Positions 1 through 64,000 of a stretch of DNA of 64,000 bases are shown here, one piece after another. The stretch comes from Pseudomonas sp. ATCC 13867. Lineage in GTDB: Bacteria; Pseudomonadota; Gammaproteobacteria; Pseudomonadales; Pseudomonadaceae. Numbering within the stretch: the first letter of the stretch is position 1; the number at the start of each line of letters is the position of its first letter. The notes under the pieces are model-generated. The model did no database searches, was not told where the DNA came from, and worked only from the letters and a program-made list of their open reading frames with translations. Location of the stretch: contig NC_020829.1 of assembly GCF_000349845.1 (NCBI RefSeq), positions 2,549,001 through 2,613,000 on the forward strand. The letters are read 5' to 3'. A program made the translations under genes and the position numbers.

Positions 1-59
1 CCCGCTCCTACAGGGCCCGACGGGCCAGCTCTTCGTAGGAGCGAGCTTGCTCGCGAACC
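1..59. repeat. REP palindromes (pair)
   Basis: An inverted half (CGCTCCTACAGG, near base 3) faces a full REP unit at 35-59 built on TAGGAGCGAGCTTGCTCGCG. The same palindrome recurs at many intergenic sites in this window, as is typical of Pseudomonas REP elements. Confidence 0.75.
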
Positions 60-171
60 GACCCGGCACCGGTCTTGCCGGTGTGGCGCGGAGAAGCTCC
101 GCTCCCACGAGAACCGATCCTCCCTGCGGGCGTACAACCGCGAACGGTCGTACGCCGCATGGCTGTACCGC

Positions 172-1848
172 TCAGCCGTGGTGGATCTCCCGGTCCTTGG
201 TTTCCGGAAGGAAGAAGGTCCCCAGGATCGCCGTCATCACCGCGATGACGATGGGGTACCAGAGCCCGTAGTAGATGTCCCCGGTGGCCGCCACCATCGC
301 GAAGGCCACGGTCGGCAGGAAGCCGCCGAACCAGCCGTTGCCGATGTGGTAGGGCAGCGACATCGAGGTGTAGCGGATGCGCGCCGGGAACAGCTCCACC
401 AGCCAGGCGGCGATCGGTCCGTAGACCATCGTCACGTAGATCACCAGCACGGTCAGGAGCAGCAGCATGGCCAGGTGGTTGATCTTCGCCGGATCCGCCT
501 TCTCGGGGTAGCCGGCGTCCTTGAGGGCGGTGCTCAACTGCGCGGTGAGGGCATCGGACTGGGTCTTGAAGTCCGCGGCGGCCATGCCTTTGCCCTCGAA
601 GCTTTCGATGGCCTTGTCGCCGATGTGCACCTGGGCCACGGTGCCGGTCTCGGCCTTGATGTTCTCGTAGGGGATGGCCTTCTTCGCCAGCAGGCTCTTG
701 GCCAGGTCGCAGGAGCTGACGAATCTGGCCTTGCCCACCGGGTCGAACTGGAACGAGCACTGGGCCGGATCGGCGACCACGGTCACCGGGTTCTTCTCCT
801 GGGCGGCGAACACGTCCGGGTTACCGAACTGGGTCAGGCCGTGGAAGATCGGGAAGTAGGTCAGCGCGGCGAGGATGCAGCCGGCCATGATGATCGGCTT
901 GCGGCCGATGCGGTCGGAGAGGCTGCCGAAGAACACGAAGAACGGCGTGCCCAGCAGCAGCGAGCCGGCGATCAGGTAGTTGGCGGTCTGCGCGTCGATC
1001 TTGAGGGTCTGCAGGAGGAAGAACAGCGCGTAGAACTGCCCCGTGTACCAGACTACGGCCTGCCCGGCGGTACCGCCGAGCAGCGACATGATCACCACCT
1101 TGAGGTTGTCCCAGCGGCCGAAGGATTCGGTCAGCGGCGCCTTGGACGCCTTGCCTTCTTCCTTGATGCGCTTGAACACCGGCGACTCGGAGAGTTGCAG
1201 GCGGATGTACACCGAGACGATCAGCAGCAGGATCGACAGCAAGAAGGGCACGCGCCAGCCCCAGGCCTCGAAGGCCTCGGTGCCCAGCACGGTGCGGCAG
1301 GCCATGATCACCAGCAGCGAGAGGAACAGGCCGAGGGTGGCGGTGGTCTGGATCCACGAGGTGAAGAAACCGCGCTTGCCCTGTGGCGCGTGCTCCGCCA
1401 CGTAGGTCGCCGCGCCGCCGTATTCGCCGCCCAGGGCGAGGCCCTGGAGTAGCCGCAGGGTGATCAGGATGATCGGCGCGGCCACGCCGATGGTGGAATG
1501 GGCCGGCAGCAGGCCGACCACGGCGGTGGACGTGCCCATGATCACGATGGTGATGAGGAAGGTGTGCTTGCGTCCGATCATGTCGCCCAGGCGGCCGAAC
1601 ACGATGGCGCCGAAGGGGCGCACCGCGAAGCCGGCGGCGAAGGCCAGCAGGGCGAAGATGAAGGCGGTGGTCTCGTTGACCCCGGCGAAGAAGTGTTTGG
1701 CGATGATCGCCGCCAGTGAACCGTAGAGGTAGAAGTCGTACCACTCGAATACGGTGCCGAGGGAGGAGGCGAAAATGACCTTGCGCTCCTCCTTGGTGAT
1801 GCCGCTGTGGGGTGCGTTGCCCGCGGCCGGGCTGTATGTCTGCGCCAT
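172..1848 (-). CDS. MFS transporter, metabolite:H+ symporter (MHS) family
   Basis: Inner-membrane secondary transporter of about 558 residues. The N-terminal segment ...SLGTVFEWYDFYLYG and the loop GRLGDMIGRKHTF are typical of the MHS group (ProP, ShiA, KgtP relatives), and the second half carries the matching GSLSDRIGRKP loop. The start at 1848 (MAQTYSP...) is preferred over an in-frame ATG at 1905 because a GGAGAA ribosome binding site precedes it. Odd feature: roughly 110 polar residues with two cysteines (starting near GNPDVFAAQEK) are inserted between the later membrane segments, making the protein longer than the usual 430-500 residues. It is divergent from the amine dehydrogenase operon, so amine or aldehyde-acid uptake is possible, but the substrate cannot be read from sequence. 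Confidence 0.85.
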   Translation of the reverse strand: MAQTYSPAAGNAPHSGITKEERKVIFASSLGTVFEWYDFYLYGSLAAIIAKHFFAGVNETTAFIFALLAFAAGFAVRPFGAIVFGRLGDMIGRKHTFLITIVIMGTSTAVVGLLPAHSTIGVAAPIILITLRLLQGLALGGEYGGAATYVAEHAPQGKRGFFTSWIQTTATLGLFLSLLVIMACRTVLGTEAFEAWGWRVPFLLSILLLIVSVYIRLQLSESPVFKRIKEEGKASKAPLTESFGRWDNLKVVIMSLLGGTAGQAVVWYTGQFYALFFLLQTLKIDAQTANYLIAGSLLLGTPFFVFFGSLSDRIGRKPIIMAGCILAALTYFPIFHGLTQFGNPDVFAAQEKNPVTVVADPAQCSFQFDPVGKARFVSSCDLAKSLLAKKAIPYENIKAETGTVAQVHIGDKAIESFEGKGMAAADFKTQSDALTAQLSTALKDAGYPEKADPAKINHLAMLLLLTVLVIYVTMVYGPIAAWLVELFPARIRYTSMSLPYHIGNGWFGGFLPTVAFAMVAATGDIYYGLWYPIVIAVMTAILGTFFLPETKDREIHHG

Positions 1849-2330
1849 GTTCTTCTCCGTCTTGTTCTTGTTGAAGGCCGGAGTCCTTCCATACCGTTGC
1901 CGCACTCAGGCCCAGGGGCTGATGTCATCGTCATACGGATTGCGCGAAGCGTGAAAACAGGCGGCCCTGCCGTGGGGCAAGGTCACGAAAGAGGATAACC
2001 GGCATGACTCGGATATCCACTCATATGACCTGCAAACCCACGGCTGGCGCGGATGAGAGCGTTATTTCCGACGCACGGAGTCGGATAAGGCCGCTGCCAG
2101 GGGGCTTTCACGGCCTGCATTGCGGCGTTCGCGCCCGGGTCGTTCGACCATCGTCTAAAACTGTCCGGGATGTCTCAGGCTGATACAGCCGTCGCGAATT
2201 GCCACTGCGCCGTGCCCCTGTGCGTTGACCAATGGTTTGTTTCCCAAGGGTTTTTGCCGCTGGCACGGAATGTGAGAGGCAAGACTCCGTCCGCCTGTCG
2301 CCTCAGGCGCCGTCAAACAGGGAGGCTCGC
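1849..2330. promoter_or_regulatory. Divergent intergenic region with a palindrome
   Basis: This gap between the transporter and the amine dehydrogenase operon holds no convincing gene. The one clear element is an inverted repeat TCCGAC-N7-GTCGGA at 2067-2085, a possible regulator site. I could not place a confident promoter; a TGGCACG near 2264 lacks the matching -12 TTGC. Confidence 0.35.
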
Positions 2331-4514
2331 TTGAAGAGGATGTCGTCATGGATTGCAGGGCTGTGCGCCGCGCTGGCGACGTGCGCGCTGCTCTGGCTGC
2401 TGCCGCCGATCGGCAATGGCGTGCTCTGGGGGGGCGCCGCGCTGATCGCCCTGGGGGCGCTGCGTCCGCACCTGCGTCCGCCGACCTGGCCGGTGGCAAT
2501 GGGCGTGTTGTGCGGTGCCTGTCTGGCGGTGGCGCTGCACCTGCTGGCCGATCACTTCCAGCTGCGTTACGTCTGGCTGTACAGCAGCGCGGCGCTGCCG
2601 GCCTACCTGAAGTTCTCCAACCTCTGGGGCGGCGACGAAGGCACGGTACTGCTGCTGGCCACCTTCTGCATGGCCGCCGCCCTGAGCGGTCGCCAACTGG
2701 AGGGCTGGGCCGGGCGCGGGATGGCGCTGATCGCCGCCTGGTACACGGCCACCGCCGCCTGGCTCGGGCCGTTCAGTGCGACGCCGGCGGACTGGCTGGC
2801 GAGCCTGCCGAGCCAGGGCATGAATGCGCACCTGCAGACCTTCTGGATGTCCTTCCACGCGCCGCTGATTCTCGGTGCCTATGCCTGGGCCCTGGCGCCC
2901 GCCGGCGCCGCGCTTGGCGCGCTGGGGCAGGGCGACAGCGCCTACGCCTGGGTGATGCCGCGCTACAGCCGGCGTGCCTGGCTGGTGCTTACCGCCGGCA
3001 TCGGCGCGGGGATGGCCTGGGCGATGGAGGATTTCACCTTCGGCCAGCTCTGGCACTGGGACCCGGTACAAACCTCGGCCTTCGTCATCTGGGCGCTGCT
3101 CGGCGCGGTACTGCACGGCGCCCGCCGCTGGCGTACCAACGGCGCCAATCGCCGCCTGCTGCCGCTGCTCAGCCTGCTGGCGGCGGCGATGGCCTGCGTG
3201 GCGATGGCGGTGACCCGCAGCACGGTGCTGGCCAGCTCGCACCGCTACATTGGCACCACCTCCTGGCTCAGCCACCTGGTGCTGGCGCTGATCCTGCTGG
3301 TGCTGGCGGCGTTCTACCTGCTCGCCGGGCGTCGCGCCGAGGTTACGGCGGGGCGTCGGCGCGGGGCGTCGGACTGGACGCTGGACGTGGCCATCTACCT
3401 GTTCGCCGGCACCGGGCTGCTGGCCCTTGGCGCGCTGGTCCAGGCGCATCTCTACGAATGGCTGGGCCTGGAGCGGCCAAGCGAGCTGAAACCCTTCTTC
3501 GAGACCCTGACCGCCTGGGCCACCACGGCGGAGATGGACAGCCTGCGCCGCGCCTTCGACCAGTGGGACGTCGACGGCTACGGCCTGGCACTCTGGGTGG
3601 TGCCTTTGCTGGCGGTGCTCGGCCTGATCGGCGGCTACAGCTTCCTGCGCCGCTGCGGCCGGTCCCGCCTGGCGTTGCTGGCGACCCTGGCGATGGCCGC
3701 CGTGATGCTCTGGACCGGCTGGCGCGGTGGCTGGCTGAGCGGCGGCTACAACGGCGACGGGATGCTCTCGCAGAGCATCGTGCGGGTGCTGCCGTGGCTG
3801 GACGCGGCGCTGCTCGGTGGCGTCTTCCTGATGGGCTGCTGCCTGTTCTGGGGCGCGCTGAGCCTGTGGCGCAGCCGGCGCCTGGGCAACCTGCGCTACA
3901 GCGGCGGGCTGGCGCTGGTGCACGGTGGCGCGGTGATCGCGCTGGTGGGCGGACTGGCGGCCACGGCACTCAACAGCTACCAGCAGATCAGCATCCCGCC
4001 GGGCACCTCCTTCGAACAGTGGCACTCGGTAATCGGCGGTATGGAACTGCGCGTGCTGCCTGATTCCAGCCGCCCGGATTTCTCCGGCTACCACGCGGTG
4101 GCCAAGGTCGAACTGCGCGACGGCGAGCGGACGCTCGCCGGCCACGCGCTGTTCCAGGACAGCCGTGGCAATCCGCCGGCCTACCAAGGCCCGGTGCGCC
4201 AGCTCTGCGAGATTCTCGACTACCACTACGCGCGCTTCGCCTCGGACCGTGGCTACGTGCTGCATCCGTTCATCGTGCGCGGCTGGAGCGGCGACCTGCA
4301 GGTCTGGGTGCCGGCCTCGGCACGCCTGCTGAAACAGCCGGGGGACGAGATCGAAAGCGTGGTGGTGGTGCGCCGCTTCCCGTTCCTCTCGCTGGTCTGG
4401 GTCGGCCTCTTGACCATGCTGTTCGGCGCCTTGTTGCTGCCGGCGGGCGGTGTTTTGCGCCGGCGCGGCCATACTGCTTCGGACGGCGTCGCACAGGCCG
4501 TGTCTCAGAGTTAG
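2331..4514 (+). CDS. CcmF/CcsA-like cytochrome c assembly membrane protein
   Basis: Large polytopic membrane protein (about 727 residues) resembling CcmF, the heme-lyase component of cytochrome c maturation. It contains the motif GGDEGT near residue 100 and a WWD-like segment (LWHWDPVQTSAFVIW), with many hydrophobic helices, a periplasmic C-terminal domain and a last membrane helix, as in CcmF. A TTG at 2331 is favoured as start because GGGAGG sits 5 nt upstream; the ATG at 2340 is the alternative. It lies just ahead of the diheme subunit gene qhpA, so a role in attaching heme to QhpA, or a specialised chaperone role, is a reasonable inference. It is not part of a ccm operon here, so it is probably a paralogue of the housekeeping CcmF. 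Confidence 0.75.
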   Translation: MKRMSSWIAGLCAALATCALLWLLPPIGNGVLWGGAALIALGALRPHLRPPTWPVAMGVLCGACLAVALHLLADHFQLRYVWLYSSAALPAYLKFSNLWGGDEGTVLLLATFCMAAALSGRQLEGWAGRGMALIAAWYTATAAWLGPFSATPADWLASLPSQGMNAHLQTFWMSFHAPLILGAYAWALAPAGAALGALGQGDSAYAWVMPRYSRRAWLVLTAGIGAGMAWAMEDFTFGQLWHWDPVQTSAFVIWALLGAVLHGARRWRTNGANRRLLPLLSLLAAAMACVAMAVTRSTVLASSHRYIGTTSWLSHLVLALILLVLAAFYLLAGRRAEVTAGRRRGASDWTLDVAIYLFAGTGLLALGALVQAHLYEWLGLERPSELKPFFETLTAWATTAEMDSLRRAFDQWDVDGYGLALWVVPLLAVLGLIGGYSFLRRCGRSRLALLATLAMAAVMLWTGWRGGWLSGGYNGDGMLSQSIVRVLPWLDAALLGGVFLMGCCLFWGALSLWRSRRLGNLRYSGGLALVHGGAVIALVGGLAATALNSYQQISIPPGTSFEQWHSVIGGMELRVLPDSSRPDFSGYHAVAKVELRDGERTLAGHALFQDSRGNPPAYQGPVRQLCEILDYHYARFASDRGYVLHPFIVRGWSGDLQVWVPASARLLKQPGDEIESVVVVRRFPFLSLVWVGLLTMLFGALLLPAGGVLRRRGHTASDGVAQAVSQS

Positions 4515-4575
4515 ACAGCAATCGCGAAATTAGACGCATCGAACCTCGGCGTGACGGCCGAGAGCTCCGGGAAAA

Positions 4576-4600
4576 CCCGCCGCAAGCCTGGTGCGGCGGG
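4576..4600 (+). other. Strong intercistronic hairpin
   Basis: A perfect 9-bp stem (CCCGCCGCA/TGCGGCGGG) with a 7-nt loop lies between the CcmF-like gene and qhpA. No T-tract follows, so it is more likely an attenuator or mRNA-processing/stability hairpin than a strong terminator. About 115 nt separate it from the qhpA start. Confidence 0.45.
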
Positions 4601-4714
4601 CCCTGCAAAGGAGTGGCACACAAACTGCTAAATCGCTACCAAGCGTTCGACGCAATCGCGCTTAGCCCATCGGTGGGCAGGAATAACCAACAAGAATACC
4701 GAGGAGGCCTGACC

Positions 4715-6289
4715 TTGAAGATGACACGACTTCGGCACTGTCTGGGTGCCGGAACCCTGGCCGCTCTGGCCCTAGCGCTGCACCAGCCGGCCAACGCCGC
4801 CGATGGCCAGGCGATCATCAACGCCAAGTGCCAGGCGTGCCACACGCCCGAAGGCAACAATTCCCTGAGCCGCATCAGCCACCAGCGCAAGACCCCCGAG
4901 GGTTGGCTGATGAGCATTGCGCGCATGCAGGTGATGTACGGCCTGAAGATCACCGACGACGAACGCCGCTCGGTGGTCAAGTTCCTCGCCGACAAGCAGG
5001 GCCTGGCGCCCAGCGAAACCGAAGGCGTGCGCTACGCCCTCGAGCGCCGGCTGAACACCGTGGAGAAATTCGATACCAACTTCGAACAGATGTGCGCCCG
5101 CTGCCACTCGGGCGCGCGCATCGCCCTGCAGCGTCGCCCGGCGGCGGAGTGGGAGAAGCTGGTGAACTTCCACCTCGGCCGCTGGCCGTCGCTGGAATAC
5201 CAGGCGCTGTCCCGCGACCGCGACTGGTTCGACCTGGCGAAGAAAGAGATGGTCCCGGAGCTGGCCAAGCGTTACCCATTGGACAGCAAGGCCTGGAGCG
5301 ACTGGCAGAAGAGTCGTCCGCAGGCCGAGTCGCTGGCGGGCGAGTGGAGCTTCGCCGGGCACATGCCGGGCAAGGGCGACCTGGCCGGCACCATGAGCGT
5401 GGCCAAGAGCGGCGACGATGCGTTCAAGGTCCGCGTGAAGGGCCAATACGCCGATGGCGAGCCGTTCAGCGGCGAGGGCAGCGCGGTGCTGTACAACGGC
5501 TACGAGTGGCGCGGCAACGTCACCGTGGGCGACCTGAGCATGCGCCAGGTGTTCGCCGCCCTCGATGGCCAGATGCAGGGCCGCATGTTCGACAAGGCCC
5601 ACGATGAGCGCGGCCTGGACTTCGTTGCGGCGAAGGACGGCAGCAGCCACGTGCTGGGCGTGCAGCCGGCCTACATCAAGGCGGGTGTGGAGACCGAGGT
5701 CAGCGTGGTCGGCACCGGCCTGAAGGGCAAGCCATCGTTCGGCGCCGGCGTGGAGGTGGTGTCGGTGGTGTCCGAGACGCCCGAGCGCGTGACCGTCAAG
5801 GTCAAGGCCAGCGATGCGGCCGCCGCCGGCGAGCGCGACGTTACCGTGGGCACCGCCAAGGGCGGCAGCCTCGCGGTGTACAAGGACATTGCCGAAGTGA
5901 AGGTGGTGCCGGAGTTCTCCATCGCCCGCATCGGCGGCAATGGCGGCTCCACGCCCAAGGTCCAGGGCAGCTTCGATGCCGAGGCCTGGGGCAAGGGCGC
6001 CGATGGCAAGCCGTTCCGTATCGGCGTGTTCCCCGCGCAGTGGTCGGTGGAACCCTTCGACGACCGCGCCAAGGAAGACCAGGACGTGAAGTTCGCCGGA
6101 GAGATGGATGCTTCCACCGGTATCTTCACCCCGGGTGACGCCGGCCCCAACCCGGCCCGCAAGATGATGACCAACAACGCCGGCAACCTGAAGGTGATCG
6201 CCGCGGTGGACGACGCCGGCCAGTCGCACAAGGGCGAAGGGCACATGATCGTCACCGTGCAGCGTTGGAACAACCCGCCGATCCCGTAA
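4715..6289 (+). CDS. qhpA: Quinohemoprotein amine dehydrogenase, diheme alpha subunit
   Basis: Periplasmic 60-kDa subunit that takes electrons from the CTQ cofactor of the gamma subunit and passes them to soluble redox carriers during primary amine oxidation. A Sec signal peptide ends near ...QPANAA (about residue 29). Two c-type heme motifs are visible, CQACH at about residues 39-43 and CARCH at about 127-131, followed by beta-rich domains, in line with the family (about 490-residue mature chain). GAGGAGG at 4701-4707 is 7 nt from the TTG at 4715 and 13 nt from the ATG at 4721, so TTG is favoured; either gives the same mature protein. qhpD, qhpC and qhpB follow directly, which supports the call. 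Confidence 0.93.
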   Translation: MKMTRLRHCLGAGTLAALALALHQPANAADGQAIINAKCQACHTPEGNNSLSRISHQRKTPEGWLMSIARMQVMYGLKITDDERRSVVKFLADKQGLAPSETEGVRYALERRLNTVEKFDTNFEQMCARCHSGARIALQRRPAAEWEKLVNFHLGRWPSLEYQALSRDRDWFDLAKKEMVPELAKRYPLDSKAWSDWQKSRPQAESLAGEWSFAGHMPGKGDLAGTMSVAKSGDDAFKVRVKGQYADGEPFSGEGSAVLYNGYEWRGNVTVGDLSMRQVFAALDGQMQGRMFDKAHDERGLDFVAAKDGSSHVLGVQPAYIKAGVETEVSVVGTGLKGKPSFGAGVEVVSVVSETPERVTVKVKASDAAAAGERDVTVGTAKGGSLAVYKDIAEVKVVPEFSIARIGGNGGSTPKVQGSFDAEAWGKGADGKPFRIGVFPAQWSVEPFDDRAKEDQDVKFAGEMDASTGIFTPGDAGPNPARKMMTNNAGNLKVIAAVDDAGQSHKGEGHMIVTVQRWNNPPIP

Positions 6290-6320
6290 CCGTCGGGATC
6301 GGATGAACTGAATGCGTGAG

Positions 6321-6338
6321 GCCCACCTGCGGGTGGGC
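6321..6338 (+). other. Intercistronic hairpin between qhpA and qhpD
   Basis: A perfect 7-bp stem GCCCACC/GGTGGGC with a 4-nt loop sits in the 76-nt gap and has no T-tract. It could protect the upstream qhpA message or lower read-through to the maturation gene, giving more structural subunit than enzyme. This role is inferred. Confidence 0.4.
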
Positions 6339-6365
6339 ATAACAAGAAAGTTCCGGGAGGTCGCC

Positions 6366-7796
6366 ATGGGCGCCATCTTGAATCTGGTCGAACGCAACCT
6401 GCATGAAGTGCAGGTCGACGCCGACCGCCTGTTGTTCCACATCCCCAGCTCCTCGCTGTTCGCCAGCGACGAGCTGACCGGCGGGATCATCGACGCGCTG
6501 CGCGGGCAGGCCTGCTCGCCGGACGAACTGACCCAGCGCCTGGCCGGGCGCTTCGCCGCCGAGGAGATCGACGAGACCCTGCGCGAGCTGATCGCGCTGG
6601 AGCTGGTCAGCGACGGCTCGCCGCTGCCCCCTGAAATCGGCATCAAGAAAGTCGATCGCACCGCGCTCAATACCGTGGTGCTGAACGTCAATACCGGCTG
6701 CAACCTCAGCTGCACCTACTGCTACAAGGAAGACCTGGACAAGCCCTCCGCCGGTAAGAAGATGGGCGCGGAAACCGCCGAGGCCTCGGTGGAAATGCTG
6801 ATCCAGGAATCCCCCGACGAGCAGCGCTACACCGTGGTGTTCTTCGGCGGCGAACCGCTGTCCAACCGCCCGCTGATCGAGCACATGGTCGCGTACTGCG
6901 AGCGTCGTTTCGGCGAGCTGGGCAAGACCGTGGACTTCGTCATGACCACCAACGCCACGCTGCTCACCGAGGAAATCGTCGACTGGCTCAACGCCCATCG
7001 CTTCGGGCTGTCCATCAGCATCGACGGGCCGAAGACGGTGCACGACCGCAACCGCATCACCGTGGGCGGGCAGGGCACCTATGACGTGGTGCGGCGCAAG
7101 GCCGACATGCTGCTGTCGCGCTACACCGCGCGGCCGGTGGGCGCACGGGTGACCCTGACCACCGGCGTCACCGACGTCGAGACCATCTGGAATCACCTGT
7201 TCAACGAGATGGGCTTCGCCGAAGTCGGTTTCGCCCCGGTCACCTCGGGCGACATCAGCAGCTACAACCTCACCACCGATGAGCTCAAGGCTGTCTTCGC
7301 CGGCATGAAGACCCTCGGTCGCCGTTACCTAGCCGAGGCGCTGCAGGGGCGCAACATCGGCTTCTCCAACCTGCACCAGCTGATCACCGACATCCACGAA
7401 GGGCAGAAGAAGGCCCTGCCGTGCGGCGCCGGCCTGAAGATGCTGGCGGTGGACCACAAGGGCGAGCTGAACCTGTGCCACCGCTTCACCGGTTCTTCGC
7501 TGCCGACCTTCGGCAATGTGCATGAAGGGGTGAAGCAGGCCGAGCTGAACGAGTTCCTGTCGCAGCGCCTGGACCGCACCGACACCGGCTGCGCCAGCTG
7601 CCACATCCGCAACCTCTGCTCCGGCGGCTGCTACCACGAGAGCTACGCGCGCTACGGCGACCCGGCGCACCCCACCTACCACTACTGCGAACTGATGAGG
7701 GACTGGGTCGACTTCGGCATCGAGGTCTACAGCCGGATCATGGCTTCCAACCCCAGCTTCATCGACCGCCACATCACTCCGCGGAAGGCGCACTGA
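6366..7796 (+). CDS. qhpD: Radical SAM thioether synthase for QhpC maturation
   Basis: Cytoplasmic radical S-adenosylmethionine enzyme of about 476 residues. In the family it installs the three intrapeptidyl Cys-to-Asp/Glu sulfur-methylene thioether bonds in the gamma subunit. The SAM cluster motif CX3CX2C (CNLSCTYC) is at residues 112-119, and the C-terminal SPASM-type cysteines occur around [15 protein letters not shown] and the later CEL. The ~100-residue N-terminal region resembles the peptide-binding (RRE-like) domains of such enzymes. The start at 6366 has GGGAGG 5 nt upstream; upstream in-frame codons (from 6312) lack a good site. The next gene, its substrate qhpC, starts 1 nt after the stop. 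Confidence 0.93.
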
Positions 7797-7797
7797 C

Positions 7798-8121
7798 ATG
7801 AAACATCTGAAAGCGATCAACACCAAAGCACAGAAGCTCGAACAGGCCGCCGCCGAGGATCGCATCGAGGACGTGGTGGCGATGAACTCCGTGGCCGGCT
7901 GCGCGGCGACCACCGACCCGGGCTGGGAAGTCGACGTGTTCGGCGGCGTGTCCTCGCTCTGCCAGCCGATGGAAGCGGACCTCTACGGCTGCTCCGACCC
8001 TTGCTGGTGGCCGGCCCAGGTGCCGGACATGATGAGCACCTACCCCGACTGGAACAAGGATGCGCAGGCCTCGGCCGAGAACTGGCGCAACCTCGGCACC
8101 GTCTTCCCGGACGACAAATGA
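7798..8121 (+). CDS. qhpC: Quinohemoprotein amine dehydrogenase, CTQ gamma subunit precursor
   Basis: 107-residue precursor of the catalytic subunit bearing cysteine tryptophylquinone. Against the remembered P. putida mature numbering with an offset of 28, every crosslink residue is present: C35-E44, C55-D61 and C69-D77 for the three thioethers, and C65-W71 for the quinone. The first 28 residues (ending ...RIEDVVA) form a leader, not a Sec signal; in the known systems the leader is removed by the subtilisin-like QhpE and the peptide is exported by the ABC protein QhpF. It is tightly coupled to qhpD upstream (1-nt gap) and to qhpB downstream. The identity is very secure despite the small size. 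Confidence 0.95.
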
Positions 8122-8165
8122 TCGCCCTGAAACATATGGGACAGAAGAACAAGAGGAAAACCTGC

Positions 8166-9287
8166 ATGTCCAGAAAAGCATTCGCCGCCGCGCTCGGTGG
8201 CCTCTCGCTGGCCTGCGCGCTGCAAGCCGTCGCCGCAGACGAGAGCAAGGCGCTGGAAAGTGGCCACGAGTACCTGATCAGCACCAACTACCCGAACAAC
8301 CTGCACGTCATCGACATGCAGACCGACAAGCTGTTCAAGACCTGCACCATCCCCGGCGCGTACGGCCCGGGCATGACCCAGCTGTCGCCGGACCGCAAGG
8401 TCGCCTACATCCTCAGCAACCACTACGCGGACATCTACGGCATCCAGCTCGATGACTGCAAACCGGTGTTCCACGCCACCATCGCGCAGAAGCCGGGCGA
8501 GAACGCGCGCTCGATGTTCTCCATGACCGTCAGCCATGACGGCAAGGAGATCTACGCCGTCGCCAACCCGACGCTGATCCTCGCCGAGCACTACGAGGTG
8601 CAGCAGCCGCGCCTGCAGGTCTACTCGGTGGCCGACGGCATGAATGCCAAGCCGGTGCGCACCTTCCCGGCGCCGCGCCAGCTGACCATCATGCAGAGCG
8701 GCGACGACGGCACCCTCTACGTGGCTGGCCCGGACATCTACAAGGTGGACGTGAAGACCGGCAAGTTCGACGTGGTGATCCCCAGCCGTCACTGGCAGCG
8801 CCCCAACTACGCGCCGCCGGACGTGCTCTACGTGTGGAACCAGCAGACCTACCCGCGCGACTTCTCGCTGCTCTACACCACGGCGAAGTTCAAGGATGCC
8901 AAGCAGGACCCGGCCACCGCCGACTACCTGTATGGTTTCTTCAACATCGACCTGGCCACCGGCAAGACCGAGACCGTCGACTTCGGCCCGGTCACCGAGG
9001 TGTACTTCAGCGGCATCCGCTCGGCCAAGGACCGCAACATCGTCTACGGCGTGCTGAACCGCCTGGCCAAGTACGACATCAAGGAGCAGAAGCTGGTCAA
9101 GGCGGCGAACCTGGACCACTCCTACTACTGCCTGTCGACCAACAAGGCCGGCAACAAGCTGTACCTGACCGGCACCCTGAACGACGTGGCGATCTTCGAC
9201 GCCGACAGCCTCGAGCGCATCGGCGATCTGAAGCTGCCCGGCGGCGACATGGCGATCACCACCAGCCAGGCGTTCGTGGCCAACTGA
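8166..9287 (+). CDS. qhpB: Quinohemoprotein amine dehydrogenase, beta-propeller subunit
   Basis: Periplasmic 373-residue subunit that folds as a seven-bladed beta-propeller and closes the active site over the gamma subunit. The signal peptide is MSRKAFAAALGGLSLACALQ, cleaved after ...AVAA. Repeating propeller-like strands are visible (LHVIDMQTDKLFKTC, VYSVADGMNAKP, IYKVDVKTGKFDV, IFDADSLERIGDLKL). AGAGGA 8 nt upstream sets the start; the earlier in-frame ATGs overlapping the qhpC stop have no ribosome binding site. It is the last gene of the operon: a strong terminator follows 20 nt after the stop, so qhpE/F/G are not co-transcribed here. Confidence 0.92.
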   Translation: MSRKAFAAALGGLSLACALQAVAADESKALESGHEYLISTNYPNNLHVIDMQTDKLFKTCTIPGAYGPGMTQLSPDRKVAYILSNHYADIYGIQLDDCKPVFHATIAQKPGENARSMFSMTVSHDGKEIYAVANPTLILAEHYEVQQPRLQVYSVADGMNAKPVRTFPAPRQLTIMQSGDDGTLYVAGPDIYKVDVKTGKFDVVIPSRHWQRPNYAPPDVLYVWNQQTYPRDFSLLYTTAKFKDAKQDPATADYLYGFFNIDLATGKTETVDFGPVTEVYFSGIRSAKDRNIVYGVLNRLAKYDIKEQKLVKAANLDHSYYCLSTNKAGNKLYLTGTLNDVAIFDADSLERIGDLKLPGGDMAITTSQAFVAN

Positions 9288-9307
9288 AAGCTGTTTGATT
9301 GACCGGA

Positions 9308-9347
9308 CTGCCCCGGAGCATTGGCGTGCTCCGGGGCAGTTTCGTTT
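9308..9347 (+). terminator. Rho-independent terminator of the qhp operon
   Basis: A 13-bp perfect stem (CTGCCCCGGAGCA / TGCTCCGGGGCAG) with a 6-nt loop is followed by TTTCGTTT. It ends the amine dehydrogenase operon right after qhpB. Confidence 0.9.
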
Positions 9348-9872
9348 CCGCCTCAGATTTCCGGCTCTGGACTCTCGTTCTTGATTGCCAGGTACCGCTG
9401 TGCTCCGCAGCGCGCACAGCGCTGGCAGAGCATCGGCACGCGGCCGACTTCGGTCAGAATCCCTTCATCCCAAACACATCCCAGGAAAAAGCAGCGCAAT
9501 CGCATGTGTCCTCCTCCGGATCGCTCCAGGCAGACAGAAAGTGCAGGTGACGCTCCTGGCTTGTTCTTGTGCGGAGACAGGTAGCAGCCTCGCGCCGGTC
9601 GTCTAGAATGGACAATCTAAAGTGCTGGATGGCTCCTGTCCGCCACCGTTTGCGGCACATCGCCGGTGCCGGACAGCGCCAGCGTGATGCCTCGAAAGGC
9701 CTGCCGTATTGGTCGGCAGCGTGCAGGGAGCGCTGGGTGTAACCGACCAATGGAAGTCAATAAAATGACATAGGTCATCGAAATACAATTGAGGTGACAA
9801 ATTAACGACGGGTTTCTGATGCGCTGTTGCTATGATTGACTCTCAGGTTAAGGGCCACTCGCAGAGATCTTT
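9348..9872. other. Intergenic region, no gene recognised
   Basis: About 525 nt ahead of the polysaccharide cluster. Short open frames exist on both strands but none has convincing codon use or a ribosome binding site. The last 150 nt are relatively AT-rich and probably hold the promoter of the cluster; a TATGAT box near 9829 is the only -10-like element I can point to. Confidence 0.4.
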
Positions 9873-11267
9873 ATGAATACCGCGTCACCCCTGGCCGCCG
9901 TTGTCGGCACCGCTTCCTCCCGCTACCGCAGCACTGAACTGGAGCATTTCGCTGATCTGGCCGGTCTGCAGTCGGCAGCGACCTACGATGTGCTGCTCCT
10001 CGATCTACCCGGCATCCAGGCCGGGCAGATGCTCCGTCACCTGCGCCAGGACCCGCGCTATCGTTTCTCCCTGATCTATTGCTGTCAGGATCTTGACTCC
10101 TGGTGCGTGGCATTGGGCGATGGTCCACCGCCGGCCGATCTGGGCATCATCACGCCGCTCTGGCGCCTGTGGCGTGAACGCTTCAGCCTGTTCAACCAGG
10201 GGCAGGCGCCGGCACGCTTCGAAGAGCGCGTGCTGGCCTGGCTCTGGCTGCGCTCGCGCGGCGACGTGCATGCCGTGCGCGATACCGCCGTGCCCCAGCA
10301 TTACCGCTACCCGATTCTCGAGGCCCTGAGCGACAGCGAGGAGATCAATCCGTTTTCCTGGCTGCAACTGATGGGGCAGCACGGCTGGCTGGAGGAGGGC
10401 GAGCTGCTGGATCGTCTGCGCCTGTGTACCGGCTGCGGCTCGGGGCGCCTGAACTACGTGGATGTCTGCCCGGAATGCCAGGCCCTGGACATCGGCCGCC
10501 AGCCGTCGTTGCACTGCTTCACCTGCGGCCACGTCGGGCCCCAGGAGCACTTCCTCAAGGACGGCTTGCTGATGTGCCCGAACTGCCTGACCCGACTGCG
10601 CCACATCGGCAGCGACTACGACCGTCCGCTGGAGAACTACCGCTGCCGCAGTTGCCAGGCATTCTTCGTCGACGCCGCCGTGCAGGCGCGTTGCCTGGAC
10701 TGCGGGCAGAACCATGAGCCCGACAAGTTGCGGGTGCGCGAGGTACGCCACTTCCGCATTGCCGAGGCCGGGCGCCTGCGCTGCCGCGAGGGCTTCGCCG
10801 CCACCTCGGCGAACATGGAACGCTTCGGCAGCCTCAGCCTGTTGCCGCGCCAGGCCTTCCTCGACCTGCTCACCTGGCAGTTGCAACTGACCACGCGCCA
10901 CCGCAATCCGCCGTTCTCCCTGCTCGGGCTGCGCTTCGTCAACCTGCTGGAAACCCTCGCCGAGCTGGGCGAGATGCGTGGCCATGCCCTGGTGGACGGC
11001 CTGGTGGAGCGCCTGCAGGAAGCCGTGCGCGAGACGGACCGCTGCTCGCGCATGAGCGAGGAAGTGCTCTGGGTGCTCATGCCTCACACCGATGCCGCCG
11101 GCCTGGAAGTGGTGCGCCAGCGCCTGGCCACGGGCGCCGAGCACCTGACCCTGGAGAAGGCGACGCGCATCGAGATCCGCCTGGCGGGCTTCACCGCGCC
11201 GGACGACCAGCTGGAGCAGGAAGATGCCGCCTTGCTGCTGGCCCGGCTGGGCGGACAACTTGGGTGA
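9873..11267 (+). CDS. TackOD1-like zinc-ribbon protein with degenerate GGDEF domain
   Basis: 464 residues in three parts. Residues 1-110 look like a weak receiver-like domain (YDVLLLDLPGI). Residues 185-277 hold six CxxC pairs (C185/188, 199/202, 215/218, 235/238, 258/261, 274/277), enough for three zinc ribbons, as described for the TackOD1 output domain. Residues 315-464 resemble a diguanylate cyclase domain (DRCSRMSEEVLWVLMPHTD), but the GGDEF signature is replaced by SEEVL, so c-di-GMP synthesis is not expected. It probably acts as a cytoplasmic sensor or scaffold for the glycosyltransferase encoded 3 nt downstream. There is no signal peptide. Family name by memory, function inferred. Confidence 0.7.
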   Translation: MNTASPLAAVVGTASSRYRSTELEHFADLAGLQSAATYDVLLLDLPGIQAGQMLRHLRQDPRYRFSLIYCCQDLDSWCVALGDGPPPADLGIITPLWRLWRERFSLFNQGQAPARFEERVLAWLWLRSRGDVHAVRDTAVPQHYRYPILEALSDSEEINPFSWLQLMGQHGWLEEGELLDRLRLCTGCGSGRLNYVDVCPECQALDIGRQPSLHCFTCGHVGPQEHFLKDGLLMCPNCLTRLRHIGSDYDRPLENYRCRSCQAFFVDAAVQARCLDCGQNHEPDKLRVREVRHFRIAEAGRLRCREGFAATSANMERFGSLSLLPRQAFLDLLTWQLQLTTRHRNPPFSLLGLRFVNLLETLAELGEMRGHALVDGLVERLQEAVRETDRCSRMSEEVLWVLMPHTDAAGLEVVRQRLATGAEHLTLEKATRIEIRLAGFTAPDDQLEQEDAALLLARLGGQLG

Positions 11268-11270
11268 AGC

Positions 11271-12599
11271 ATGGAAGGATTCGTCGAACAATGGCTGCTG
11301 CTGATCGGAGAGTTTGCCCGGACTGACGGGTTCTTCCGTGCCGTCTTCATGCTGCTGCCGGCCTTCCTGCTGCTGGAAGTGCCGCTCAACCTGATGGTGC
11401 TGGTCGGCGTGTTGCGCTGGTTCATGCGCAAGCCGTTCGAGCTGCCCAGGGACAACGGCTACCGCCCGCGGGTGTCGTGCATCATCACCTGCTACAGCGA
11501 AGGCCTGGATGTGCAGAAGACCCTGCTGAGCCTGTGCGAGCAGACCTATCCGGGCTACATCGAGATGATCCCGGTGGTCGATGGCGCGGCGGTCAACCAG
11601 CCCACCATGCAGGCGGTGCGGGACTTCCGCGTCGATCCGGTGCTGCACCCCCGTCGTCTGCTGCGGCCCATCGCCAAATGGCAGCGCGGCGGCCGGGTGT
11701 CGTCGCTCAACGCCGGTCTCGCGCATTGCACCGGCGAGGTGATCATGGCGCTGGACGGCGACACCTCCTTCGACAACGACATGGTCAGCCGCATGGTTCG
11801 TCATTTCGCCGACCCGGACGTGCCGGCGGTGGCGGGCAGCCTGCGCGTGCGCAATGCCTGGGCTTCGCTGACCACGGCGATGCAGGCGCTGGAGTACCAG
11901 CTGTCGATCCACATGGCCAAGATCGGCCTCAGCGAATGGAACCTGGTGAACAACGTGTCCGGGGCCTTCGGCGCGTTCCGCCGCAGCTTCCTCGACAAGA
12001 TCGGCGGCTGGGACACCCATACGGCCGAAGACCTGGACATCACCCTGCGGATCAAGAACTACTTCGGCCGCCAGCCCCTGCGCATCCCTTTCGAGCCCGG
12101 CGCCATCGGCCACACCGATGCACCGGTGAAGTTCCTGCAGTTCCTCCAGCAGCGGCTGCGCTGGGATGGCGACTTGTACTTCCTGTACATCCGCAAGCAT
12201 CGCCACAGCTTCAACCCGCGCCTGCTGGGCTGGCCCAATTTCCTGATGACGCTGGTCACCGGCTTCTTCTTCCAACTGGTGCTGCCGTTCATCATCTTCG
12301 GCTACTGCGTGATCGGCCCACTGATCGTGCCGCTGCCGCGCGTCCTCGCCCTGGCGCTGCTCATCTACCTGGTCTACCTGGGCATGACCCTGCTCTTGTA
12401 CCTGACCATGCTGGTGCTGGTTTCCGAACGTCCACGCCAGGACCTGAAGCTGTTCCCGGTGGTCTTCGTCTTCCCCCTGTTCATGCTGGTCATGCGCCTG
12501 TGGAGCGCGGTGGCCATGCTCAACGAGGCCCTGCGCCGCGGCCATGAAGAAACCAGCATGGCGCCCTGGTGGGTGCTGCGTAAGGCAAAGAGGTTCTGA
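11271..12599 (+). CDS. Family 2 membrane glycosyltransferase (processive polysaccharide synthase type)
   Basis: 442-residue inner-membrane enzyme. One or two N-terminal helices (MLLPAFLLLEVPLNLMVLVG) precede a cytoplasmic GT-A domain with the hallmarks of cellulose/alginate/hyaluronan-type synthases: DGD (sugar nucleotide), TAED (catalytic base) and QQRLRW (QxxRW). Four or so C-terminal helices follow, which in this fold build the export pore. No PilZ domain is seen. Start at ATG 11271, 3 nt after the previous stop, implying translational coupling. The genes for a TolC-like channel and an HlyD-like adaptor follow, so it is best read as the synthase of a secreted polysaccharide. The sugar is unknown. 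Confidence 0.88.
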   Translation: MEGFVEQWLLLIGEFARTDGFFRAVFMLLPAFLLLEVPLNLMVLVGVLRWFMRKPFELPRDNGYRPRVSCIITCYSEGLDVQKTLLSLCEQTYPGYIEMIPVVDGAAVNQPTMQAVRDFRVDPVLHPRRLLRPIAKWQRGGRVSSLNAGLAHCTGEVIMALDGDTSFDNDMVSRMVRHFADPDVPAVAGSLRVRNAWASLTTAMQALEYQLSIHMAKIGLSEWNLVNNVSGAFGAFRRSFLDKIGGWDTHTAEDLDITLRIKNYFGRQPLRIPFEPGAIGHTDAPVKFLQFLQQRLRWDGDLYFLYIRKHRHSFNPRLLGWPNFLMTLVTGFFFQLVLPFIIFGYCVIGPLIVPLPRVLALALLIYLVYLGMTLLLYLTMLVLVSERPRQDLKLFPVVFVFPLFMLVMRLWSAVAMLNEALRRGHEETSMAPWWVLRKAKRF

Positions 12600-12603
12600 T
12601 TCG

Positions 12604-14697
12604 ATGATGCGTTCCCTGCTTCTGGGCTCCCTGCTGCTGGCTGCCGGCCTGTCCCAGGCCGATGTGCTGCCGTTGTCGCGGGTGCTCGACAGCGCCGACG
12701 ACAGCGCCGTGCTGCAAGCCAATGCCGCCGACCTGCGGGCCCTGGACGCGCTCAAGGAGCAGCGCGAGGCCGAGGCGGGCTGGCAGTGGTTCGGCTCGGG
12801 CAGTGCCGGGCACTACCGCGAGCTGGTGACCGAAGACCTGATCGATACCTACTACGGGCGCAGCCTCGCACTGGGCTTGCGCCACCCCTTGCTGGGCAGC
12901 CTGCGGCGCCAGGTGCAGGCGGTTTCCGCCGTCGAACTGGAGCAGCAGAGGCAGCAGTCCCGCCGCCTGCTGCAGAAGGCCGAGCAGCGACTGGCGCTGC
13001 GCAGCGCCTACGCCGACTGGTGGCGTGCGGAAGAGGAAAATCGCTGGTGCCGGACACTGTTGCCCGATGCGGCCAGCGCCCGCGAGCGCCTGGCCCTGCG
13101 CGAGCGCCAGGGTTGGCTGCTGCCGTCCCAGGCGCGCCTGCTGGACGGCCGCTGGCAGACCTTGCAGCGGCGTTGTGAGTCGAGTGCGCGGTTGATGGAC
13201 GACACCCGTGAAAGCCTGGCGTCACTCTCCGGCCTGGAAATCACCCCCGCTCAGGAGGCTCGGGCGGAAGCGCTGGCGGCGCAGGTGCAGCCCCTGGCCC
13301 GCTGGCGCCAGGCGCTGGAAGGCCATCCGCGCCTGCAGGAGCGCCGGGATGAACTGCGCCAGGCCGAGCAGAACCGCAAGTCGCCCTGGTACGACAGCAT
13401 CGATTCCAGCTTCAGCGTTGGACAAAGTTTCGAGGATCGCAGCGGAGCGACCAGTACCGGCAATGGCCTGGTTGCCAGCCTCAACTTCTCCACGCCGTTC
13501 GATCTGATGTCCTACGGCCAGGCCCGCGGGCGGGAAGGGGAGGCGCGCCACGAGGCGGCCCTGGCCAGGCTGAATGCCGAGCGCCAGCAGTTGCTGCAGG
13601 ACCTGGGCAAGACCCTGCAGGGCCAGCGGCAGGCCGTGGAGGACCTGGAGCGCGAGCGCGAGCAACTCGCCGTGTCGTCGGTGGCCCAGCGCGAGCAGCG
13701 CCTGCGCTCTGCGCGTTCGGTCGAGGGTTCGCTGGGCGAGGAGCAGGCGGTGGAGCTGGAGCGCTACGACAACGGTATGCGCCTGATCGCCGCGTGGCAT
13801 GCCGCCTGGTTGCGCGAAGCGTCCTTGCGCATGTTCGTCGACGATGACCAGGCGCTGAGCCCGTTGCTCGGCGTACAGAACCTGAGCTGGCAGTCGCCGG
13901 CAGGCGCCCAGGGCAACGCCCCGGCCAAGGCCGGCCCGGCCCGCGAGTCGGCGTGGAACCAGGGCGTCTACCTGTGGAAGAGCCGGGCCCTGCTGCAGCC
14001 CGGGACCCGCCGCGCCGAACTGAAGGCCCTGCGTAGCGCCGGCATGCAGCGCCTGTATGTGGGGCTCGATACCAACCAGGTGGCGGACATGCCGACCCTG
14101 CGCAAGCAGCTCCAGGGCACCCTGGCCGATGCCCGCGCCCAGGGCATGCAGGTCGTGCTGCTGCTGGGCGACCCGGCGTGGCTGTCGGCCGATGGGCGCA
14201 AGGGCCTGCTGGCGCTGCTCGGTCAGCTTCGCGAGGTGCGCTTCGACGCCGTGCACCTGGACCTCGAGGTCGAGCAGCTCGGCTGGCCGGTGCCCGACAG
14301 CCGCCTGCGGGACTGGCTGGATACCCTCGGCGCGGTCGCCCGGCTCGATTACTGGCCGCTGGAGCTGTCCAGCCATCCGCGCTGGTTCGCCGAGCCCGCC
14401 AGTGGCACCTGCGTGCCCTGCGCCTTGCCGCAGCGCGGCGTGCGGCAGGTCAGCCTGATGATCTACACCCGCAACCCCGAACGCAGCGCGGAACTTGCGC
14501 AATCCATTGCCCGTCGTTGGCCGGCGCTGCGTTTCCGACTGGCGCAGAGCGTCGAGCCGCAATTGCCGGCCGAGGAATCCTGGGCCGGAGCGTCGAGCAC
14601 CCAGCTGCAGCAGCAGGCCGAGCGCTGGCGTAAGCCTCTGCAGTCGGCCGGCGTGTCCGGCATCGACTGGCAGGACTGGTCCCATTACCCGCATTGA
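12604..14697 (+). CDS. TolC-like outer-membrane channel fused to a TIM-barrel hydrolase-like domain
   Basis: 697 residues. The signal peptide is MMRSLLLGSLLLAAGLSQA. Residues about 20-440 are helical and Gln/Arg/Glu-rich with the two-fold pattern of TolC-type outer-membrane factors (long coiled coils around RQVQAVSAVELEQQRQQSRR and near QDLGKTLQGQRQAVEDLERE, with beta segments such as FSVGQSFEDRSGATSTGNG). After a flexible Pro/Ala linker, residues about 455-697 look like a TIM barrel (VYLWKSRALL, YVGLDTNQ, VVLLLGDPAW, AVHLDLEVEQLGW, VSLMIYT, GIDWQDW), as in glycoside hydrolase-like domains; the D-x-E in HLDLEVE could be catalytic. I know of no named family with this arrangement. Start ATG 12604, 4 nt after the synthase stop. 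Confidence 0.7.
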   Translation: MMRSLLLGSLLLAAGLSQADVLPLSRVLDSADDSAVLQANAADLRALDALKEQREAEAGWQWFGSGSAGHYRELVTEDLIDTYYGRSLALGLRHPLLGSLRRQVQAVSAVELEQQRQQSRRLLQKAEQRLALRSAYADWWRAEEENRWCRTLLPDAASARERLALRERQGWLLPSQARLLDGRWQTLQRRCESSARLMDDTRESLASLSGLEITPAQEARAEALAAQVQPLARWRQALEGHPRLQERRDELRQAEQNRKSPWYDSIDSSFSVGQSFEDRSGATSTGNGLVASLNFSTPFDLMSYGQARGREGEARHEAALARLNAERQQLLQDLGKTLQGQRQAVEDLEREREQLAVSSVAQREQRLRSARSVEGSLGEEQAVELERYDNGMRLIAAWHAAWLREASLRMFVDDDQALSPLLGVQNLSWQSPAGAQGNAPAKAGPARESAWNQGVYLWKSRALLQPGTRRAELKALRSAGMQRLYVGLDTNQVADMPTLRKQLQGTLADARAQGMQVVLLLGDPAWLSADGRKGLLALLGQLREVRFDAVHLDLEVEQLGWPVPDSRLRDWLDTLGAVARLDYWPLELSSHPRWFAEPASGTCVPCALPQRGVRQVSLMIYTRNPERSAELAQSIARRWPALRFRLAQSVEPQLPAEESWAGASSTQLQQQAERWRKPLQSAGVSGIDWQDWSHYPH

Positions 14698-14704
14698 GCA
14701 TCCC

Positions 14705-15748
14705 ATGAAGATTCGATTCTCCAGCCCCAAGGAACAACAGCCCACCCAGGACCAGGGCCTCAAGGTGCTTTACGCGCCGGGCAAGCGCATGGCGTTCAAG
14801 CTGCGCTGGTATCTGATCCTTTTCGTGGTGACCAGCCCGCTGCTGTTCCTGGTGGGGCGCGAAATGCTCGGCCTCTGGCTGATCGAAGCCCCCGCGCAGC
14901 TGCATCTGCCGTCCAGCGAGCTGCGCGCACGGGAGGCCGGGCAGGTGGCGAAGATACTGGTTCGACCCGGCGACAAGGTTTCGGCCGGCCAGTTGCTGAT
15001 GCAGATGGATAACCCCGAATGGCGTGCCCGCCTGGCCCTGCTGGCCGATCCCTCGAAGGCAACGCCCGCGGCGCAGGGTCGGCGGACCCTCAGCGAACGT
15101 GAGCGCGAGCCGCTGGTGCGCCTGCTCAACAGTGCGGACAGCCGCCTGCAGCAACTGCGCGGCTTGCTCGCCGCCGGCGCGGCGACCCGTGGCGAAGTGC
15201 AACAGGCCCAGGACGAGCGTGACCGTCGCCAGCGCGACCTGGTGGAGTTCGACCGGCGCGAGTCGCAGCCGGGGGACGACACCCTGGACCGCCAGCGCCG
15301 GCTGGAAAGCGACTGGCTGCAGTCGCGCCTGCAAGGGCTGGAGCTCAAGGCCAGCGACTCCGGGGTCATCAGCGAAGTGATGGTGGGCGAGGGCGAGAAC
15401 GTCGGTCCCGGCACCCTGCTGATGCGCCTGCAGCGCCTGGGCGATGCCGAAATCTGGATTTACCTCGATCCGCGCTTTGCCGAATACGCATCGCCCGGCC
15501 AGCCATTCCGCGTGCGCCTGCCGGACGGCAAATGGTTGCAGGCGGAGGTGGTGCGCATGGTGGAGGACGCGGCCCCGGTGCCGGTGGAACTGCGCGAGGC
15601 CTTCAGCGCGCCGAATCGCAACCTGCGCCTGCTGGCACGGGTCAAGGGCGAGGAGTGGCCGGCGTTCTGGCGCGTCGACCGCCTGGGCCTGAAGGCGCGC
15701 TTCCCGCATCGCTGGAGCTGGCTCGACCGCTGGGCCGTTCAGGAGTAA
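14705..15748 (+). CDS. HlyD/Alg44-like periplasmic adaptor
   Basis: 347 residues: a short basic cytoplasmic N-terminus, one membrane helix (WYLILFVVTSPLLFLVG), then a periplasmic membrane-fusion fold with two lipoyl-like halves (AREAGQVAKILVRPGDKVSAG and ASDSGVISEVMVGEGENVGPG) around a coiled-coil hairpin (residues about 125-205), and a beta-barrel C-terminus. It lacks the PilZ domain of Alg44. It starts 7 nt after the channel/hydrolase gene and closes the operon. It most likely links the inner-membrane synthase to the TolC-like channel, giving a tripartite export path for the polymer. Confidence 0.85.
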   Translation: MKIRFSSPKEQQPTQDQGLKVLYAPGKRMAFKLRWYLILFVVTSPLLFLVGREMLGLWLIEAPAQLHLPSSELRAREAGQVAKILVRPGDKVSAGQLLMQMDNPEWRARLALLADPSKATPAAQGRRTLSEREREPLVRLLNSADSRLQQLRGLLAAGAATRGEVQQAQDERDRRQRDLVEFDRRESQPGDDTLDRQRRLESDWLQSRLQGLELKASDSGVISEVMVGEGENVGPGTLLMRLQRLGDAEIWIYLDPRFAEYASPGQPFRVRLPDGKWLQAEVVRMVEDAAPVPVELREAFSAPNRNLRLLARVKGEEWPAFWRVDRLGLKARFPHRWSWLDRWAVQE

Positions 15749-15811
15749 TGCCTGCCGGACGCCGCCCGCGCTGCCGGTGGAATAACCGGATGCGTGAGTG
15801 GCGAAAAGCTT

Positions 15812-15837
15812 GCCCTGGCCTTGCGCCGGGGCTTTTT
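15812..15837 (+). terminator. Rho-independent terminator of the polysaccharide cluster
   Basis: Stem GCCCTGGC / GCCGGGGC (one T-G wobble) with a 5-nt loop followed by TTTTT, 63 nt after the last gene. Confidence 0.85.
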
Positions 15838-15857
15838 ATGCGCGCTGCGTGGCTCTT

Positions 15858-15931
15858 CGTAAGGCGCGGGCTTGCTCGCGAACCGCTTGACTTCGTGCCT
15901 TGCAGGTTCGCGAGCAAGCTCGTTCCTACAG
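15858..15931. repeat. REP palindrome pair (BIME-like)
   Basis: Two head-to-head copies of the REP unit (15858-15883 and 15906-15931) with a short spacer; the first copy has mismatches in its first arm. Confidence 0.75.
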
Positions 15932-16016
15932 GTCAGGCGGGCGCCGGAATCCCCCGGGGTTTGCTGGTGGTTAGCGAACGGCGGCTGGCGGAGCAGGCTC
16001 CGCCAGCCGAAGGGCG

Positions 16017-16949
16017 CTACTCGGTGGTGGCGGCGACGTTGGCCGCGCGGGCCTGGCTGCGCTGGGCCTTGTATTGCAGGGCGACGGCGGGCACCGGCGA
16101 GGCCTTGCCGGTTTCCACCCAGCGGCGGATGCGGCTGGCGTCGGCCACGTGGGTGCGCTTGCCGAAGGCGTCCAGCAGGGCCAGGGCGACCGGGCGGCCG
16201 TTCATCATGGTGACCATCACCAGGCAGTGGCCGGCGTCGTTGGTGAAGCCGGTCTTGGTCAGGCGGATATCCCACTTGCCATTGCGCACCAGCGGGTTGG
16301 TGTTGAAGAAGCTCAGCGAGTAGCCGGGCTTGCTGAAGCGCGCGTCGCTGGTCGCCGTGGTGCTCATCCGGCGGATCTGCGGGTAGGTGTAGGCGGCCTT
16401 GGCCAGGCGGATCAGGTCCTGGGCGTTGGAGGTGTTGTGGATCGACAGGCCGGTGGGTTCCACGTAGTGGGTGTGGTTCATGCCCAGGGACCTGGCCTTG
16501 GCGTTCATCGCCGCGACGAAGGCCTTGGAGCCGCCCGGATAGTGGTGGGCGAGGCTGGCGGCGGCGCGGTTCTCGGAGGACATCAGCGCCAGCAGCAGCA
16601 TCTTCTCGCGGCTGATCTGGCTGCCCAGGTGCACGCGAGAGAACACGCCCTTCATTTCGGCGGTTTCGGAGATGTCGACGGTGATCATCTCGTTCATCGG
16701 CAGCTTGGCGTCCAGCGTCACCATCGCGGTCATCAGCTTGGTCACCGACGCGATGGGCACGACCAGGCCGGGGTTGCTGGAGTAGATGACCTTGTTGGTC
16801 TGCAGGTCGACCACCAGCGCGCTGCCGGAAGCCAGGACCAGTTGATTGGGCTGCGTCGCCTTGGCGGGCGTGGCGGCGAGGGAGTTCGATGTACAGACAA
16901 CAGCGGCGCAGGCAAACAGCAGGCTCAGTATCGAACGACGACTAGTCAT
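16017..16949 (-). CDS. pbpG: D-alanyl-D-alanine endopeptidase (PBP7 type)
   Basis: Periplasmic peptidoglycan hydrolase of about 310 residues that cleaves DD-crosslinks. A signal peptide ([18 protein letters not shown]...) precedes the penicilloyl serine transferase motifs: SxxK in IASVTKL, SxN in SSENRAAAS and KTG in LTKTGFTND. Length and motif spacing fit PbpG rather than the longer DacA carboxypeptidases. The start at 16949 gives the clean signal peptide but has no strong ribosome binding site; an in-frame ATG at 17111 would add 54 residues of non-signal sequence and is rejected. It is a stand-alone gene, oriented against the polysaccharide cluster. Confidence 0.9.
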
Positions 16950-17468
16950 GAATGTGATTCGCAGGCGTGAGTGGAAAAGTTCTACGTCCGTGTAGGTAAT
17001 TTCGCAGGATTCTAATTCATGCCCCGATCCAGCGCACGCGGCGGTGCGCGCATGGGCTGTATCACTTTGCGACGCCTTGAGACAGCGCTCTCGACAGTCG
17101 GGCAGGTCCACGGGTGGGGCGTGTCCGCGCAGGGGCGGGCGGTGCTCCTGCTGTTGCGAAATGCAACCGGCGCAGGATACGCCCCGGTAGTTGAAAAACG
17201 TGTCAAACCCTTGCCAGCTATGGGTTTTTCATCTGATGGCATGCTTTGTGACTGGCTATTCTCCCATCTATGGATCGCCTGCCTGGCATCGAGGCGACGC
17301 CTTGGGGTTGCGTTTACCTTTACGTTAACGTAAACATGGTGCGCAGCCCACGACCGGCCAGTCAGAGCGGTCGGTGCCTGTCAGTCGGCCCGGCCACGGG
17401 CGCCTGACGTCGCTGCCGTAGTCGAACGTTCGGCGTTGATCCCAGAACAAGCACAACAAGGGAAAGCC
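16950..17468. promoter_or_regulatory. Intergenic region upstream of the acyl-CoA block
   Basis: 519 nt between divergent genes pbpG and the acyl-CoA ligase. No gene is supported. The main feature is the palindrome listed separately at 17319-17334. Confidence 0.5.
17319..17334. promoter_or_regulatory. Perfect 16-bp palindrome, LiuR-like operator candidate
   Basis: TTTACGTTAACGTAAA is a perfect palindrome 134 nt upstream of the acyl-CoA ligase. It resembles, from memory, the sites of MerR-family LiuR regulators that control branched-chain acyl-CoA catabolism in Pseudomonas. No MerR gene lies in this window. Confidence 0.6.
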
Positions 17469-19148
<1,680 letters not shown>

Positions 19149-19187
19149 GCGTTCCGCCGGCTCTTGCGCCCATGACCGCGAGGCGGC

Positions 19188-20207
19188 ATGGGCGTAGAGA
19201 AGGGCACCATCTCCATTCGCCTGGTCAGCGAGGCGCTGGCCGAGTTTCGTCGTCGCGGTGGCGACGAGGGTCCCCTGCTGGTCGCCGCCGGCGTTTCCGC
19301 CGAACTGTTCGGCAAGCCCTATGCGCGGGTTTCCAGCCAGCTCTACGCGCGGCTCTGGCGGCGCCTGGCGCGGGAGATGGACGACGAGTTCTTCGGCATG
19401 AACGCCCGGCGCATGAAGTCGGGCAGCTTCAACTTCATGGCCGCCGCGGCGATCCGCGAGCCGACCCTGGAGGCGGCGCTGAACGCCGCGCTGCGCTTCA
19501 TCGGGCTGGTCTTCGACGACTTCAGCCCGCGCCTGACCCGCCAGGACGGCCTGGCCGCGATCAGCCTCGATGAGCCCTTTGGCCCGGCGCCGCGCGCGTT
19601 CTGCTACTTCACCCTGTGGCTGATGCTGCACGGCCTGGCCTGCTGGCTGGTGGGCCGGCGCATCCCGATCCTCGCCATCGAGTTGCGCTGTCCGCCGCCG
19701 GATTTCATCGCCGACTACCGGGTGATGTTCAGCGAAAACCTCAACTTCGCCCGCCGCCAGTCGCGCCTGCTGTTCAATGCCGAGGTCCTGGACCTGCCGG
19801 TGCGCCGCGACGAGCGCGAGCTGCGGCGTTTCCTCAGTGGCGCGCCGGCCAACATCCTGGTGCGCTACCGCGACCCGCAGAGCCTCGCCGCGCGCACCAA
19901 GGCCTACCTGCGCAGCCTGAAGTTCGAACGCTGGCCGGACCTCGACGCGCTGGCCGGGCACTTCTACATGGCGCCTTCGACCCTGCGCCGCAAGCTCGCC
20001 GCCGAGGGGCAGTCCTACCAGGCGCTCAAGGACCAGTTGCGCCGCGACCTCGCCATCGCCCGGCTGGACAGCGGCGATGGCAACTTCGCCGACCTCGCCG
20101 AGGAACTGGGCTTCGCCGATACCAGCGCCTTCTACAAGGCCTTCCGCAAGTGGACCGGCTCGACGCCGGGGCAGTACCGCGCGCTGATGCGTTCGGAGCC
20201 GGAGTGA
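19188..20207 (+). CDS. AraC-family transcriptional regulator (OruR/ArgR-like N-terminal domain)
   Basis: 339 residues. The N-terminal ~220 residues match the arabinose-binding-like domain (PF12625 type) found in regulators of fatty-acid and amino-acid catabolism. The C-terminal ~100 residues carry two helix-turn-helix motifs, LDALAGHFYMAPSTLRRKLA and FADLAEELGFADTSAFYKAF, then the conserved W(T)GSTPGQYR. It sits 39 nt after the ligase gene on the same strand and is a likely local regulator of the acyl-CoA block. Confidence 0.88.
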   Translation: MGVEKGTISIRLVSEALAEFRRRGGDEGPLLVAAGVSAELFGKPYARVSSQLYARLWRRLAREMDDEFFGMNARRMKSGSFNFMAAAAIREPTLEAALNAALRFIGLVFDDFSPRLTRQDGLAAISLDEPFGPAPRAFCYFTLWLMLHGLACWLVGRRIPILAIELRCPPPDFIADYRVMFSENLNFARRQSRLLFNAEVLDLPVRRDERELRRFLSGAPANILVRYRDPQSLAARTKAYLRSLKFERWPDLDALAGHFYMAPSTLRRKLAAEGQSYQALKDQLRRDLAIARLDSGDGNFADLAEELGFADTSAFYKAFRKWTGSTPGQYRALMRSEPE

Positions 20208-20510
20208 GGCCACGCGCCGAAGTCGGCGCAGGTGAGCCAATCGTTGAACCCGTTGGTCAATCATCAGCAGGGGGTGATGGATCGGTTCGGCGTCCAGGCG
20301 CCGGATGTATCCATAGGAGCGGACTCCGTCCACGATCCTCCGGCTGCGAGGCTCATCGCGGGCGGAGCCCGCTCCTGCGAAAGGCCATCCGCCAGGCAAC
20401 GAGAGCTGTCCAATCCGCTCATCCAGATTGATGCCTTTCGACATTGCCCGCGCTGCTCTGCGGCAGGAACATCAAGGGACTCCACACAAGAACAACCCAG
20501 GAGTCCTGCG
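20208..20510. repeat. Intergenic region with divergent REP copies
   Basis: 303 nt between the regulator and the second ligase. Bases 20313-20379 hold two facing REP-type units of the GGAGCGGACTCCGTCC variety. A promoter for the four-gene operon downstream is expected in the last 100 nt, but I cannot place it. Confidence 0.6.
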
Positions 20511-22175
20511 ATGCGTTCCCATACCGCCGCCACGGTCGAGTTCGACCACCGCGCCACCGCCGATGCCACCCTGGCCGGCAACCTCGACGCCCTCAACGCC
20601 TGCGTCGAATGCTGCGACCGCCACGCCATCCCCGGTCGTGTCGCGCTGTTCTGGGAGGGCAAGGACGGCGACAGCGCCTCCTATACCTTCACCCAGCTCA
20701 AGGAGCTTTCCGGCCGTTTCGCCAGCTTCCTGCACAGCCTCGGCGTGCGCCCTGGCGATTGCATCTCCGGTATGCTGCCGCGCACCCCGGAACTGCTGAT
20801 CACCGTGCTCGGCGCCTGGCGCCTGGGCGCGGTCTACCAGCCGCTGTTCACCGCCTTCGGGCCGAAAGCCATCGAGCACCGGGTCAAGCTGGCCGGCAGC
20901 AAGGTGGTGGTGACCGACGGCGCCAATCGCGGCAAGCTCGATGAAGTGCCGGACGCTCCCACGCAAGTGACGGTCGGCGGACCGAAGGGGCAGGGCATCC
21001 GCCACGGCGACTACAGCTTCTGGGCCGAACTGGAGCGCCACTCGCCGGACTTCGAACCGGTGCTGCGCAGCGGCGAAGATCCCTTCCTGCTGATGTTCAC
21101 CTCCGGCACCACCGGGCTGGCCAAGCCGCTCGCCGTGCCGTTGAAGGCCATCGTCGCCTTCGTCGGCTACATGCGCGATGCGGTGGGGCTGCGCGAGGAG
21201 GACTCGTTCTGGAACCTCGCCGATCCGGGCTGGGCCTATGGTCTCTACTACGGTGTTACCGGGCCGCTGGCGATGGGACACCCGATCACTTTCTACGAAG
21301 GCGCGTTCACGGTGGAGAGCACCTGCCGCATCGTGCGCAAGTACGGCATCACCAACCTGGCCGGCTCGCCGACCGCCTACCGGTTGCTGATCGCGGCTGG
21401 CGATGCGGTGTCCAGACCGCTCAAGGGCCGCCTGCGCGCCGTGAGCAGCGCCGGTGAGCCGCTGACTCCGGAGGTGATCCGCTGGTTCGCCGGCGAGCTG
21501 GGCGTGACCATCCACGACCACTACGGCCAGACCGAACTGGGCATGGTCCTGGCGAATCACCATGCGCTGGAACACCCGGTGCATGTGGGCGCCGCCGGTT
21601 TCTCCATTCCCGGCCACCGCGTGGTGGTACTGGACGAGCAGGGCAACGAGCTGCCCGCCGGCCAACCCGGCGTGCTGGCGATGGACCGCCGCCAGTCGCC
21701 GCTGATGTGGTTCGCCGGCTACCAGGGCATGGAAACCAAGGCCTTCGTCGGTGACTACTACCTGAGCGGCGACACCGTGGAACTGAACCCGGACGGCAGC
21801 ATCAGCTTCGTCGGCCGCGCCGATGACCTGATCACCACCTCCGGCTACCGCGTCGGTCCGTTCGACGTGGAAAGCGCGCTGATCGAGCATCCGGCGGTGA
21901 TCGAGGCGGCGGTGATCGGCAAGCCGGACCCGGAGCGCACCGAGCTGGTCAAGGCCTTCGTGGTGCTCTGTTCGTCCTTCCGGCCCAGCACGGAGCTGGC
22001 CGAGGAACTACAACAGTACGTGCGCAAGCGACTGTCGGCGCACAGCTACCCGCGGGAGGTGGAGTTCGTCGACGAGCTGCCCAAGACCCCCAGCGGCAAG
22101 ATCCAGCGCTTCCTCCTGCGCAACCAGGAGATCGCCAAGCAACGCGAAGCGGCCGAGAAAGCGGCGGCTCACTAA
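20511..22175 (+). CDS. Acyl-CoA synthetase, AMP-forming (ACSM/acetyl-CoA synthetase-like)
   Basis: 554 residues. Contains [21 protein letters not shown], the hinge [16 protein letters not shown] and the acetylatable lysine region [10 protein letters not shown]. It is closer to medium-chain and acetyl-CoA synthetase-type ligases than to the first ligase of the block. The ATG at 20511 has GGAG 7 nt upstream; upstream in-frame codons run through REP sequence and are rejected. It begins a tight operon with the SDR (18-nt gap), thiolase (16 nt) and acyl-CoA dehydrogenase (10 nt), matching PA2555-PA2552 by memory. Confidence 0.88.
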
Positions 22176-22193
22176 GTACAGCGGAGAGACTTC

Positions 22194-22964
<771 letters not shown>

Positions 22965-22980
22965 ACAGGAGAACCGGGTT

Positions 22981-24165
22981 ATGAACGATCCCATCGTCAT
23001 CGTCAGCGCCGTCCGCACCCCGATGGGCGGCTTCCTCGGCGACTTCAAAGACGTCAATGCCGCCACCCTCGGCGCGGCCGCCATCCGCGCCGCCGTCGAA
23101 CGCGCCCGCCTGGGCACGGAAGAGGTGGACGAAGCCGTGCTCGGCTGCGTGCTCTCCGCCGGCCAGGGCCAGGCTCCGGCGCGCCAGGCAGTACTGGGTG
23201 CGGGGCTGGCGCGCGGCACGCCGTGCTCCACGGTGAACAAGATGTGCGGCTCGGGCATGAAGGCCGCGATGATGGTCCACGACGCTCTGCTCGCCGGCAG
23301 CGCCCGCGTGGCCCTGGCCGGCGGGATGGAGAGCATGTCCAACGCGCCGTACCTGCTGGAGCGCGCCCGCAGCGGCTACCGCATGGGCCACGGCAAGGTG
23401 TTCGACCACATGTTCCTCGACGGCCTCGAGGACGCCTACGACAAGGGCCGCCTGATGGGCACCTTCGCCGAGGATTGCGCGGAGAACTACGGCTTCACCC
23501 GCCAGCAGCAGGACGACTACGCGATCGCCTCGCTGACCCGCGCGCAGAAGGCCATGAACGAAGGCCGCTTCGCCGACGAGATCGTTGCCCTGTCGGTCAA
23601 GGCTGGCAAGGAAACCCGCGAAGTCAGCCAGGACGAGCAGCCGCCGAAAGCCAGGCCGGACAAGATCCCCACCCTGAAGCCGGCGTTCCGCGAAGGCGGC
23701 ACGGTGACGGCGGCCAATGCCAGCTCCATCTCCGACGGCGCCGCCGCGCTGGTGCTGATGCGCCTGTCCGAGGCCGAGAAGCGAGGGTTGACGCCACTGG
23801 CCGCCATCCGTGGCCACGCCTCCTTCGCCGATGCACCGAACCTGTTCCCGACTGCCCCGGTGGGCGCGGTGAACCGCCTGCTGCAACGCACGGGCTGGGC
23901 ACTGGGCGAGGTCGATCTGTTCGAGGTCAACGAAGCCTTCGCCGTGGTCGCCATGGCCGCCATGCGCGAGCTGGACATCCCTCACGACAAGATCAACGTC
24001 CACGGCGGCGCCTGCGCCCTCGGCCACCCGATTGGCGCCTCCGGTGCGCGGATCATCGTGACCCTGCTGTCGGCGCTCAAGCAGTACGACCTCAAGCGCG
24101 GCATAGCCTCGGTGTGCATCGGCGGCGGCGAAGCCACGGCCATCGCGGTCGAACGCCTGGCGTAA
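22981..24165 (+). CDS. Acetyl-CoA C-acyltransferase (thiolase)
   Basis: 394-residue thiolase. The nucleophilic cysteine lies in [10 protein letters not shown] (about residue 88), and the C-terminal [18 protein letters not shown] histidine and CIGGGEA cysteine are in place, so the enzyme looks active. It would cleave a 3-ketoacyl-CoA (or 2-methylacetoacetyl-CoA) with CoA at the end of the cycle encoded by this operon. The family also contains biosynthetic acetoacetyl-CoA thiolases, but context favours degradation. Confidence 0.92.
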
Positions 24166-24175
24166 GGAGCGAGAC

Positions 24176-25303
24176 ATGATTCCCACTGAAGAAGACATCC
24201 AGATCCGCGACGTTGCCCGCCAGTTCGCCCAGGAACGGCTGAAGCCCTTCGCCGCCGAGTGGGACCGCGAGCACCGCTTCCCCGCGCAAGCACTGAAGGA
24301 AATGGCCGACCTCGGCTTCCTCGGCATGCTGGTGGCGGAAGAGTGGGGCGGCGCGCAGACCGGCCACCTGGCCTACGCGATGGCCCTGGAAGAGATCGCC
24401 GCCGGCGACGGCGCCTGCTCTACCATCATGAGCGTGCACAACTCGGTGGGCTGCATGCCCATCGCCAAGTTCGGCAACGATGAGCAGAGGCGCCGGTTCC
24501 TGATGCCCCTGGCACGCGGCGAGATGATCGGCGCCTTCGCCCTGACCGAACCGCAGGCCGGCTCCGACGCCAGCTTCCTGAAGACCCGCGCGCGTCGCGA
24601 CGGCGATCACTACGTGCTGAACGGCAGCAAGCAGTTCATCACCTCGGGCAGCCACGCCGGCGTGGTGATCGTCTTCGCGGTGACCGATGCGGCGGCGGGC
24701 AAGAAGGGCATCAGCGCCTTCATCGTGCCCACCGACACGCCCGGCTACCGCGTGGTGCGCGTCGAGGACAAGCTTGGCCAGCATGCGTCCGATACCTGCC
24801 AGATCGCCTTCGACGACGTGCGCATCCCCGTCAGTTACCGACTGGGCGAGGAGGGGCAGGGTTACGCCATCGCCCTGGCGAATCTGGAGGGCGGGCGCAT
24901 CGGCATCGCCTCCCAGGCCGTCGGCATGGCCCGCGCGGCGTTCGAGTACGCACGCGACTATGCCCATGAGCGCGAGACCTTCGGCAAGCCGATCATCCAG
25001 CACCAGGCAGTGGCCTTCCGCTTGAGCGACATGGCGACCGAGATCGCCGTGGCCCGGCAGATGGTCCACCACGCCGCCAGCCTGCGCGAAGCCGGCCTGC
25101 CGTGCCTGACCGAAGCCTCGATGGCCAAGCTGTTCGCCTCGGAAATGGCCGAGCGCGTGTGCTCCGCGGCGATCCAGACCCTCGGCGGTTATGGCTATCT
25201 GCAGGACTACCCGGTGGAGCGCATCTACCGCGACGTGCGCGTGTGCCAGATCTACGAGGGCACCAGCGACGTGCAGCGACTGGTGATCGCGCGGAGTCTG
25301 TAA
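24176..25303 (+). CDS. Acyl-CoA dehydrogenase (short/branched-chain type)
   Basis: 375-residue flavoprotein. Contains [13 protein letters not shown] and, near the C-terminus, the catalytic-glutamate region [18 protein letters not shown] typical of short and short/branched-chain acyl-CoA dehydrogenases. It oxidises acyl-CoA to 2-enoyl-CoA and hands electrons to ETF. It is the last gene of the four-gene operon and is followed by a terminator. No enoyl-CoA hydratase is encoded in the operon, so that step must be supplied from elsewhere. Confidence 0.92.
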
Positions 25304-25370
25304 AGGGTTCGCCGGCAGACCCCGGCCCGTTCGTTGGACAGGCACTTCGGCAGGACGGGGTCTGCGGGTG

Positions 25371-25390
25371 GCCTCTCGAGAGGCTTTTTG
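25371..25390 (+). terminator. Rho-independent terminator after the acyl-CoA operon
   Basis: Self-complementary 14-nt sequence GCCTCTCGAGAGGC followed by TTTTTG, about 70 nt after the acyl-CoA dehydrogenase stop. Confidence 0.8.
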
Positions 25391-25483
25391 TAGGAGCGAG
25401 GGGGACGCCTAGTTCTTGCTCGCGAACAGATTTCACCGGGGATTTCTCGGCTGGACGGTTCGCGAGCAAGCTCGTTCCTACAG
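25390..25483. repeat. REP pair with a 14-nt insertion in one unit
   Basis: Two head-to-head REP units. The left unit has 14 extra bases (25401-25414) inserted at the tip of the palindrome, splitting GCGAG from CTTGCTCGCG; the right unit is the usual form. Confidence 0.7.
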
Positions 25484-25561
25484 GGTTGGCCGTTGCACGT
25501 GTGGCAAACGTAGGATGGCGTGGAGCGAAGCGGTACCCATCGACGGACATCGCCCGCCGCC

Positions 25562-26494
25562 TCACGCGCGCTCCGCCGCCTCACGCGCTTCCCGCGCCGT
25601 CACCTGCTGGCACAACTCGATGATCTGCTCGCGCATCCAGCGGTTGGCCGGGTCCTGGTCGGTGCTTTCGTGCCAGTACAGGTGGGTTTCCAGCCTGGGC
25701 ACGTCGTTCACCGGCAGGTCGACGAAATGCAGGCCGTGGTGGCGGGCGAAGCGCTCGGGCACGGTGACCACCATGTCGGTCTGCTGCACCACGGTCGAAG
25801 CCATCAGGTAGTGCTGCGAGCGCAGGGCGATCTTGCGCTGCAGGCCCATCTTGCCCAGCGACAGGTCCACATAGCCCAGGCCGCTGCGGCGGCTGGAAAT
25901 CTGGATATGCGCCACCGACAGGTATTCCTCCAGCGTCACCTTGTCCTTGGCCAGCGGGTGGCCCTGGCGCATGGCACAGACATAGCGGTCCTCCATCAGC
26001 TTGACGTGGCGTACCTGCGGGTCGGTGTTCAGCGGCGCGTCCACGGCGAAGTCCAGGCGGCCGGCGGCCAGTTCCTTGGTGGTTTCGCGACGCTTGGAGA
26101 GGAAACTCTCGATGTGCACGTTCGGCGCCTGGCGGCGCAGGCGCTGGAACAGCGGCGGCAGGACGATGGCCTCGGTGAGGTCGGTCATGCTGATGCGGTA
26201 GGTCTTGTTCGCCTGGGTGGGCGTGAAGGTGCGGCTCTCCTGCACCGAGACGCGCAGCAGCTGTAGCGCATTGCGTACCGGCCCGATGATGTTCTGCGCC
26301 ATCGGCGTGGGCACCATGCCCTGGGCGGTGCGCACGAACAGCGGGTCGTTGAAGGTTTCACGCAGACGGGCCAGGGCATTGGAGACGGCGGGCTGGGTGA
26401 TGCCGACGATCTGTCCGGCACGCGTCAGGTTGGCTTCGGTATAGATCGCATCGAAGACGATGAACAGGTTCAGATCGACCTTGCTGAGGTTCAT
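25562..26494 (-). CDS. LysR-family transcriptional regulator
   Basis: 310 residues. The N-terminal winged helix (LNLFIVFDAIYTEANLTRAG..., then VGITQPAVSNALARLRETF) is followed by a periplasmic-binding-like effector domain. The form resembles the NodD/LeuO branch of LysR proteins. GGAG 7 nt ahead supports the start at 26494. It is divergent from the acyl-CoA dehydrogenase at 26664 (169-nt shared region) and presumably regulates it; the pair corresponds by memory to PA2551/PA2550. Confidence 0.92.
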   Translation of the reverse strand: MNLSKVDLNLFIVFDAIYTEANLTRAGQIVGITQPAVSNALARLRETFNDPLFVRTAQGMVPTPMAQNIIGPVRNALQLLRVSVQESRTFTPTQANKTYRISMTDLTEAIVLPPLFQRLRRQAPNVHIESFLSKRRETTKELAAGRLDFAVDAPLNTDPQVRHVKLMEDRYVCAMRQGHPLAKDKVTLEEYLSVAHIQISSRRSGLGYVDLSLGKMGLQRKIALRSQHYLMASTVVQQTDMVVTVPERFARHHGLHFVDLPVNDVPRLETHLYWHESTDQDPANRWMREQIIELCQQVTAREAREAAERA

Positions 26495-26563
26495 TCCAGG
26501 GCTCCGCTTGTAGTTGTTCTGCGCTCGATCATACCCGAACCGGCGCACAGGTCCATATGGGTT

Positions 26564-26575
26564 ATGAATGTTCAT
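26564..26575. promoter_or_regulatory. Candidate LysR operator
   Basis: ATGAATGTTCAT is a near-palindrome (arms ATGAA/TTCAT) within the 169-nt divergent region between the LysR gene and the acyl-CoA dehydrogenase. It fits the T-N11-A style of LysR sites. Confidence 0.4.
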
Positions 26576-26663
26576 TGATTAGGATAATAGGCTGGGTAAA
26601 TCCTCCTCGCTGTTCTAGCATCATCACCACGACAAACAACCCGCCGCCAGAAGGTAGCCACCT

Positions 26664-27893
<1,230 letters not shown>

Positions 27894-27911
27894 TCCCCAC
27901 GCCGAAACGAA

Positions 27912-27936
27912 AAAGGCCCGCCATGCGGGCCTTTCT
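27912..27936 (+). terminator. Rho-independent terminator
   Basis: Perfect 10-bp stem AAAGGCCCGC/GCGGGCCTTT with a 3-nt loop directly after the acyl-CoA dehydrogenase gene. The stem ends in T-rich sequence. Confidence 0.88.
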
Positions 27937-27962
27937 CATACCTGTGTCCCATAGCGCTTTAC

Positions 27963-28043
27963 GCAGGAGCGAGCTTGCTCGCGAACAATGCTCACCGATG
28001 AGGTCGAGGTTGGGCGGGTTCGCGAGCAAGCTCGCTCCTACAA
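27963..28043. repeat. REP palindrome pair
   Basis: Two facing REP units separated by about 30 nt, between the terminator of the acyl-CoA dehydrogenase and the small gene on the other strand. Confidence 0.8.
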
Positions 28044-28049
28044 GTACAT

Positions 28050-28247
28050 TCACTGCTCTGGAGTACGCTCGGGCCCATTCACCTCCATCTGCGCCAACCA
28101 CCATGCCCGCCGTGTGTGCAGTTGCGCAGCAAAGGCGCGCGCCGCGGCCTCGTGAGGAAAGCGTAGCGCGCGGCGGCCGAGGCGGACCTGCCAATAGGCC
28201 CGGCCGCGAAACTCAACGGTTTCGATCCTCACCTCCAGTGCTTGCAT
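28050..28247 (-). CDS. Small hypothetical protein, 65 residues
   Basis: Basic, Arg/Ala-rich soluble protein (MQALEVRIETVEFRGRAYWQVRLG...) with a likely beta-hairpin start and a helical second half. AGGAG 7 nt ahead of the ATG makes it a convincing gene despite its size. It overlaps the 3' end of the terC-like gene by 35 nt in another frame, so it is probably translated from the same message. Function unknown. Confidence 0.65.
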   Translation of the reverse strand: MQALEVRIETVEFRGRAYWQVRLGRRALRFPHEAAARAFAAQLHTRRAWWLAQMEVNGPERTPEQ

Positions 28248-29256
28248 GCACGGTCTCCTGACTCACGATTTCCAGCGGCTCCTCGCGGGTGCGGCGGGTC
28301 TTGATCAACGACAGCAGGATGCCACCGGCGAGCAGGCCGAAGGTTACGCCAAGCGACAGGGCGGCGGGAACCTTGCCGATGAAGCCGTGCAGGAAAATCT
28401 TCGTGCCGATGAACACCAGCACCAGCGCCAGGGCGTACTTCAGGTAGACGAAGCGGTGGATCATCGCCGCCAGCGAGAAGTACAGGGCGCGCAGGCCGAG
28501 GATGGCGAAGATGTTCGAGGTGTAGACGATGAACGGATCCTGGGTGATGGCGAAGATCGCCGGCACGCTGTCCACGGCGAACACCAGGTCGGCCAGCTCG
28601 ATCAGGACCAGCGCCAGGAACAGCGGGGTGGCGTAGCGCACCAGCTTGCCCGAGGCATCCGGCATCTTCACGAAGAAGTGGTGCTCGTGGATGGTGTCGG
28701 TCATGCGGATGCGCTTGCGCAGGAACTTGAGCACCGGGTTGTTCGCCAGGTCCGGCTCGTCGTCATGCTTGCTGAACAGCATCTTCACGCCGCTGAACAG
28801 CAGGAAGGCGCCGAACACGTACATGATCCACTCGAACTCCTTCACCAGCGCGGCGCCCAGGCCGATCATCAGCGCGCGCATGACGATGGCGCCGAGGATG
28901 CCCCAGAACAGCACCTGGTGCTGGTAGCGGCGGGGGATGCCGAAGAAGCCGAAAATCATTGCCATGACGAACACGTTGTCCATGGACAGCGACTGTTCGA
29001 CGAGGAAACCGGTGTAGTACTCCACCGCGCTGGTGGCGCCGAACTCGTACCAGACCCAGCCGCCGAAGGCCAGGCCGCAGGCGAAGTAGCCGGCGGACAG
29101 CATCAGGCTCTCGCGCACGCCGATCTCATGGTGATCGCGTTGCAGAACGCCCAGGTCGAGTACCAGCAGGAGAATCACGATGGCCAGGAAGGCCAGCCAG
29201 AACCAGATGGCGGTTCCGAGGAATGGTTCGGTCAAGAAGGCGTGCAGAGCTGTCAT
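28213..29256 (-). CDS. TerC/Alx-family integral membrane protein
   Basis: 347 residues with about nine membrane helices. The TerC hallmarks are LLVLDLGVLQRD near the start, VEQSLSMDNVFVMAMIF in the middle and ELADLVFAVDSVPAIFAIT, with buried acidic residues as in manganese/cation exporters of the TerC-Alx-MntP group. A GGGAGGGG ribosome binding site lies 2-3 nt from the start region and can pair with an upstream segment (see the leader feature). E. coli Alx is controlled by a manganese/pH-sensing RNA, so RNA control here would make sense. Likely role: Mn2+ or metal homeostasis. Confidence 0.9.
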   Translation of the reverse strand: MTALHAFLTEPFLGTAIWFWLAFLAIVILLLVLDLGVLQRDHHEIGVRESLMLSAGYFACGLAFGGWVWYEFGATSAVEYYTGFLVEQSLSMDNVFVMAMIFGFFGIPRRYQHQVLFWGILGAIVMRALMIGLGAALVKEFEWIMYVFGAFLLFSGVKMLFSKHDDEPDLANNPVLKFLRKRIRMTDTIHEHHFFVKMPDASGKLVRYATPLFLALVLIELADLVFAVDSVPAIFAITQDPFIVYTSNIFAILGLRALYFSLAAMIHRFVYLKYALALVLVFIGTKIFLHGFIGKVPAALSLGVTFGLLAGGILLSLIKTRRTREEPLEIVSQETVHASTGGEDRNR

Positions 29257-29258
29257 GT

Positions 29259-29325
29259 GGCCCCTCCCTTAGTGTCGTTGTCGAAAGTGACTCCGACATG
29301 GCGGTTGGCAACCGTCAGAGGGGCC
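29259..29325 (-). promoter_or_regulatory. Structured leader of terC that can hide the ribosome binding site
   Basis: On the minus strand GGCCCCTC (29325-29318) is an exact complement of GAGGGGCC (29266-29259), which contains the Shine-Dalgarno of terC. A second hairpin, CTCTGAC...GTCGGAG (29320-29291) with an inner GGTTGCCAACC, uses the same CTC bases, so the two folds exclude each other. This is riboswitch-like. I cannot confirm a match to the yybP-ykoY family. Confidence 0.5.
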
Positions 29326-29545
29326 CGGCGTCACAGGCGGGAACATAGCAGAGCAGGCCATCCAGGCAAACGGGGTAACGTAACAAGTTCCTACATTCAT
29401 GGCGAAAGGTGCATGTCTGTCCAGCAGAAGTTTAGTTGATGACCATTCAGACATTGCTCGCTGGACGAAGGTGTGTTGCGAGTTTTCCTGCGCCTCTCTC
29501 AGGGGGCGACAAGCGTGCGGCCAAGCCACCGCCGCGCTGCTGGGC

Positions 29546-30928
29546 TCAATAGACCCACACCTCGACGCGACGGTTCTTCACCCGTCCGTCGTCATCGCTG
29601 TTGGCCGCGACCGGCAAGGCATCGCCCAGGCCGCTGATCGCTCGGAACATCACCCCCTCCTTGGCCAGTTCGCGGCGAACCGCCATTGCGCGCAACTTGG
29701 ACAGCAGCTCCGCGCGAGCCGGGTCCTGCTTCGGATCGCCAAAGCCGACCAGTACAGTCTGTTTATTCATCTTGCCGTTCTGTTGCAGATAGGCGAGCAG
29801 GCGTTCGATATCGCGCTGAGCCTTGTTGTCCAGCGTGGCGCTGCCTTCGCGGAAGCGGAAGTTCACCGACAGCCGCTGGGCATCGCGTGCCAGGGCTTGA
29901 TACGACTCGGGCATGCTGGTCCGAGGCGACATCTTCGTGGCCTGCACCCGCTGCCCCACGAAGCCGCTGGAGCTGACCAGCGCCTGGCCCTGGTCCCCCT
30001 GGGCGAATTGCAGCAATGCGCGTGCCCAGCGATTGCTTTCTTCCGGCTTCATGTACAGGAACAGGCGGCGCGACAGCGGATAGTCCTCGGTGGCGACCAG
30101 CGTGGTCGACGGTGGCATGGCTTGGGAGTCGCCATCGGCAATCAGCAGCGCCTTGGCCTTCTTGATCGACGACAGACCGACGAAGCCAATGCCCTGCGGG
30201 TCGCCGCTGACCTGCGCGGACAACTGATCGCTGGACTCGAAGCGTTGCGCGCCGTTACCCAGCGCTTTTCCGTGGCTGGCCAGTACCAGCTCCCTGAAGG
30301 TATCGAAGGTCCCCGAGTTGTCATCGCGTGCATAGAGGTGGATTGCGCCGCCGCGGCCGCCGATCTCCTCCCAGCTCTTCACGTCGCCGGAAAAGATGCG
30401 TGCCAGGGTGTCCGTGTCCAGCTCGCTCAGCGGATTGGCGGAGTTGACGATGATCGCCAGGCCGTCGATGCCTATCACCTGCTCGGCCTTGGCGCTACGC
30501 AGATTGCCCGACGCGGACAGCGCCGAGGCTTCGGCATCCTTGATCGGGCGGGACGCCGCCGCCAGCTCGGCGATGCCCTCTTTCAGCGCCACGAAGCCGG
30601 TGCTGGAACCGTGAGCGGCCAGGTCGATGATGGCCTCACGGCCATCACTCGAGCGCCCGATGATGCGCTGTTCGTTCTCCGTCTTGCCTGGCTGGCTGCT
30701 GACGTTCTGGTAGCCCTCGCTCGCCAGCAGGCCCTTGACCAGCGCCGGCAGCAGGTGGGCACCGATGGTGTTCGAACCCTGGACGCGCAGTACGGGCTCG
30801 CCCGCCTGGGATGAGGGCAGGGCGGCGAAGGCCTGCCACGGGAAGGCGTAGCAGATGAAACCGATGACCAGCCAGGCGACCGTCGTGGGCCAGGCGTCCG
30901 AGTCGCCAGTGCGCGCTTTGTGCAGCAT
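29546..30928 (-). CDS. PstS-like phosphate-binding domain fused to OmpA C-terminal domain
   Basis: 460 residues. An N-terminal hydrophobic segment (TTVAWLVIGFICYAFPW) acts as signal or anchor. Residues about 45-310 form a periplasmic PstS-type binding domain (VQGSNTIGAHLLPAL, AAHGSSTGF, ARDDNSGTFDTFREL, GIGFVGLSSI). Residues about 340-460 are an OmpA-like peptidoglycan-binding domain (FRFREGSATLDNKAQRDIERLL, VGFGD, RVKNRRVEVWVY). It would tether an oxyanion sensor to the cell wall. No pst transport genes adjoin it, so sensing or surface binding is more likely than uptake. It is transcribed alone. Confidence 0.85.
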   Translation of the reverse strand: MLHKARTGDSDAWPTTVAWLVIGFICYAFPWQAFAALPSSQAGEPVLRVQGSNTIGAHLLPALVKGLLASEGYQNVSSQPGKTENEQRIIGRSSDGREAIIDLAAHGSSTGFVALKEGIAELAAASRPIKDAEASALSASGNLRSAKAEQVIGIDGLAIIVNSANPLSELDTDTLARIFSGDVKSWEEIGGRGGAIHLYARDDNSGTFDTFRELVLASHGKALGNGAQRFESSDQLSAQVSGDPQGIGFVGLSSIKKAKALLIADGDSQAMPPSTTLVATEDYPLSRRLFLYMKPEESNRWARALLQFAQGDQGQALVSSSGFVGQRVQATKMSPRTSMPESYQALARDAQRLSVNFRFREGSATLDNKAQRDIERLLAYLQQNGKMNKQTVLVGFGDPKQDPARAELLSKLRAMAVRRELAKEGVMFRAISGLGDALPVAANSDDDGRVKNRRVEVWVY

Positions 30929-31124
30929 GAAGCAGATTCCCTGTAAGGCATGGATGGCGCGGAAGATTAAGACGGAATCATTGCATCGATATGACGCTTG
31001 GCGACGGTGTAGAGCGGTGCAGGGCGGATCAGAAAAGGACGATGGACTACCGGAGGATTCCGATGCCGATTATTTGCACGGGTTGCTACATAAGCGGCTT
31101 TCGTAAAGTCATCCGGGGGTTGTC

Positions 31125-31319
31125 GTGGGCGAAATTGTCGGTTTCGCATCGGTGCTTGCCAAGCTGGTCATCATCTCGTCCGTGGTGCTGATCACCTGCT
31201 CGTTGATAGTGGCGCCGGACAGGATGCTGTCCCCCGCACCATCGATGCTCATGCTGCTCGTTCCATTGTTCGTGTTGACGACGTTGCTGGATGTCGCGCA
31301 GTTGCTGCGGCGTCGCTGA
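31125..31319 (+). CDS. Putative small membrane protein, 64 residues
   Basis: GTG start with GGGGG 5 nt upstream. The product has two hydrophobic stretches (VLAKLVIISSVVLITCSLIV and MLMLLVPLFVLTTLLDV) and a basic tail LLRRR, so it could insert as a two-helix membrane protein. No family is recognised. The opposite strand also reads open, so this is tentative. Confidence 0.35.
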   Translation: MGEIVGFASVLAKLVIISSVVLITCSLIVAPDRMLSPAPSMLMLLVPLFVLTTLLDVAQLLRRR

Positions 31320-31509
31320 GAGGCTCCGCGTGTCCGTTGGCGGAGCGGATGGTCGCGCCCCCTGGCTTCGCTGGCGCAAGGCATGTGCTGGATGCACGCC
31401 TTGTCGCGAGTGATTGCGACAAGGATTAGAAGAGCAAAAGGCTTGGCCGCTGAAGCATCGCCAGGGGATCCGGCGATGCCTTGGGGGGCCGTATGTATTG
31501 GGGTATTTC

Positions 31510-32127
31510 ATGGCCCGTATTGCACTCGTTGGTTCTGTTCGAAGTAAGCTCGGTGCGTCCCTGAAGCGTCTGAACGGTCATCAGTTGGTTGCGCAGCCCA
31601 CCCTGGCGCGGCAAGCGCTGGCTGAGTTGCGGGCTGATCAGTTCGATCTTCTGGTGGTGATGCTGGAGCTGTCCGACATTCATGGGCTGGAACTCCTGGA
31701 GATGCTCAGGCGTAACGGCCAACTGCCGCCTTCCATCCCGGTACTTGCCTGCTCCAACCTCCATTCGGCAATGAACATCCGGCGCGCCATGCATTTTGGT
31801 GCATCCGGCTTCCTGTTCCTGAATGACTGCCCGGCCTTGCTGGAGCACATCATCGATGCCGTTCTTCAGGGCGGCTCGATCTTTCCCGAGCACGCCCGGT
31901 TGCCGGTGGATGAAGATGCCCGCTTGCACCACGCGCTGCGTTTCTCCACCCAGCAGGTCGCGATATTGCACGGTCTGCGGCATGGGCGTTCTTCCGCATC
32001 CCTGGCGGACTTCCTGAATATCCCCACCGCGAGCGTCAGCTATTGCAAAAGGCAGATGATGCGGAAGCTGAAAGCGGCCTCGCTGGACGACCTGATCGGC
32101 ATCAGCCAGGAAATTGGTTTGATCTAG
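31510..32127 (+). CDS. LuxR/NarL-type regulator with a pseudo-receiver domain
   Basis: 205 residues. The N-terminal half has the length and secondary-structure pattern of a response-regulator receiver, but the phosphoacceptor aspartate position is Met51 (DLLVVMLELSD), the acidic pair after strand 1 is missing (RIALVGSVRSK) and the conserved lysine is Asn105 (FLFLNDC). The C-terminus is a LuxR-like helix-turn-helix (FSTQQVAILHGLRHGRSSASLADFLNIPTASVSYCKRQMMRKL). Phosphorylation-independent action is inferred. No sensor kinase gene is adjacent. The start at 31510 is chosen because the receiver fold begins there; there is no clear ribosome binding site. Confidence 0.75.
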   Translation: MARIALVGSVRSKLGASLKRLNGHQLVAQPTLARQALAELRADQFDLLVVMLELSDIHGLELLEMLRRNGQLPPSIPVLACSNLHSAMNIRRAMHFGASGFLFLNDCPALLEHIIDAVLQGGSIFPEHARLPVDEDARLHHALRFSTQQVAILHGLRHGRSSASLADFLNIPTASVSYCKRQMMRKLKAASLDDLIGISQEIGLI

Positions 32128-32250
32128 GCGTGAGATCCGCATCTGTTCCGTAGCGACCCGGATTGAATGAGTGCCTCGGTATCGCCTCCATCGCCATTCA
32201 GGGGCTGATGCCTGGCGGGCTGCTTTGCTCTGGACGCCAAGTGGAAATGC

Positions 32251-32280
32251 AAGAAAGCCAGGTATTGGCCGGGCTTTCTT
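32251..32280 (+). terminator. Probable rho-independent terminator
   Basis: Stem AAGAAAGCC/GGCTTTCTT with a 12-nt loop region, 124 nt after the orphan regulator gene. Confidence 0.6.
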
Positions 32281-32328
32281 GGCGTCGCGGGATGCTCAGG
32301 GTTCAGCGATGCGCCTGACCTGTTTTTT

Positions 32329-32397
32329 GTAGGAGCGAGCTTGCTCGCGAACCTGGCCCCGCTGCGAGGCTGTTCGCGAGCAAGCTCGCTCCTACAG
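32329..32397. repeat. REP palindrome pair
   Basis: Two facing near-perfect REP units immediately downstream of the xthA stop codon, between convergent genes. Confidence 0.85.
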
Positions 32398-32401
32398 GGG
32401 A

Positions 32402-33214
32402 TCAGGACAGTTGTAGCCAGATCGGTGCGTGATCCGAGGGCTTTTCCATGCCGCGGATGTCGTAGTCCACGCCGGTGCTGGCGATGCGCCCGCGCAGGGC
32501 CTCGGAGGCGAGGATGACGTCGATGCGCAGGCCACGCTTGGGCTCGTCCTCGAAACCACGGCTGCGGTAGTCGAACCAACTGAAGCGGTCGCTCACTTCC
32601 GGGTTCTGCAGGCGGAAGCTGTCCACCAGGCCCCAGTTCTTCAGGCGCGCCAGCCACTCGCGTTCTTCCGGCAGGAAGCTGCATTTGCCGGTCTTCAGCC
32701 AGCGCTTGCGGTTCTCCTCGCCGATGCCGATGTCGCAGTCTTCCGGCGAGATATTGATGTCGCCCATCACCACCAGCGGCTGGCTGGGCTGGAAACGGGT
32801 TTCCAGCAGGTCCTGCAGGTCGGCGTAGAAGCGCTGCTTGGCGGGGAATTTCACCGGATGCTCGCGGTTCTCGCCCTGCGGGAAGTAGCCGTTCATTACG
32901 GTAACCGGCTGGCCCTGGGCGTCCTTGAAGGTGCCCCAGATGAAGCGGCGCTGCGCGTCTTCGCCATCGTTGGGGAAGCCGCGTTGCAGCTCCAGCGGCT
33001 CCTGGCGGGAGAGCAGGGCGACGCCGTAGTGGCCCTTCTGCCCGTGGTAGTGCACGTGATAGCCGAGGGCTTCGACCTCCGCGCGGGGGAACTGGTCGTC
33101 CGCGACCTTGGTTTCCTGCAGGCCGATCACGTCCGGCTGATGGCGCTCGATGATGGCTTGCAGTTGATGGGGACGTGCGCGCAAGCCGTTGATATTGAAG
33201 GAGACGATTTTCAT
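32402..33214 (-). CDS. xthA: Exodeoxyribonuclease III
   Basis: 270-residue AP endonuclease/3' exonuclease of base-excision repair. Clear ExoIII motifs: [14 protein letters not shown] at the start, [25 protein letters not shown], and the C-terminal LRIDVILAS and [11 protein letters not shown] with the metal-binding Asp/His. Length and motif spacing match the family, and the position next to the GNAT gene and tamA matches PA2545-PA2542 by memory. Confidence 0.96.
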
Positions 33215-33343
33215 CCTGGACGTCCTGGCAAAAGAAGGATGCTAGCCCAAGGTGGCCGATTCTGGCGACCCTGGCGCGCCGCTGCTAGTGTTTCGTGGCT
33301 GCAGCGCTACCCATAAGAAGACACCACCAGAAGAGGCGTCCGC

Positions 33344-33991
33344 ATGCCCGATTCGATTGCCGAAGTGCATCTGCTCGACAGCGGCTACAGCCGCGAAGTC
33401 CGTTCGCTGCTTTATCACGCTTACCGCCACGAACCCACCTTCGCCTATCTGTTCGAGGCCGACCGCCCCGGTTTCGACCAGCGCGTACGCGCCACGGTGC
33501 GCGAACTGGTCAACCAGCATTTCCTCGAGGAGCTGCCGGCCATCGGCTTGCTGCGCGAGGACCGCCTGGTGGGCGTGGCATTGATCGCGCCACCCCAGCA
33601 ACGGCTGGATATCACCGAGAGCTGGGCCTGGCGCATGCGCATGTTGCTCACCACCGGTTTTCGCTGCACGCGGCGCTACCTGGACTACCACGCCGCCGTG
33701 CTCGGCTGCCTGCCGCCGGGGCCGTACCATATCCTGCCGCTGATCGGCATCCACCCGGAGTTCCAGGGCAAGCACCTGGGCGAGCAACTGCTCGATGCGC
33801 TGCACGCCTGGTGTGCGGAGGCGGGTGGTTCCCAGGGGTTGGTGCTCGACACGGGGAACGCGCGGTACCTGGAGTTCTACCGGCGCCACGGCTACGAGGA
33901 GCTGGGGGAGGTGGCCCTGGGGCCGATCCGGGAGCATGTGCTGTTCCATCCCAATCCGAGGCCGGAAAGCCAGTTGGTGCATTCGGGGTAG
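33344..33991 (+). CDS. GNAT-family N-acetyltransferase
   Basis: 215 residues with the acetyl-CoA-binding signature IHPEFQGKHLGEQLLDAL in the C-terminal half and the closing VLDTGNARYLEFYRRHGYEELGEV strand-helix typical of GNAT enzymes. Substrate unknown. It is divergent from xthA and lies 80 nt ahead of tamA. Confidence 0.85.
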   Translation: MPDSIAEVHLLDSGYSREVRSLLYHAYRHEPTFAYLFEADRPGFDQRVRATVRELVNQHFLEELPAIGLLREDRLVGVALIAPPQQRLDITESWAWRMRMLLTTGFRCTRRYLDYHAAVLGCLPPGPYHILPLIGIHPEFQGKHLGEQLLDALHAWCAEAGGSQGLVLDTGNARYLEFYRRHGYEELGEVALGPIREHVLFHPNPRPESQLVHSG

Positions 33992-34071
33992 CGTCTGATT
34001 CGGGCCGCCAGGTCGCGCGTTCGCGTTGGAAAAGGGCATAACGCAAAAGTCCCGTGCTAGCATTCCGCGCC

Positions 34072-35802
34072 ATGAGATTTGTCCAAGGATTGCTTGGGCT
34101 GCTGCTGTTGATGGCGCTTTGCATGCACAGGGCGCTGGCGGCCGAAGCCCATCTCGACGTTCGCATCACTCCCGCCATCCCTGCGCTCAAGGCCAATATC
34201 GAGGCCTATGTGGGCAGCCTCGGCGAGCGTGACCAGGCGGCATTGCGGCGCATGCGGCGCACCACCGAAGAGCAGGCGCGGAAAGCCGCGCAGGCGCTGG
34301 GCTACTACCAGGCGCGCATTCGCAGCCGGGTGCGCGACGTTCAGCCGCCGACCCTGCGCCTGAACGTCGCGCCGGGCGAGCCGGTGCATCTGCGCAACGT
34401 CACGATTCGGGTGGAGGGACCGGCGGCCGACCTCAAGAGCTTCCGCGTGCCCGGCGGCGACGCCCTCAAGCCCGGCGCGCAACTCAATCACGGCGCCTAC
34501 GAGGACGCCAAGCGGCTGATCCAGAACCAGGCGTCGCGCTTTGGCTTCTTCCGCGGGCAGTTCAGCCGGCAGCGGTTGCAGGTCGACCCGGTGGCCGGCG
34601 TCGCGGACGTCGAGCTGGTTTATATCAGCGGCCCGCGTTCCACCCTCGGCAAGGTCGAGTTCAGCGGCGACTATCCGTTCGACGATGAACTGCTGCAGCG
34701 CATGGTGCCGTTCAAGGATGGCACGCCCTACGACTCCGAACTGATCGCCGAGCTCAACCAGGCGCTGCAGTCCTCCGGCTACTTCGACGGTGTGCGCGTG
34801 GATGCGGCGCCGCCGGCCAGGTCCGCGTCCGAGGTGATCCCGGTCAACGTCCACCTGCAGGTGCGCAAGCCACGGACGATGGGCCTGGGCCTGGGTTTCT
34901 CCACCGACGTCGGGCCGCGCGCCAAGGCCAACTGGACGCGCCACTGGGTCAACCCCCAGGGCCATAGCCTGGGCTGGGAGGCGGAAGTCTCGGAGCCTCG
35001 GCAGAACGTCGGCGCCTGGTACGAAGTTCCGCTCGACCCGCCGCTGACCGACAAGCTGCGCCTCACCAGCGGCTATCAGAATGAAGACCTGGTGGACACC
35101 CGGAGCAAGCTGCTCACCCTCGGCGGCGAGTGGCACCACAAGCTCGACAGCGGCTGGCAGCGGGTGGTGTCGCTGAACTGGCAGCGCGAAGAGTACAAGC
35201 TGGGCGACGACTCGGGCCTGAGCAGTTTCCTCATGCCGGGCATCGGCTACTCGATTCTCGAGGCGGACAACAAGATCGACCCCAGCCGCGGTTATCGCCT
35301 GCAGTTCGATGTGAAAGGGGCCAAGGAAGGACTGCTGGCCGACGCCGACGTCGCGCATATCAATGCAATGGCCAAGGGCCTGACCAGCTTCTGGGGTGGC
35401 CAGCGTTTGCTCGGCCGCATCCAGGTCGGCGGCATCGCCACCAACGACTATTCCTCGATCCCGCCGTCGCTGCGCTTCTTCGCCGGTGGCGACCAGAGCG
35501 TGCGCGGCTACGACTACCAGACGCTGTCGCCGAAGAACTCCGACGGCGACCGCATTGGCGGGCGCTACATGGTCGCCGGCAGCGTCGAGTACCAGTACCC
35601 GATTGCCGAACGCTGGCGACTGGCGGCTTTCGTCGACCAGGGCAACGCCTTCAATTCGCTGGATTTCCCGTCGATCAAGACCGGCGTGGGCTTTGGCGTT
35701 CGCTGGATTTCCCCGGTCGGGCCGCTGCGCCTGGACCTCGCCGACGGCCTGGACGAGGACGGCGGCATCCGTATTCACTTCTCGATGGGGCCTGAACTGT
35801 GA
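34072..35802 (+). CDS. tamA: Translocation and assembly module outer-membrane protein TamA
   Basis: 576-residue Omp85-family protein. A signal peptide (MRFVQGLLGLLLLMALCMHR, cleaved near ALAAEA) is followed by three POTRA domains (about residues 25-260) and a C-terminal 16-strand beta-barrel with the conserved loop-6-type segment VRGYDYQ and the final strand GGIRIHFSMGPEL. With TamB it forms the envelope complex implicated in autotransporter assembly and lipid transport. The ATG at 34072 is preferred to 34054 since it starts the signal peptide. tamB overlaps by 4 nt. Confidence 0.93.
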   Translation: MRFVQGLLGLLLLMALCMHRALAAEAHLDVRITPAIPALKANIEAYVGSLGERDQAALRRMRRTTEEQARKAAQALGYYQARIRSRVRDVQPPTLRLNVAPGEPVHLRNVTIRVEGPAADLKSFRVPGGDALKPGAQLNHGAYEDAKRLIQNQASRFGFFRGQFSRQRLQVDPVAGVADVELVYISGPRSTLGKVEFSGDYPFDDELLQRMVPFKDGTPYDSELIAELNQALQSSGYFDGVRVDAAPPARSASEVIPVNVHLQVRKPRTMGLGLGFSTDVGPRAKANWTRHWVNPQGHSLGWEAEVSEPRQNVGAWYEVPLDPPLTDKLRLTSGYQNEDLVDTRSKLLTLGGEWHHKLDSGWQRVVSLNWQREEYKLGDDSGLSSFLMPGIGYSILEADNKIDPSRGYRLQFDVKGAKEGLLADADVAHINAMAKGLTSFWGGQRLLGRIQVGGIATNDYSSIPPSLRFFAGGDQSVRGYDYQTLSPKNSDGDRIGGRYMVAGSVEYQYPIAERWRLAAFVDQGNAFNSLDFPSIKTGVGFGVRWISPVGPLRLDLADGLDEDGGIRIHFSMGPEL

Positions 35803-38800
35803 GCCGTGCGGGCTGGATGCGTGTGCTGCGCTGGCTGCTGGGCGGACTGCTCGGCCTGATCCTGCTATTGGTGGCGGGCCTGGCGGCCCTGCTGGGCACC
35901 GAAGCGGGCAGCCGGATGGCGCTGCAGTGGGTGCCGGGGCTGACAGTGGACAGCTTCAATGGCCGGCTGGCCGGCGCCTTCACCGCGAAGCGCCTGGCGT
36001 GGAGCGACGGTGCAACCCGCCTGGTGCTGGACGAGCCGGATATCGACTGGTCGCCGGGCTGCCTGCTGCGCATGGCGCTGTGCCTGAACCGCGTGGCGGC
36101 CAAGGACGTGCGCCTGACCCTGCCGCCGAGCGAGGCGAGCGAGTCGTCCGGCCCCGTGCAACTGCCGAGCCTCGACCTGCCGCTGTCCCTGGAACTGGGT
36201 GACGTGCGCATTGGCCGTTTCCTGCTCGATGACCAGGAGCAACTGCGCGACGCCAACCTGGTGGCGCACTGGGACCGCGAAGGGCTGCACATAGAGTCGG
36301 CGACTCTGGCCCGCGACGACCTGCGCCTGTCGCTGTCCGGCCTGCTCAAGCCCACCGGCGGCTGGCCGCTGCAGGCACAGGGCAGCCTCGACCTGCCAGT
36401 GGTGGGCGGGAAGCCCTGGTCGCTGAAGTTGCAGGTCGATGGCGAGCTGCAAGGTCATCTGAAATTGCAGGCGCAGAGTACGGGCTACCTTGATGGCACG
36501 CTGGAAGGCGACCTGCAGCCGCTGGCGGAAAACCTGCCGGCCCAGGCCCTGGTGCTGGCCGATGGCTTCAAGGCGGACGCCTCGCTGCCCGACACGCTGA
36601 CGCTGAACCGGGTCCGCCTGAATGCCAAGGGCGACCTGAAGAACGGCTACCAGATCGCCGGTGCGGCCATGCTGCCGGCCGAAGACAGCCCTGTGGTGCT
36701 GACCCTGCGCGGCCGCGTCGACGCCCAGGGTGCGGACATCGCCGCCTTCGACCTGAGCGCCGCCCAGGCGCAACGGCTGGGCGTACAGGGTCGGCTCGAC
36801 TGGCAGGACGGCTTTGCCGCCGACGCCACGCTGGACTGGCTGGACTTCCCCTGGCGGCGCCTGTACCCGGCTCTCGACGAGCCGCCGGTGAGCGTGCACA
36901 GCCTCAAGGCCGAGGTGCAGTACCGCGACGGCGCCTACCTGGGCAACTTCGACGCCGCGCTGAACGGCCCGGCCGGTGCGTTCAGCCTCGCCAGCCCGGT
37001 CTCCGGCAACCTCGCGGAAGTCTTCCTGCCGTCGCTGCAACTGGTGGCGGGGCAGGGCAAGGCCGAAGGGCATGTGAAGGTTGGATTTGCCGATACTGTC
37101 AGCTGGGACGCCGCCCTCGACCTGCGCGACCTCGATCCCGCCTACTGGCTGGAGCAGATGCCGGGCCGCCTGGGCGGGCCGTTGCGCAGCCAGGGTTCGC
37201 TCAAGCAGGGCAGCCTGAACCTGTCGGCGAGCCTCGACCTGCAAGGGCGCCTGCGTGGCCAGCCGGCACTGTTCAAGGCCCGCGCAGAGGGTGCCGGACA
37301 GGCCTGGAAAGCCGACGAGCTGATCCTGCAACTGGGCGACAACCGCATCAGCGGCCAGGCGGCGCTGGAGCAGCACCTCTCCGGGCGGCTGGACCTCGCC
37401 TTGAATCAACTGGGCCAGCTGTGGCCGCAACTGTCCGGCCAGCTGGGCGGTCGGCTCGACCTGGCCGGCACCCTGCAAGCGCCGCAAGGCCAGTTGGCGC
37501 TCAAGGGCCAGCGCGTTGCCTACGCCGGCCAGAGCCTGCGCACCCTGGCGCTGGAGGCGAAGCTGGATGCGGCCCAGCGTGGCCGCCTGGACCTGCAGGT
37601 GCAGGGCCTGCGCAGCGGCGACACGCGCCTGGGCACGCTCAAGCTGGAGGGCAGCGGCGACAAGCAGCGCCAGCAGCTCTCGCTGAACCTGCAAGGCAAA
37701 CCGGTGATCCTTGCGCTGGGCCTGGACGGCACCTGGAATGGCCGCGACTGGCGTGGCCGCCTGGCGCAAGGCGACATCCAGAGCGGCGGGCAGGACTGGC
37801 GCCTGCAGCAGCCGGCGAAGCTGGAGCGCCTGGCCGACGGCCGCCTGACCCTGGGCGCGCATTGCTGGGCCTCGGGGCCGGCCAGCCTGTGCGCGGAGGA
37901 CCAGCGCCTGATGCCCGACCCGCGCCTGCGCCTGCATTTGCGCCAGTTCCCGCTGGACAGCCTGGCGCGCTGGCTGCCCGAGGACTTCGCCTGGCGCGGC
38001 CAACTGGACGGCGACGTGCAGCTGGACCTGCCGGCCAGCGGCCCGAACGGCTCGATCCTGCTCAATGCCGGCAGCGGCACGCTACGCCTGAAGGAGCAGG
38101 ACGACTGGGTCGACTTCCCCTACCAGAGCCTGCAACTGGACAGCCGCCTGACACCCCGGCGCATCGACACCCGCCTGCAGTTCCACGGCGAAAAGCTGGG
38201 CACATTGGACGCCCAGGTACAGCTCGATCCCCGGCCGAAGTCCAAGCCGCTGAATGGCAGCTTCAGCCTCGACGGCCTGGACCTCTCCATCGCGCGGCCC
38301 TTCGTACCGGCCGTGGAAACCCTCAAGGGACGGCTGCACGGCAATGGGCGGATATCCGGCGCTCTGTTGGCTCCCCGGGTGGACGGCAACCTGCGGCTGG
38401 TCGATGGCGAGGTGTCCGGCGGCGATCTGCCGACCCGCCTGGAGCAGTTGCAGGTGGAGGCGCGCATCGCCGGCGAACAGGTGGACCTGAGCGGCCACTG
38501 GACGGCCGGGGAGCATGGCAACGGCAACCTGTCCGGGCGGATCGCCTGGAACGAGGCGCTGAATGTCGACCTGAACGTGCGCGGTAACCGCCTGCCGGTG
38601 ACGATCGACCCGTACGCCGAGCTGGAGGTCGAGCCGGACCTGGCGATCCGCATGGCGGGCGAGGGCGTGGCCGTTTCCGGCAAGGTGCAGGTGCCCCGCG
38701 GCGCCATCACCATCCGCCAGCTGCCGCCGTCGACGGTCAAGGTATCGGACGACACCGTGATCGTCGGCCAGAAACAGGAGCAGAAGGCCGCTACCACGCT

Positions 38801-39482
38801 GCACATGGACGTCGATGTGATCGTCGGCGAGGACAAGCTGACCTTCGCCGGTTTTGGCCTGAATGCCGAGCTGGCCGGCCAGGTGCACGTGGGCGACAAC
38901 CTCGACACCCGCGGCGAGCTGCGCCTGAACAAGGGCCGCTACCGGGCCTACGGGCAGAAGCTGACCATCCGCCGCGCCCGCCTGCTGTTCGCCGGTCCCA
39001 TCGACCAGCCGTACCTGGACATCGAGGCGATCCGCAAGGTCGACGACGTGACCGCCGGCCTGCGCCTGAGCGGCAGCGCCGATCAGCCGCGCAGCGAGGT
39101 GTTCTCCGAACCGGCGATGAGCCAGCAGCAGGCGCTGTCCTACCTGGTGCTGGGTCGGCCGATGAGCACTGGTGAGGACAGCAACATGATGGGCGAGGCG
39201 GCGCTGGCCCTGGGCCTGGCCGGCAGTGCCCCGCTCACCGGCGAGGTCGCGCAGAAGCTGGGTATCCAGGACTTCCAGCTGGATACCGAAGGCACCGGCA
39301 ACAGCACCAGTGTGGTCGCCAGCGGCCAGCTTTCCGACCGGCTCAGCCTGCGCTATGGCGTGGGCGTGTTCGAGCCGGCGAACACCATCGCCCTGCGTTA
39401 CCTGCTGAGCAAGAAGGTCTATCTGGAGGCGGCCAGTGGCTTGGCCAGCTCGCTGGATATCTTCTACAAGCGTGATTTCTGA
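35799..39482 (+). CDS. tamB: Translocation and assembly module inner-membrane protein TamB
   Basis: 1227 residues. The GTG start overlaps the tamA stop (GTGA). One N-terminal membrane helix (VLRWLLGGLLGLILLLVAGL) anchors a very long periplasmic beta-taco of repeated strands (AsmA-like), ending in the DUF490/TamB domain (RYRAYGQKLTIRRARLLFAG, DIEAIRKVDDVTAGLRLSG, ... LYLEAASGLASSLDIFYKRDF-like final strands). It spans the periplasm to contact TamA and is thought to move lipids or assist outer-membrane protein insertion. The length is within the usual 1200-1300 range. Confidence 0.94.
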   Translation: MSRAGWMRVLRWLLGGLLGLILLLVAGLAALLGTEAGSRMALQWVPGLTVDSFNGRLAGAFTAKRLAWSDGATRLVLDEPDIDWSPGCLLRMALCLNRVAAKDVRLTLPPSEASESSGPVQLPSLDLPLSLELGDVRIGRFLLDDQEQLRDANLVAHWDREGLHIESATLARDDLRLSLSGLLKPTGGWPLQAQGSLDLPVVGGKPWSLKLQVDGELQGHLKLQAQSTGYLDGTLEGDLQPLAENLPAQALVLADGFKADASLPDTLTLNRVRLNAKGDLKNGYQIAGAAMLPAEDSPVVLTLRGRVDAQGADIAAFDLSAAQAQRLGVQGRLDWQDGFAADATLDWLDFPWRRLYPALDEPPVSVHSLKAEVQYRDGAYLGNFDAALNGPAGAFSLASPVSGNLAEVFLPSLQLVAGQGKAEGHVKVGFADTVSWDAALDLRDLDPAYWLEQMPGRLGGPLRSQGSLKQGSLNLSASLDLQGRLRGQPALFKARAEGAGQAWKADELILQLGDNRISGQAALEQHLSGRLDLALNQLGQLWPQLSGQLGGRLDLAGTLQAPQGQLALKGQRVAYAGQSLRTLALEAKLDAAQRGRLDLQVQGLRSGDTRLGTLKLEGSGDKQRQQLSLNLQGKPVILALGLDGTWNGRDWRGRLAQGDIQSGGQDWRLQQPAKLERLADGRLTLGAHCWASGPASLCAEDQRLMPDPRLRLHLRQFPLDSLARWLPEDFAWRGQLDGDVQLDLPASGPNGSILLNAGSGTLRLKEQDDWVDFPYQSLQLDSRLTPRRIDTRLQFHGEKLGTLDAQVQLDPRPKSKPLNGSFSLDGLDLSIARPFVPAVETLKGRLHGNGRISGALLAPRVDGNLRLVDGEVSGGDLPTRLEQLQVEARIAGEQVDLSGHWTAGEHGNGNLSGRIAWNEALNVDLNVRGNRLPVTIDPYAELEVEPDLAIRMAGEGVAVSGKVQVPRGAITIRQLPPSTVKVSDDTVIVGQKQEQKAATTLHMDVDVIVGEDKLTFAGFGLNAELAGQVHVGDNLDTRGELRLNKGRYRAYGQKLTIRRARLLFAGPIDQPYLDIEAIRKVDDVTAGLRLSGSADQPRSEVFSEPAMSQQQALSYLVLGRPMSTGEDSNMMGEAALALGLAGSAPLTGEVAQKLGIQDFQLDTEGTGNSTSVVASGQLSDRLSLRYGVGVFEPANTIALRYLLSKKVYLEAASGLASSLDIFYKRDF

Positions 39483-39770
39483 TGAAGCGAATGGAGTGTT
39501 TACAGGGTTTCCATAACGGTCGCGCGGAAAAATCCGTATCAACGCTTCCGTCGATCAGAACGTGTCGCAGGAGCTGATACCCCGATATCCGGACCGGCTG
39601 CTGAAGAGGCCGGATGCCTGAGGCGCGTACTGCCGTCGTCGGTCGGCGGCAGTTTCCGAGGGTGGGGATACCCCACGGGACATGGTCATCGCCTGGTCTT
39701 CATGGCGTCTTAAGAATGCGCACACAAACTGCTCCTGCCGCCTGGAAATGTGGCGGAAAGGAGAATCGCC
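39483..39770. other. Intergenic region ahead of mgtA with one hairpin
   Basis: 288 nt, no gene supported. ACTGCCG/CGGCAGT (about 39629-39654) can form a hairpin in what is probably the mgtA leader. I see no terminator after tamB and no recognised Mg2+-sensing RNA. Confidence 0.4.
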
Positions 39771-42554
39771 ATGCGCCTGGACCTCATCAGGACCCACCTG
39801 CTCGAATTCATCAACAAGGGCTTCCCGGCTCGCCAGCTGCGCCGTCTGGCTGCGCGCGACCTGTTGCGTGGGTCCGCGGCGGGACGGCGTGCGCCTCCCC
39901 CCCTGGCCGAGGCCTTGCTGGAGTGGTCGGTGCTGGAGCCGCAGGCCGTGCTGGAGCGTCTGGACAGCCGCCGTGAAGGGCTCAGCGAGGCGGAAGCCGA
40001 AGAACGGCGCCTGCGCGAGGGCCCGAACGAAGTGGAGCAGGAACATCCCATCGGCGCCTGGCTGCACCTCTGGTACTGCTACTGCAATCCCTTCAACCTG
40101 CTGCTGAGCGTGCTGGCGGCGATCTCCTGGCTGACCGAGGATGCCCAGGCCGCCGTAGTGATCGGCAGCATGGTGGCGATTTCCACGCTGCTGCGCTTCG
40201 TCCAGGAGAAACGCTCCAACCGCGCCGCCGAACGGCTCAAGGCGATGGTCAGCAACACCGCCACGGTGTTCCGCTGCCCGGATGACGAAGGTCCGCCGCG
40301 CCGGCTGGAAGTGCCGATCCACCAACTGGTGCCCGGCGACGTGCTGTGGCTGTCCGCTGGCGACATGGTGCCGGCGGATGTCCGCCTGCTCAGCGCCAAG
40401 GACCTGTTCGTCGGCCAGGCGGCGCTGACCGGCGAATCGCTGCCGGTGGAAAAGTTCGCCCAGCTGCACGACGCCCGCCAGTGCAACCCGCTGGAGCGCG
40501 ACAACCTCTGCTTCATGGGGACCAACGTCATCAGCGGTTCGGCGCAGGCCGTGGTGGTCGGCACCGGGGCGCGGACCTACTTTGGCTCGCTGGCCGAGCG
40601 GGTGATCGCGGCGGACCCGGCGCCCACCGCCTTCCAGGCCGGGGTGAACAAGATCAGCTGGCTGCTGATCCGCTTCATGCTGGTGATGGCGCCGCTGGTG
40701 CTGCTGCTCAACGGCTTCACCAAGGGCGACTGGCTGGAGGCGGCGCTGTTCGCGCTGTCCATCGCGGTCGGCCTGACCCCGGAAATGCTCCCGATGATCG
40801 TCACCTCGACCCTGGCCAAGGGCGCGGTGGCGCTGAGCCGGCGCAAGGTCATCGTCAAGCGCCTGGACGCCATCCAGAACTTCGGCGCGATGGACATCCT
40901 CTGCACCGACAAGACCGGCACCCTGACCCAGGACCGCATCGTGCTGGAGCGTCACACCGACGCGTTCGGCCAGGCCCAGGACCGCGTGCTGCAACTGGCC
41001 TTCCTCAACAGCCACCACCAGACCGGGCTGAAGAACCTGCTGGACGTGGCCGTGCTCGAACATGTCGAGCTGCGCCACGCGCTGCGGGTGGACAGCCGCT
41101 ACCGCAAGGTCGACGAGATTCCCTTCGACTTCGCCCGTCGGCGCATGTCGGTGGTGGTCAGCGAGTCCGACGGCTATCACCTGCTGATCTGCAAGGGCGC
41201 GCTGGAAGAGGTGCTGGATGTCTGCGTCTCGGTGGAGGCCGGCGACGCCGTGGCGCCGCTGGACGACGAGCGCCTGGCGAGCATCCGCGCGGTGGCCGAG
41301 GCGCTCAACCAGGAGGGCCTGCGGGTGGTCGCGGTGGCGACCCGCGAGCTGCCGCCGGAGCGCGAGGGCTATGGCGTGGCCGACGAGGCGGGGCTGTGCC
41401 TGGCCGGCTACATCGCCTTCCTCGATCCGCCGAAGGAAACCACCGCCCCGGCGCTGCGTGCGCTGGCGGACAACGGCGTGGCGGTGAAGGTGCTCACCGG
41501 CGACAACGAGCGGGTCACCTTGAAGGTCTGCCGGGACGTCGGCCTGCCGGTCCGGGGCGTGCTCCTCGGCCCGCAGCTGGACGGCCTCGACGACGCGGCG
41601 CTGGGCGAACTGGCCGAGCACACCACGCTGTTCGCCAAGCTCACCCCCGGCCACAAGGAGCGCCTGGTGCGCGTGCTGCGCGAGCGCGGGCACGTGGTGG
41701 GCTTCCTTGGCGACGGCATCAACGACGCTCCGGCGCTGCGCAGCGCGGACATCGGCATCTCGGTGGATTCGGCCGTGGACATCGCCAAGGAAGCCGCCGA
41801 CCTGATCCTGCTGGAAAAGAGCCTGATGGTGCTGGAGGAGGGGGTGATCGAGGGGCGCCGGACCTTCGCCAACATGCTCAAGTACATCCGCATGACGGCC
41901 AGTTCCAACTTCGGCAACGTGTTCAGCGTGCTGGTGGCCAGCGCCTTCATTCCCTTCCTGCCGATGCTGCCGCTGCAACTGCTGGTGCAGAACCTGCTGT
42001 ACGACCTGTCGCAGATCGCCATTCCCTTCGACCACGTCGACGACGAGCAACTGCGCCGGCCGCAGCAGTGGAACCCGGACGGGCTGGGGCGTTTCATGGT
42101 GTTCTTCGGGCCGGTCAGTTCGCTGTTCGACATCGCCACCTTCCTGGTCCTGTGGTTCGTCCTGGGCGCCAATGCGCCGGAGCACCAGGCGCTGTTCCAG
42201 TCCGGCTGGTTCGTCGAAGGGCTGATCTCGCAACTGCTGGTGGTGCACATGATCCGCACCCGGCGCATCCCCTTCCTGCAGAGCCGCGCGGCCTGGCCGC
42301 TGCTGGGCATGACCCTGGCGATCGTCGCCGTGGCGATCTTCCTGCCGATGGGGACGCTGGCTCATTCGTTCCGCATGCAGGCCCTGCCGTTGGCGTACTG
42401 GCCGTGGCTGGCCGGCATCCTGCTGGGCTACATGGTGCTGACCCAGGCGGTGAAGGGCTGGTTCGCGCGGCGCTACGGCTGGGACCGCAGCGAGCATCCG
42501 AGTCCGCGGGCGCCGCTGGCAGTGGGAGGGCACGCGGATTCCCGCGCGGGCTGA
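39771..42554 (+). CDS. mgtA: Magnesium-translocating P-type ATPase
   Basis: 927-residue P3B-type ATPase importing Mg2+ into the cytoplasm. The phosphorylation motif CTDKTGTLTQDR, the actuator motif ALTGESLPVEK, KVLTGDNERVT and the hinge FLGDGINDAPALRSADIGISVD are intact, with about ten membrane helices and the C-terminal block NLLYDLSQIAIPFDHVD typical of MgtA/MgtB. AGGAG 8 nt upstream fixes the start at 39771 (MRLDLIRTHL). It stands alone, as mgtA usually does in Pseudomonas, and is normally induced by low Mg2+. Confidence 0.95.
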   Translation: MRLDLIRTHLLEFINKGFPARQLRRLAARDLLRGSAAGRRAPPPLAEALLEWSVLEPQAVLERLDSRREGLSEAEAEERRLREGPNEVEQEHPIGAWLHLWYCYCNPFNLLLSVLAAISWLTEDAQAAVVIGSMVAISTLLRFVQEKRSNRAAERLKAMVSNTATVFRCPDDEGPPRRLEVPIHQLVPGDVLWLSAGDMVPADVRLLSAKDLFVGQAALTGESLPVEKFAQLHDARQCNPLERDNLCFMGTNVISGSAQAVVVGTGARTYFGSLAERVIAADPAPTAFQAGVNKISWLLIRFMLVMAPLVLLLNGFTKGDWLEAALFALSIAVGLTPEMLPMIVTSTLAKGAVALSRRKVIVKRLDAIQNFGAMDILCTDKTGTLTQDRIVLERHTDAFGQAQDRVLQLAFLNSHHQTGLKNLLDVAVLEHVELRHALRVDSRYRKVDEIPFDFARRRMSVVVSESDGYHLLICKGALEEVLDVCVSVEAGDAVAPLDDERLASIRAVAEALNQEGLRVVAVATRELPPEREGYGVADEAGLCLAGYIAFLDPPKETTAPALRALADNGVAVKVLTGDNERVTLKVCRDVGLPVRGVLLGPQLDGLDDAALGELAEHTTLFAKLTPGHKERLVRVLRERGHVVGFLGDGINDAPALRSADIGISVDSAVDIAKEAADLILLEKSLMVLEEGVIEGRRTFANMLKYIRMTASSNFGNVFSVLVASAFIPFLPMLPLQLLVQNLLYDLSQIAIPFDHVDDEQLRRPQQWNPDGLGRFMVFFGPVSSLFDIATFLVLWFVLGANAPEHQALFQSGWFVEGLISQLLVVHMIRTRRIPFLQSRAAWPLLGMTLAIVAVAIFLPMGTLAHSFRMQALPLAYWPWLAGILLGYMVLTQAVKGWFARRYGWDRSEHPSPRAPLAVGGHADSRAG

Positions 42555-42737
42555 TGCGCGCGCGGCGCATCGCCGGGCAGTTTCAGGCAAGTCTGCGCAG
42601 GACCAGGCAAACCGCTCGGCGCCTTCTTCGCGTATCGTCGCGGCGCGTGCCCGGCATAGCGCCTAGGCTGAATCCATTCGTGCCGGAACCTGCGGGTTCC
42701 GGCCACTTCATCACCCGCGCAAGAGGTGGCCCCGCAG

Positions 42738-43196
42738 ATGATTACCGTGAACCTGAACGGCAAGGACCATGAATTCGATGCTCCCGGCGAGATGCCATTG
42801 CTCTGGGCCCTGCGCGACGTCGCCGGGCTGACCGGCACCAAGTACGGCTGTGGCATGGCGCTGTGCGGCGCCTGCACGGTGCACCTCGACGGCCAGCCGA
42901 CGCGCTCCTGCGTCACGCCGCTTTCGGCGGTGGCGGGCAAGAAGGTCACCACCATCGAGGCGGTGAGCGAGCAGCCCGCCGGCAAGGCCGTCCAGGAAGC
43001 CTGGCGGCGGCTGGACGTGGTGCAGTGCGGTTACTGCCAGTCCGGGCAGATCATGTCCGCCGCTGCGCTGCTGGCCGGCAACAAGGCGCCCAGCGATGCC
43101 GACATCGATACCGCCATGAGCGGCAACATCTGCCGCTGCGCCACCTACGCGCGGATCCGCGCGGCCATCCACGACGCCGCCAAGACCCTGGCGTGA
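42738..43196 (+). CDS. iorA: Molybdenum hydroxylase [2Fe-2S] subunit (isoquinoline 1-oxidoreductase alpha type)
   Basis: 152 residues of the xanthine-oxidase small-subunit class. The plant-type ferredoxin cluster ([15 protein letters not shown]) and the second, helical cluster ([10 protein letters not shown]...NICRCATY) are complete, so two [2Fe-2S] centres are expected. It carries electrons from the molybdenum site of the next gene's product. Start at ATG 42738; a GTG at 42726 is possible. The separate large subunit gene starts 11 nt downstream and there is no FAD subunit, which is the IorAB/AldH two-subunit arrangement. The substrate may be an N-heterocycle or aldehyde. Confidence 0.88.
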
Positions 43197-43207
43197 GGAG
43201 GACTGAC

Positions 43208-45454
43208 ATGCTCGATACCCGCATCGACCAGGAAGCGGCGCCGGCGCGCGGCATCTGCAATCTGAGCCGCCGGCATTTCCTCCGGGGCGCCGGTGGCCTG
43301 GCCCTGGGCATCTACTTCGCGCCGTTGCTCGGGCGCATGGGGGAGGCGCAGGCGGCCGGCGATTTCGAACCCAACGCCTTCGTGCGCATCGCCCCGGACG
43401 GCACGCTGACGGTGATCGCCAAGCACGTGGAAATGGGGCAGGGCAGCTACACCGGCCTCGCCACGCTGGTGGCCGAGGAACTGGATGCCGACTGGGCCCA
43501 CGTGCGCGTGGAGGGCGCCCCGGCGGACGCCAGGCGCTACGCCAACCTGGCCTTCGGCAACCTGCAGGGTACCGGTGGCAGCACCGCCACCTCCAACTCC
43601 TTCGAACAGATGCGCAAGGCCGGCGCCAGCGCCCGCGCCATGCTGGTGGGCGCTGCCGCCGAGCAGTGGAAGGTGCCTGCCGCACAGATCGACGTGCATG
43701 ACGGCGTGGTGAGCCACGCCGCCTCCGGGCGCAAGGCCGGCTTCGGCGAACTGGCGGAAGCCGCGGCGAAACAACCGCTGCCCGCCGAGGTGAAACTGAA
43801 GGACCCGAAGGACTTCAAACTGATCGGCCAGGCGAAGCTGCCGCGCATCGACAGTAGCGGCAAGACCGATGGTTCGGCGATCTTCACCCAGGACATCCAC
43901 CTGCCGGACATGCTGGTGGCCGTCGTTGCCCACCCGCCGCGGTTCGGCGGGGTGCCGGCCAAGGTCGACGCGAGCAGGGCCAAGGCGGTGCCGGGGGTGG
44001 TCGCCGTGGTGCAGTTCCCCGGCAGCGAGCGACGCTTCGCCGGGGTCGCCGTGCTGGCGAAGAACACCTGGGCCGCGCGCCAGGGCCGTGACGCCTTGCA
44101 GGTCGAATGGGACGAGAGCAAGGCCTTCAAAATGGGCAGCAAGGAAATCTTCGCCCAGTACCGCGAGATGGCCGGCAAGCCTGGCCTGGTGGCGCGCAAC
44201 GTGGGCGATGTCGACACGGCGCTGAAGCAGCCGGCCAAGCTCATCGAGGCGGAGTATGAGTTCCCGTTCCTCGCCCATGCGGCGATGGAGCCGTTGAACT
44301 GCGTGGTCCAGCTCAAGGACGATGGCGGCTGCCAGATCTGGAACGGCGAGCAGTGGCAGACCGGCGACCAGATGGCGGTGGCGCAGCTGCTGGGCATCAC
44401 GCCGGAGCAGGTGTCGATCACCCAGCTCTACGCCGGCGGCAGCTTCGGCCGCCGCGCCAACCCGCACTCGGACTATGTGCTGGAGGCCACGGCAATCGCC
44501 AAGGCCGCGCGCGAGCAGGGCATCAAGACGCCGGTGAAAATGGTCTGGACCCGCGAGGACGACACCCGCGCGGGCTACTACCGCCCGGCGTTCCTGCACC
44601 GCGCGCGGCTGGCGCTGGACGCCTCGGGCAACCTGGTGGCCTGGGAGCAGCGGCTGGTCGGCCAGTCCTTCATCCTCGGCACGCCCTTCGAGAAGATCAT
44701 GGTCAAGGACGGCATCGACAAGATTGCCGTGGAGGGTGCGGACGATCTGCCCTATGCGGTGCCCAACCTGCGCATCGAGCAGGCCCTGGCCGAGAACGTC
44801 ACCGTGCCGACCCAGTGGTGGCGCTCGGTGGGCCACACCCATACGGCGTTTTCCACCGAGACGCTGGTCGATGAGGCGGCCATTGCCGCCGGCAAGGATC
44901 CGTACGCGTTCCGCCGCGCCCTGCTCAAGGACCATCCCCGGCATCTCGGCGTGCTGGAACTGGCGGCGCAGCGGGCCAACTGGCAGGCGCCGCTGGCGAA
45001 GGGCGCCCAGGGCGAGCAGCGCGGCCGGGGGATCGCGGTGCACGAGTCGTTCGGCAGCGTCGTGGCCCAGGTGGTGGAGGTGACGGTCAAGGCGGACCAC
45101 AGCTTCAAGGTGGATCGGGTGGTCTGCGCCGTGGATTGCGGACTGGCAATCAACCCGGACGTGATCAAGGCGCAGATGGAGGGCGGCATCGGCTTCGCCC
45201 TGTCGGCGGCCCTGCACAGCACCATCACCCTGACGGACGGGAAGGTGGACCAGTCCAACTTCCACGATTACCAGGTGCTGCGCATCAACGAAATGCCCGT
45301 GGTGGACGTGCATATCGCGCCCTCCGCGGTACCGCCGAGCGGGGTCGGCGAACCCGGCGTGCCGCCGTTGGCGCCGGCACTGGCCAACGCCCTGTTCGCC
45401 GCCAGCGGCAAACGCATCCGCACCTTGCCGATCGGCAATCAGTTGCAGGCGTGA
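43208..45454 (+). CDS. iorB: Molybdenum hydroxylase large subunit (isoquinoline 1-oxidoreductase beta type)
   Basis: 748 residues. The N-terminus carries a twin-arginine signal ([15 protein letters not shown]), so the holoenzyme is probably exported folded. Molybdopterin-binding motifs follow: [44 protein letters not shown], and the C-terminal [20 protein letters not shown] with the active-site glutamate region. GAGGAGG just ahead of ATG 43208 supports the start. It partners the [2Fe-2S] subunit upstream. No XdhC-like or cofactor-maturation gene is adjacent. Name by family resemblance; the real substrate is unknown. Confidence 0.88.
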
Positions 45455-45462
45455 GGCGGGAC

Positions 45463-45487
45463 TGCCCCTCCCGTTGGCGAGGGGGCT
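45463..45487. terminator. Weak hairpin between convergent genes
   Basis: GCCCCTC/GAGGGGC stem with an 8-nt loop in the 32-nt gap between iorB and the small minus-strand gene. No T-tract, so termination is uncertain. Confidence 0.4.
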
Positions 45488-45723
45488 CAGGCGGCGGAAG
45501 CCGGCGGCTCCTGGCGGATCAGCTCGCGCAGCGCACGGCGTTCGGCTGGGAGAGTCGCCGCGCGATGCAGGACCAGGCTGCCCTCTTCGTCGGTAACGGC
45601 GATTTCGGTCTCGAACTGCAATTGCAGCTCGTCGAGGGTGATGTAGGTGATGCGGTAGGCCTCGTCGACGCGGCTCATGGTCGGCAACTCGATGTGGGAG
45701 GGGCGCAGGCCCGATGACGGCAT
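45487..45723 (-). CDS. Small hypothetical protein, about 78 residues
   Basis: Soluble, acidic centre (RVDEAYRITYITLDELQLQFETEIAVTDEEGSLVLHR) with a basic helical tail; predicted beta-alpha. The start may be 45723 (MPSSGLRPSH) or 45678 (MSRVDEAYR); neither has a strong ribosome binding site. No family recognised. It is divergent from the RraB-like gene. Confidence 0.6.
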   Translation of the reverse strand: MPSSGLRPSHIELPTMSRVDEAYRITYITLDELQLQFETEIAVTDEEGSLVLHRAATLPAERRALRELIRQEPPASAA

Positions 45724-45883
45724 GTTCGCGCCGGGTGGGCTAGGGTGGAAGTGAATCGCCGTGATGGTGGACATCACGGCCGACGATGGTGCCGGCGAGA
45801 TTTTCCGGCACCGGCCACGCAGGACGGGTATCCTGCACGGGCGTGTCCAGACGGCCACGCTGACTTACAACTGGAGCAGTGAC

Positions 45884-46219
45884 ATGAGCCGCGACAAGCA
45901 GCTTTTCCCGGACGACGAAATCGGCGACGCCCTGTGGGCCCTGCAGGAGGACGGTGAAGACCTCTCCATTGAGCACGAGGTAGAGTTCGCGGTGATCTTC
46001 CCGGACGAACAGTCCGCCCTGGACTTCGCCATCATGCTGCTGCAGAACGGGCAGAAGGTGGCCTACTCGGAGTACGACGGCAACGACCAACTGCCGTGGC
46101 AGGTCCTGGCCTATCCGGTGATGGAGCTCAGTCACGAGCACATCAGTGGCTATGCCGCGCTGCTGTCCGAGCACTCCGCCGACCTGGGCGGCCAGATGGA
46201 CGGCTGGTCGGCGCTCTGA
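45884..46219 (+). CDS. RraB-like regulator of ribonuclease E activity
   Basis: 111 residues, very acidic, matching the RraB family fold (PDDEIGDALWALQEDGEDLSIEHEVEFAVIFPDEQSALDFA ... VAYSEYDGNDQLPWQV). RraB-type proteins bind RNase E and change the decay of selected mRNAs. GGAG precedes ATG 45884. A strong bidirectional terminator follows. Confidence 0.82.
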   Translation: MSRDKQLFPDDEIGDALWALQEDGEDLSIEHEVEFAVIFPDEQSALDFAIMLLQNGQKVAYSEYDGNDQLPWQVLAYPVMELSHEHISGYAALLSEHSADLGGQMDGWSAL

Positions 46220-46236
46220 GCGGCTGCTGCTTCATG

Positions 46237-46265
46237 AAAAACGGCGCCTTCGGGCGCCGTTTTTG
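46237..46265. terminator. Rho-independent terminator
   Basis: Perfect 12-bp stem AAAAACGGCGCC/GGCGCCGTTTTT with TTCG loop after the RraB-like gene. It can serve both strands. A single REP half follows at 46285-46298. Confidence 0.93.
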
Positions 46266-46322
46266 TTCCGGGGACGGCCTGGGTGGTTCGCGAGCAAGGA
46301 CAGGACTGGGCGTAAACCTCTA

Positions 46323-46982
46323 TCACTCCGGCAGCGGCGCGTTGCGCGCCACCTGGCGCAAGGCCTGCTCGTAGTAATCCACGCTCTGCGCGCCGGAAAT
46401 CAGCTGGCGGCCATTGAGGATCACCGCCGGAACGGCGTGGATACCGCGGTTGGTGTAGAAATTCTCGTCGGCCACCACTGCGTCGGCGTAGGCGTCGCCA
46501 TCGAGGATTTCCCGCGCCCGCACCGCGTCCAGGCCGACGCTGACGGCCACGTCGAGCAACACTTCCGCATCGCTCGGGTCGCGCCCTTCGCCGAAGTAGG
46601 CGTGCAACAGGGACTGCTTGAGGGCGATGTCGCGGTGCGACTCCGCCGCCCAGTGCAGCAGGCGGTGGGCGTCGAAGGTGTTGTAGATGCGGTCGCGCTT
46701 CTTCAGATCGAAGTGTACGCCGACCTCCTCGCCCAGGGTGCGCAGGTGCTCCTGGTTGCGGGCGATCTCCTCGGCGCTGCTGCCGTACTTGCGCTGCAGA
46801 TGCTCCACCAGGTCCTCGCCCTCGGCGGGCATGTCCGCATTGAGCTCGAAGGGTTTGATGCGCAGCTCCACGGTCAGTTCGTCGTCTACGCGGCGCATGG
46901 CTTCCAGCAGACCGTTCAGGCCGATGGCGCACCAGGGGCAGACCACGTCGGAGACGAAATCGATGGTGATGCTATCGCTCAT
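46323..46982 (-). CDS. DsbA-family oxidoreductase, FrnE-like
   Basis: 219 residues, cytoplasmic (no signal peptide). Thioredoxin-fold enzyme with the redox motif CPWC at about residues 15-18 (SDVVCPWCAIG) and the cis-proline region HAVPAVILNG. The helical insertion and length are those of the FrnE/HCCA-isomerase-like group. The start at 46982 has GGAG 9 nt upstream. Likely role in thiol-disulfide exchange; substrate unknown. Confidence 0.87.
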   Translation of the reverse strand: MSDSITIDFVSDVVCPWCAIGLNGLLEAMRRVDDELTVELRIKPFELNADMPAEGEDLVEHLQRKYGSSAEEIARNQEHLRTLGEEVGVHFDLKKRDRIYNTFDAHRLLHWAAESHRDIALKQSLLHAYFGEGRDPSDAEVLLDVAVSVGLDAVRAREILDGDAYADAVVADENFYTNRGIHAVPAVILNGRQLISGAQSVDYYEQALRQVARNAPLPE

Positions 46983-47546
46983 GCTGGCGATCTCCGGCAA
47001 ATGGGCATGACTCAAGGATGGACCCGGAAGCGTGGTTCAATCCAGTGGCGGCGTCACCGGGGAGTGGCATTTTCTTATGTTGTTTCTCTAAATATCTTGT
47101 AACTATATGAATATAAATATTTTTATTTTCTTGAGAAATGACTTTAACGCGAGTGGTCGTTGGGCAGCCCTCGGCTGTAGGAGGAGCCCTCCAAATTCGG
47201 GCCTTCCAGCGCCGCAGGGACGACCGAAGAAGATAGCCATTATATAATGTAATTTATCATATAGATAATATATCTATATGAATAATAAGGTTTTAATTTT
47301 ATGGATGTCGTGTGTGGTGACATGCCGGCAGCCGCAGACGCCATCGGTCGTAGAGTGTGGCGCCGACGCAGCCTGTCGGACGGTCAGGAGCGCAGCGTCG
47401 CGCTACTGGAATTGCCACGAAGACGCGCTACCTTGAGCCTGTTGTGCGCAACGTTTTCGAGGCACAGCGCTTCCCGCCGTCCCCGCGCAGGCACACGGAC
47501 TCGCAGCAGCAGGCCCGGCAGTCAACCAGCAGATACGGAGCACGTC
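46983..47546. other. AT-rich intergenic island ahead of fusA2
   Basis: 564 nt without a supported gene. Two blocks (about 47069-47150 and 47235-47305) consist largely of A/T with several TATATA and palindromic stretches, in sharp contrast to the GC-rich surroundings. They are good candidates for a promoter and for binding of MvaT/MvaU (H-NS-like) proteins. The last 240 nt return to high GC. Confidence 0.6.
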
Positions 47547-49655
47547 ATGGCTCGCACCACGCCCATCGAGCTTTACCGCAACATCGGCATCGTTGCCCAC
47601 GTCGACGCCGGCAAGACCACCACCACCGAGCGCATCCTTTTCTACACCGGGGTGAACCACAAGATGGGCGAGGTACACGATGGCGCGGCGACCATGGACT
47701 GGATGGTGCAGGAGCAGGAGCGCGGCATCACCATCACCTCGGCGGCCACCACGGCGTTCTGGCAGGGCTCCACCAAGCAGTACGACCACAAGTACCGCTT
47801 CAACATCATCGACACCCCCGGCCACGTGGACTTCACCATCGAGGTGGAGCGCTCGCTGCGCGTGCTCGATGGCGCGGTGGTGGTATTCAGCGGCGCCGAC
47901 GGCGTCGAGCCGCAGTCCGAGACGGTCTGGCGCCAGGCCAACAAGTACCACGTGCCGCGCCTGGCCTACGTCAACAAGATGGACCGCCAGGGCGCCGACT
48001 TCCTCCGCGTGGTCAAGCAGATCAAGCAGCGCCTGGGGCACAATCCGGTGCCGATCCAGCTGGCCATCGGCGCGGAGGAAAACTTCGCCGGGCAGATCGA
48101 CCTGGTGAAGATGAAGGCCATCGTCTGGAACGACGCCGACCAGGGCACCAGCTACACCGAGGAGCCGATTCCCGCCGAGCTGCAGGCGCTGGCGGACGAG
48201 TGGCGCGCGCACATGATCGAGGCCGCCGCCGAAGCCAATGAAGATCTGATGAACAAATACCTCGAAGGCGAGGAACTCTCCATCGAGGAGATCAAGGCCG
48301 GCCTGCGCCAGCGCACCCTGGCCAACGAGATCGTCCCGGCGGTGCTGGGTTCCTCGTTCAAGAACAAGGGCGTGCCGCTGGTGCTCGACGCGGTGATCGA
48401 TTACCTGCCGGCGCCCACGGAAATTCCCGCGATCAACGGCACCGACCCGGACGACGAGGAGAAGCACCTGGAGCGCCACGCCGACGACAGCGAGCCGTTC
48501 TCCGCGCTGGCGTTCAAGATCGCCACCGACCCCTTCGTCGGCACCCTGACCTTCGCCCGCGTCTATTCCGGCGTACTGAGCAGCGGCGACGCCGTGCTCA
48601 ACTCGGTGAAGACCAGGAAGGAACGCGTCGGGCGGATGGTGCAGATGCACGCCAACCAGCGCGAGGAGATCAAGGAAGTGCGCGCCGGCGACATCGCCGC
48701 GCTGATCGGCATGAAGGACGTCACCACCGGCGACACCCTGTGCGCCATCGACAAGCCGATCATCCTCGAGCGCATGGACTTCCCCGATCCGGTGATCTCC
48801 GTGGCCGTGGAACCCAAGACCAAGGCCGACCAGGAGAAAATGGGCATCGCCCTGTCCAAGCTGGCCCAGGAGGACCCCTCGTTCCGCGTCAAGACCGACG
48901 AGGAAACCGGGCAGACGATCATTTCCGGCATGGGCGAGCTGCACCTGGACATCATCGTCGACCGCATGCGCCGCGAGTTCAACGTCGAGGCCAACATCGG
49001 CAAGCCGCAGGTGGCCTACCGCGAGGCAATCCGCAAGAAGTGCGAGATCGAGGGCAAGTTCGTCCGCCAGTCCGGCGGTCGCGGCCAGTTCGGCCATTGC
49101 TGGATTCGCTTCGAGCCGGGCGAGGAAGGCAAGGACGGTCTGGAGTTCGTCAACGAGGTGGTCGGCGGGGTGATTCCGCGCGAGTTCATCCCGGCGATCC
49201 AGAAGGGCATCGAGGAACAGATGCAGAACGGCGTGCTTGCCGGCTACCCGCTGATCGGCCTGAAAGCCTCGGTGTTCGACGGCTCCTACCACGACGTCGA
49301 CTCCAGCGAGATGGCGTTCAAGATCGCCGCGTCGATGGCCACCAAGCAGCTCTCGCAGAAGGGCGGCGCGGTGCTGCTGGAGCCGGTGATGAAGGTCGAG
49401 GTGGTGACGCCGGAGGACTACATGGGCGACGTGATGGGCGACCTCAACCGCCGGCGTGGCCTGATCCAGGGCATGGAGGACACGCCGGCGGGCAAGGTGA
49501 TCCGGGCCGAGGTGCCGCTGGGCGAGATGTTCGGCTATGCCACGGACGTGCGCTCCATGTCCCAGGGGCGGGCGAGTTACTCGATGGAGTTCACCAAGTA
49601 TGCCGAGGCGCCGGCGAATATCGCCGAGGCGATCATCAAGAAGGCTAATGGGTGA
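47547..49655 (+). CDS. fusA2: Translation elongation factor G, second copy
   Basis: 702-residue GTPase that drives ribosomal translocation or recycling. G1 [13 protein letters not shown], switch [14 protein letters not shown] and the domain IV motif [17 protein letters not shown] are intact. It differs from the housekeeping FusA1 I recall (e.g. [19 protein letters not shown] versus ...INRYRNIGICAHV) and is not in the str operon, so this is the FusA2 paralogue. GGAG 7 nt before ATG 47547 fixes the start. It is monocistronic with its own terminator and an AT-rich promoter island. Confidence 0.94.
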
Positions 49656-49672
49656 TGTTTCCCTGAACTGAC

Positions 49673-49700
49673 AACGGCGCCTGCGGGCGCCGTTGATCAT
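49673..49700 (+). terminator. Terminator of fusA2
   Basis: Perfect 9-bp stem AACGGCGCC/GGCGCCGTT with a TGCG loop starting 17 nt after the stop; the following T-run is weak. Confidence 0.75.
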
Positions 49701-49715
49701 TGTAGGGGCGGCTGT

Positions 49716-49740
49716 CGTAGGAGCGGACTTTGTCCGCGAT
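49716..49740. repeat. REP unit
   Basis: Single REP of the GGAGCGGACTTTGTCCGCGAT variety. Confidence 0.7.
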
Positions 49741-49741
49741 G

Positions 49742-49774
49742 CTTTGGGCTTTTGGGCTTTTGGGCTTTTGGGTT
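49742..49774. repeat. Octanucleotide tandem repeat (GGGCTTTT)
   Basis: Three exact copies of GGGCTTTT (49746-49769) with partial copies on both sides. No coding context. Confidence 0.8.
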
Positions 49775-49817
49775 GGGTGTTTCTGCGCCGCTTCGGCGTG
49801 TGCTGAGAGATTTTGTT

Positions 49818-50014
49818 TCGCCCCCTCGGGCGACCTACTTTGCCAAACGACGGATGGCCGCCCCACGCAAAGTAGGCAAAAGTCTCTGCCCCATCATCCG
49901 GCCCCGGCTTCGCCGGGGTTCCCTCGCTCCATCGGACTTTCAGGGGCACGCGTCGACGGGCCATCCCTGGCCCGACGACGCTCTCGCGGCATCCATGCCG
50001 CTCAACCCCTGAAA
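49818..50014. repeat. Structured intergenic element with nested palindromes
   Basis: Consecutive stems: TCGCCC/GGGCGA (49818-49833); a 10-bp inverted repeat CCTACTTTGC/GCAAAGTAGG (49834-49876); CCCCGGC/GCCGGGG (49902-49918); and outer arms TTTCAGGGG/CCCCTGAAA (49938-50014) around GGGCCA/TGGCCC. It is non-coding by codon use and may be a dispersed repeat or an ncRNA. Confidence 0.5.
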
Positions 50015-50114
50015 CTCCGATTCCACTCGGCCTCCTGAAGGGACGCTCCGGTGCGCGCGGAGATTTCTCTGGAAGTCTTCAGAGCAAAAGCCAAAGCCGT
50101 AGATATAGGCTCTT

Positions 50115-50139
50115 CGTAGGAGCGAGCTTGCTCGCGAAC
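50115..50139. repeat. REP unit
   Basis: Single canonical REP palindrome between the structured element and the davA terminator. Confidence 0.75.
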
Positions 50140-50202
50140 CGCACGGCACGGCATTCCCCGTCTCTCCTACGCGAGCACGCATAGTCCGCGCGGATTACGC
50201 AC

Positions 50203-50232
50203 AAAAAAGCCCGGCATTGCGCCGGGCTTTTC
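50203..50232 (-). terminator. Terminator of davBA
   Basis: Stem AAAAGCCCGGC/GCCGGGCTTTT with a 5-nt loop immediately downstream of davA; on the minus strand it ends in a run of T. Confidence 0.9.
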
Positions 50233-50233
50233 T

Positions 50234-51019
50234 TCAACTGCGATACAGCACCGGCCGCCGCAGGTGCACGTAGCTGTACCCCTCGCGCGCCAGGGCGATG
50301 CGTTGCGGGTCCAGTTCGGCCACCAGCAGTTCATCGTCGTGCCTGGCCTGGGCCATCACCTGGCCGTCCGGCGCGACGATGCAGCTCAGGCCGCAGTATT
50401 CCAGCTCGCCTTCGTGTCCTGCGTAGTTGGCGTAGGCGAGGAATACCTGGTTCTCGTAGGCGCGGGTGGGTACCAGCACCTGGGCGACGAACTCGTAGGG
50501 ACGCATGTTGGCGGTGGGCACCAGCACCAGGTCGGCGCCGGCCAGGGCCAGGGTGCGCACGGCCTCGGGGAATTCCACGTCGAAGCAGATCAGCAGGCCG
50601 ACCTTCCAGCCGTCCAGTTCGAATATCGCCGGCGGCGTGTCGGAGGCGCTGAACTGGCTGCGGTCGAGGTCGCCGTAGAGGTGGGTCTTGCGGTAGTTGG
50701 CGCGGCGTTCGCCTTGCCGGTCGATCAGCTGCACGCTGTTGAAGATGGCGTCGCCGTCACGTTCGGGATAGCCGTAGAGGATGCCGAGCTTGTGCTCGCG
50801 GGCGATCTCGGCGATGCACTGGGCGGAGGGGCCGTCGCAGCTTTCCGCAAGCTCCGCGACACGCTTCGCGCCGATGTTGTAGCCGGACAGGTACATCTCC
50901 GGCAGCACCAGCAGATCCGCACCGTTCTGCACCGCCTGCTGCGCGGCCTGCTCCAGGCGACGCAGGTTGCCGGCGACGTCGTCGGGGCCGGGTGGGCACT
51001 GGTAGAGGGCGAGGTACAT
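50234..51019 (-). CDS. davA: 5-aminovaleramidase (nitrilase superfamily)
   Basis: 261-residue carbon-nitrogen hydrolase that converts 5-aminovaleramide to 5-aminovalerate, the second step of the davBA lysine pathway. The catalytic Glu-Lys-Cys triad is visible: E in LLVLPEMYLSG, K in NYRKTHLYG and C in GLLICFDVEFPE. AAGGAG 8 nt ahead sets the start. It lies 92 nt downstream of davB, and the paired context gives the specific assignment; by sequence alone it could be another amidase of the family. Confidence 0.9.
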   Translation of the reverse strand: MYLALYQCPPGPDDVAGNLRRLEQAAQQAVQNGADLLVLPEMYLSGYNIGAKRVAELAESCDGPSAQCIAEIAREHKLGILYGYPERDGDAIFNSVQLIDRQGERRANYRKTHLYGDLDRSQFSASDTPPAIFELDGWKVGLLICFDVEFPEAVRTLALAGADLVLVPTANMRPYEFVAQVLVPTRAYENQVFLAYANYAGHEGELEYCGLSCIVAPDGQVMAQARHDDELLVAELDPQRIALAREGYSYVHLRRPVLYRS

Positions 51020-51111
51020 GGGGTTCTCCTTCGAAACGCGCAAGGCCGGGATCAGGCAGTGTGCACCCGATCCCGGCCCCGCGCGAGCCGCTGTTCAACG
51101 AGTGGAGCGTA

Positions 51112-52794
51112 TCAGTCCGGCAGGACCATCGGGCCCAGTTCGGCGAAGCAGTCGCCCGGGCCGGGGTTCTCCGGATGGGTGGCGCCGCCGAAGTGCTTCA
51201 TGATGCCCCACACGGCGTTCAGCGAGGTCTGCACCGCGCCCTCCACCCAGGCCGGGGTCCAGGACACGTCGTCGCCGGCGATGAAGATGCCGCGCTGCTC
51301 GGCGGGCATGCCGTCCTGCATGAAGTGCGCGTACATGCGCTGGTTATAGCGGTAGTGGCCCGGCAACGCGCCCTTGAAGGCGCCGAGGAAGTGCGGGTCG
51401 GCCTCCCAGGACACGGTGATCGGGTTGCCGATGATGTGGCCGGCGATATCGACCTCCGGATAGACCTTCTTCAGCGCGTCCAGGGCCAGCTGCACGCGCT
51501 TCTCCACCGGGTGCGGCAGCATCTTCATGGCGTCGCTCATCCAGGAGTAGGACAGGCAGATCACGCCCGGCTTGTCGTCGCCGTTGTCGAACAGGTAGGT
51601 GCCGCGGGTGAGGCGGTCGGTGAGGGTCATGCTCATCACATCGCGGCCGGTCTGCGGGTCCTTGTCCTTCCAGAACGGCCGGTCGACCATCACGAAGGTC
51701 TTCGAGGACTGCATGTAGCGGGTGCGGTCCAGGGCCATCCACATCTTCTGCGAGAACAGCGCTTCCTCGCACTCGATCTGGGTGGTCAGCAGCCAGGTCT
51801 GGCAGGTCGCCAGGACGGCCGCGTAGTGGCGGGTGTCACCCCAGTAGTCGGTGACGGCGAAGGTGCCGTCGGCGGCGCGGGCGATCTTCTTCACGCCCGG
51901 ACGCGGCGCGCCGTTGTGCAGGGTGGCCAGGGATGTGCCGGCCGGCCAGTGCGCGCATTGCTCCGGCACATGGCTCCAGATGCCGCGCGGTACCTGCTCG
52001 ACGCCGCCCACGACCAAGTGCTGGTGGTCGTCGCAGTTGGTCATCACCACGCGGAAGATTTCCAGCATGGAGTTGGGGAAGTCGGAGTCCCAGCCGCCGG
52101 TGCCGAAGCCAACCTGGCCGAAGATTTCGCGGTGGCGGTAGGACAGGCGGGAGAAGGCCTTGGAGGTGGCGACGAAGTCATAGAAGGTGCGGTCGTCCCA
52201 CTTGGGCACCAGCTCGTCCCACAGGGCCTTGAGCTTGACCGTGTCGCGCTCGCGGATGGCGTCCTGGATCTCGGAGAAGCGTGCGCCGTCTTCCAGCGCT
52301 TCGGCCCAGGCCTGGGCGACTTCGCGGAAGATTTCCGGCAGGTCGGCCATCTTCTCGGCGTAGTGGCTGGTGCCTTCCAGGTCGACCACGGTGCTGCCCG
52401 AGGCCGGGGTCAGCGGGTTGGGGAAGGGCCGGGTTTCCAGGCCGAGCTTGTCGACGTAGTGGTAGAAGGCGGTGCTGGAGACCGGGAAGCGCATGCCGCC
52501 CAGCTCGGCGATGATGCCGTCGGCGCCTTCGAAGGTCTCCGAGCGCAGCCGGCCGCCCATTTTCGAGGCCTCGTAGACCACCGGCTTCAAGCCCATCTTC
52601 ATCAGCTCGTAGGCCGCCACCAGGCCGGAGATGCCGGCGCCGACGATGGCCACTTCCTGGCCGTGCTTCTCGGCGGGGATGCTGCCCAGGCCGGCGGGGT
52701 GCTCGATCCAGTCGTCGAAGGCGAAGGGGAAGTCCGGGCCGAAGATGGTCACCGGTTTCTTGCCGGGGGTATGGGGATGGCGGTTCTTGAGCAT
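51112..52794 (-). CDS. davB: L-lysine 2-monooxygenase
   Basis: 560-residue flavoprotein that oxidatively decarboxylates L-lysine to 5-aminovaleramide. It belongs to the amine-oxidase fold (FAD motif VAIVGAGISGLVAAYEL near residue 48, and a C-terminal flavin segment GIFIAGDDVSWTPAWVEGA). From memory it is nearly collinear with P. putida DavB, including the start (NRHP...GKKPVTIFGPDFPFAFDDW). AAGGAA 8 nt ahead of ATG 52794. It is the first gene of davBA and is divergent from an Lrp/AsnC regulator. Confidence 0.94.
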   Translation of the reverse strand: MLKNRHPHTPGKKPVTIFGPDFPFAFDDWIEHPAGLGSIPAEKHGQEVAIVGAGISGLVAAYELMKMGLKPVVYEASKMGGRLRSETFEGADGIIAELGGMRFPVSSTAFYHYVDKLGLETRPFPNPLTPASGSTVVDLEGTSHYAEKMADLPEIFREVAQAWAEALEDGARFSEIQDAIRERDTVKLKALWDELVPKWDDRTFYDFVATSKAFSRLSYRHREIFGQVGFGTGGWDSDFPNSMLEIFRVVMTNCDDHQHLVVGGVEQVPRGIWSHVPEQCAHWPAGTSLATLHNGAPRPGVKKIARAADGTFAVTDYWGDTRHYAAVLATCQTWLLTTQIECEEALFSQKMWMALDRTRYMQSSKTFVMVDRPFWKDKDPQTGRDVMSMTLTDRLTRGTYLFDNGDDKPGVICLSYSWMSDAMKMLPHPVEKRVQLALDALKKVYPEVDIAGHIIGNPITVSWEADPHFLGAFKGALPGHYRYNQRMYAHFMQDGMPAEQRGIFIAGDDVSWTPAWVEGAVQTSLNAVWGIMKHFGGATHPENPGPGDCFAELGPMVLPD

Positions 52795-52963
52795 TGGAGG
52801 TTTCCTTCTTGTTCGACGTGCCGGCGTGCAGCACCAGCTTGGCAAGGCTTTTCGCGGCCCGCAGGGGCCAGTCGATGGATGGCGCGCGGGCAAAGAAATG
52901 GCGAGCTTTGAGGGCTCGCCGTGGCGTCCACTATTGCAAAGGCCGTCGTTGAAATGAACCTGA

Positions 52964-52978
52964 CAATCTGCAAGATTG
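52964..52978. promoter_or_regulatory. Candidate Lrp/AsnC operator
   Basis: Inverted repeat CAATC-N5-GATTG in the 215-nt divergent region between davB and the Lrp-type gene, about 32 nt ahead of the latter. It fits an autoregulatory and davBA-controlling site. Confidence 0.45.
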
Positions 52979-53009
52979 GCGAGAGCTTTCAGGCAGATTG
53001 ATCAATACG

Positions 53010-53447
53010 ATGAGCAATATGACGAAAAACGCCGACGCGGCCTTGCTGAACCTGCTGCGCGCCAATGCCCGCGAGTCGATCTCCGAGCTGGCGCGCAAGC
53101 TCGGGGTGTCGCGTTCCACGGTGCAGAGCCGTATCGAAAGGCTGGAGCAGCAGGGTGTCATCACCGGCTACTCGATCAAGGTGTCGGACAGCTACGCGCA
53201 GTCGCTGGTGCGCGCCCACGTGCTGGTGACGGCGCTGCCCAAGCTGTCGCACCAGGTGGTGCAGGCGCTGGAGAAGATCGCCGAGGTGAAGACGCTGCAT
53301 TCGGTGAGCGGCAACTTCGACATGATCGTGATCGTTGAGGCGCTGTCGATCCGCGACCTGGACGCGGTGCTGGACCGCATCGGCGCACTGGACGGGGTGG
53401 AGCGGACGATGTCGTCGATCATCCTGTCGACGCGGATCGATCGCTGA
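53010..53447 (+). CDS. Lrp/AsnC-family transcriptional regulator
   Basis: 145 residues: an N-terminal helix-turn-helix (LLNLLRANARESISELARKLGVSRSTVQSRIERLEQQGVI) and a C-terminal RAM ligand-binding domain (KTLHSVSGNFDMIVIVEALSI ... GVERTMSSIILSTRI). Divergent from davB, it most probably senses lysine or a breakdown product and controls davBA. Start ATG 53010; TTG 52998 and ATG 53019 are alternatives, as no strong ribosome binding site distinguishes them. Confidence 0.9.
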   Translation: MSNMTKNADAALLNLLRANARESISELARKLGVSRSTVQSRIERLEQQGVITGYSIKVSDSYAQSLVRAHVLVTALPKLSHQVVQALEKIAEVKTLHSVSGNFDMIVIVEALSIRDLDAVLDRIGALDGVERTMSSIILSTRIDR

Positions 53448-53575
53448 GGACTGCATTTCGCAGGATTGGCTCCATTGGTCTGCCGCTATTGCCGGAAATT
53501 GGCTATTCGAACCTGCGGGTGATGGCGCTAACGTATCGCCATTCCCGCAATCCCGCGGCCCCACTGGAGAAGACC

Positions 53576-54010
53576 ATGAATGCACGTATCGAATGGGCCA
53601 AGCAGTCCCCCGACGCTTACAAAGCCATGCTTGGCCTGGAGCAGGCGCTGGAGAAATCGGGCCTGGAACACTCGCTGCTGGAACTGGTACGCCTGCGCGC
53701 TTCGCAGATCAACGGCTGCGCCTATTGCATGAACATGCACGCCAACGATGCGCGCAAGGCCGGCGAAACCGAAGCCCGCCTGCAGACCCTGGGCGCCTGG
53801 CGCGAAACCCGTTTCTTCACCGACCGCGAGCGTGCCGCGCTGGCCTGGGTGGAAAGCCTGACCCTGCTGGCCGAGAAGCATGCCCCGCAGGACCAGTTCG
53901 ACGCTCTGCGCGAGCATTTCAGCGATGTCGAGATCGTCAGTCTGACCCTGGCGATTGCCACCATCAATGCGTGGAACCGCTTTGGCGTGGGGATGGCGTT
54001 GGTGCCCTGA
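53576..54010 (+). CDS. AhpD-like carboxymuconolactone decarboxylase-family protein
   Basis: 144 residues with the alkylhydroperoxidase-type redox motif CAYCMNMH (about residues 43-50) in a helical bundle. Proteins of this group reduce peroxides or act as redox partners. GGAG precedes ATG 53576. It is the usual length and is followed by a terminator. It may be co-transcribed with the Lrp gene (128-nt gap), but no functional link is evident. Confidence 0.88.
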   Translation: MNARIEWAKQSPDAYKAMLGLEQALEKSGLEHSLLELVRLRASQINGCAYCMNMHANDARKAGETEARLQTLGAWRETRFFTDRERAALAWVESLTLLAEKHAPQDQFDALREHFSDVEIVSLTLAIATINAWNRFGVGMALVP

Positions 54011-54028
54011 GCCGGGGCTGATGGAAGA

Positions 54029-54052
54029 GGGCGCCTGCGGGCGCCTTTTTTC
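54029..54052 (+). terminator. Rho-independent terminator
   Basis: GGCGCC-TGCG-GGCGCC stem followed by TTTTTT, 19 nt after the AhpD-like gene. Confidence 0.9.
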
Positions 54053-54055
54053 TGT

Positions 54056-54245
54056 CGTAGGAGTGGGCTCTGTCCGCGATCAAACTCTGTGCAGTGCAGT
54101 GCAGTGCAGTGCAGTGCAGTGCAGTGCGGTTCGCGAGCAAGCTCGCTCCTACAAGGGAGACTGCGGCGCGCTCTTCGTAGGAGCGAGCTTGCTCGCGAAC
54201 GAACCTTGCTGCGGGGCTGATCGCGGGCGGAGTCCGCTCCCGCAG
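54056..54245. repeat. REP cluster (four units)
   Basis: Four REP units at 54056-54080, 54129-54153, 54176-54200 and 54219-54245 in alternating orientation, filling the gap between the AhpD-like gene and the GNAT-peptidase gene; a pentanucleotide repeat lies between the first two. Confidence 0.8.
54091..54125. repeat. Pentanucleotide microsatellite (GCAGT)7
   Basis: Seven exact tandem copies of GCAGT followed by one variant GCGGT, located inside the REP cluster. Confidence 0.95.
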
Positions 54246-54257
54246 AGCGCGAGCGTC

Positions 54258-55352
54258 TCAGCGCCTGTAGAGCACCACCGCCGCCCGCAGCTTGCTGCGG
54301 CCAAAGCGGCTCATCTGCTCGAATTCCCCGTGGTTCACCGGGATGTGCTGGCAGTCCAGCGGCTCGCGGTGCTGGCTGTGGTCGACGTCGGGATCGTGCA
54401 GGTAGACGAAGTCTTCGTCGCAGTCGGTGACCACCACCCAGTGCGGCGCCTTGGAGCGGGTTAGGCGGTAGCTGCTGATCAGCACCAGGGGCTGCCCGCC
54501 GGCTTCCAGTGCGCTGTCGATGTCCAGTTGGTTGACCAGCAACTGCTCCACGTCGCTATGCGCCAGTTCGCGGGCGAAGTCGTCGTGCACCAGACGCATC
54601 ACCTCGCGCTTTTCTTCGCTGCGTACGCCGTCAAGGAACAGCGGGCCGTCCTCCGACAGTTGCAGCTGTACGCGAAAGCCCCGGCGCCAGCCGGCCAGGG
54701 CCAGCCCCTGCGGGCTGCAGCCGCCGTGGCCGGCGGTCATGTAGATGGTGGTGGCTTCGCGCCACAGGCGCAGCTCTTCACGGCGCTCCAGGGCTCGTTC
54801 GGGCTCCAGCGCCCCCATTGCCATCAGCAGGCAGGACGGGCCGCAGGTAAATTCGGTGGTCTGGCGGTAGAAGGGGACGTGCCGTGGCGCGCGGTCGCCG
54901 ATCTGGCGGATGCGCTTCTCGAAGCGCAGCGCTTCGCTATGGTCTTCGTAGTAGTCGCGCAGCGTGGCGAAGGGACGGTAGCCGTTGCGCTGGTAGAGGA
55001 TGATGGCGCCGCGATTGTCCGGGCGAACCTCCAGGCGCATGTAGGCACAGTCGTTGTCGATCGCCTCCGCCTCGGCGCGGTCCAGCAGTTTCTGTCCCAG
55101 GCCGATGCCACGGGCGCGCTCTTCCAGGGCGATGGAGTACAGGCGTGCCAGGGAGGTGCCCTGGTGGAACAGCACCAGGACGTAGCCCAGCAGGATGCGG
55201 TCGGCCTCGGCGACGATCAGTGAGGCATGGGCGCGGGTGATCATCCACTGGAAGTTGCGCCGCGACAGCCGGTCGTAGTCGAAGCAGCGGTTCTCCAGCT
55301 CGACCAGGGCGTTCAGGTCGTCGCTGGTGGCGGCGCGAAGGTGCAGGTTCAT
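54258..55352 (-). CDS. GNAT acetyltransferase fused to a C39-like peptidase domain
   Basis: 364 residues. Residues 1-150 are a GNAT domain like RimI (LYSIALEERARGIGLGQKLLDRAE, then LEVRPDNRGAIILYQRNGYRP). Residues 160-364 are a papain-like domain of the C39/DUF3335 type with Cys170 in TTEFTCGPSCLLMAMG and a C-terminal catalytic histidine in APHWVVVTD followed by LHDPDVD. The protein is divergent (151-nt gap) from a RimK-type ATP-grasp ligase, an association predicted in comparative work on amide-ligase systems. Likely role: acetylation and proteolytic processing or deconjugation of a peptide or tagged protein. No substrate is known. Confidence 0.85.
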   Translation of the reverse strand: MNLHLRAATSDDLNALVELENRCFDYDRLSRRNFQWMITRAHASLIVAEADRILLGYVLVLFHQGTSLARLYSIALEERARGIGLGQKLLDRAEAEAIDNDCAYMRLEVRPDNRGAIILYQRNGYRPFATLRDYYEDHSEALRFEKRIRQIGDRAPRHVPFYRQTTEFTCGPSCLLMAMGALEPERALERREELRLWREATTIYMTAGHGGCSPQGLALAGWRRGFRVQLQLSEDGPLFLDGVRSEEKREVMRLVHDDFARELAHSDVEQLLVNQLDIDSALEAGGQPLVLISSYRLTRSKAPHWVVVTDCDEDFVYLHDPDVDHSQHREPLDCQHIPVNHGEFEQMSRFGRSKLRAAVVLYRR

Positions 55353-55503
55353 ACCGGTAAGGATTCGTTAACCTGAAAGGGGCACGTTGGTTGCGTGACG
55401 GGCGCGAACGGGCATCCAGCCACGCGGTCGAAGCAGCATTCAGCGGAGTATTGTCCCTGGCTCGAAGCGCGGCAAGCGCTATCCCGAGCGTCCTGGAGGT
55501 GTC

Positions 55504-56994
55504 GTGAGCAAGCTGTTCATCATCGTCGAACGCAAGGAAGACTGGGCGTCCTACTACCCCAGTGAAGATGTGGTCAGCGCCCAGGAGTACCTGGAGATGC
55601 CCATCGATGACGACAATGGCAAGCGCGTGCAGGTGATCAACCTGTGCCGCAACTACAAGTACCTGGGCCACGGCTACTACTGCTCGCTGCTGGCCGAGGC
55701 GCGCGGGCACAAGGTCATCCCGTCGGTGCGCAGCATCAGCGAACTGGCGAAGAAATCCCTCTACAGCCTGGCCCTGGAAGACCTGGAGAAAACCCTCGAC
55801 AAGGCACTGGCCGACCACCCCTACGGCAATACCGATGGCTTCACCCTGACCCTGTACTTCGGCCGTACCGACCTGGAGCCGCTGCAGGACCTGGCGCGCC
55901 AACTGTTCGAGGCCTTGCCCTGTCCGCTGCTGCTGGTGGAGTTCCGCAAGACCCGCGGCTGGCACATCGAAGGGGTGAAGCCGGGCAACATCCACAAGCT
56001 GCGCGAGGATCAGGAAGATCTGTTCGCCAACGCGCTGGACAGCTTCAGCCGGCAGATCTGGCGCAAACCGCGCTCGCGCAGGCAGTACCGCTACGACCTG
56101 GCGATCCTCCACGACCCGGAAGAAGCCTTCCCGCCGTCGGACCGCAAGGCGCTGAAGAACTTCATCCGCGTCGGCCGCAGCCTCGGCATCGACGTCGAGC
56201 TCATGGAAAAGAAGGACTACGCGCGCCTGGCCGAGTACGACGCGCTGCTGATCCGCGAAACCACCAGCGTCAGCGACCACACCTACCGCTTCGCCAAGAA
56301 GGCCGAGAGCGAGGGCATGGTGGTGATGGACGACCCGGTGTCGATCCTGCGCTGCACCAACAAGGTCTACCTGGCCGACCTGCTGCGCAGCCACAAGCTG
56401 GGCATGCCGGCCACCGAGATCCTCTACAAGGACAACCCGCAGGAACTGGAGAAAGTCGGTTTACGCCTGGGCTTCCCGCTGGTGCTGAAGATTCCCGATG
56501 GCAGCTTCTCCCGTGGGGTGATCAAAGTGAGCGACCAGCAGGAGCTGCTCAAGGCCAGCGCCGAACTGTTCGAGCGCTCGGTTTTGCTGCTGGCCCAGGA
56601 GTTCTTCTATACCGAATACGACTGGCGCATCGGTGTACTGAACCAGAAACCGATCTTCGCCTGCCAGTACTTCATGTCCAAGGGCCACTGGCAGATCTAT
56701 GATCACAGCCCGGACGCCCAGGAAGTGAGCGGCGATTTCCGCACGATGGCGGTCCACGAGGCGCCGCGCAAGGTGGTGGAACTGGCGGTGAAGACCGCCA
56801 ACCTGATCGGCGACGGGTTGTACGGGGTGGACCTCAAGCAGTCCGGCGATCGCGTGGTGGTGATCGAAGTGAACGACAACCCGAATATCGACTGCGGCGT
56901 GGAGGACGTGTACCTGGGCGACGACCTCTACAAGCTAGTGCTCGAGGAGTTCGTGCGGCGGCTGGAGCTCAAGAGGCGCGGGCGTGGGTGGTGA
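55504..56994 (+). CDS. RimK-family ATP-grasp ligase with RLAN N-terminal domain
   Basis: 496 residues. The first ~200 residues match the domain found N-terminal to some RimK-like ligases (MSKLFIIVERKEDWASYYPS ... YLGHGYYCSLLAEARGHKVIPS). The remainder is an ATP-grasp fold (LRCTNKVYLADLL, FPLVLKIPDGSFSRGVIKV, EFFYTEYDWRIGVLN, VVVIEVNDNPNIDCGVED with metal-binding Glu/Asn). It would join an amino acid or peptide to a carboxylate using ATP. GTG start with GGAGG 4 nt upstream. It pairs with the divergent GNAT-C39 gene; substrate unknown. Confidence 0.88.
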   Translation: MSKLFIIVERKEDWASYYPSEDVVSAQEYLEMPIDDDNGKRVQVINLCRNYKYLGHGYYCSLLAEARGHKVIPSVRSISELAKKSLYSLALEDLEKTLDKALADHPYGNTDGFTLTLYFGRTDLEPLQDLARQLFEALPCPLLLVEFRKTRGWHIEGVKPGNIHKLREDQEDLFANALDSFSRQIWRKPRSRRQYRYDLAILHDPEEAFPPSDRKALKNFIRVGRSLGIDVELMEKKDYARLAEYDALLIRETTSVSDHTYRFAKKAESEGMVVMDDPVSILRCTNKVYLADLLRSHKLGMPATEILYKDNPQELEKVGLRLGFPLVLKIPDGSFSRGVIKVSDQQELLKASAELFERSVLLLAQEFFYTEYDWRIGVLNQKPIFACQYFMSKGHWQIYDHSPDAQEVSGDFRTMAVHEAPRKVVELAVKTANLIGDGLYGVDLKQSGDRVVVIEVNDNPNIDCGVEDVYLGDDLYKLVLEEFVRRLELKRRGRGW

Positions 56995-57125
56995 GAACGA
57001 TTCGGCATTGACCTTATAGGAAAACGGTCGATAGCTGGCGTCAAGATATTGCTAGCTTTACAAATTGGAGCGCCAAGCAACTGTTTTTAAAAGTTTTTCA
57101 AAAAAATGGCGCCAAGGAAGGGAGC

Positions 57126-58460
57126 ATGCTCGAGGCAGCCTCGAATCTTCGACGCCTGCTGGTGGTCGATCCTTGCGACGACTGCCGGCGGCTATTGCCC
57201 GGGCTCCGGGCGGCAGGATGGGACGTGGACAGTTGCGAGCTGGATATGGCCGGCGAGCGCAGCTGCGACGTCGGCTTGCTGCGCCTGCAGCCCGAGCACC
57301 TGGCTCGTACGGAAACGGTCAAGGAGCTCATCAGTCGCAGCGGCACCGAATGGATCGCGGTGCTCAGCCCCGACATCCTGCCGATCCACGAGGTCGGCGA
57401 CTTCGTCAGCGAATGGTTCTTCGATTTCCATACCTTGCCGTTCGACGTGGCGCGGGTGCAGGTCACCCTGGGTCGCGCTTTCGGCATGGCGCGCCTGCGC
57501 GTGCGCGGCAGCCTGCACAGCGACGAGCGCCAGCATGAACTTTTGGGCGAAAGCCGCGAGGTGCGCGAGCTGCGCAAGCTGCTGGCGAAATTCGCGCCGA
57601 CCGAGTCGCCGGTGCTGATCCGTGGCGAAAGCGGCACCGGCAAGGAATTGGTGGCGTGTACCCTGCACCGTCTGTCACGGCGCGCGGTGCGGCCGTTCGT
57701 GGCGATCAATTGCGGCTCGATCCCGGAGAACCTGATCCAGTCCGAGCTGTTCGGCCACGAGAAGGGCGCGTTCACCGGCGCGCACCAGCGCAAGACCGGC
57801 CGCTTCGAGCAAGCCAATGGCGGCACCCTGTTCCTCGATGAAGTGGGCGACCTGCCGCTGGAGTTGCAGGCCAACCTGCTGCGGGTGTTGCAGGAGAAAC
57901 AGTTCGAGCGGGTCGGCGGCAGCCAGCCGATCGATGTCGATGTGCGGGTGCTGGCGGCGACCCATATCGACCTGGAAGCGGCGATCCGCGCGGGGACCTT
58001 TCGCGAGGATCTCTACTACCGCCTCAACGTGCTGCAGGTCTCGACCTCGCCGCTGCGCGAGCGCAACGGCGACCTGGCACTGCTGGCCAACCACTTCGCC
58101 CACCTGTACAGCGTCGAAACCGGCCGCCGTCCTCGGCGCTTTTCCGACGATGCGCTGGCGGCGATGGCGGAACACAACTGGCCGGGCAACGTGCGCGAGC
58201 TGGCCAACCGGGTGCGCCGTGGCCTGGTGCTGGCCGAGGGGCGGCAGATCGAGGCCCGCGACCTGGGCCTGGAGCGACAGAGGGGCAAGCCGACGTACCA
58301 GCCGTTGGTGACGCTGGAGGAGTACAAGCTCGGCGCCGAACGCCAGGCCATGTGCGATGCGCTGGCGCGGCATGGCGACAACCTCAGCGTGGCGGCGCGG
58401 ATGCTGGGGATTTCCCGGCCGACCTTCTACCGGTTGCTGCACAAGCACCAGTTGCGTTGA
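57126..58460 (+). CDS. Sigma-54-dependent transcriptional activator (VpsR-like N-terminal domain)
   Basis: 444 residues. An N-terminal ~125-residue receiver-like domain ([17 protein letters not shown]) resembles VpsR rather than a phosphorylatable receiver. The AAA+ domain is complete, with GESGTGKE at 167-174, the sigma-54 contact GAFTGA at 214-219, and [19 protein letters not shown] Fis-type helix-turn-helix ([20 protein letters not shown]) ends the protein. It is convergent with the fap operon, whose promoter is sigma-54 type, so it is the prime candidate for the fap activator. c-di-GMP binding, as for VpsR/FleQ, is possible but unproven. Confidence 0.9.
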
Positions 58461-58476
58461 GCCTTGCTCCAGGAAC

Positions 58477-58510
58477 AACGAAAAGGCCTCTTGCGGGGCC
58501 TTTTCGTTTC
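58477..58510. terminator. Bidirectional terminator
   Basis: Perfect 12-bp stem AACGAAAAGGCC/GGCCTTTTCGTT with an 8-nt loop between the convergent activator gene and fapF; T-rich on both strands. Confidence 0.9.
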
Positions 58511-58518
58511 CGGCGAGA

Positions 58519-59823
58519 TCAGAAGTAGTAGGGGAATTTCACGCTGAAGGTGTAGTCGGGAGCATCGGGGGTGATGCCCATGGAGAGGTTCGGCACGATG
58601 GTCAGTTTCGGACTCACGGCGTAGGTCAGGCCCCAGTTGAAGTAGGCGGCGTGGGCGTCGCTGCCCTGGATGGTCTGCCAACTGTCGCCGTCGGGCTTGA
58701 TCTTGCTCTTCTGGCTGACCAGGTCGGAGAAGGAGAACGACATACTCATCTTCTCGTTGAGCGCGAAGGCCACGCCTGCGCCGATCTGGAACCAGTTGCC
58801 GAGGTCCACCTTGCCGCCGGTCTTCACGCCTTCGGAGGGGTCGATGTCGTCGAACGACTCCTCGAAGTTGTAGGTATAGGACAGACTGCCGAACAGTACG
58901 GCGGGGTCGACCGTCTTGACGATGGAGATGCCCGGAGTGACCGACCAGACACCGTTGCCGGTGGGCAGGTCGTCGGGGACATTGAGGTTGTTGTTGCCCG
59001 GCACCTGGTGGATCTTGATGCCGTACGGGTCCTTGCCGGTGGGCGCCTTGACCCGCAGGCTGGCGACCATGTCCGGGCGGGTGTCGCTTTCATCCATGAA
59101 CTTGTAGGAGATGCCGACGTTGACGTCGCCGATGCGCGGGTCGCCCGTGACCGTTTCCGAGGATATCTGGTTGGTGCTGCCGCCAGCCCCCGCCGACTCG
59201 TAGGTGGATTCGCGATAGAGCACCGGCACGTTGACGTCGAACTGCCAGCGGTTTCTCCAGTTGTAGCGGGCGGTGAGGTCCAGCGTCCAGATATCCGCCT
59301 CGATCTCGTCCACGCCGATGTTGCCGAGGAAGATCGAGTCCAGCGCCAGGAAGCCATTGAGGAACAGTTGCCGGGTGTCGTAGCGGCTGTAGGTGAGGCC
59401 GGTTTCGACGCTGAAGGTGCCGGCGCCGAAGAAGCCGCTGGCGTCCTGGTAGATGTTCTCCACGCTCTGCGCCGGCTGTGAGTTCTCCTTCAGCGATTCG
59501 CCGTAGGTGCTGCCGGAACTGTTGCGCGTAGTGCCCTGGGCGGCGGCCATCTGCTGCTGTTGCTGCGCAGCGGCCTTGGCCTGGTAGGGCGCCTGGATGG
59601 GTTTGACGATCCCCTGTTGCGCCTGGGCGGGCTGGCTCTCCACCTGGCGCACGCGCTGTTCGAGTACCGACAGCGCGTTCTGTTGCTCCACATAGCGTTG
59701 ACGTAGTTCCTGAAGCTCCTTCTTCAGTGCCTCCACCTCGGCTTCGCTGGCCGCATGGGCGTTCAGCGAAGCCACAACGGATGTTGCGCACACGACTGCC
59801 TGCAAACAGGTGGTCTTATGCAT
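58519..59823 (-). CDS. fapF: Functional amyloid outer-membrane secretin FapF
   Basis: 434 residues. Signal peptide [20 protein letters not shown]..., then a short coiled coil ([29 protein letters not shown]) and a Gln/Ala-rich plug linker (residues about 70-120), then a 12-strand beta-barrel (from [17 protein letters not shown] to the terminal [11 protein letters not shown] with its C-terminal Phe). FapF forms the trimeric outer-membrane pore that exports the amyloid subunits. It is the last gene of fapABCDEF, 70 nt after fapE, with a bidirectional terminator behind it. Confidence 0.94.
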
Positions 59824-59893
59824 TTCCGGTGTCCCTATTTAGTGGTTGGTCTTGGTTGAGAAATACGCGTGTGGTCTCAGCCTAGTTCAACTT

Positions 59894-60652
59894 TCAATAA
59901 CCTGTAGGGCGCATGGCGCGCAGTTGGTCGAGGGCACAGTTGATGTTGTTCATCGCGGTGGGATTGTTCCTCATCACCACGTTCAGGTTGGCCAGGTTCT
60001 GCACCAGGTTGGTATTGCCGCTCAACGCGATCGCCTGGGCTACGCCGTTGGCACCGATGGTCTGCAGGGCGGTGCCCTGGCCGTTGGCCTGAACCGACAG
60101 TTGCAGGCCGTTGTTGGCGGCGGCCACCGCGACGGTACCGGCGTCGGTGGTGAGGCTCTGGTTCAGGTTGGTGGTGCCGCTGGGCAGGGGAGACGCGGAG
60201 TTGCCCTGCTTGACGTCGATGGTCATGTTGTTGCCGGCCTGGTTGTAGTCGCCGGCGGTGCGCACGCTCTGGGAAATGCCCTGGACCTGGCCGAGGCCGG
60301 CGCCGCCGTTGACCTGCCCTGTACCGGCGTTGGGCGTCGGTATCTGGTTGTTCTGCGGACCGTTGAGCATGGTGACGTTGAACACCGGCGTCGCCACCGG
60401 CATTTTCTTCTGCAGGTCCATCGTGTTCCGCACCTGCATGTTGACCTGTGCCCCGAGGGTCTGTCCGTTGGCGTTCTGCCAGATGCTGGACATGGTCACC
60501 CCGAAGCTGATGATGCGGTCGGGAAGGACGAAACGGCCGCGCAGTTGGGACAGTTCGAGATCGCTCAGTTCCGTCGGCTGCAGCAGGGGGGCCGCGGGTA
60601 CCTGGAAACTTGCGGCGAGGCAGCTCGCGGCAAGCAGGAGTTGTCGTTTCAT
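59894..60652 (-). CDS. fapE: Functional amyloid minor component FapE
   Basis: 252 residues. Signal peptide MKRQLLLAASCLAASFQVPA. The mature protein begins LLQPTELSDLELSQLRGRFVLPD, the FapE family signature, and continues as an Asn/Gln/Gly-rich chain (VQANGQGTALQTIGANGVAQAIALSGNTN). FapE is secreted and is found in small amounts in mature fibrils, where it is thought to be an assembly or capping factor. GGAGA 7 nt upstream supports the start at 60652. A single cysteine lies near the C-terminus (NINCALDQL). Confidence 0.92.
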   Translation of the reverse strand: MKRQLLLAASCLAASFQVPAAPLLQPTELSDLELSQLRGRFVLPDRIISFGVTMSSIWQNANGQTLGAQVNMQVRNTMDLQKKMPVATPVFNVTMLNGPQNNQIPTPNAGTGQVNGGAGLGQVQGISQSVRTAGDYNQAGNNMTIDVKQGNSASPLPSGTTNLNQSLTTDAGTVAVAAANNGLQLSVQANGQGTALQTIGANGVAQAIALSGNTNLVQNLANLNVVMRNNPTAMNNINCALDQLRAMRPTGY

Positions 60653-60686
60653 GGCATTCTCCAAGAGCTTCCTGCTCCGCTCATTC

Positions 60687-61367
60687 TCAGAAGAAGTCGC
60701 TGTGAATGAAGCCAAAGTCCATCAGATCGGCATCCCTGACGGGGCGGAAACGGTCCAGCCGGTCTCGAGCTGTCAGGGGTTCCGGCGGGCTCAGCAACGG
60801 ATTGTTGCGGTCATAGCCATGACCGATGACCGCGAACACGATGCCGTTCCAGCCTTTGTTGAAGTCGTCGCGGGTGTACCGCTTGTGGCCCAATGCGGGG
60901 TCGCCGATGTAGACCCAGTTGCCCTGCGTGCGCTGCAGCACCACGAAGTGCTTGTAGCCACGGATTTCCATCAGGACGATCACCGGAATCTTCAGTTGCT
61001 CGAGCTGCTCGGCCTGGATGCGATAACCGCGGGCGCGCATACCCATGCTCTCGACGTAGCGCTTCATGTCCAGCATCGAGAAGCCCTGTTTGCGCACCTG
61101 TTCGGCGTCGGCGTAGGTCAGCATGCCCTGGATCACTGTCTGCTCATCCAGCGGGGCGTTGTAGGCCTTCTCGAGGATGGTTGCCAGGGCGGCGGCGCCG
61201 CAGCTGAAGTCGGTTTTCTGTTCCACCAGGTCGGCGAAGCGGCGCTCACGGATGCTCTGGACTTCCTTGTACGCGAGGTTGCCGCCGGGCAGCGCGGCGA
61301 ACGGCAGGTAGGCCGCGTCGGCGATTCCGGTCAGCAACAGCAATGTCAGGGCAAAGAGAGAGCGCAT
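60687..61367 (-). CDS. fapD: Functional amyloid C39-like peptidase FapD
   Basis: 226 residues. Signal peptide MRSLFALTLLLLTGIADA. A C39 peptidase-like domain holds the catalytic Cys56 (TDFSCGAAALATILE), His140 (RGYKHFVVLQ) and Asp156 (VYIGDPALGHK). FapD is periplasmic and is required for fibril formation, probably by processing FapF or another Fap protein to allow secretion. The start at 61367 gives the clean signal peptide; 61385 is possible. Neither has a strong ribosome binding site. Confidence 0.93.
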   Translation of the reverse strand: MRSLFALTLLLLTGIADAAYLPFAALPGGNLAYKEVQSIRERRFADLVEQKTDFSCGAAALATILEKAYNAPLDEQTVIQGMLTYADAEQVRKQGFSMLDMKRYVESMGMRARGYRIQAEQLEQLKIPVIVLMEIRGYKHFVVLQRTQGNWVYIGDPALGHKRYTRDDFNKGWNGIVFAVIGHGYDRNNPLLSPPEPLTARDRLDRFRPVRDADLMDFGFIHSDFF

Positions 61368-61426
61368 GGCGGCAGGTCCCGTCATTGAAAGGGGCCCTGG
61401 CCTGGGCCAGGGCCCGATACAGCCAC

Positions 61427-62464
61427 TCAGAAGGTCGACTTGCCGACGCAAGCAGAGCAACCGGCGCCGATGGACAGCGAGTTGGTCTGCTGGTTGCCGC
61501 CACCGGCAGCCACGTTGACGCCGACGTTGCCGGAGACGCCAATGATCGAGCCGTTCAACGAGGCGTTGTTCACGACTGCCTTGTTGAAGCCGGATACCAC
61601 CGGAATATAGCCGGTAGCGAAGCCAGCCAGGCCGATGGTGCCCACTTCGTCGAAGGATAGGGCGCCGCCGTTGTGCATGCGGTCCTGGGCTCCCTGAGCA
61701 TAGCGGTCCACGTCGACGTGGCCGGTGTTGGCGCCGCCCGGGTGGGTTTCGCCTTGCCAGGTATCCAGGTAGGTATCGCCGTGCTGGTCGGAGATCCCCT
61801 TGTAGCCGCCACCTGCGACGAAGCCCATGCCAACCTGTACGTACTCGGTCTTGACGGTGGAGTTGTTGTTGGTGACGTTGCCGGTGCTCAGCTGCGTTGC
61901 GCTGCCGTTGGCACTGGTGTACTGGCCGTTGGATACGGCAGCCGCCATGTCGTTTTTCTGTTGGTTGTAGTTACCCGCGGTCACGTTGACGCCGAAGTTA
62001 CCCGAGACGCCCTGCAGCGAGTTGTTGAGGCTCGCGTTGTTGGCGGTCGAGTAATTGTCCAGCTTGTTGGCATAGGCCTGTTGAGTTACGGACGTCGAGG
62101 CGTTGGCATAGCCGAAGACGAAGTTCTCGTCGGCGGTTGCCAGTGCTACGGCGTTGGCCTGCTGGTTATTGTCGCCCGCTGCGACGTTGGCGCCCACGTT
62201 GCCGGATACGCCGCCGATGGAACCGTTGGCGCTGGCATTGTTCTGGGTGCCTTTGTTGGTGACCTGGTTGCCGTAGTTGTACTGGGCATCGGTCACGGTA
62301 GCGGTGGCGCCACCTTTGGCCCAATCAGGAATGCTGGGCTGGTGGTGTTGATGGTGGTGATCATCCTTTCCTTTGCCTTCACCGCCTTGATCGGCATAAG
62401 CCGCGACGGAAAGTACTGCTGCCATTGCCATTGCTAACGGAGTGAGTAGCAGTTTCGCTTTCAT
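61427..62464 (-). CDS. fapC: Major functional amyloid subunit FapC
   Basis: 345 residues. Signal peptide MKAKLLLTPLAMAMAAVLSV..., then three amyloid repeats: R1 (about 78-109), R2 (142-176) and R3 (305-335), each built on GVSGNxGxNVxAGxxNQQ, separated by a short and a ~125-residue linker. The conserved C-terminal CxxC (Cys336/Cys339) is present. The mature N-terminus carries an unusual histidine-rich stretch KDDHHHQHH. FapC polymerises outside the cell into the main fibril that stiffens biofilms. Confidence 0.95.
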   Translation of the reverse strand: MKAKLLLTPLAMAMAAVLSVAAYADQGGEGKGKDDHHHQHHQPSIPDWAKGGATATVTDAQYNYGNQVTNKGTQNNASANGSIGGVSGNVGANVAAGDNNQQANAVALATADENFVFGYANASTSVTQQAYANKLDNYSTANNASLNNSLQGVSGNFGVNVTAGNYNQQKNDMAAAVSNGQYTSANGSATQLSTGNVTNNNSTVKTEYVQVGMGFVAGGGYKGISDQHGDTYLDTWQGETHPGGANTGHVDVDRYAQGAQDRMHNGGALSFDEVGTIGLAGFATGYIPVVSGFNKAVVNNASLNGSIIGVSGNVGVNVAAGGGNQQTNSLSIGAGCSACVGKSTF

Positions 62465-62514
62465 GGCCTTACTCCTTGCTTATTGTGCATCTAGTGTTGG
62501 GCTAGGTTGGTTGT

Positions 62515-63108
62515 TCAGAGTCCTCCCGCGACTCTGATGCTGAGGTTGTTGTACGACTGGTTGCCAACCCCAGCGCTCTGGTTCACCTGCACCACACCCA
62601 CGCTGCCGGCGAAGGCCTGATCGTCGGTGTTGACTATCCGCTGGCCGGGCATGGCTACAGGGGAACCTGAGTTTCTGGTCACCGCTACGTTTTGGGCGAG
62701 GGTGCTGTCATCGAGGCTTTCTGGATGGCTCGTGCTGTTCGACGCGCTGATCCGCAAGGCATTGATCTGTTGGTTGCCAAGGCCTGCGCCCTGGTTGACG
62801 CCGACCACGCCGCTGCCCTGGAACGAATTGCCCTTGATGCTGGTGCTGGCATCCAGCGAGGCATCGGGGTTGATCAGTCGCAGCTGCTGGTTCTGATAGG
62901 TGGAGGCGTGAGAGTTGGTGCCGTTGGCGAGTGCGCGAGCGTTGCTCTGTTGTTGCTGGTTGCCCGCAGCCTGGTTGACCGAGACGTTGCCCACGTAGGC
63001 GCGACCGGTGCCGTCGATCATGGCGTTGTCCTGCTCGGTCTGGCTGGCGGCGTGGGCCAGCAGCGGTAGCAGCAGGACGCCGGCGCAGAAGACTATGGTG
63101 GTGCGCAT
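62515..63108 (-). CDS. fapB: Minor amyloid subunit / nucleator FapB
   Basis: 197 residues. Signal peptide [20 protein letters not shown]. Three imperfect repeats built on [44 protein letters not shown] and [22 protein letters not shown] show the FapB amyloid motif without the C-terminal CxxC of FapC. FapB is a minor fibril component that speeds nucleation of FapC. GAGGA 7 nt upstream sets the start, which lies 1 nt after the fapA stop. Confidence 0.94.
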
Positions 63109-63109
63109 G

Positions 63110-63598
63110 TCAGCGTCCTCCACCGAGCATCTGCAGCGGAGCCAGGCCGCGCCCGATGGCGCCGTTGATCTGGTTGGACAACCCGGCACCCGCACCGCCG
63201 CCGCCCGGCGAATGGCCGGCGTTGACGTTGCCGACGGTGTTGTTGATGTTGGCCTGGGTGGTGGTCATGGCCGGCAGGTTGCCGCCCGGCAGGATCATCG
63301 CGTTGATGCCTGAACCGCTGGTGACCGAGGCGAATTCCGCGTCGCCCACTTCGGACGAGCCGAGCGTGCCGCCGATGGTGGCGTTGACCTGGGGTGAGAT
63401 GTTGGTGTTGACGGTGATCGGATTCGGATCAGGCGTCATGGTCGGTCGCGTGGCGACCCGGGGTTGTACCGTGCGTTGCAGTACGATGACGCCGTCGTCG
63501 GCCTGCGCCGCGGCGAATGGCTGCATCGCGACCGCAGCAACGAAGCCTGCGGCCAGCAACGAGCAGGATGCAACTCTCCTTGTGATGCTCCCCGACAT
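63110..63598 (-). CDS. fapA: Functional amyloid operon protein FapA
   Basis: 162 residues. Signal peptide with a hydrophobic core ([17 protein letters not shown]) ending near AQA; the mature chain is Asn/Gly/Thr-rich and low-complexity ([24 protein letters not shown]), as in FapA of other Pseudomonas. Deletion of fapA in studied strains shifts the FapB/FapC content of fibrils, so a periplasmic chaperone role is proposed. It is the first gene of the operon, preceded by a sigma-54 promoter. Confidence 0.92.
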
Positions 63599-63651
63599 GA
63601 TGGCGGTTCCTTCTTGGTGCGCTGAGCCCTAACCAGCGGTACCAGCTTGGG

Positions 63652-63665
63652 GCAATTGCCGTGCC
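63652..63665 (-). promoter_or_regulatory. Sigma-54 (-24/-12) promoter of the fap operon
   Basis: The minus strand reads CGGCACGGCAATTGCC: the -24 GG is at 63665-63664 and the -12 GC at 63653-63652, with exactly 10 bp between, matching GGCACG-N4-TTGC. The start of transcription would be near 63640, about 40 nt before fapA. An adjacent inverted repeat TTGCC-AA-GGCAA lies at 63675-63686. Confidence 0.8.
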
Positions 63666-64000
63666 GGAATCGGCTTGCCAAGGCAAATCAACGATTTACG
63701 AAAATGCCGGGGGAACCGTCGCCGTGCAGTGTCGCCTGGGCGTTACAGCGCAGACTGCGGGAATGCCGTCGCGGGCCCTGCAGCGGGGCCTGAATCATGG
63801 GTAAGCCATCATCTGTATCGCTGCTGAAACACAATTTTGTGATGGGGTTCCGTTTCCAGGCGCATCGGGCCTTGCGGCGTATCGGGGGTGTTTCACCGAC
63901 GCAACAGGAGGCCGCTGTTTGTCGATTTTCTGGTACGTATGTGCGCCATTTGGAGATCAATGAATTAGCCAATTCTCGCGGGTTGGCGAATGCATGCCTG
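63666..64000. promoter_or_regulatory. Upstream region of fap, no gene recognised
   Basis: 335 nt to the window end. Candidate upstream activator sites are TTGCCAAGGCAA (63675-63686) and the near-palindrome CACAATTTTGTG (63830-63841), the latter about 165 bp before the -24 box, a typical enhancer distance. An open frame at 63688-63972 on the minus strand looks non-coding. Confidence 0.45.

Follow-up and report, generated by a model that had tools for sequence, protein, structure and literature searches.

Positions 9873-15748 of the window, i.e., the whole stretch of 64,000 nucleotides of Pseudomonas sp. ATCC 13867 DNA that was analyzed, contain four open reading frames on the + strand separated by 3, 4, and 7 nt. 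These four genes probably encode a self-contained, c-di-GMP-controlled, horizontally mobile and synthase-dependent exopolysaccharide machine with export via HlyD and TolC components. The arrangement described in the original prediction, a compact four-gene set with gaps of 3-7 nt, is real, and its interpretation as a compact and undescribed apparatus for synthesis, export and trimming was partly supported. The features of the region are:

9756..9769, + strand: putative c-di-GMP/FleQ control site (GTCaNTAAAtTGAC, matching the FleQ consensus except at the lower-case t)
9873..11267, + strand: regulator, 464 aa (Pfam: TackOD1, PF18551, 218.9 bits, cut-off 32; GGDEF 29.3 bits, cut-off 23.8)
11271..12599, + strand: GT2 polysaccharide synthase of the processive type, 442 aa (GT2 families, motifs, hydrophobic segments)
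12604..14697, + strand: outer-membrane channel protomer of the TolC type with C-terminal TIM barrel, 697 aa (AlphaFold2, Foldseek, VIA-align)
12661..13863, + strand: TolC-like part of the fusion protein, about residues 20-420, with four beta strands and two long helical hairpins
13945..14694, + strand: TIM barrel of the fusion protein, residues 448-697, GH18/PgaB-like
14705..15748, + strand: HlyD-type periplasmic adaptor, 347 aa, ATG at 14705 (HlyD domains, Pfam)
15812..15833, + strand: stem and T run resembling an intrinsic terminator, 64 nt past the last stop codon

Conservation of the gene order, which had been put forward as a check on the original prediction, was found in 15 of the 16 named loci, the remaining one being cut by a contig end. 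The four-gene cassette was also found on a plasmid of Aeromonas caviae, and one distant genome carries the genes in permuted order. All cassette parts were found to be under purifying selection, with 30 dN/dS values (five parts in six pairs) of 0.08-0.49. Since gene order is kept in independent lineages and all parts are under such selection, the cassette is unlikely to be a chance assembly, and by these sequence comparisons the four-gene unit is real and horizontally mobile. When 23 loci and the window were clustered, an amine-dehydrogenase neighbor was common only to the window and loci L018 and L034, and the cassette was therefore rejected as a part of the adjacent amine-dehydrogenase operon. 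At the other loci it has genes of the coaD/ftsEX region or unrelated genes as neighbors, or is plasmid-borne. Many loci have ftsE/ftsX-like genes, which form an ABC pair, at a distance of 4-7 kb from the cassette.

Within the Pseudomonadaceae the GT2 gene was present in 39 of 298 genomes, all 39 of which also carried the barrel. In three of the 39 the locus has the barrel and no TolC part, so that the fused channel cannot be essential in all of them; for genome G972 no TolC match was found at the locus. Nine more genomes have the barrel next to a polysaccharide deacetylase (NodB-type), without the GT2; this deacetylase had no PDB relative at E 0.01. A class-wide search with the fusion profile matched 31 of 369 genomes, only five of which cover the barrel while 26 cover only the generic efflux part, and none of the four proteins matched locus L075 (G714 region) from this search at E 1e-3. 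The order search matched 11 of 390 genomes, with the barrel covered well in eight, weakly in one (G095, query 431-558, E 8.4e-5) and only the efflux part in two. Of 398 genomes in the phylum search, eight matched, three of them weakly, and these three were inspected by hand. The barrel similarity of loci L161-L163 was weak (tblastn E 3.7e-4 to 0.01).

The GT2 protein matches GT2 families with up to 66.9 bits (Pfam, cut-off 27) and has hydrophobic segments at residues 19-52, 323-386, and 390-418. The predicted D-GD-TED-QxxRW series was found as D104, D162-G-D164, T-A-E253-D254, and Q294-R-L-R-W298, i.e., with TAED in place of TED. Residues D104, D162, D164, E253, D254, Q294, R297, and W298 were invariant in all 25 GT2 sequences compared. 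Judged from its sequence, the protein is a membrane synthase of the processive type with intact catalytic motifs.

The AlphaFold2 model of the fusion protein (mean pLDDT 89.8) and the fold searches agree on a TolC-like channel fused to a hydrolase-like TIM barrel, as had been claimed. The TolC-like part had been placed in the second half of the 12604-14697 product, whereas it was found in the first two-thirds (about residues 21-419 in the model), with the glycosidase-type barrel (450-697) after it. The protein has the hallmark of TolC and other outer membrane factors, which is a four-stranded beta contribution and long helical hairpins per protomer, and matches the OEP family with 37.7 bits (Pfam, cut-off 22). 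The model thus presents a TolC protomer with a glycosidase-type barrel tethered at the TolC C-terminus. The C-terminus of TolC is periplasmic, and the barrel should therefore hang beside the duct in the periplasm, which makes trimming at the exit, as originally drawn, unlikely.

The GH18 motif consists of DxxDxDxE on strand 4, MxY on strand 6 and a Trp after strand 8. The barrel has FDAVHLDLE, in which the second D is replaced by H, LMIY and W692, and its invariant residues are D553, E555, H591, R593, M619, Y621, Q648, E651, Q690, and W692. GH18 chitinases head the non-TolC entries among the Foldseek matches listed for the fusion model, and the structure matches listed for the barrel are a mixture of GH18, Cwp19, GH164, GH5, and PgaB. 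No sequence family was matched: no Pfam family scored above cut-off for the barrel, nor did any NCBIfam model (one chance match, 11.8 bits against 235), and the barrel profile found no credible relative among PDB sequences (two chance matches, E 0.28 and 1.5).

The adaptor consists of a short conserved cytosolic tail, one TM segment and a barrel-sandwich domain, and belongs to the HlyD/membrane fusion proteins (Pfam: HlyD_3 48.1 bits, cut-off 22.2; HlyD_D23 38.3 bits, cut-off 30). It had been called HlyD/Alg44-like. The HlyD type was confirmed, whereas the likeness to Alg44 is partial, as none of the four proteins matched PilZ at E 0.1 (Pfam).

The first gene product was correctly described as a TackOD1-like regulator. 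It contains a TackOD1 zinc ribbon at residues 113-296 and a degenerate GGDEF domain at residues 324-431 with an RxxD I-site for c-di-GMP. Six CxxC pairs (12 Cys) are invariant in 24 of 24 regulator sequences and the RxxD is kept in 23 of 23, whereas the GGDEF signature is absent from 23 of 23, with SEEVL or other residues instead. We therefore rejected the regulator as an active diguanylate cyclase, which would have the signature GG[D/E]EF. No hydrophobic segment was found, and the PelD_GGDEF model gave 15.2 bits (Pfam, cut-off 27). We predict the regulator to be a cytosolic, PelD-like c-di-GMP receptor. Its N-terminal region looks receiver-like, a judgment made by eye because the AlphaFold2 model of the regulator (15 alignment rows) has low confidence (mean pLDDT 38.8). 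The record of the Aeromonas plasmid annotates the regulator as 'diguanylate cyclase'. The function of the TackOD1 domain was called obscure in 2018, in the text available from PMC5847659; if our prediction is true, a bacterial TackOD1 protein gains a role.

The putative FleQ site ends 104 nt upstream of the first ATG. GTCANTAAANTGAC had its sole exact match in the window (0 in 100 shuffles), and the 5.70-Mb genome as a whole has no other (reversed control 0). With two mismatches the motif had two matches in the window against 1.04 expected, which is no better than chance. At one mismatch or less it was found in 5 of 57 upstream stretches (some genomes contributed more than one copy to the 57, as with L027 and L126, and L036 was left out), and in three of seven same-genus genomes with the system, and it is thus not conserved. 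The consensus is that of Pseudomonas aeruginosa, and the motif occurs hundreds of times in strain F113 and is unreliable there, according to the available part of PMC6120874. The terminator is a weak call, with five terminator-like sites in the region against 3.5 expected from shuffles.

In the proposed exopolysaccharide machine, the GT2 would polymerize a nucleotide sugar and extrude the chain through its own membrane segments, and the regulator would bind c-di-GMP and activate the synthase, in the way known from PelD and Pel. With the HlyD adaptor joining the synthase to a TolC trimer, the polymer would pass the envelope in a single step. Three tethered barrels, located next to the duct in the periplasm, would cut polymer that misses the channel or needs shortening (cf. 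AlgL in the text available from PMC8829089). FleQ may contribute transcriptional c-di-GMP control in this genome. Our guess is that the polymer contains N-acetylhexosamine, because PgaC is the curated family nearest to the GT2 and NodC (TIGR04242, 70.1 bits) the third, the barrel has a likeness to GH18 and PgaB, and in sister genomes a NodB-type deacetylase accompanies the barrel.

The same observations could point to a divergent PNAG-type system, with a PgaC-related GT2, a stand-alone PgaB-like hydrolase barrel and poly-GlcNAc leaving via TolC instead of PgaA. We find this possible but doubtful, since the best NCBIfam model, PgaC_IcaA (TIGR03937), scored 122.2 bits, far below its equivalog cut-off of 422.3, and Pfam found no PgaA-type porin, PgaD or deacetylase among the four proteins. 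The barrel-linked deacetylase had no match in the Pseudomonas sp. ATCC 13867 genome either, an empty search answer that weighs little. A maker of cellulose-like or mixed-linkage glucan, resembling the XcsA or BgsBA systems and with the barrel as a glucanase in the role of XcsC, is unlikely. The cellulose synthase model CelA (TIGR03030) gave 27 bits against a cut-off of 699.1, below PgaC and NodC, and the GH18 chitinases among the Foldseek matches listed also speak against a glucan. With these curated cut-offs missed, we rejected assignment to PNAG or cellulose, both already discounted in the original prediction. It is still less probable that the GT2 makes an oligosaccharide or glycosylates a lipid, the HlyD and TolC parts secreting or displaying the product. 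NodC-type GT2s do make short oligomers and the barrel could set chain length, but the QxxRW motif and the synthase-like hydrophobic segments argue for a polymer, no lipid-carrier gene is among the four, and c-di-GMP-type regulation is typical of extracellular polymers. Finally, the HlyD and TolC parts by themselves would fit an efflux or type I system, but an ordinary pump with an accidental glycosyltransferase neighbor is very improbable and was rejected, since none of the genes kept with the unit across differing neighborhoods is a pump gene, and the adaptor has no other conserved inner-membrane engine than the GT2.

The analysis adds to the original prediction the reading of the regulator as a PelD-like receptor, the glycosidase-like barrel that stays with the GT2 even without the TolC part, and the occurrence on a plasmid. 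If the reading is true, the exopolysaccharide machine would be the first exporter of polysaccharides via TolC for which one operon encodes every part, and the barrel fused to the duct would act in the periplasm as an enzyme that clears polymer or sets its length. The plasmid copy would mean that a surface trait is carried by a plasmid. The two variants found in nature, one missing the TolC part and one with the barrel beside a deacetylase, suggest the barrel as the enzyme to assay. As synthase, adaptor, channel, hydrolase and regulator are adjacent in culturable pseudomonads, the question of a TolC route is testable by single gene deletions. We rate as about even the chance that the GT2, the TackOD1-degenerate GGDEF c-di-GMP receptor, the HlyD adaptor and the TolC trimer with three tethered glycosidases, encoded by four genes moving as one, represent a further class of synthase-dependent exopolysaccharide machine.

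Known synthase-dependent polymers of Gram-negative bacteria mostly exit through single-chain beta-barrel porins. In the alginate system, Alg8-Alg44-AlgE, a GT2 has a membrane-fusion-like partner, as it has here. The alginate reading, doubted from the start, was rejected because the adaptor gave no match to an Alg44-type PilZ domain, and the channel is of the TolC type rather than AlgE. Like the predicted receptor of the cassette, the c-di-GMP receptor of Pel, PelD, has a degenerate GGDEF domain that keeps RxxD, and PelA combines hydrolase and deacetylase domains. The regulator differs from PelD by having TackOD1 in place of a GAF match or membrane segment, the GT2 is not PelF, and PelB, PelC, PelE, and PelG are not in the cassette. 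That this is not Pel was borne out, with all glycosyltransferase matches of the cassette being GT2-type and the conserved unit consisting of four genes. PgaABCD resembles the cassette in that PgaC is the nearest curated GT2 family and the PgaB barrel a structural match. In PgaB one chain unites a deacetylase with a carbohydrate-binding domain at the C-terminus, and in the sister genomes a deacetylase gene accompanies the barrel. The PgaA TPR porin, PgaD and the deacetylase are missing from the cassette, its neighbors vary by lineage, and the score of its GT2 falls far short of the PgaC cut-off.

No description of the four-gene build was found among the literature matches listed, direct searches for such an operon included; the terms TolC and HlyD occur in other contexts in the available text of PMC8929069 and PMC5069766. 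The claim of an undescribed system holds for this build, but a tripartite polysaccharide exporter of the TolC type has already been proposed in print (PMC12430437, in the part available). In rhizobia a GT2 and HlyD pair, BgsBA, makes a c-di-GMP-activated mixed-linkage glucan; this bicistronic operon encodes neither TolC nor a hydrolase, and the synthase is itself the c-di-GMP-binding protein, in the available text of PMC9495663. The closest parallel is XcsA-XcsB-TolC, proposed for cyanobacterial cellulose secretion, which likewise combines a GT2 synthase, an HlyD-like adaptor, a TolC-type channel and a polysaccharide hydrolase. According to the available text of the review PMC12430437, the cyanobacterial TolC route has yet to be validated by experiment, and its genes are not joined in a single operon; the synthase there carries PilZ, the endoglucanase is separate and TolC is encoded elsewhere. 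The cassette, in contrast, has a short synthase without PilZ, a TackOD1-degenerate GGDEF regulator, and barrel and channel in one protein, all encoded in one operon.

The four genes of the cassette were read from the open reading frames of the window, and are followed by a weakly called hairpin.

9873-11267, plus strand, regulator (Reg), TackOD1 with a degenerate GGDEF domain
11271-12599, plus strand, GT2 synthase
12604-14697, plus strand, fusion of a TolC protomer with a glycosidase-type TIM barrel
14705-15748, plus strand, HlyD adaptor (347 amino acids from the ATG at 14705)
15812-15833, 3' of the cassette, terminator-like hairpin (weak; five sites in the region vs. 3.5 expected)

The genes are separated by 3, 4, and 7 nucleotides, in agreement with the 3-7 nucleotide spacing of the original prediction, and the domains assigned there to the four genes were borne out by domain scores. 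Upstream of the cassette, at 4613-9287, a quinohemoprotein amine dehydrogenase-like operon was assigned by eye (dihaem subunit, radical SAM protein, small subunit, and beta-propeller subunit). No tRNA was found across the 64-kb window. The sole Rfam match in the window at the gathering threshold was a terC RNA element (RF03067, 52 bits) at 29284-29336 on the minus strand, far from the cassette.

A domain search placed TackOD1 at residues 113-296 of Reg (218.9 bits) and GGDEF at residues 324-431 (29.3 bits). Six CxxC pairs were invariant in all 24 Reg sequences. The R-x-x-D motif was present in all 23 sequences with a readable region, none of these contained the GGDEF signature (SEEVL in the window), and no hydrophobic segment was found in Reg. 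Together this points to a receptor role for Reg in c-di-GMP binding, not an enzymatic one; the parallel is PelD, which is listed in part of PMC10519070 as a receptor with GAF and GGDEF domains. The Aeromonas plasmid record NZ_AP024139 labels Reg "diguanylate cyclase". In two loci from other genomes, L113 (10727-12104) and L074 (1704-3049), the Reg gene lies in two frames, possibly through decay or sequencing error, and its pieces were kept separate.

The GT2 residues D104, D162, D164, E253, D254, Q294, R297, and W298 were invariant in 25 of 25 sequences. The top NCBIfam model was PgaC_IcaA (122.2 bits vs. a cut-off of 422.3), followed by an XrtG-associated family (73.6 bits) and NodC (70.1 bits); the cellulose synthase model scored 27 bits vs. 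a cut-off of 699.1. The adaptor consists of a cytosolic tail, one transmembrane segment, and the HlyD domains, in that order. K3, F6, P14, G19, Y24, K28, and R29 of the tail (numbered by the query used, i.e., the true protein number plus one) were invariant in 25 of 25 sequences.

A scan for the fusion, with one genome per species, gave 16 named loci from Pseudomonas, Stutzerimonas, and one Comamonadaceae MAG. The species record of Pseudomonas oleovorans, whose strain DSM 1045 would be a non-pathogenic natural host, carries the unit (L023). Conservation of gene order, a check proposed with the original prediction, held in 15 of the 16, all with the complete four-gene set; the remaining locus, L030, is truncated by a contig end that falls within GT2 or immediately before it, and is without the regulator. 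The neighbors of the cassette vary. The window shares its amine-dehydrogenase neighbors with L018 and L034. Most of L020-L036 lie near genes that resemble, by eye, coaD, rsmD, ftsEX, and an aldehyde dehydrogenase gene, and other genes again were found in L019, L030, L037-L039, and L072-L074. The fusion was also present in 2 of 72,556 plasmid records, both 29-kb mobilizable Aeromonas caviae plasmids. All four genes are adjacent in NZ_AP024139. The stretch of NZ_AP024951 that was examined shows the end of GT2, the fusion, and the adaptor, the remainder lying beyond the record start.

L042 (NZ_AP024139.1), 2305-8127, complete cassette, close to toxin-antitoxin genes and a gene for a recombinase

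Cassettes of the same order were found in the distant loci L038, L039, L072, and L074, the last with its regulator split over two frames. A SPOR-domain gene (product of about 140-150 amino acids) lies 3' of the adaptor in L038 (8072-8521) and L039 (12311-12733), two distant cassettes from genomes of one genus, to which the scan of post-adaptor genes was confined. The more distant L161 has the permuted order fusion, adaptor, regulator, GT2. Its adaptor matches HlyD_3 (34.8 bits), and its regulator matches TackOD1 (207.2 bits) and retains RESD. Since the TolC part of its fusion gave no Pfam OEP match and its barrel aligned to the profile only across positions 1-133 (E 5.4e-14), this fusion was assigned by size, place, and barrel.

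Two distant GT2 loci are possibly further exopolysaccharide builds.

L162, 6632-13643, GT2 locus
L163, 689-7975, GT2 locus

Barrel similarity in both was weak, with E 3.7e-4 to 0.01 by tblastn and 5.7e-6 and 2.6e-5 against the profile. L162, from a genome of another class, groups a GT2 gene with genes for HEAT-repeat and TPR proteins and for a relative (41% identity) of the deacetylase that adjoins the barrel in nine Pseudomonadaceae loci (below); the barrel gene of L162 is on the opposite strand, tail to tail with the gene of that relative. In L163, one strand carries genes for a HEAT protein, a GT2, a TPR-YaiO barrel (90.6 bits), a sulfatase-domain protein, and a TIM-like protein.

The barrel was encoded in 49 of 298 Pseudomonadaceae genomes. 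GT2 (E 1e-100) was found in 39 of 298, counted in a second draw with identical handles where listed, and all 39 were among the 49. The loci of all 49 genomes were examined: 34 were complete, one was complete with a split regulator, and one was cut by a contig end, with its GT2 on another contig. Three had regulator, GT2, barrel, and adaptor with the TolC part absent at E 1e-4. In nine the barrel adjoins a polysaccharide deacetylase, with no whole GT2, adaptor, or regulator in the stretch examined; six of these keep an in-frame leftover GT2 tail before the barrel and two keep the TolC part. In the last, the barrel lies within a 534-amino-acid frame with no further match. Since every GT2 genome has the barrel, three of them without the TolC part, the constant partner of GT2 is the barrel and not the channel. 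Among the best 120 of 203 matches, fluorescent pseudomonads commonly have stand-alone barrels of about 276 amino acids, P0268 for one, that begin with a signal-peptide-like stretch. The TolC part was more likely lost than gained, since protein P0313 retains, by eye, a stump of the TolC N-terminus and the distant cassettes are fused.

The two-gene loci (L109, L110, L111, L112, L120, L121, L123, L149, and L037) encode a NodB-type deacetylase that looks membrane-anchored. Its open frame is 661 amino acids in L037 and about 620 in L109 and L112; it was scored as PF01522 in L037, L109, and L123 and recognized by similarity (at least 81% identity) in the others. The pairing recalls PgaB and PelA, in each of which, according to part of PMC4432689, a deacetylase is joined with a second domain.

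At 9756-9769, GTCAATAAAATGAC equals the FleQ consensus GTCaNTAAAtTGAC save at the lower-case t. The exact match to GTCANTAAANTGAC is the sole one in the 5.70-Mb genome (reversed control, 0), and none occurred in 100 shuffles of the window. With two mismatches allowed, the window has two matches (both strands of 9756-9769), a count equaled or exceeded in 28 of 100 shuffles; 1.04 were expected. Of 57 upstream stretches, some from one genome, 5 have at most one mismatch, as do three of seven same-genus genomes with the system. Part of PMC6120874 deems the motif unreliable. This candidate FleQ site is treated as a lead.

We read the cassette as a synthase-dependent exopolysaccharide system, with assembly and cargo predicted and the steps drawn from the families. 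c-di-GMP would bind the regulator, which in its bound form would turn GT2 on; the polymer chain would cross the inner membrane and be passed by the HlyD adaptor to the TolC trimer, whose hairpins the adaptor tips are predicted to contact. The barrels would hang from the periplasmic C-termini of TolC and either degrade stray chains or fix chain length. With the barrel outside the duct, periplasmic clearing, as reported for AlgL in part of PMC8829089, would fit better than trimming at the exit.

PMC7112194 covers five synthase-dependent polymers, namely alginate, PNAG, Pel, cellulose, and acetylated cellulose, and this build is not among them. Neither TolC nor HlyD occurs in its main text; both terms are likewise absent from the main text of the fluorescens matrix survey PMC7716237. 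Among the matches listed from the open-access literature, a scope outside which most subscription papers fall, no such operon was described. The nearest published idea is XcsA-XcsB-TolC, the tripartite cellulose secretion proposed for cyanobacteria, which part of PMC12430437 gives as without experimental validation and with genes not in a single operon. Set against these systems, the cassette has an even chance of meriting a class of its own.
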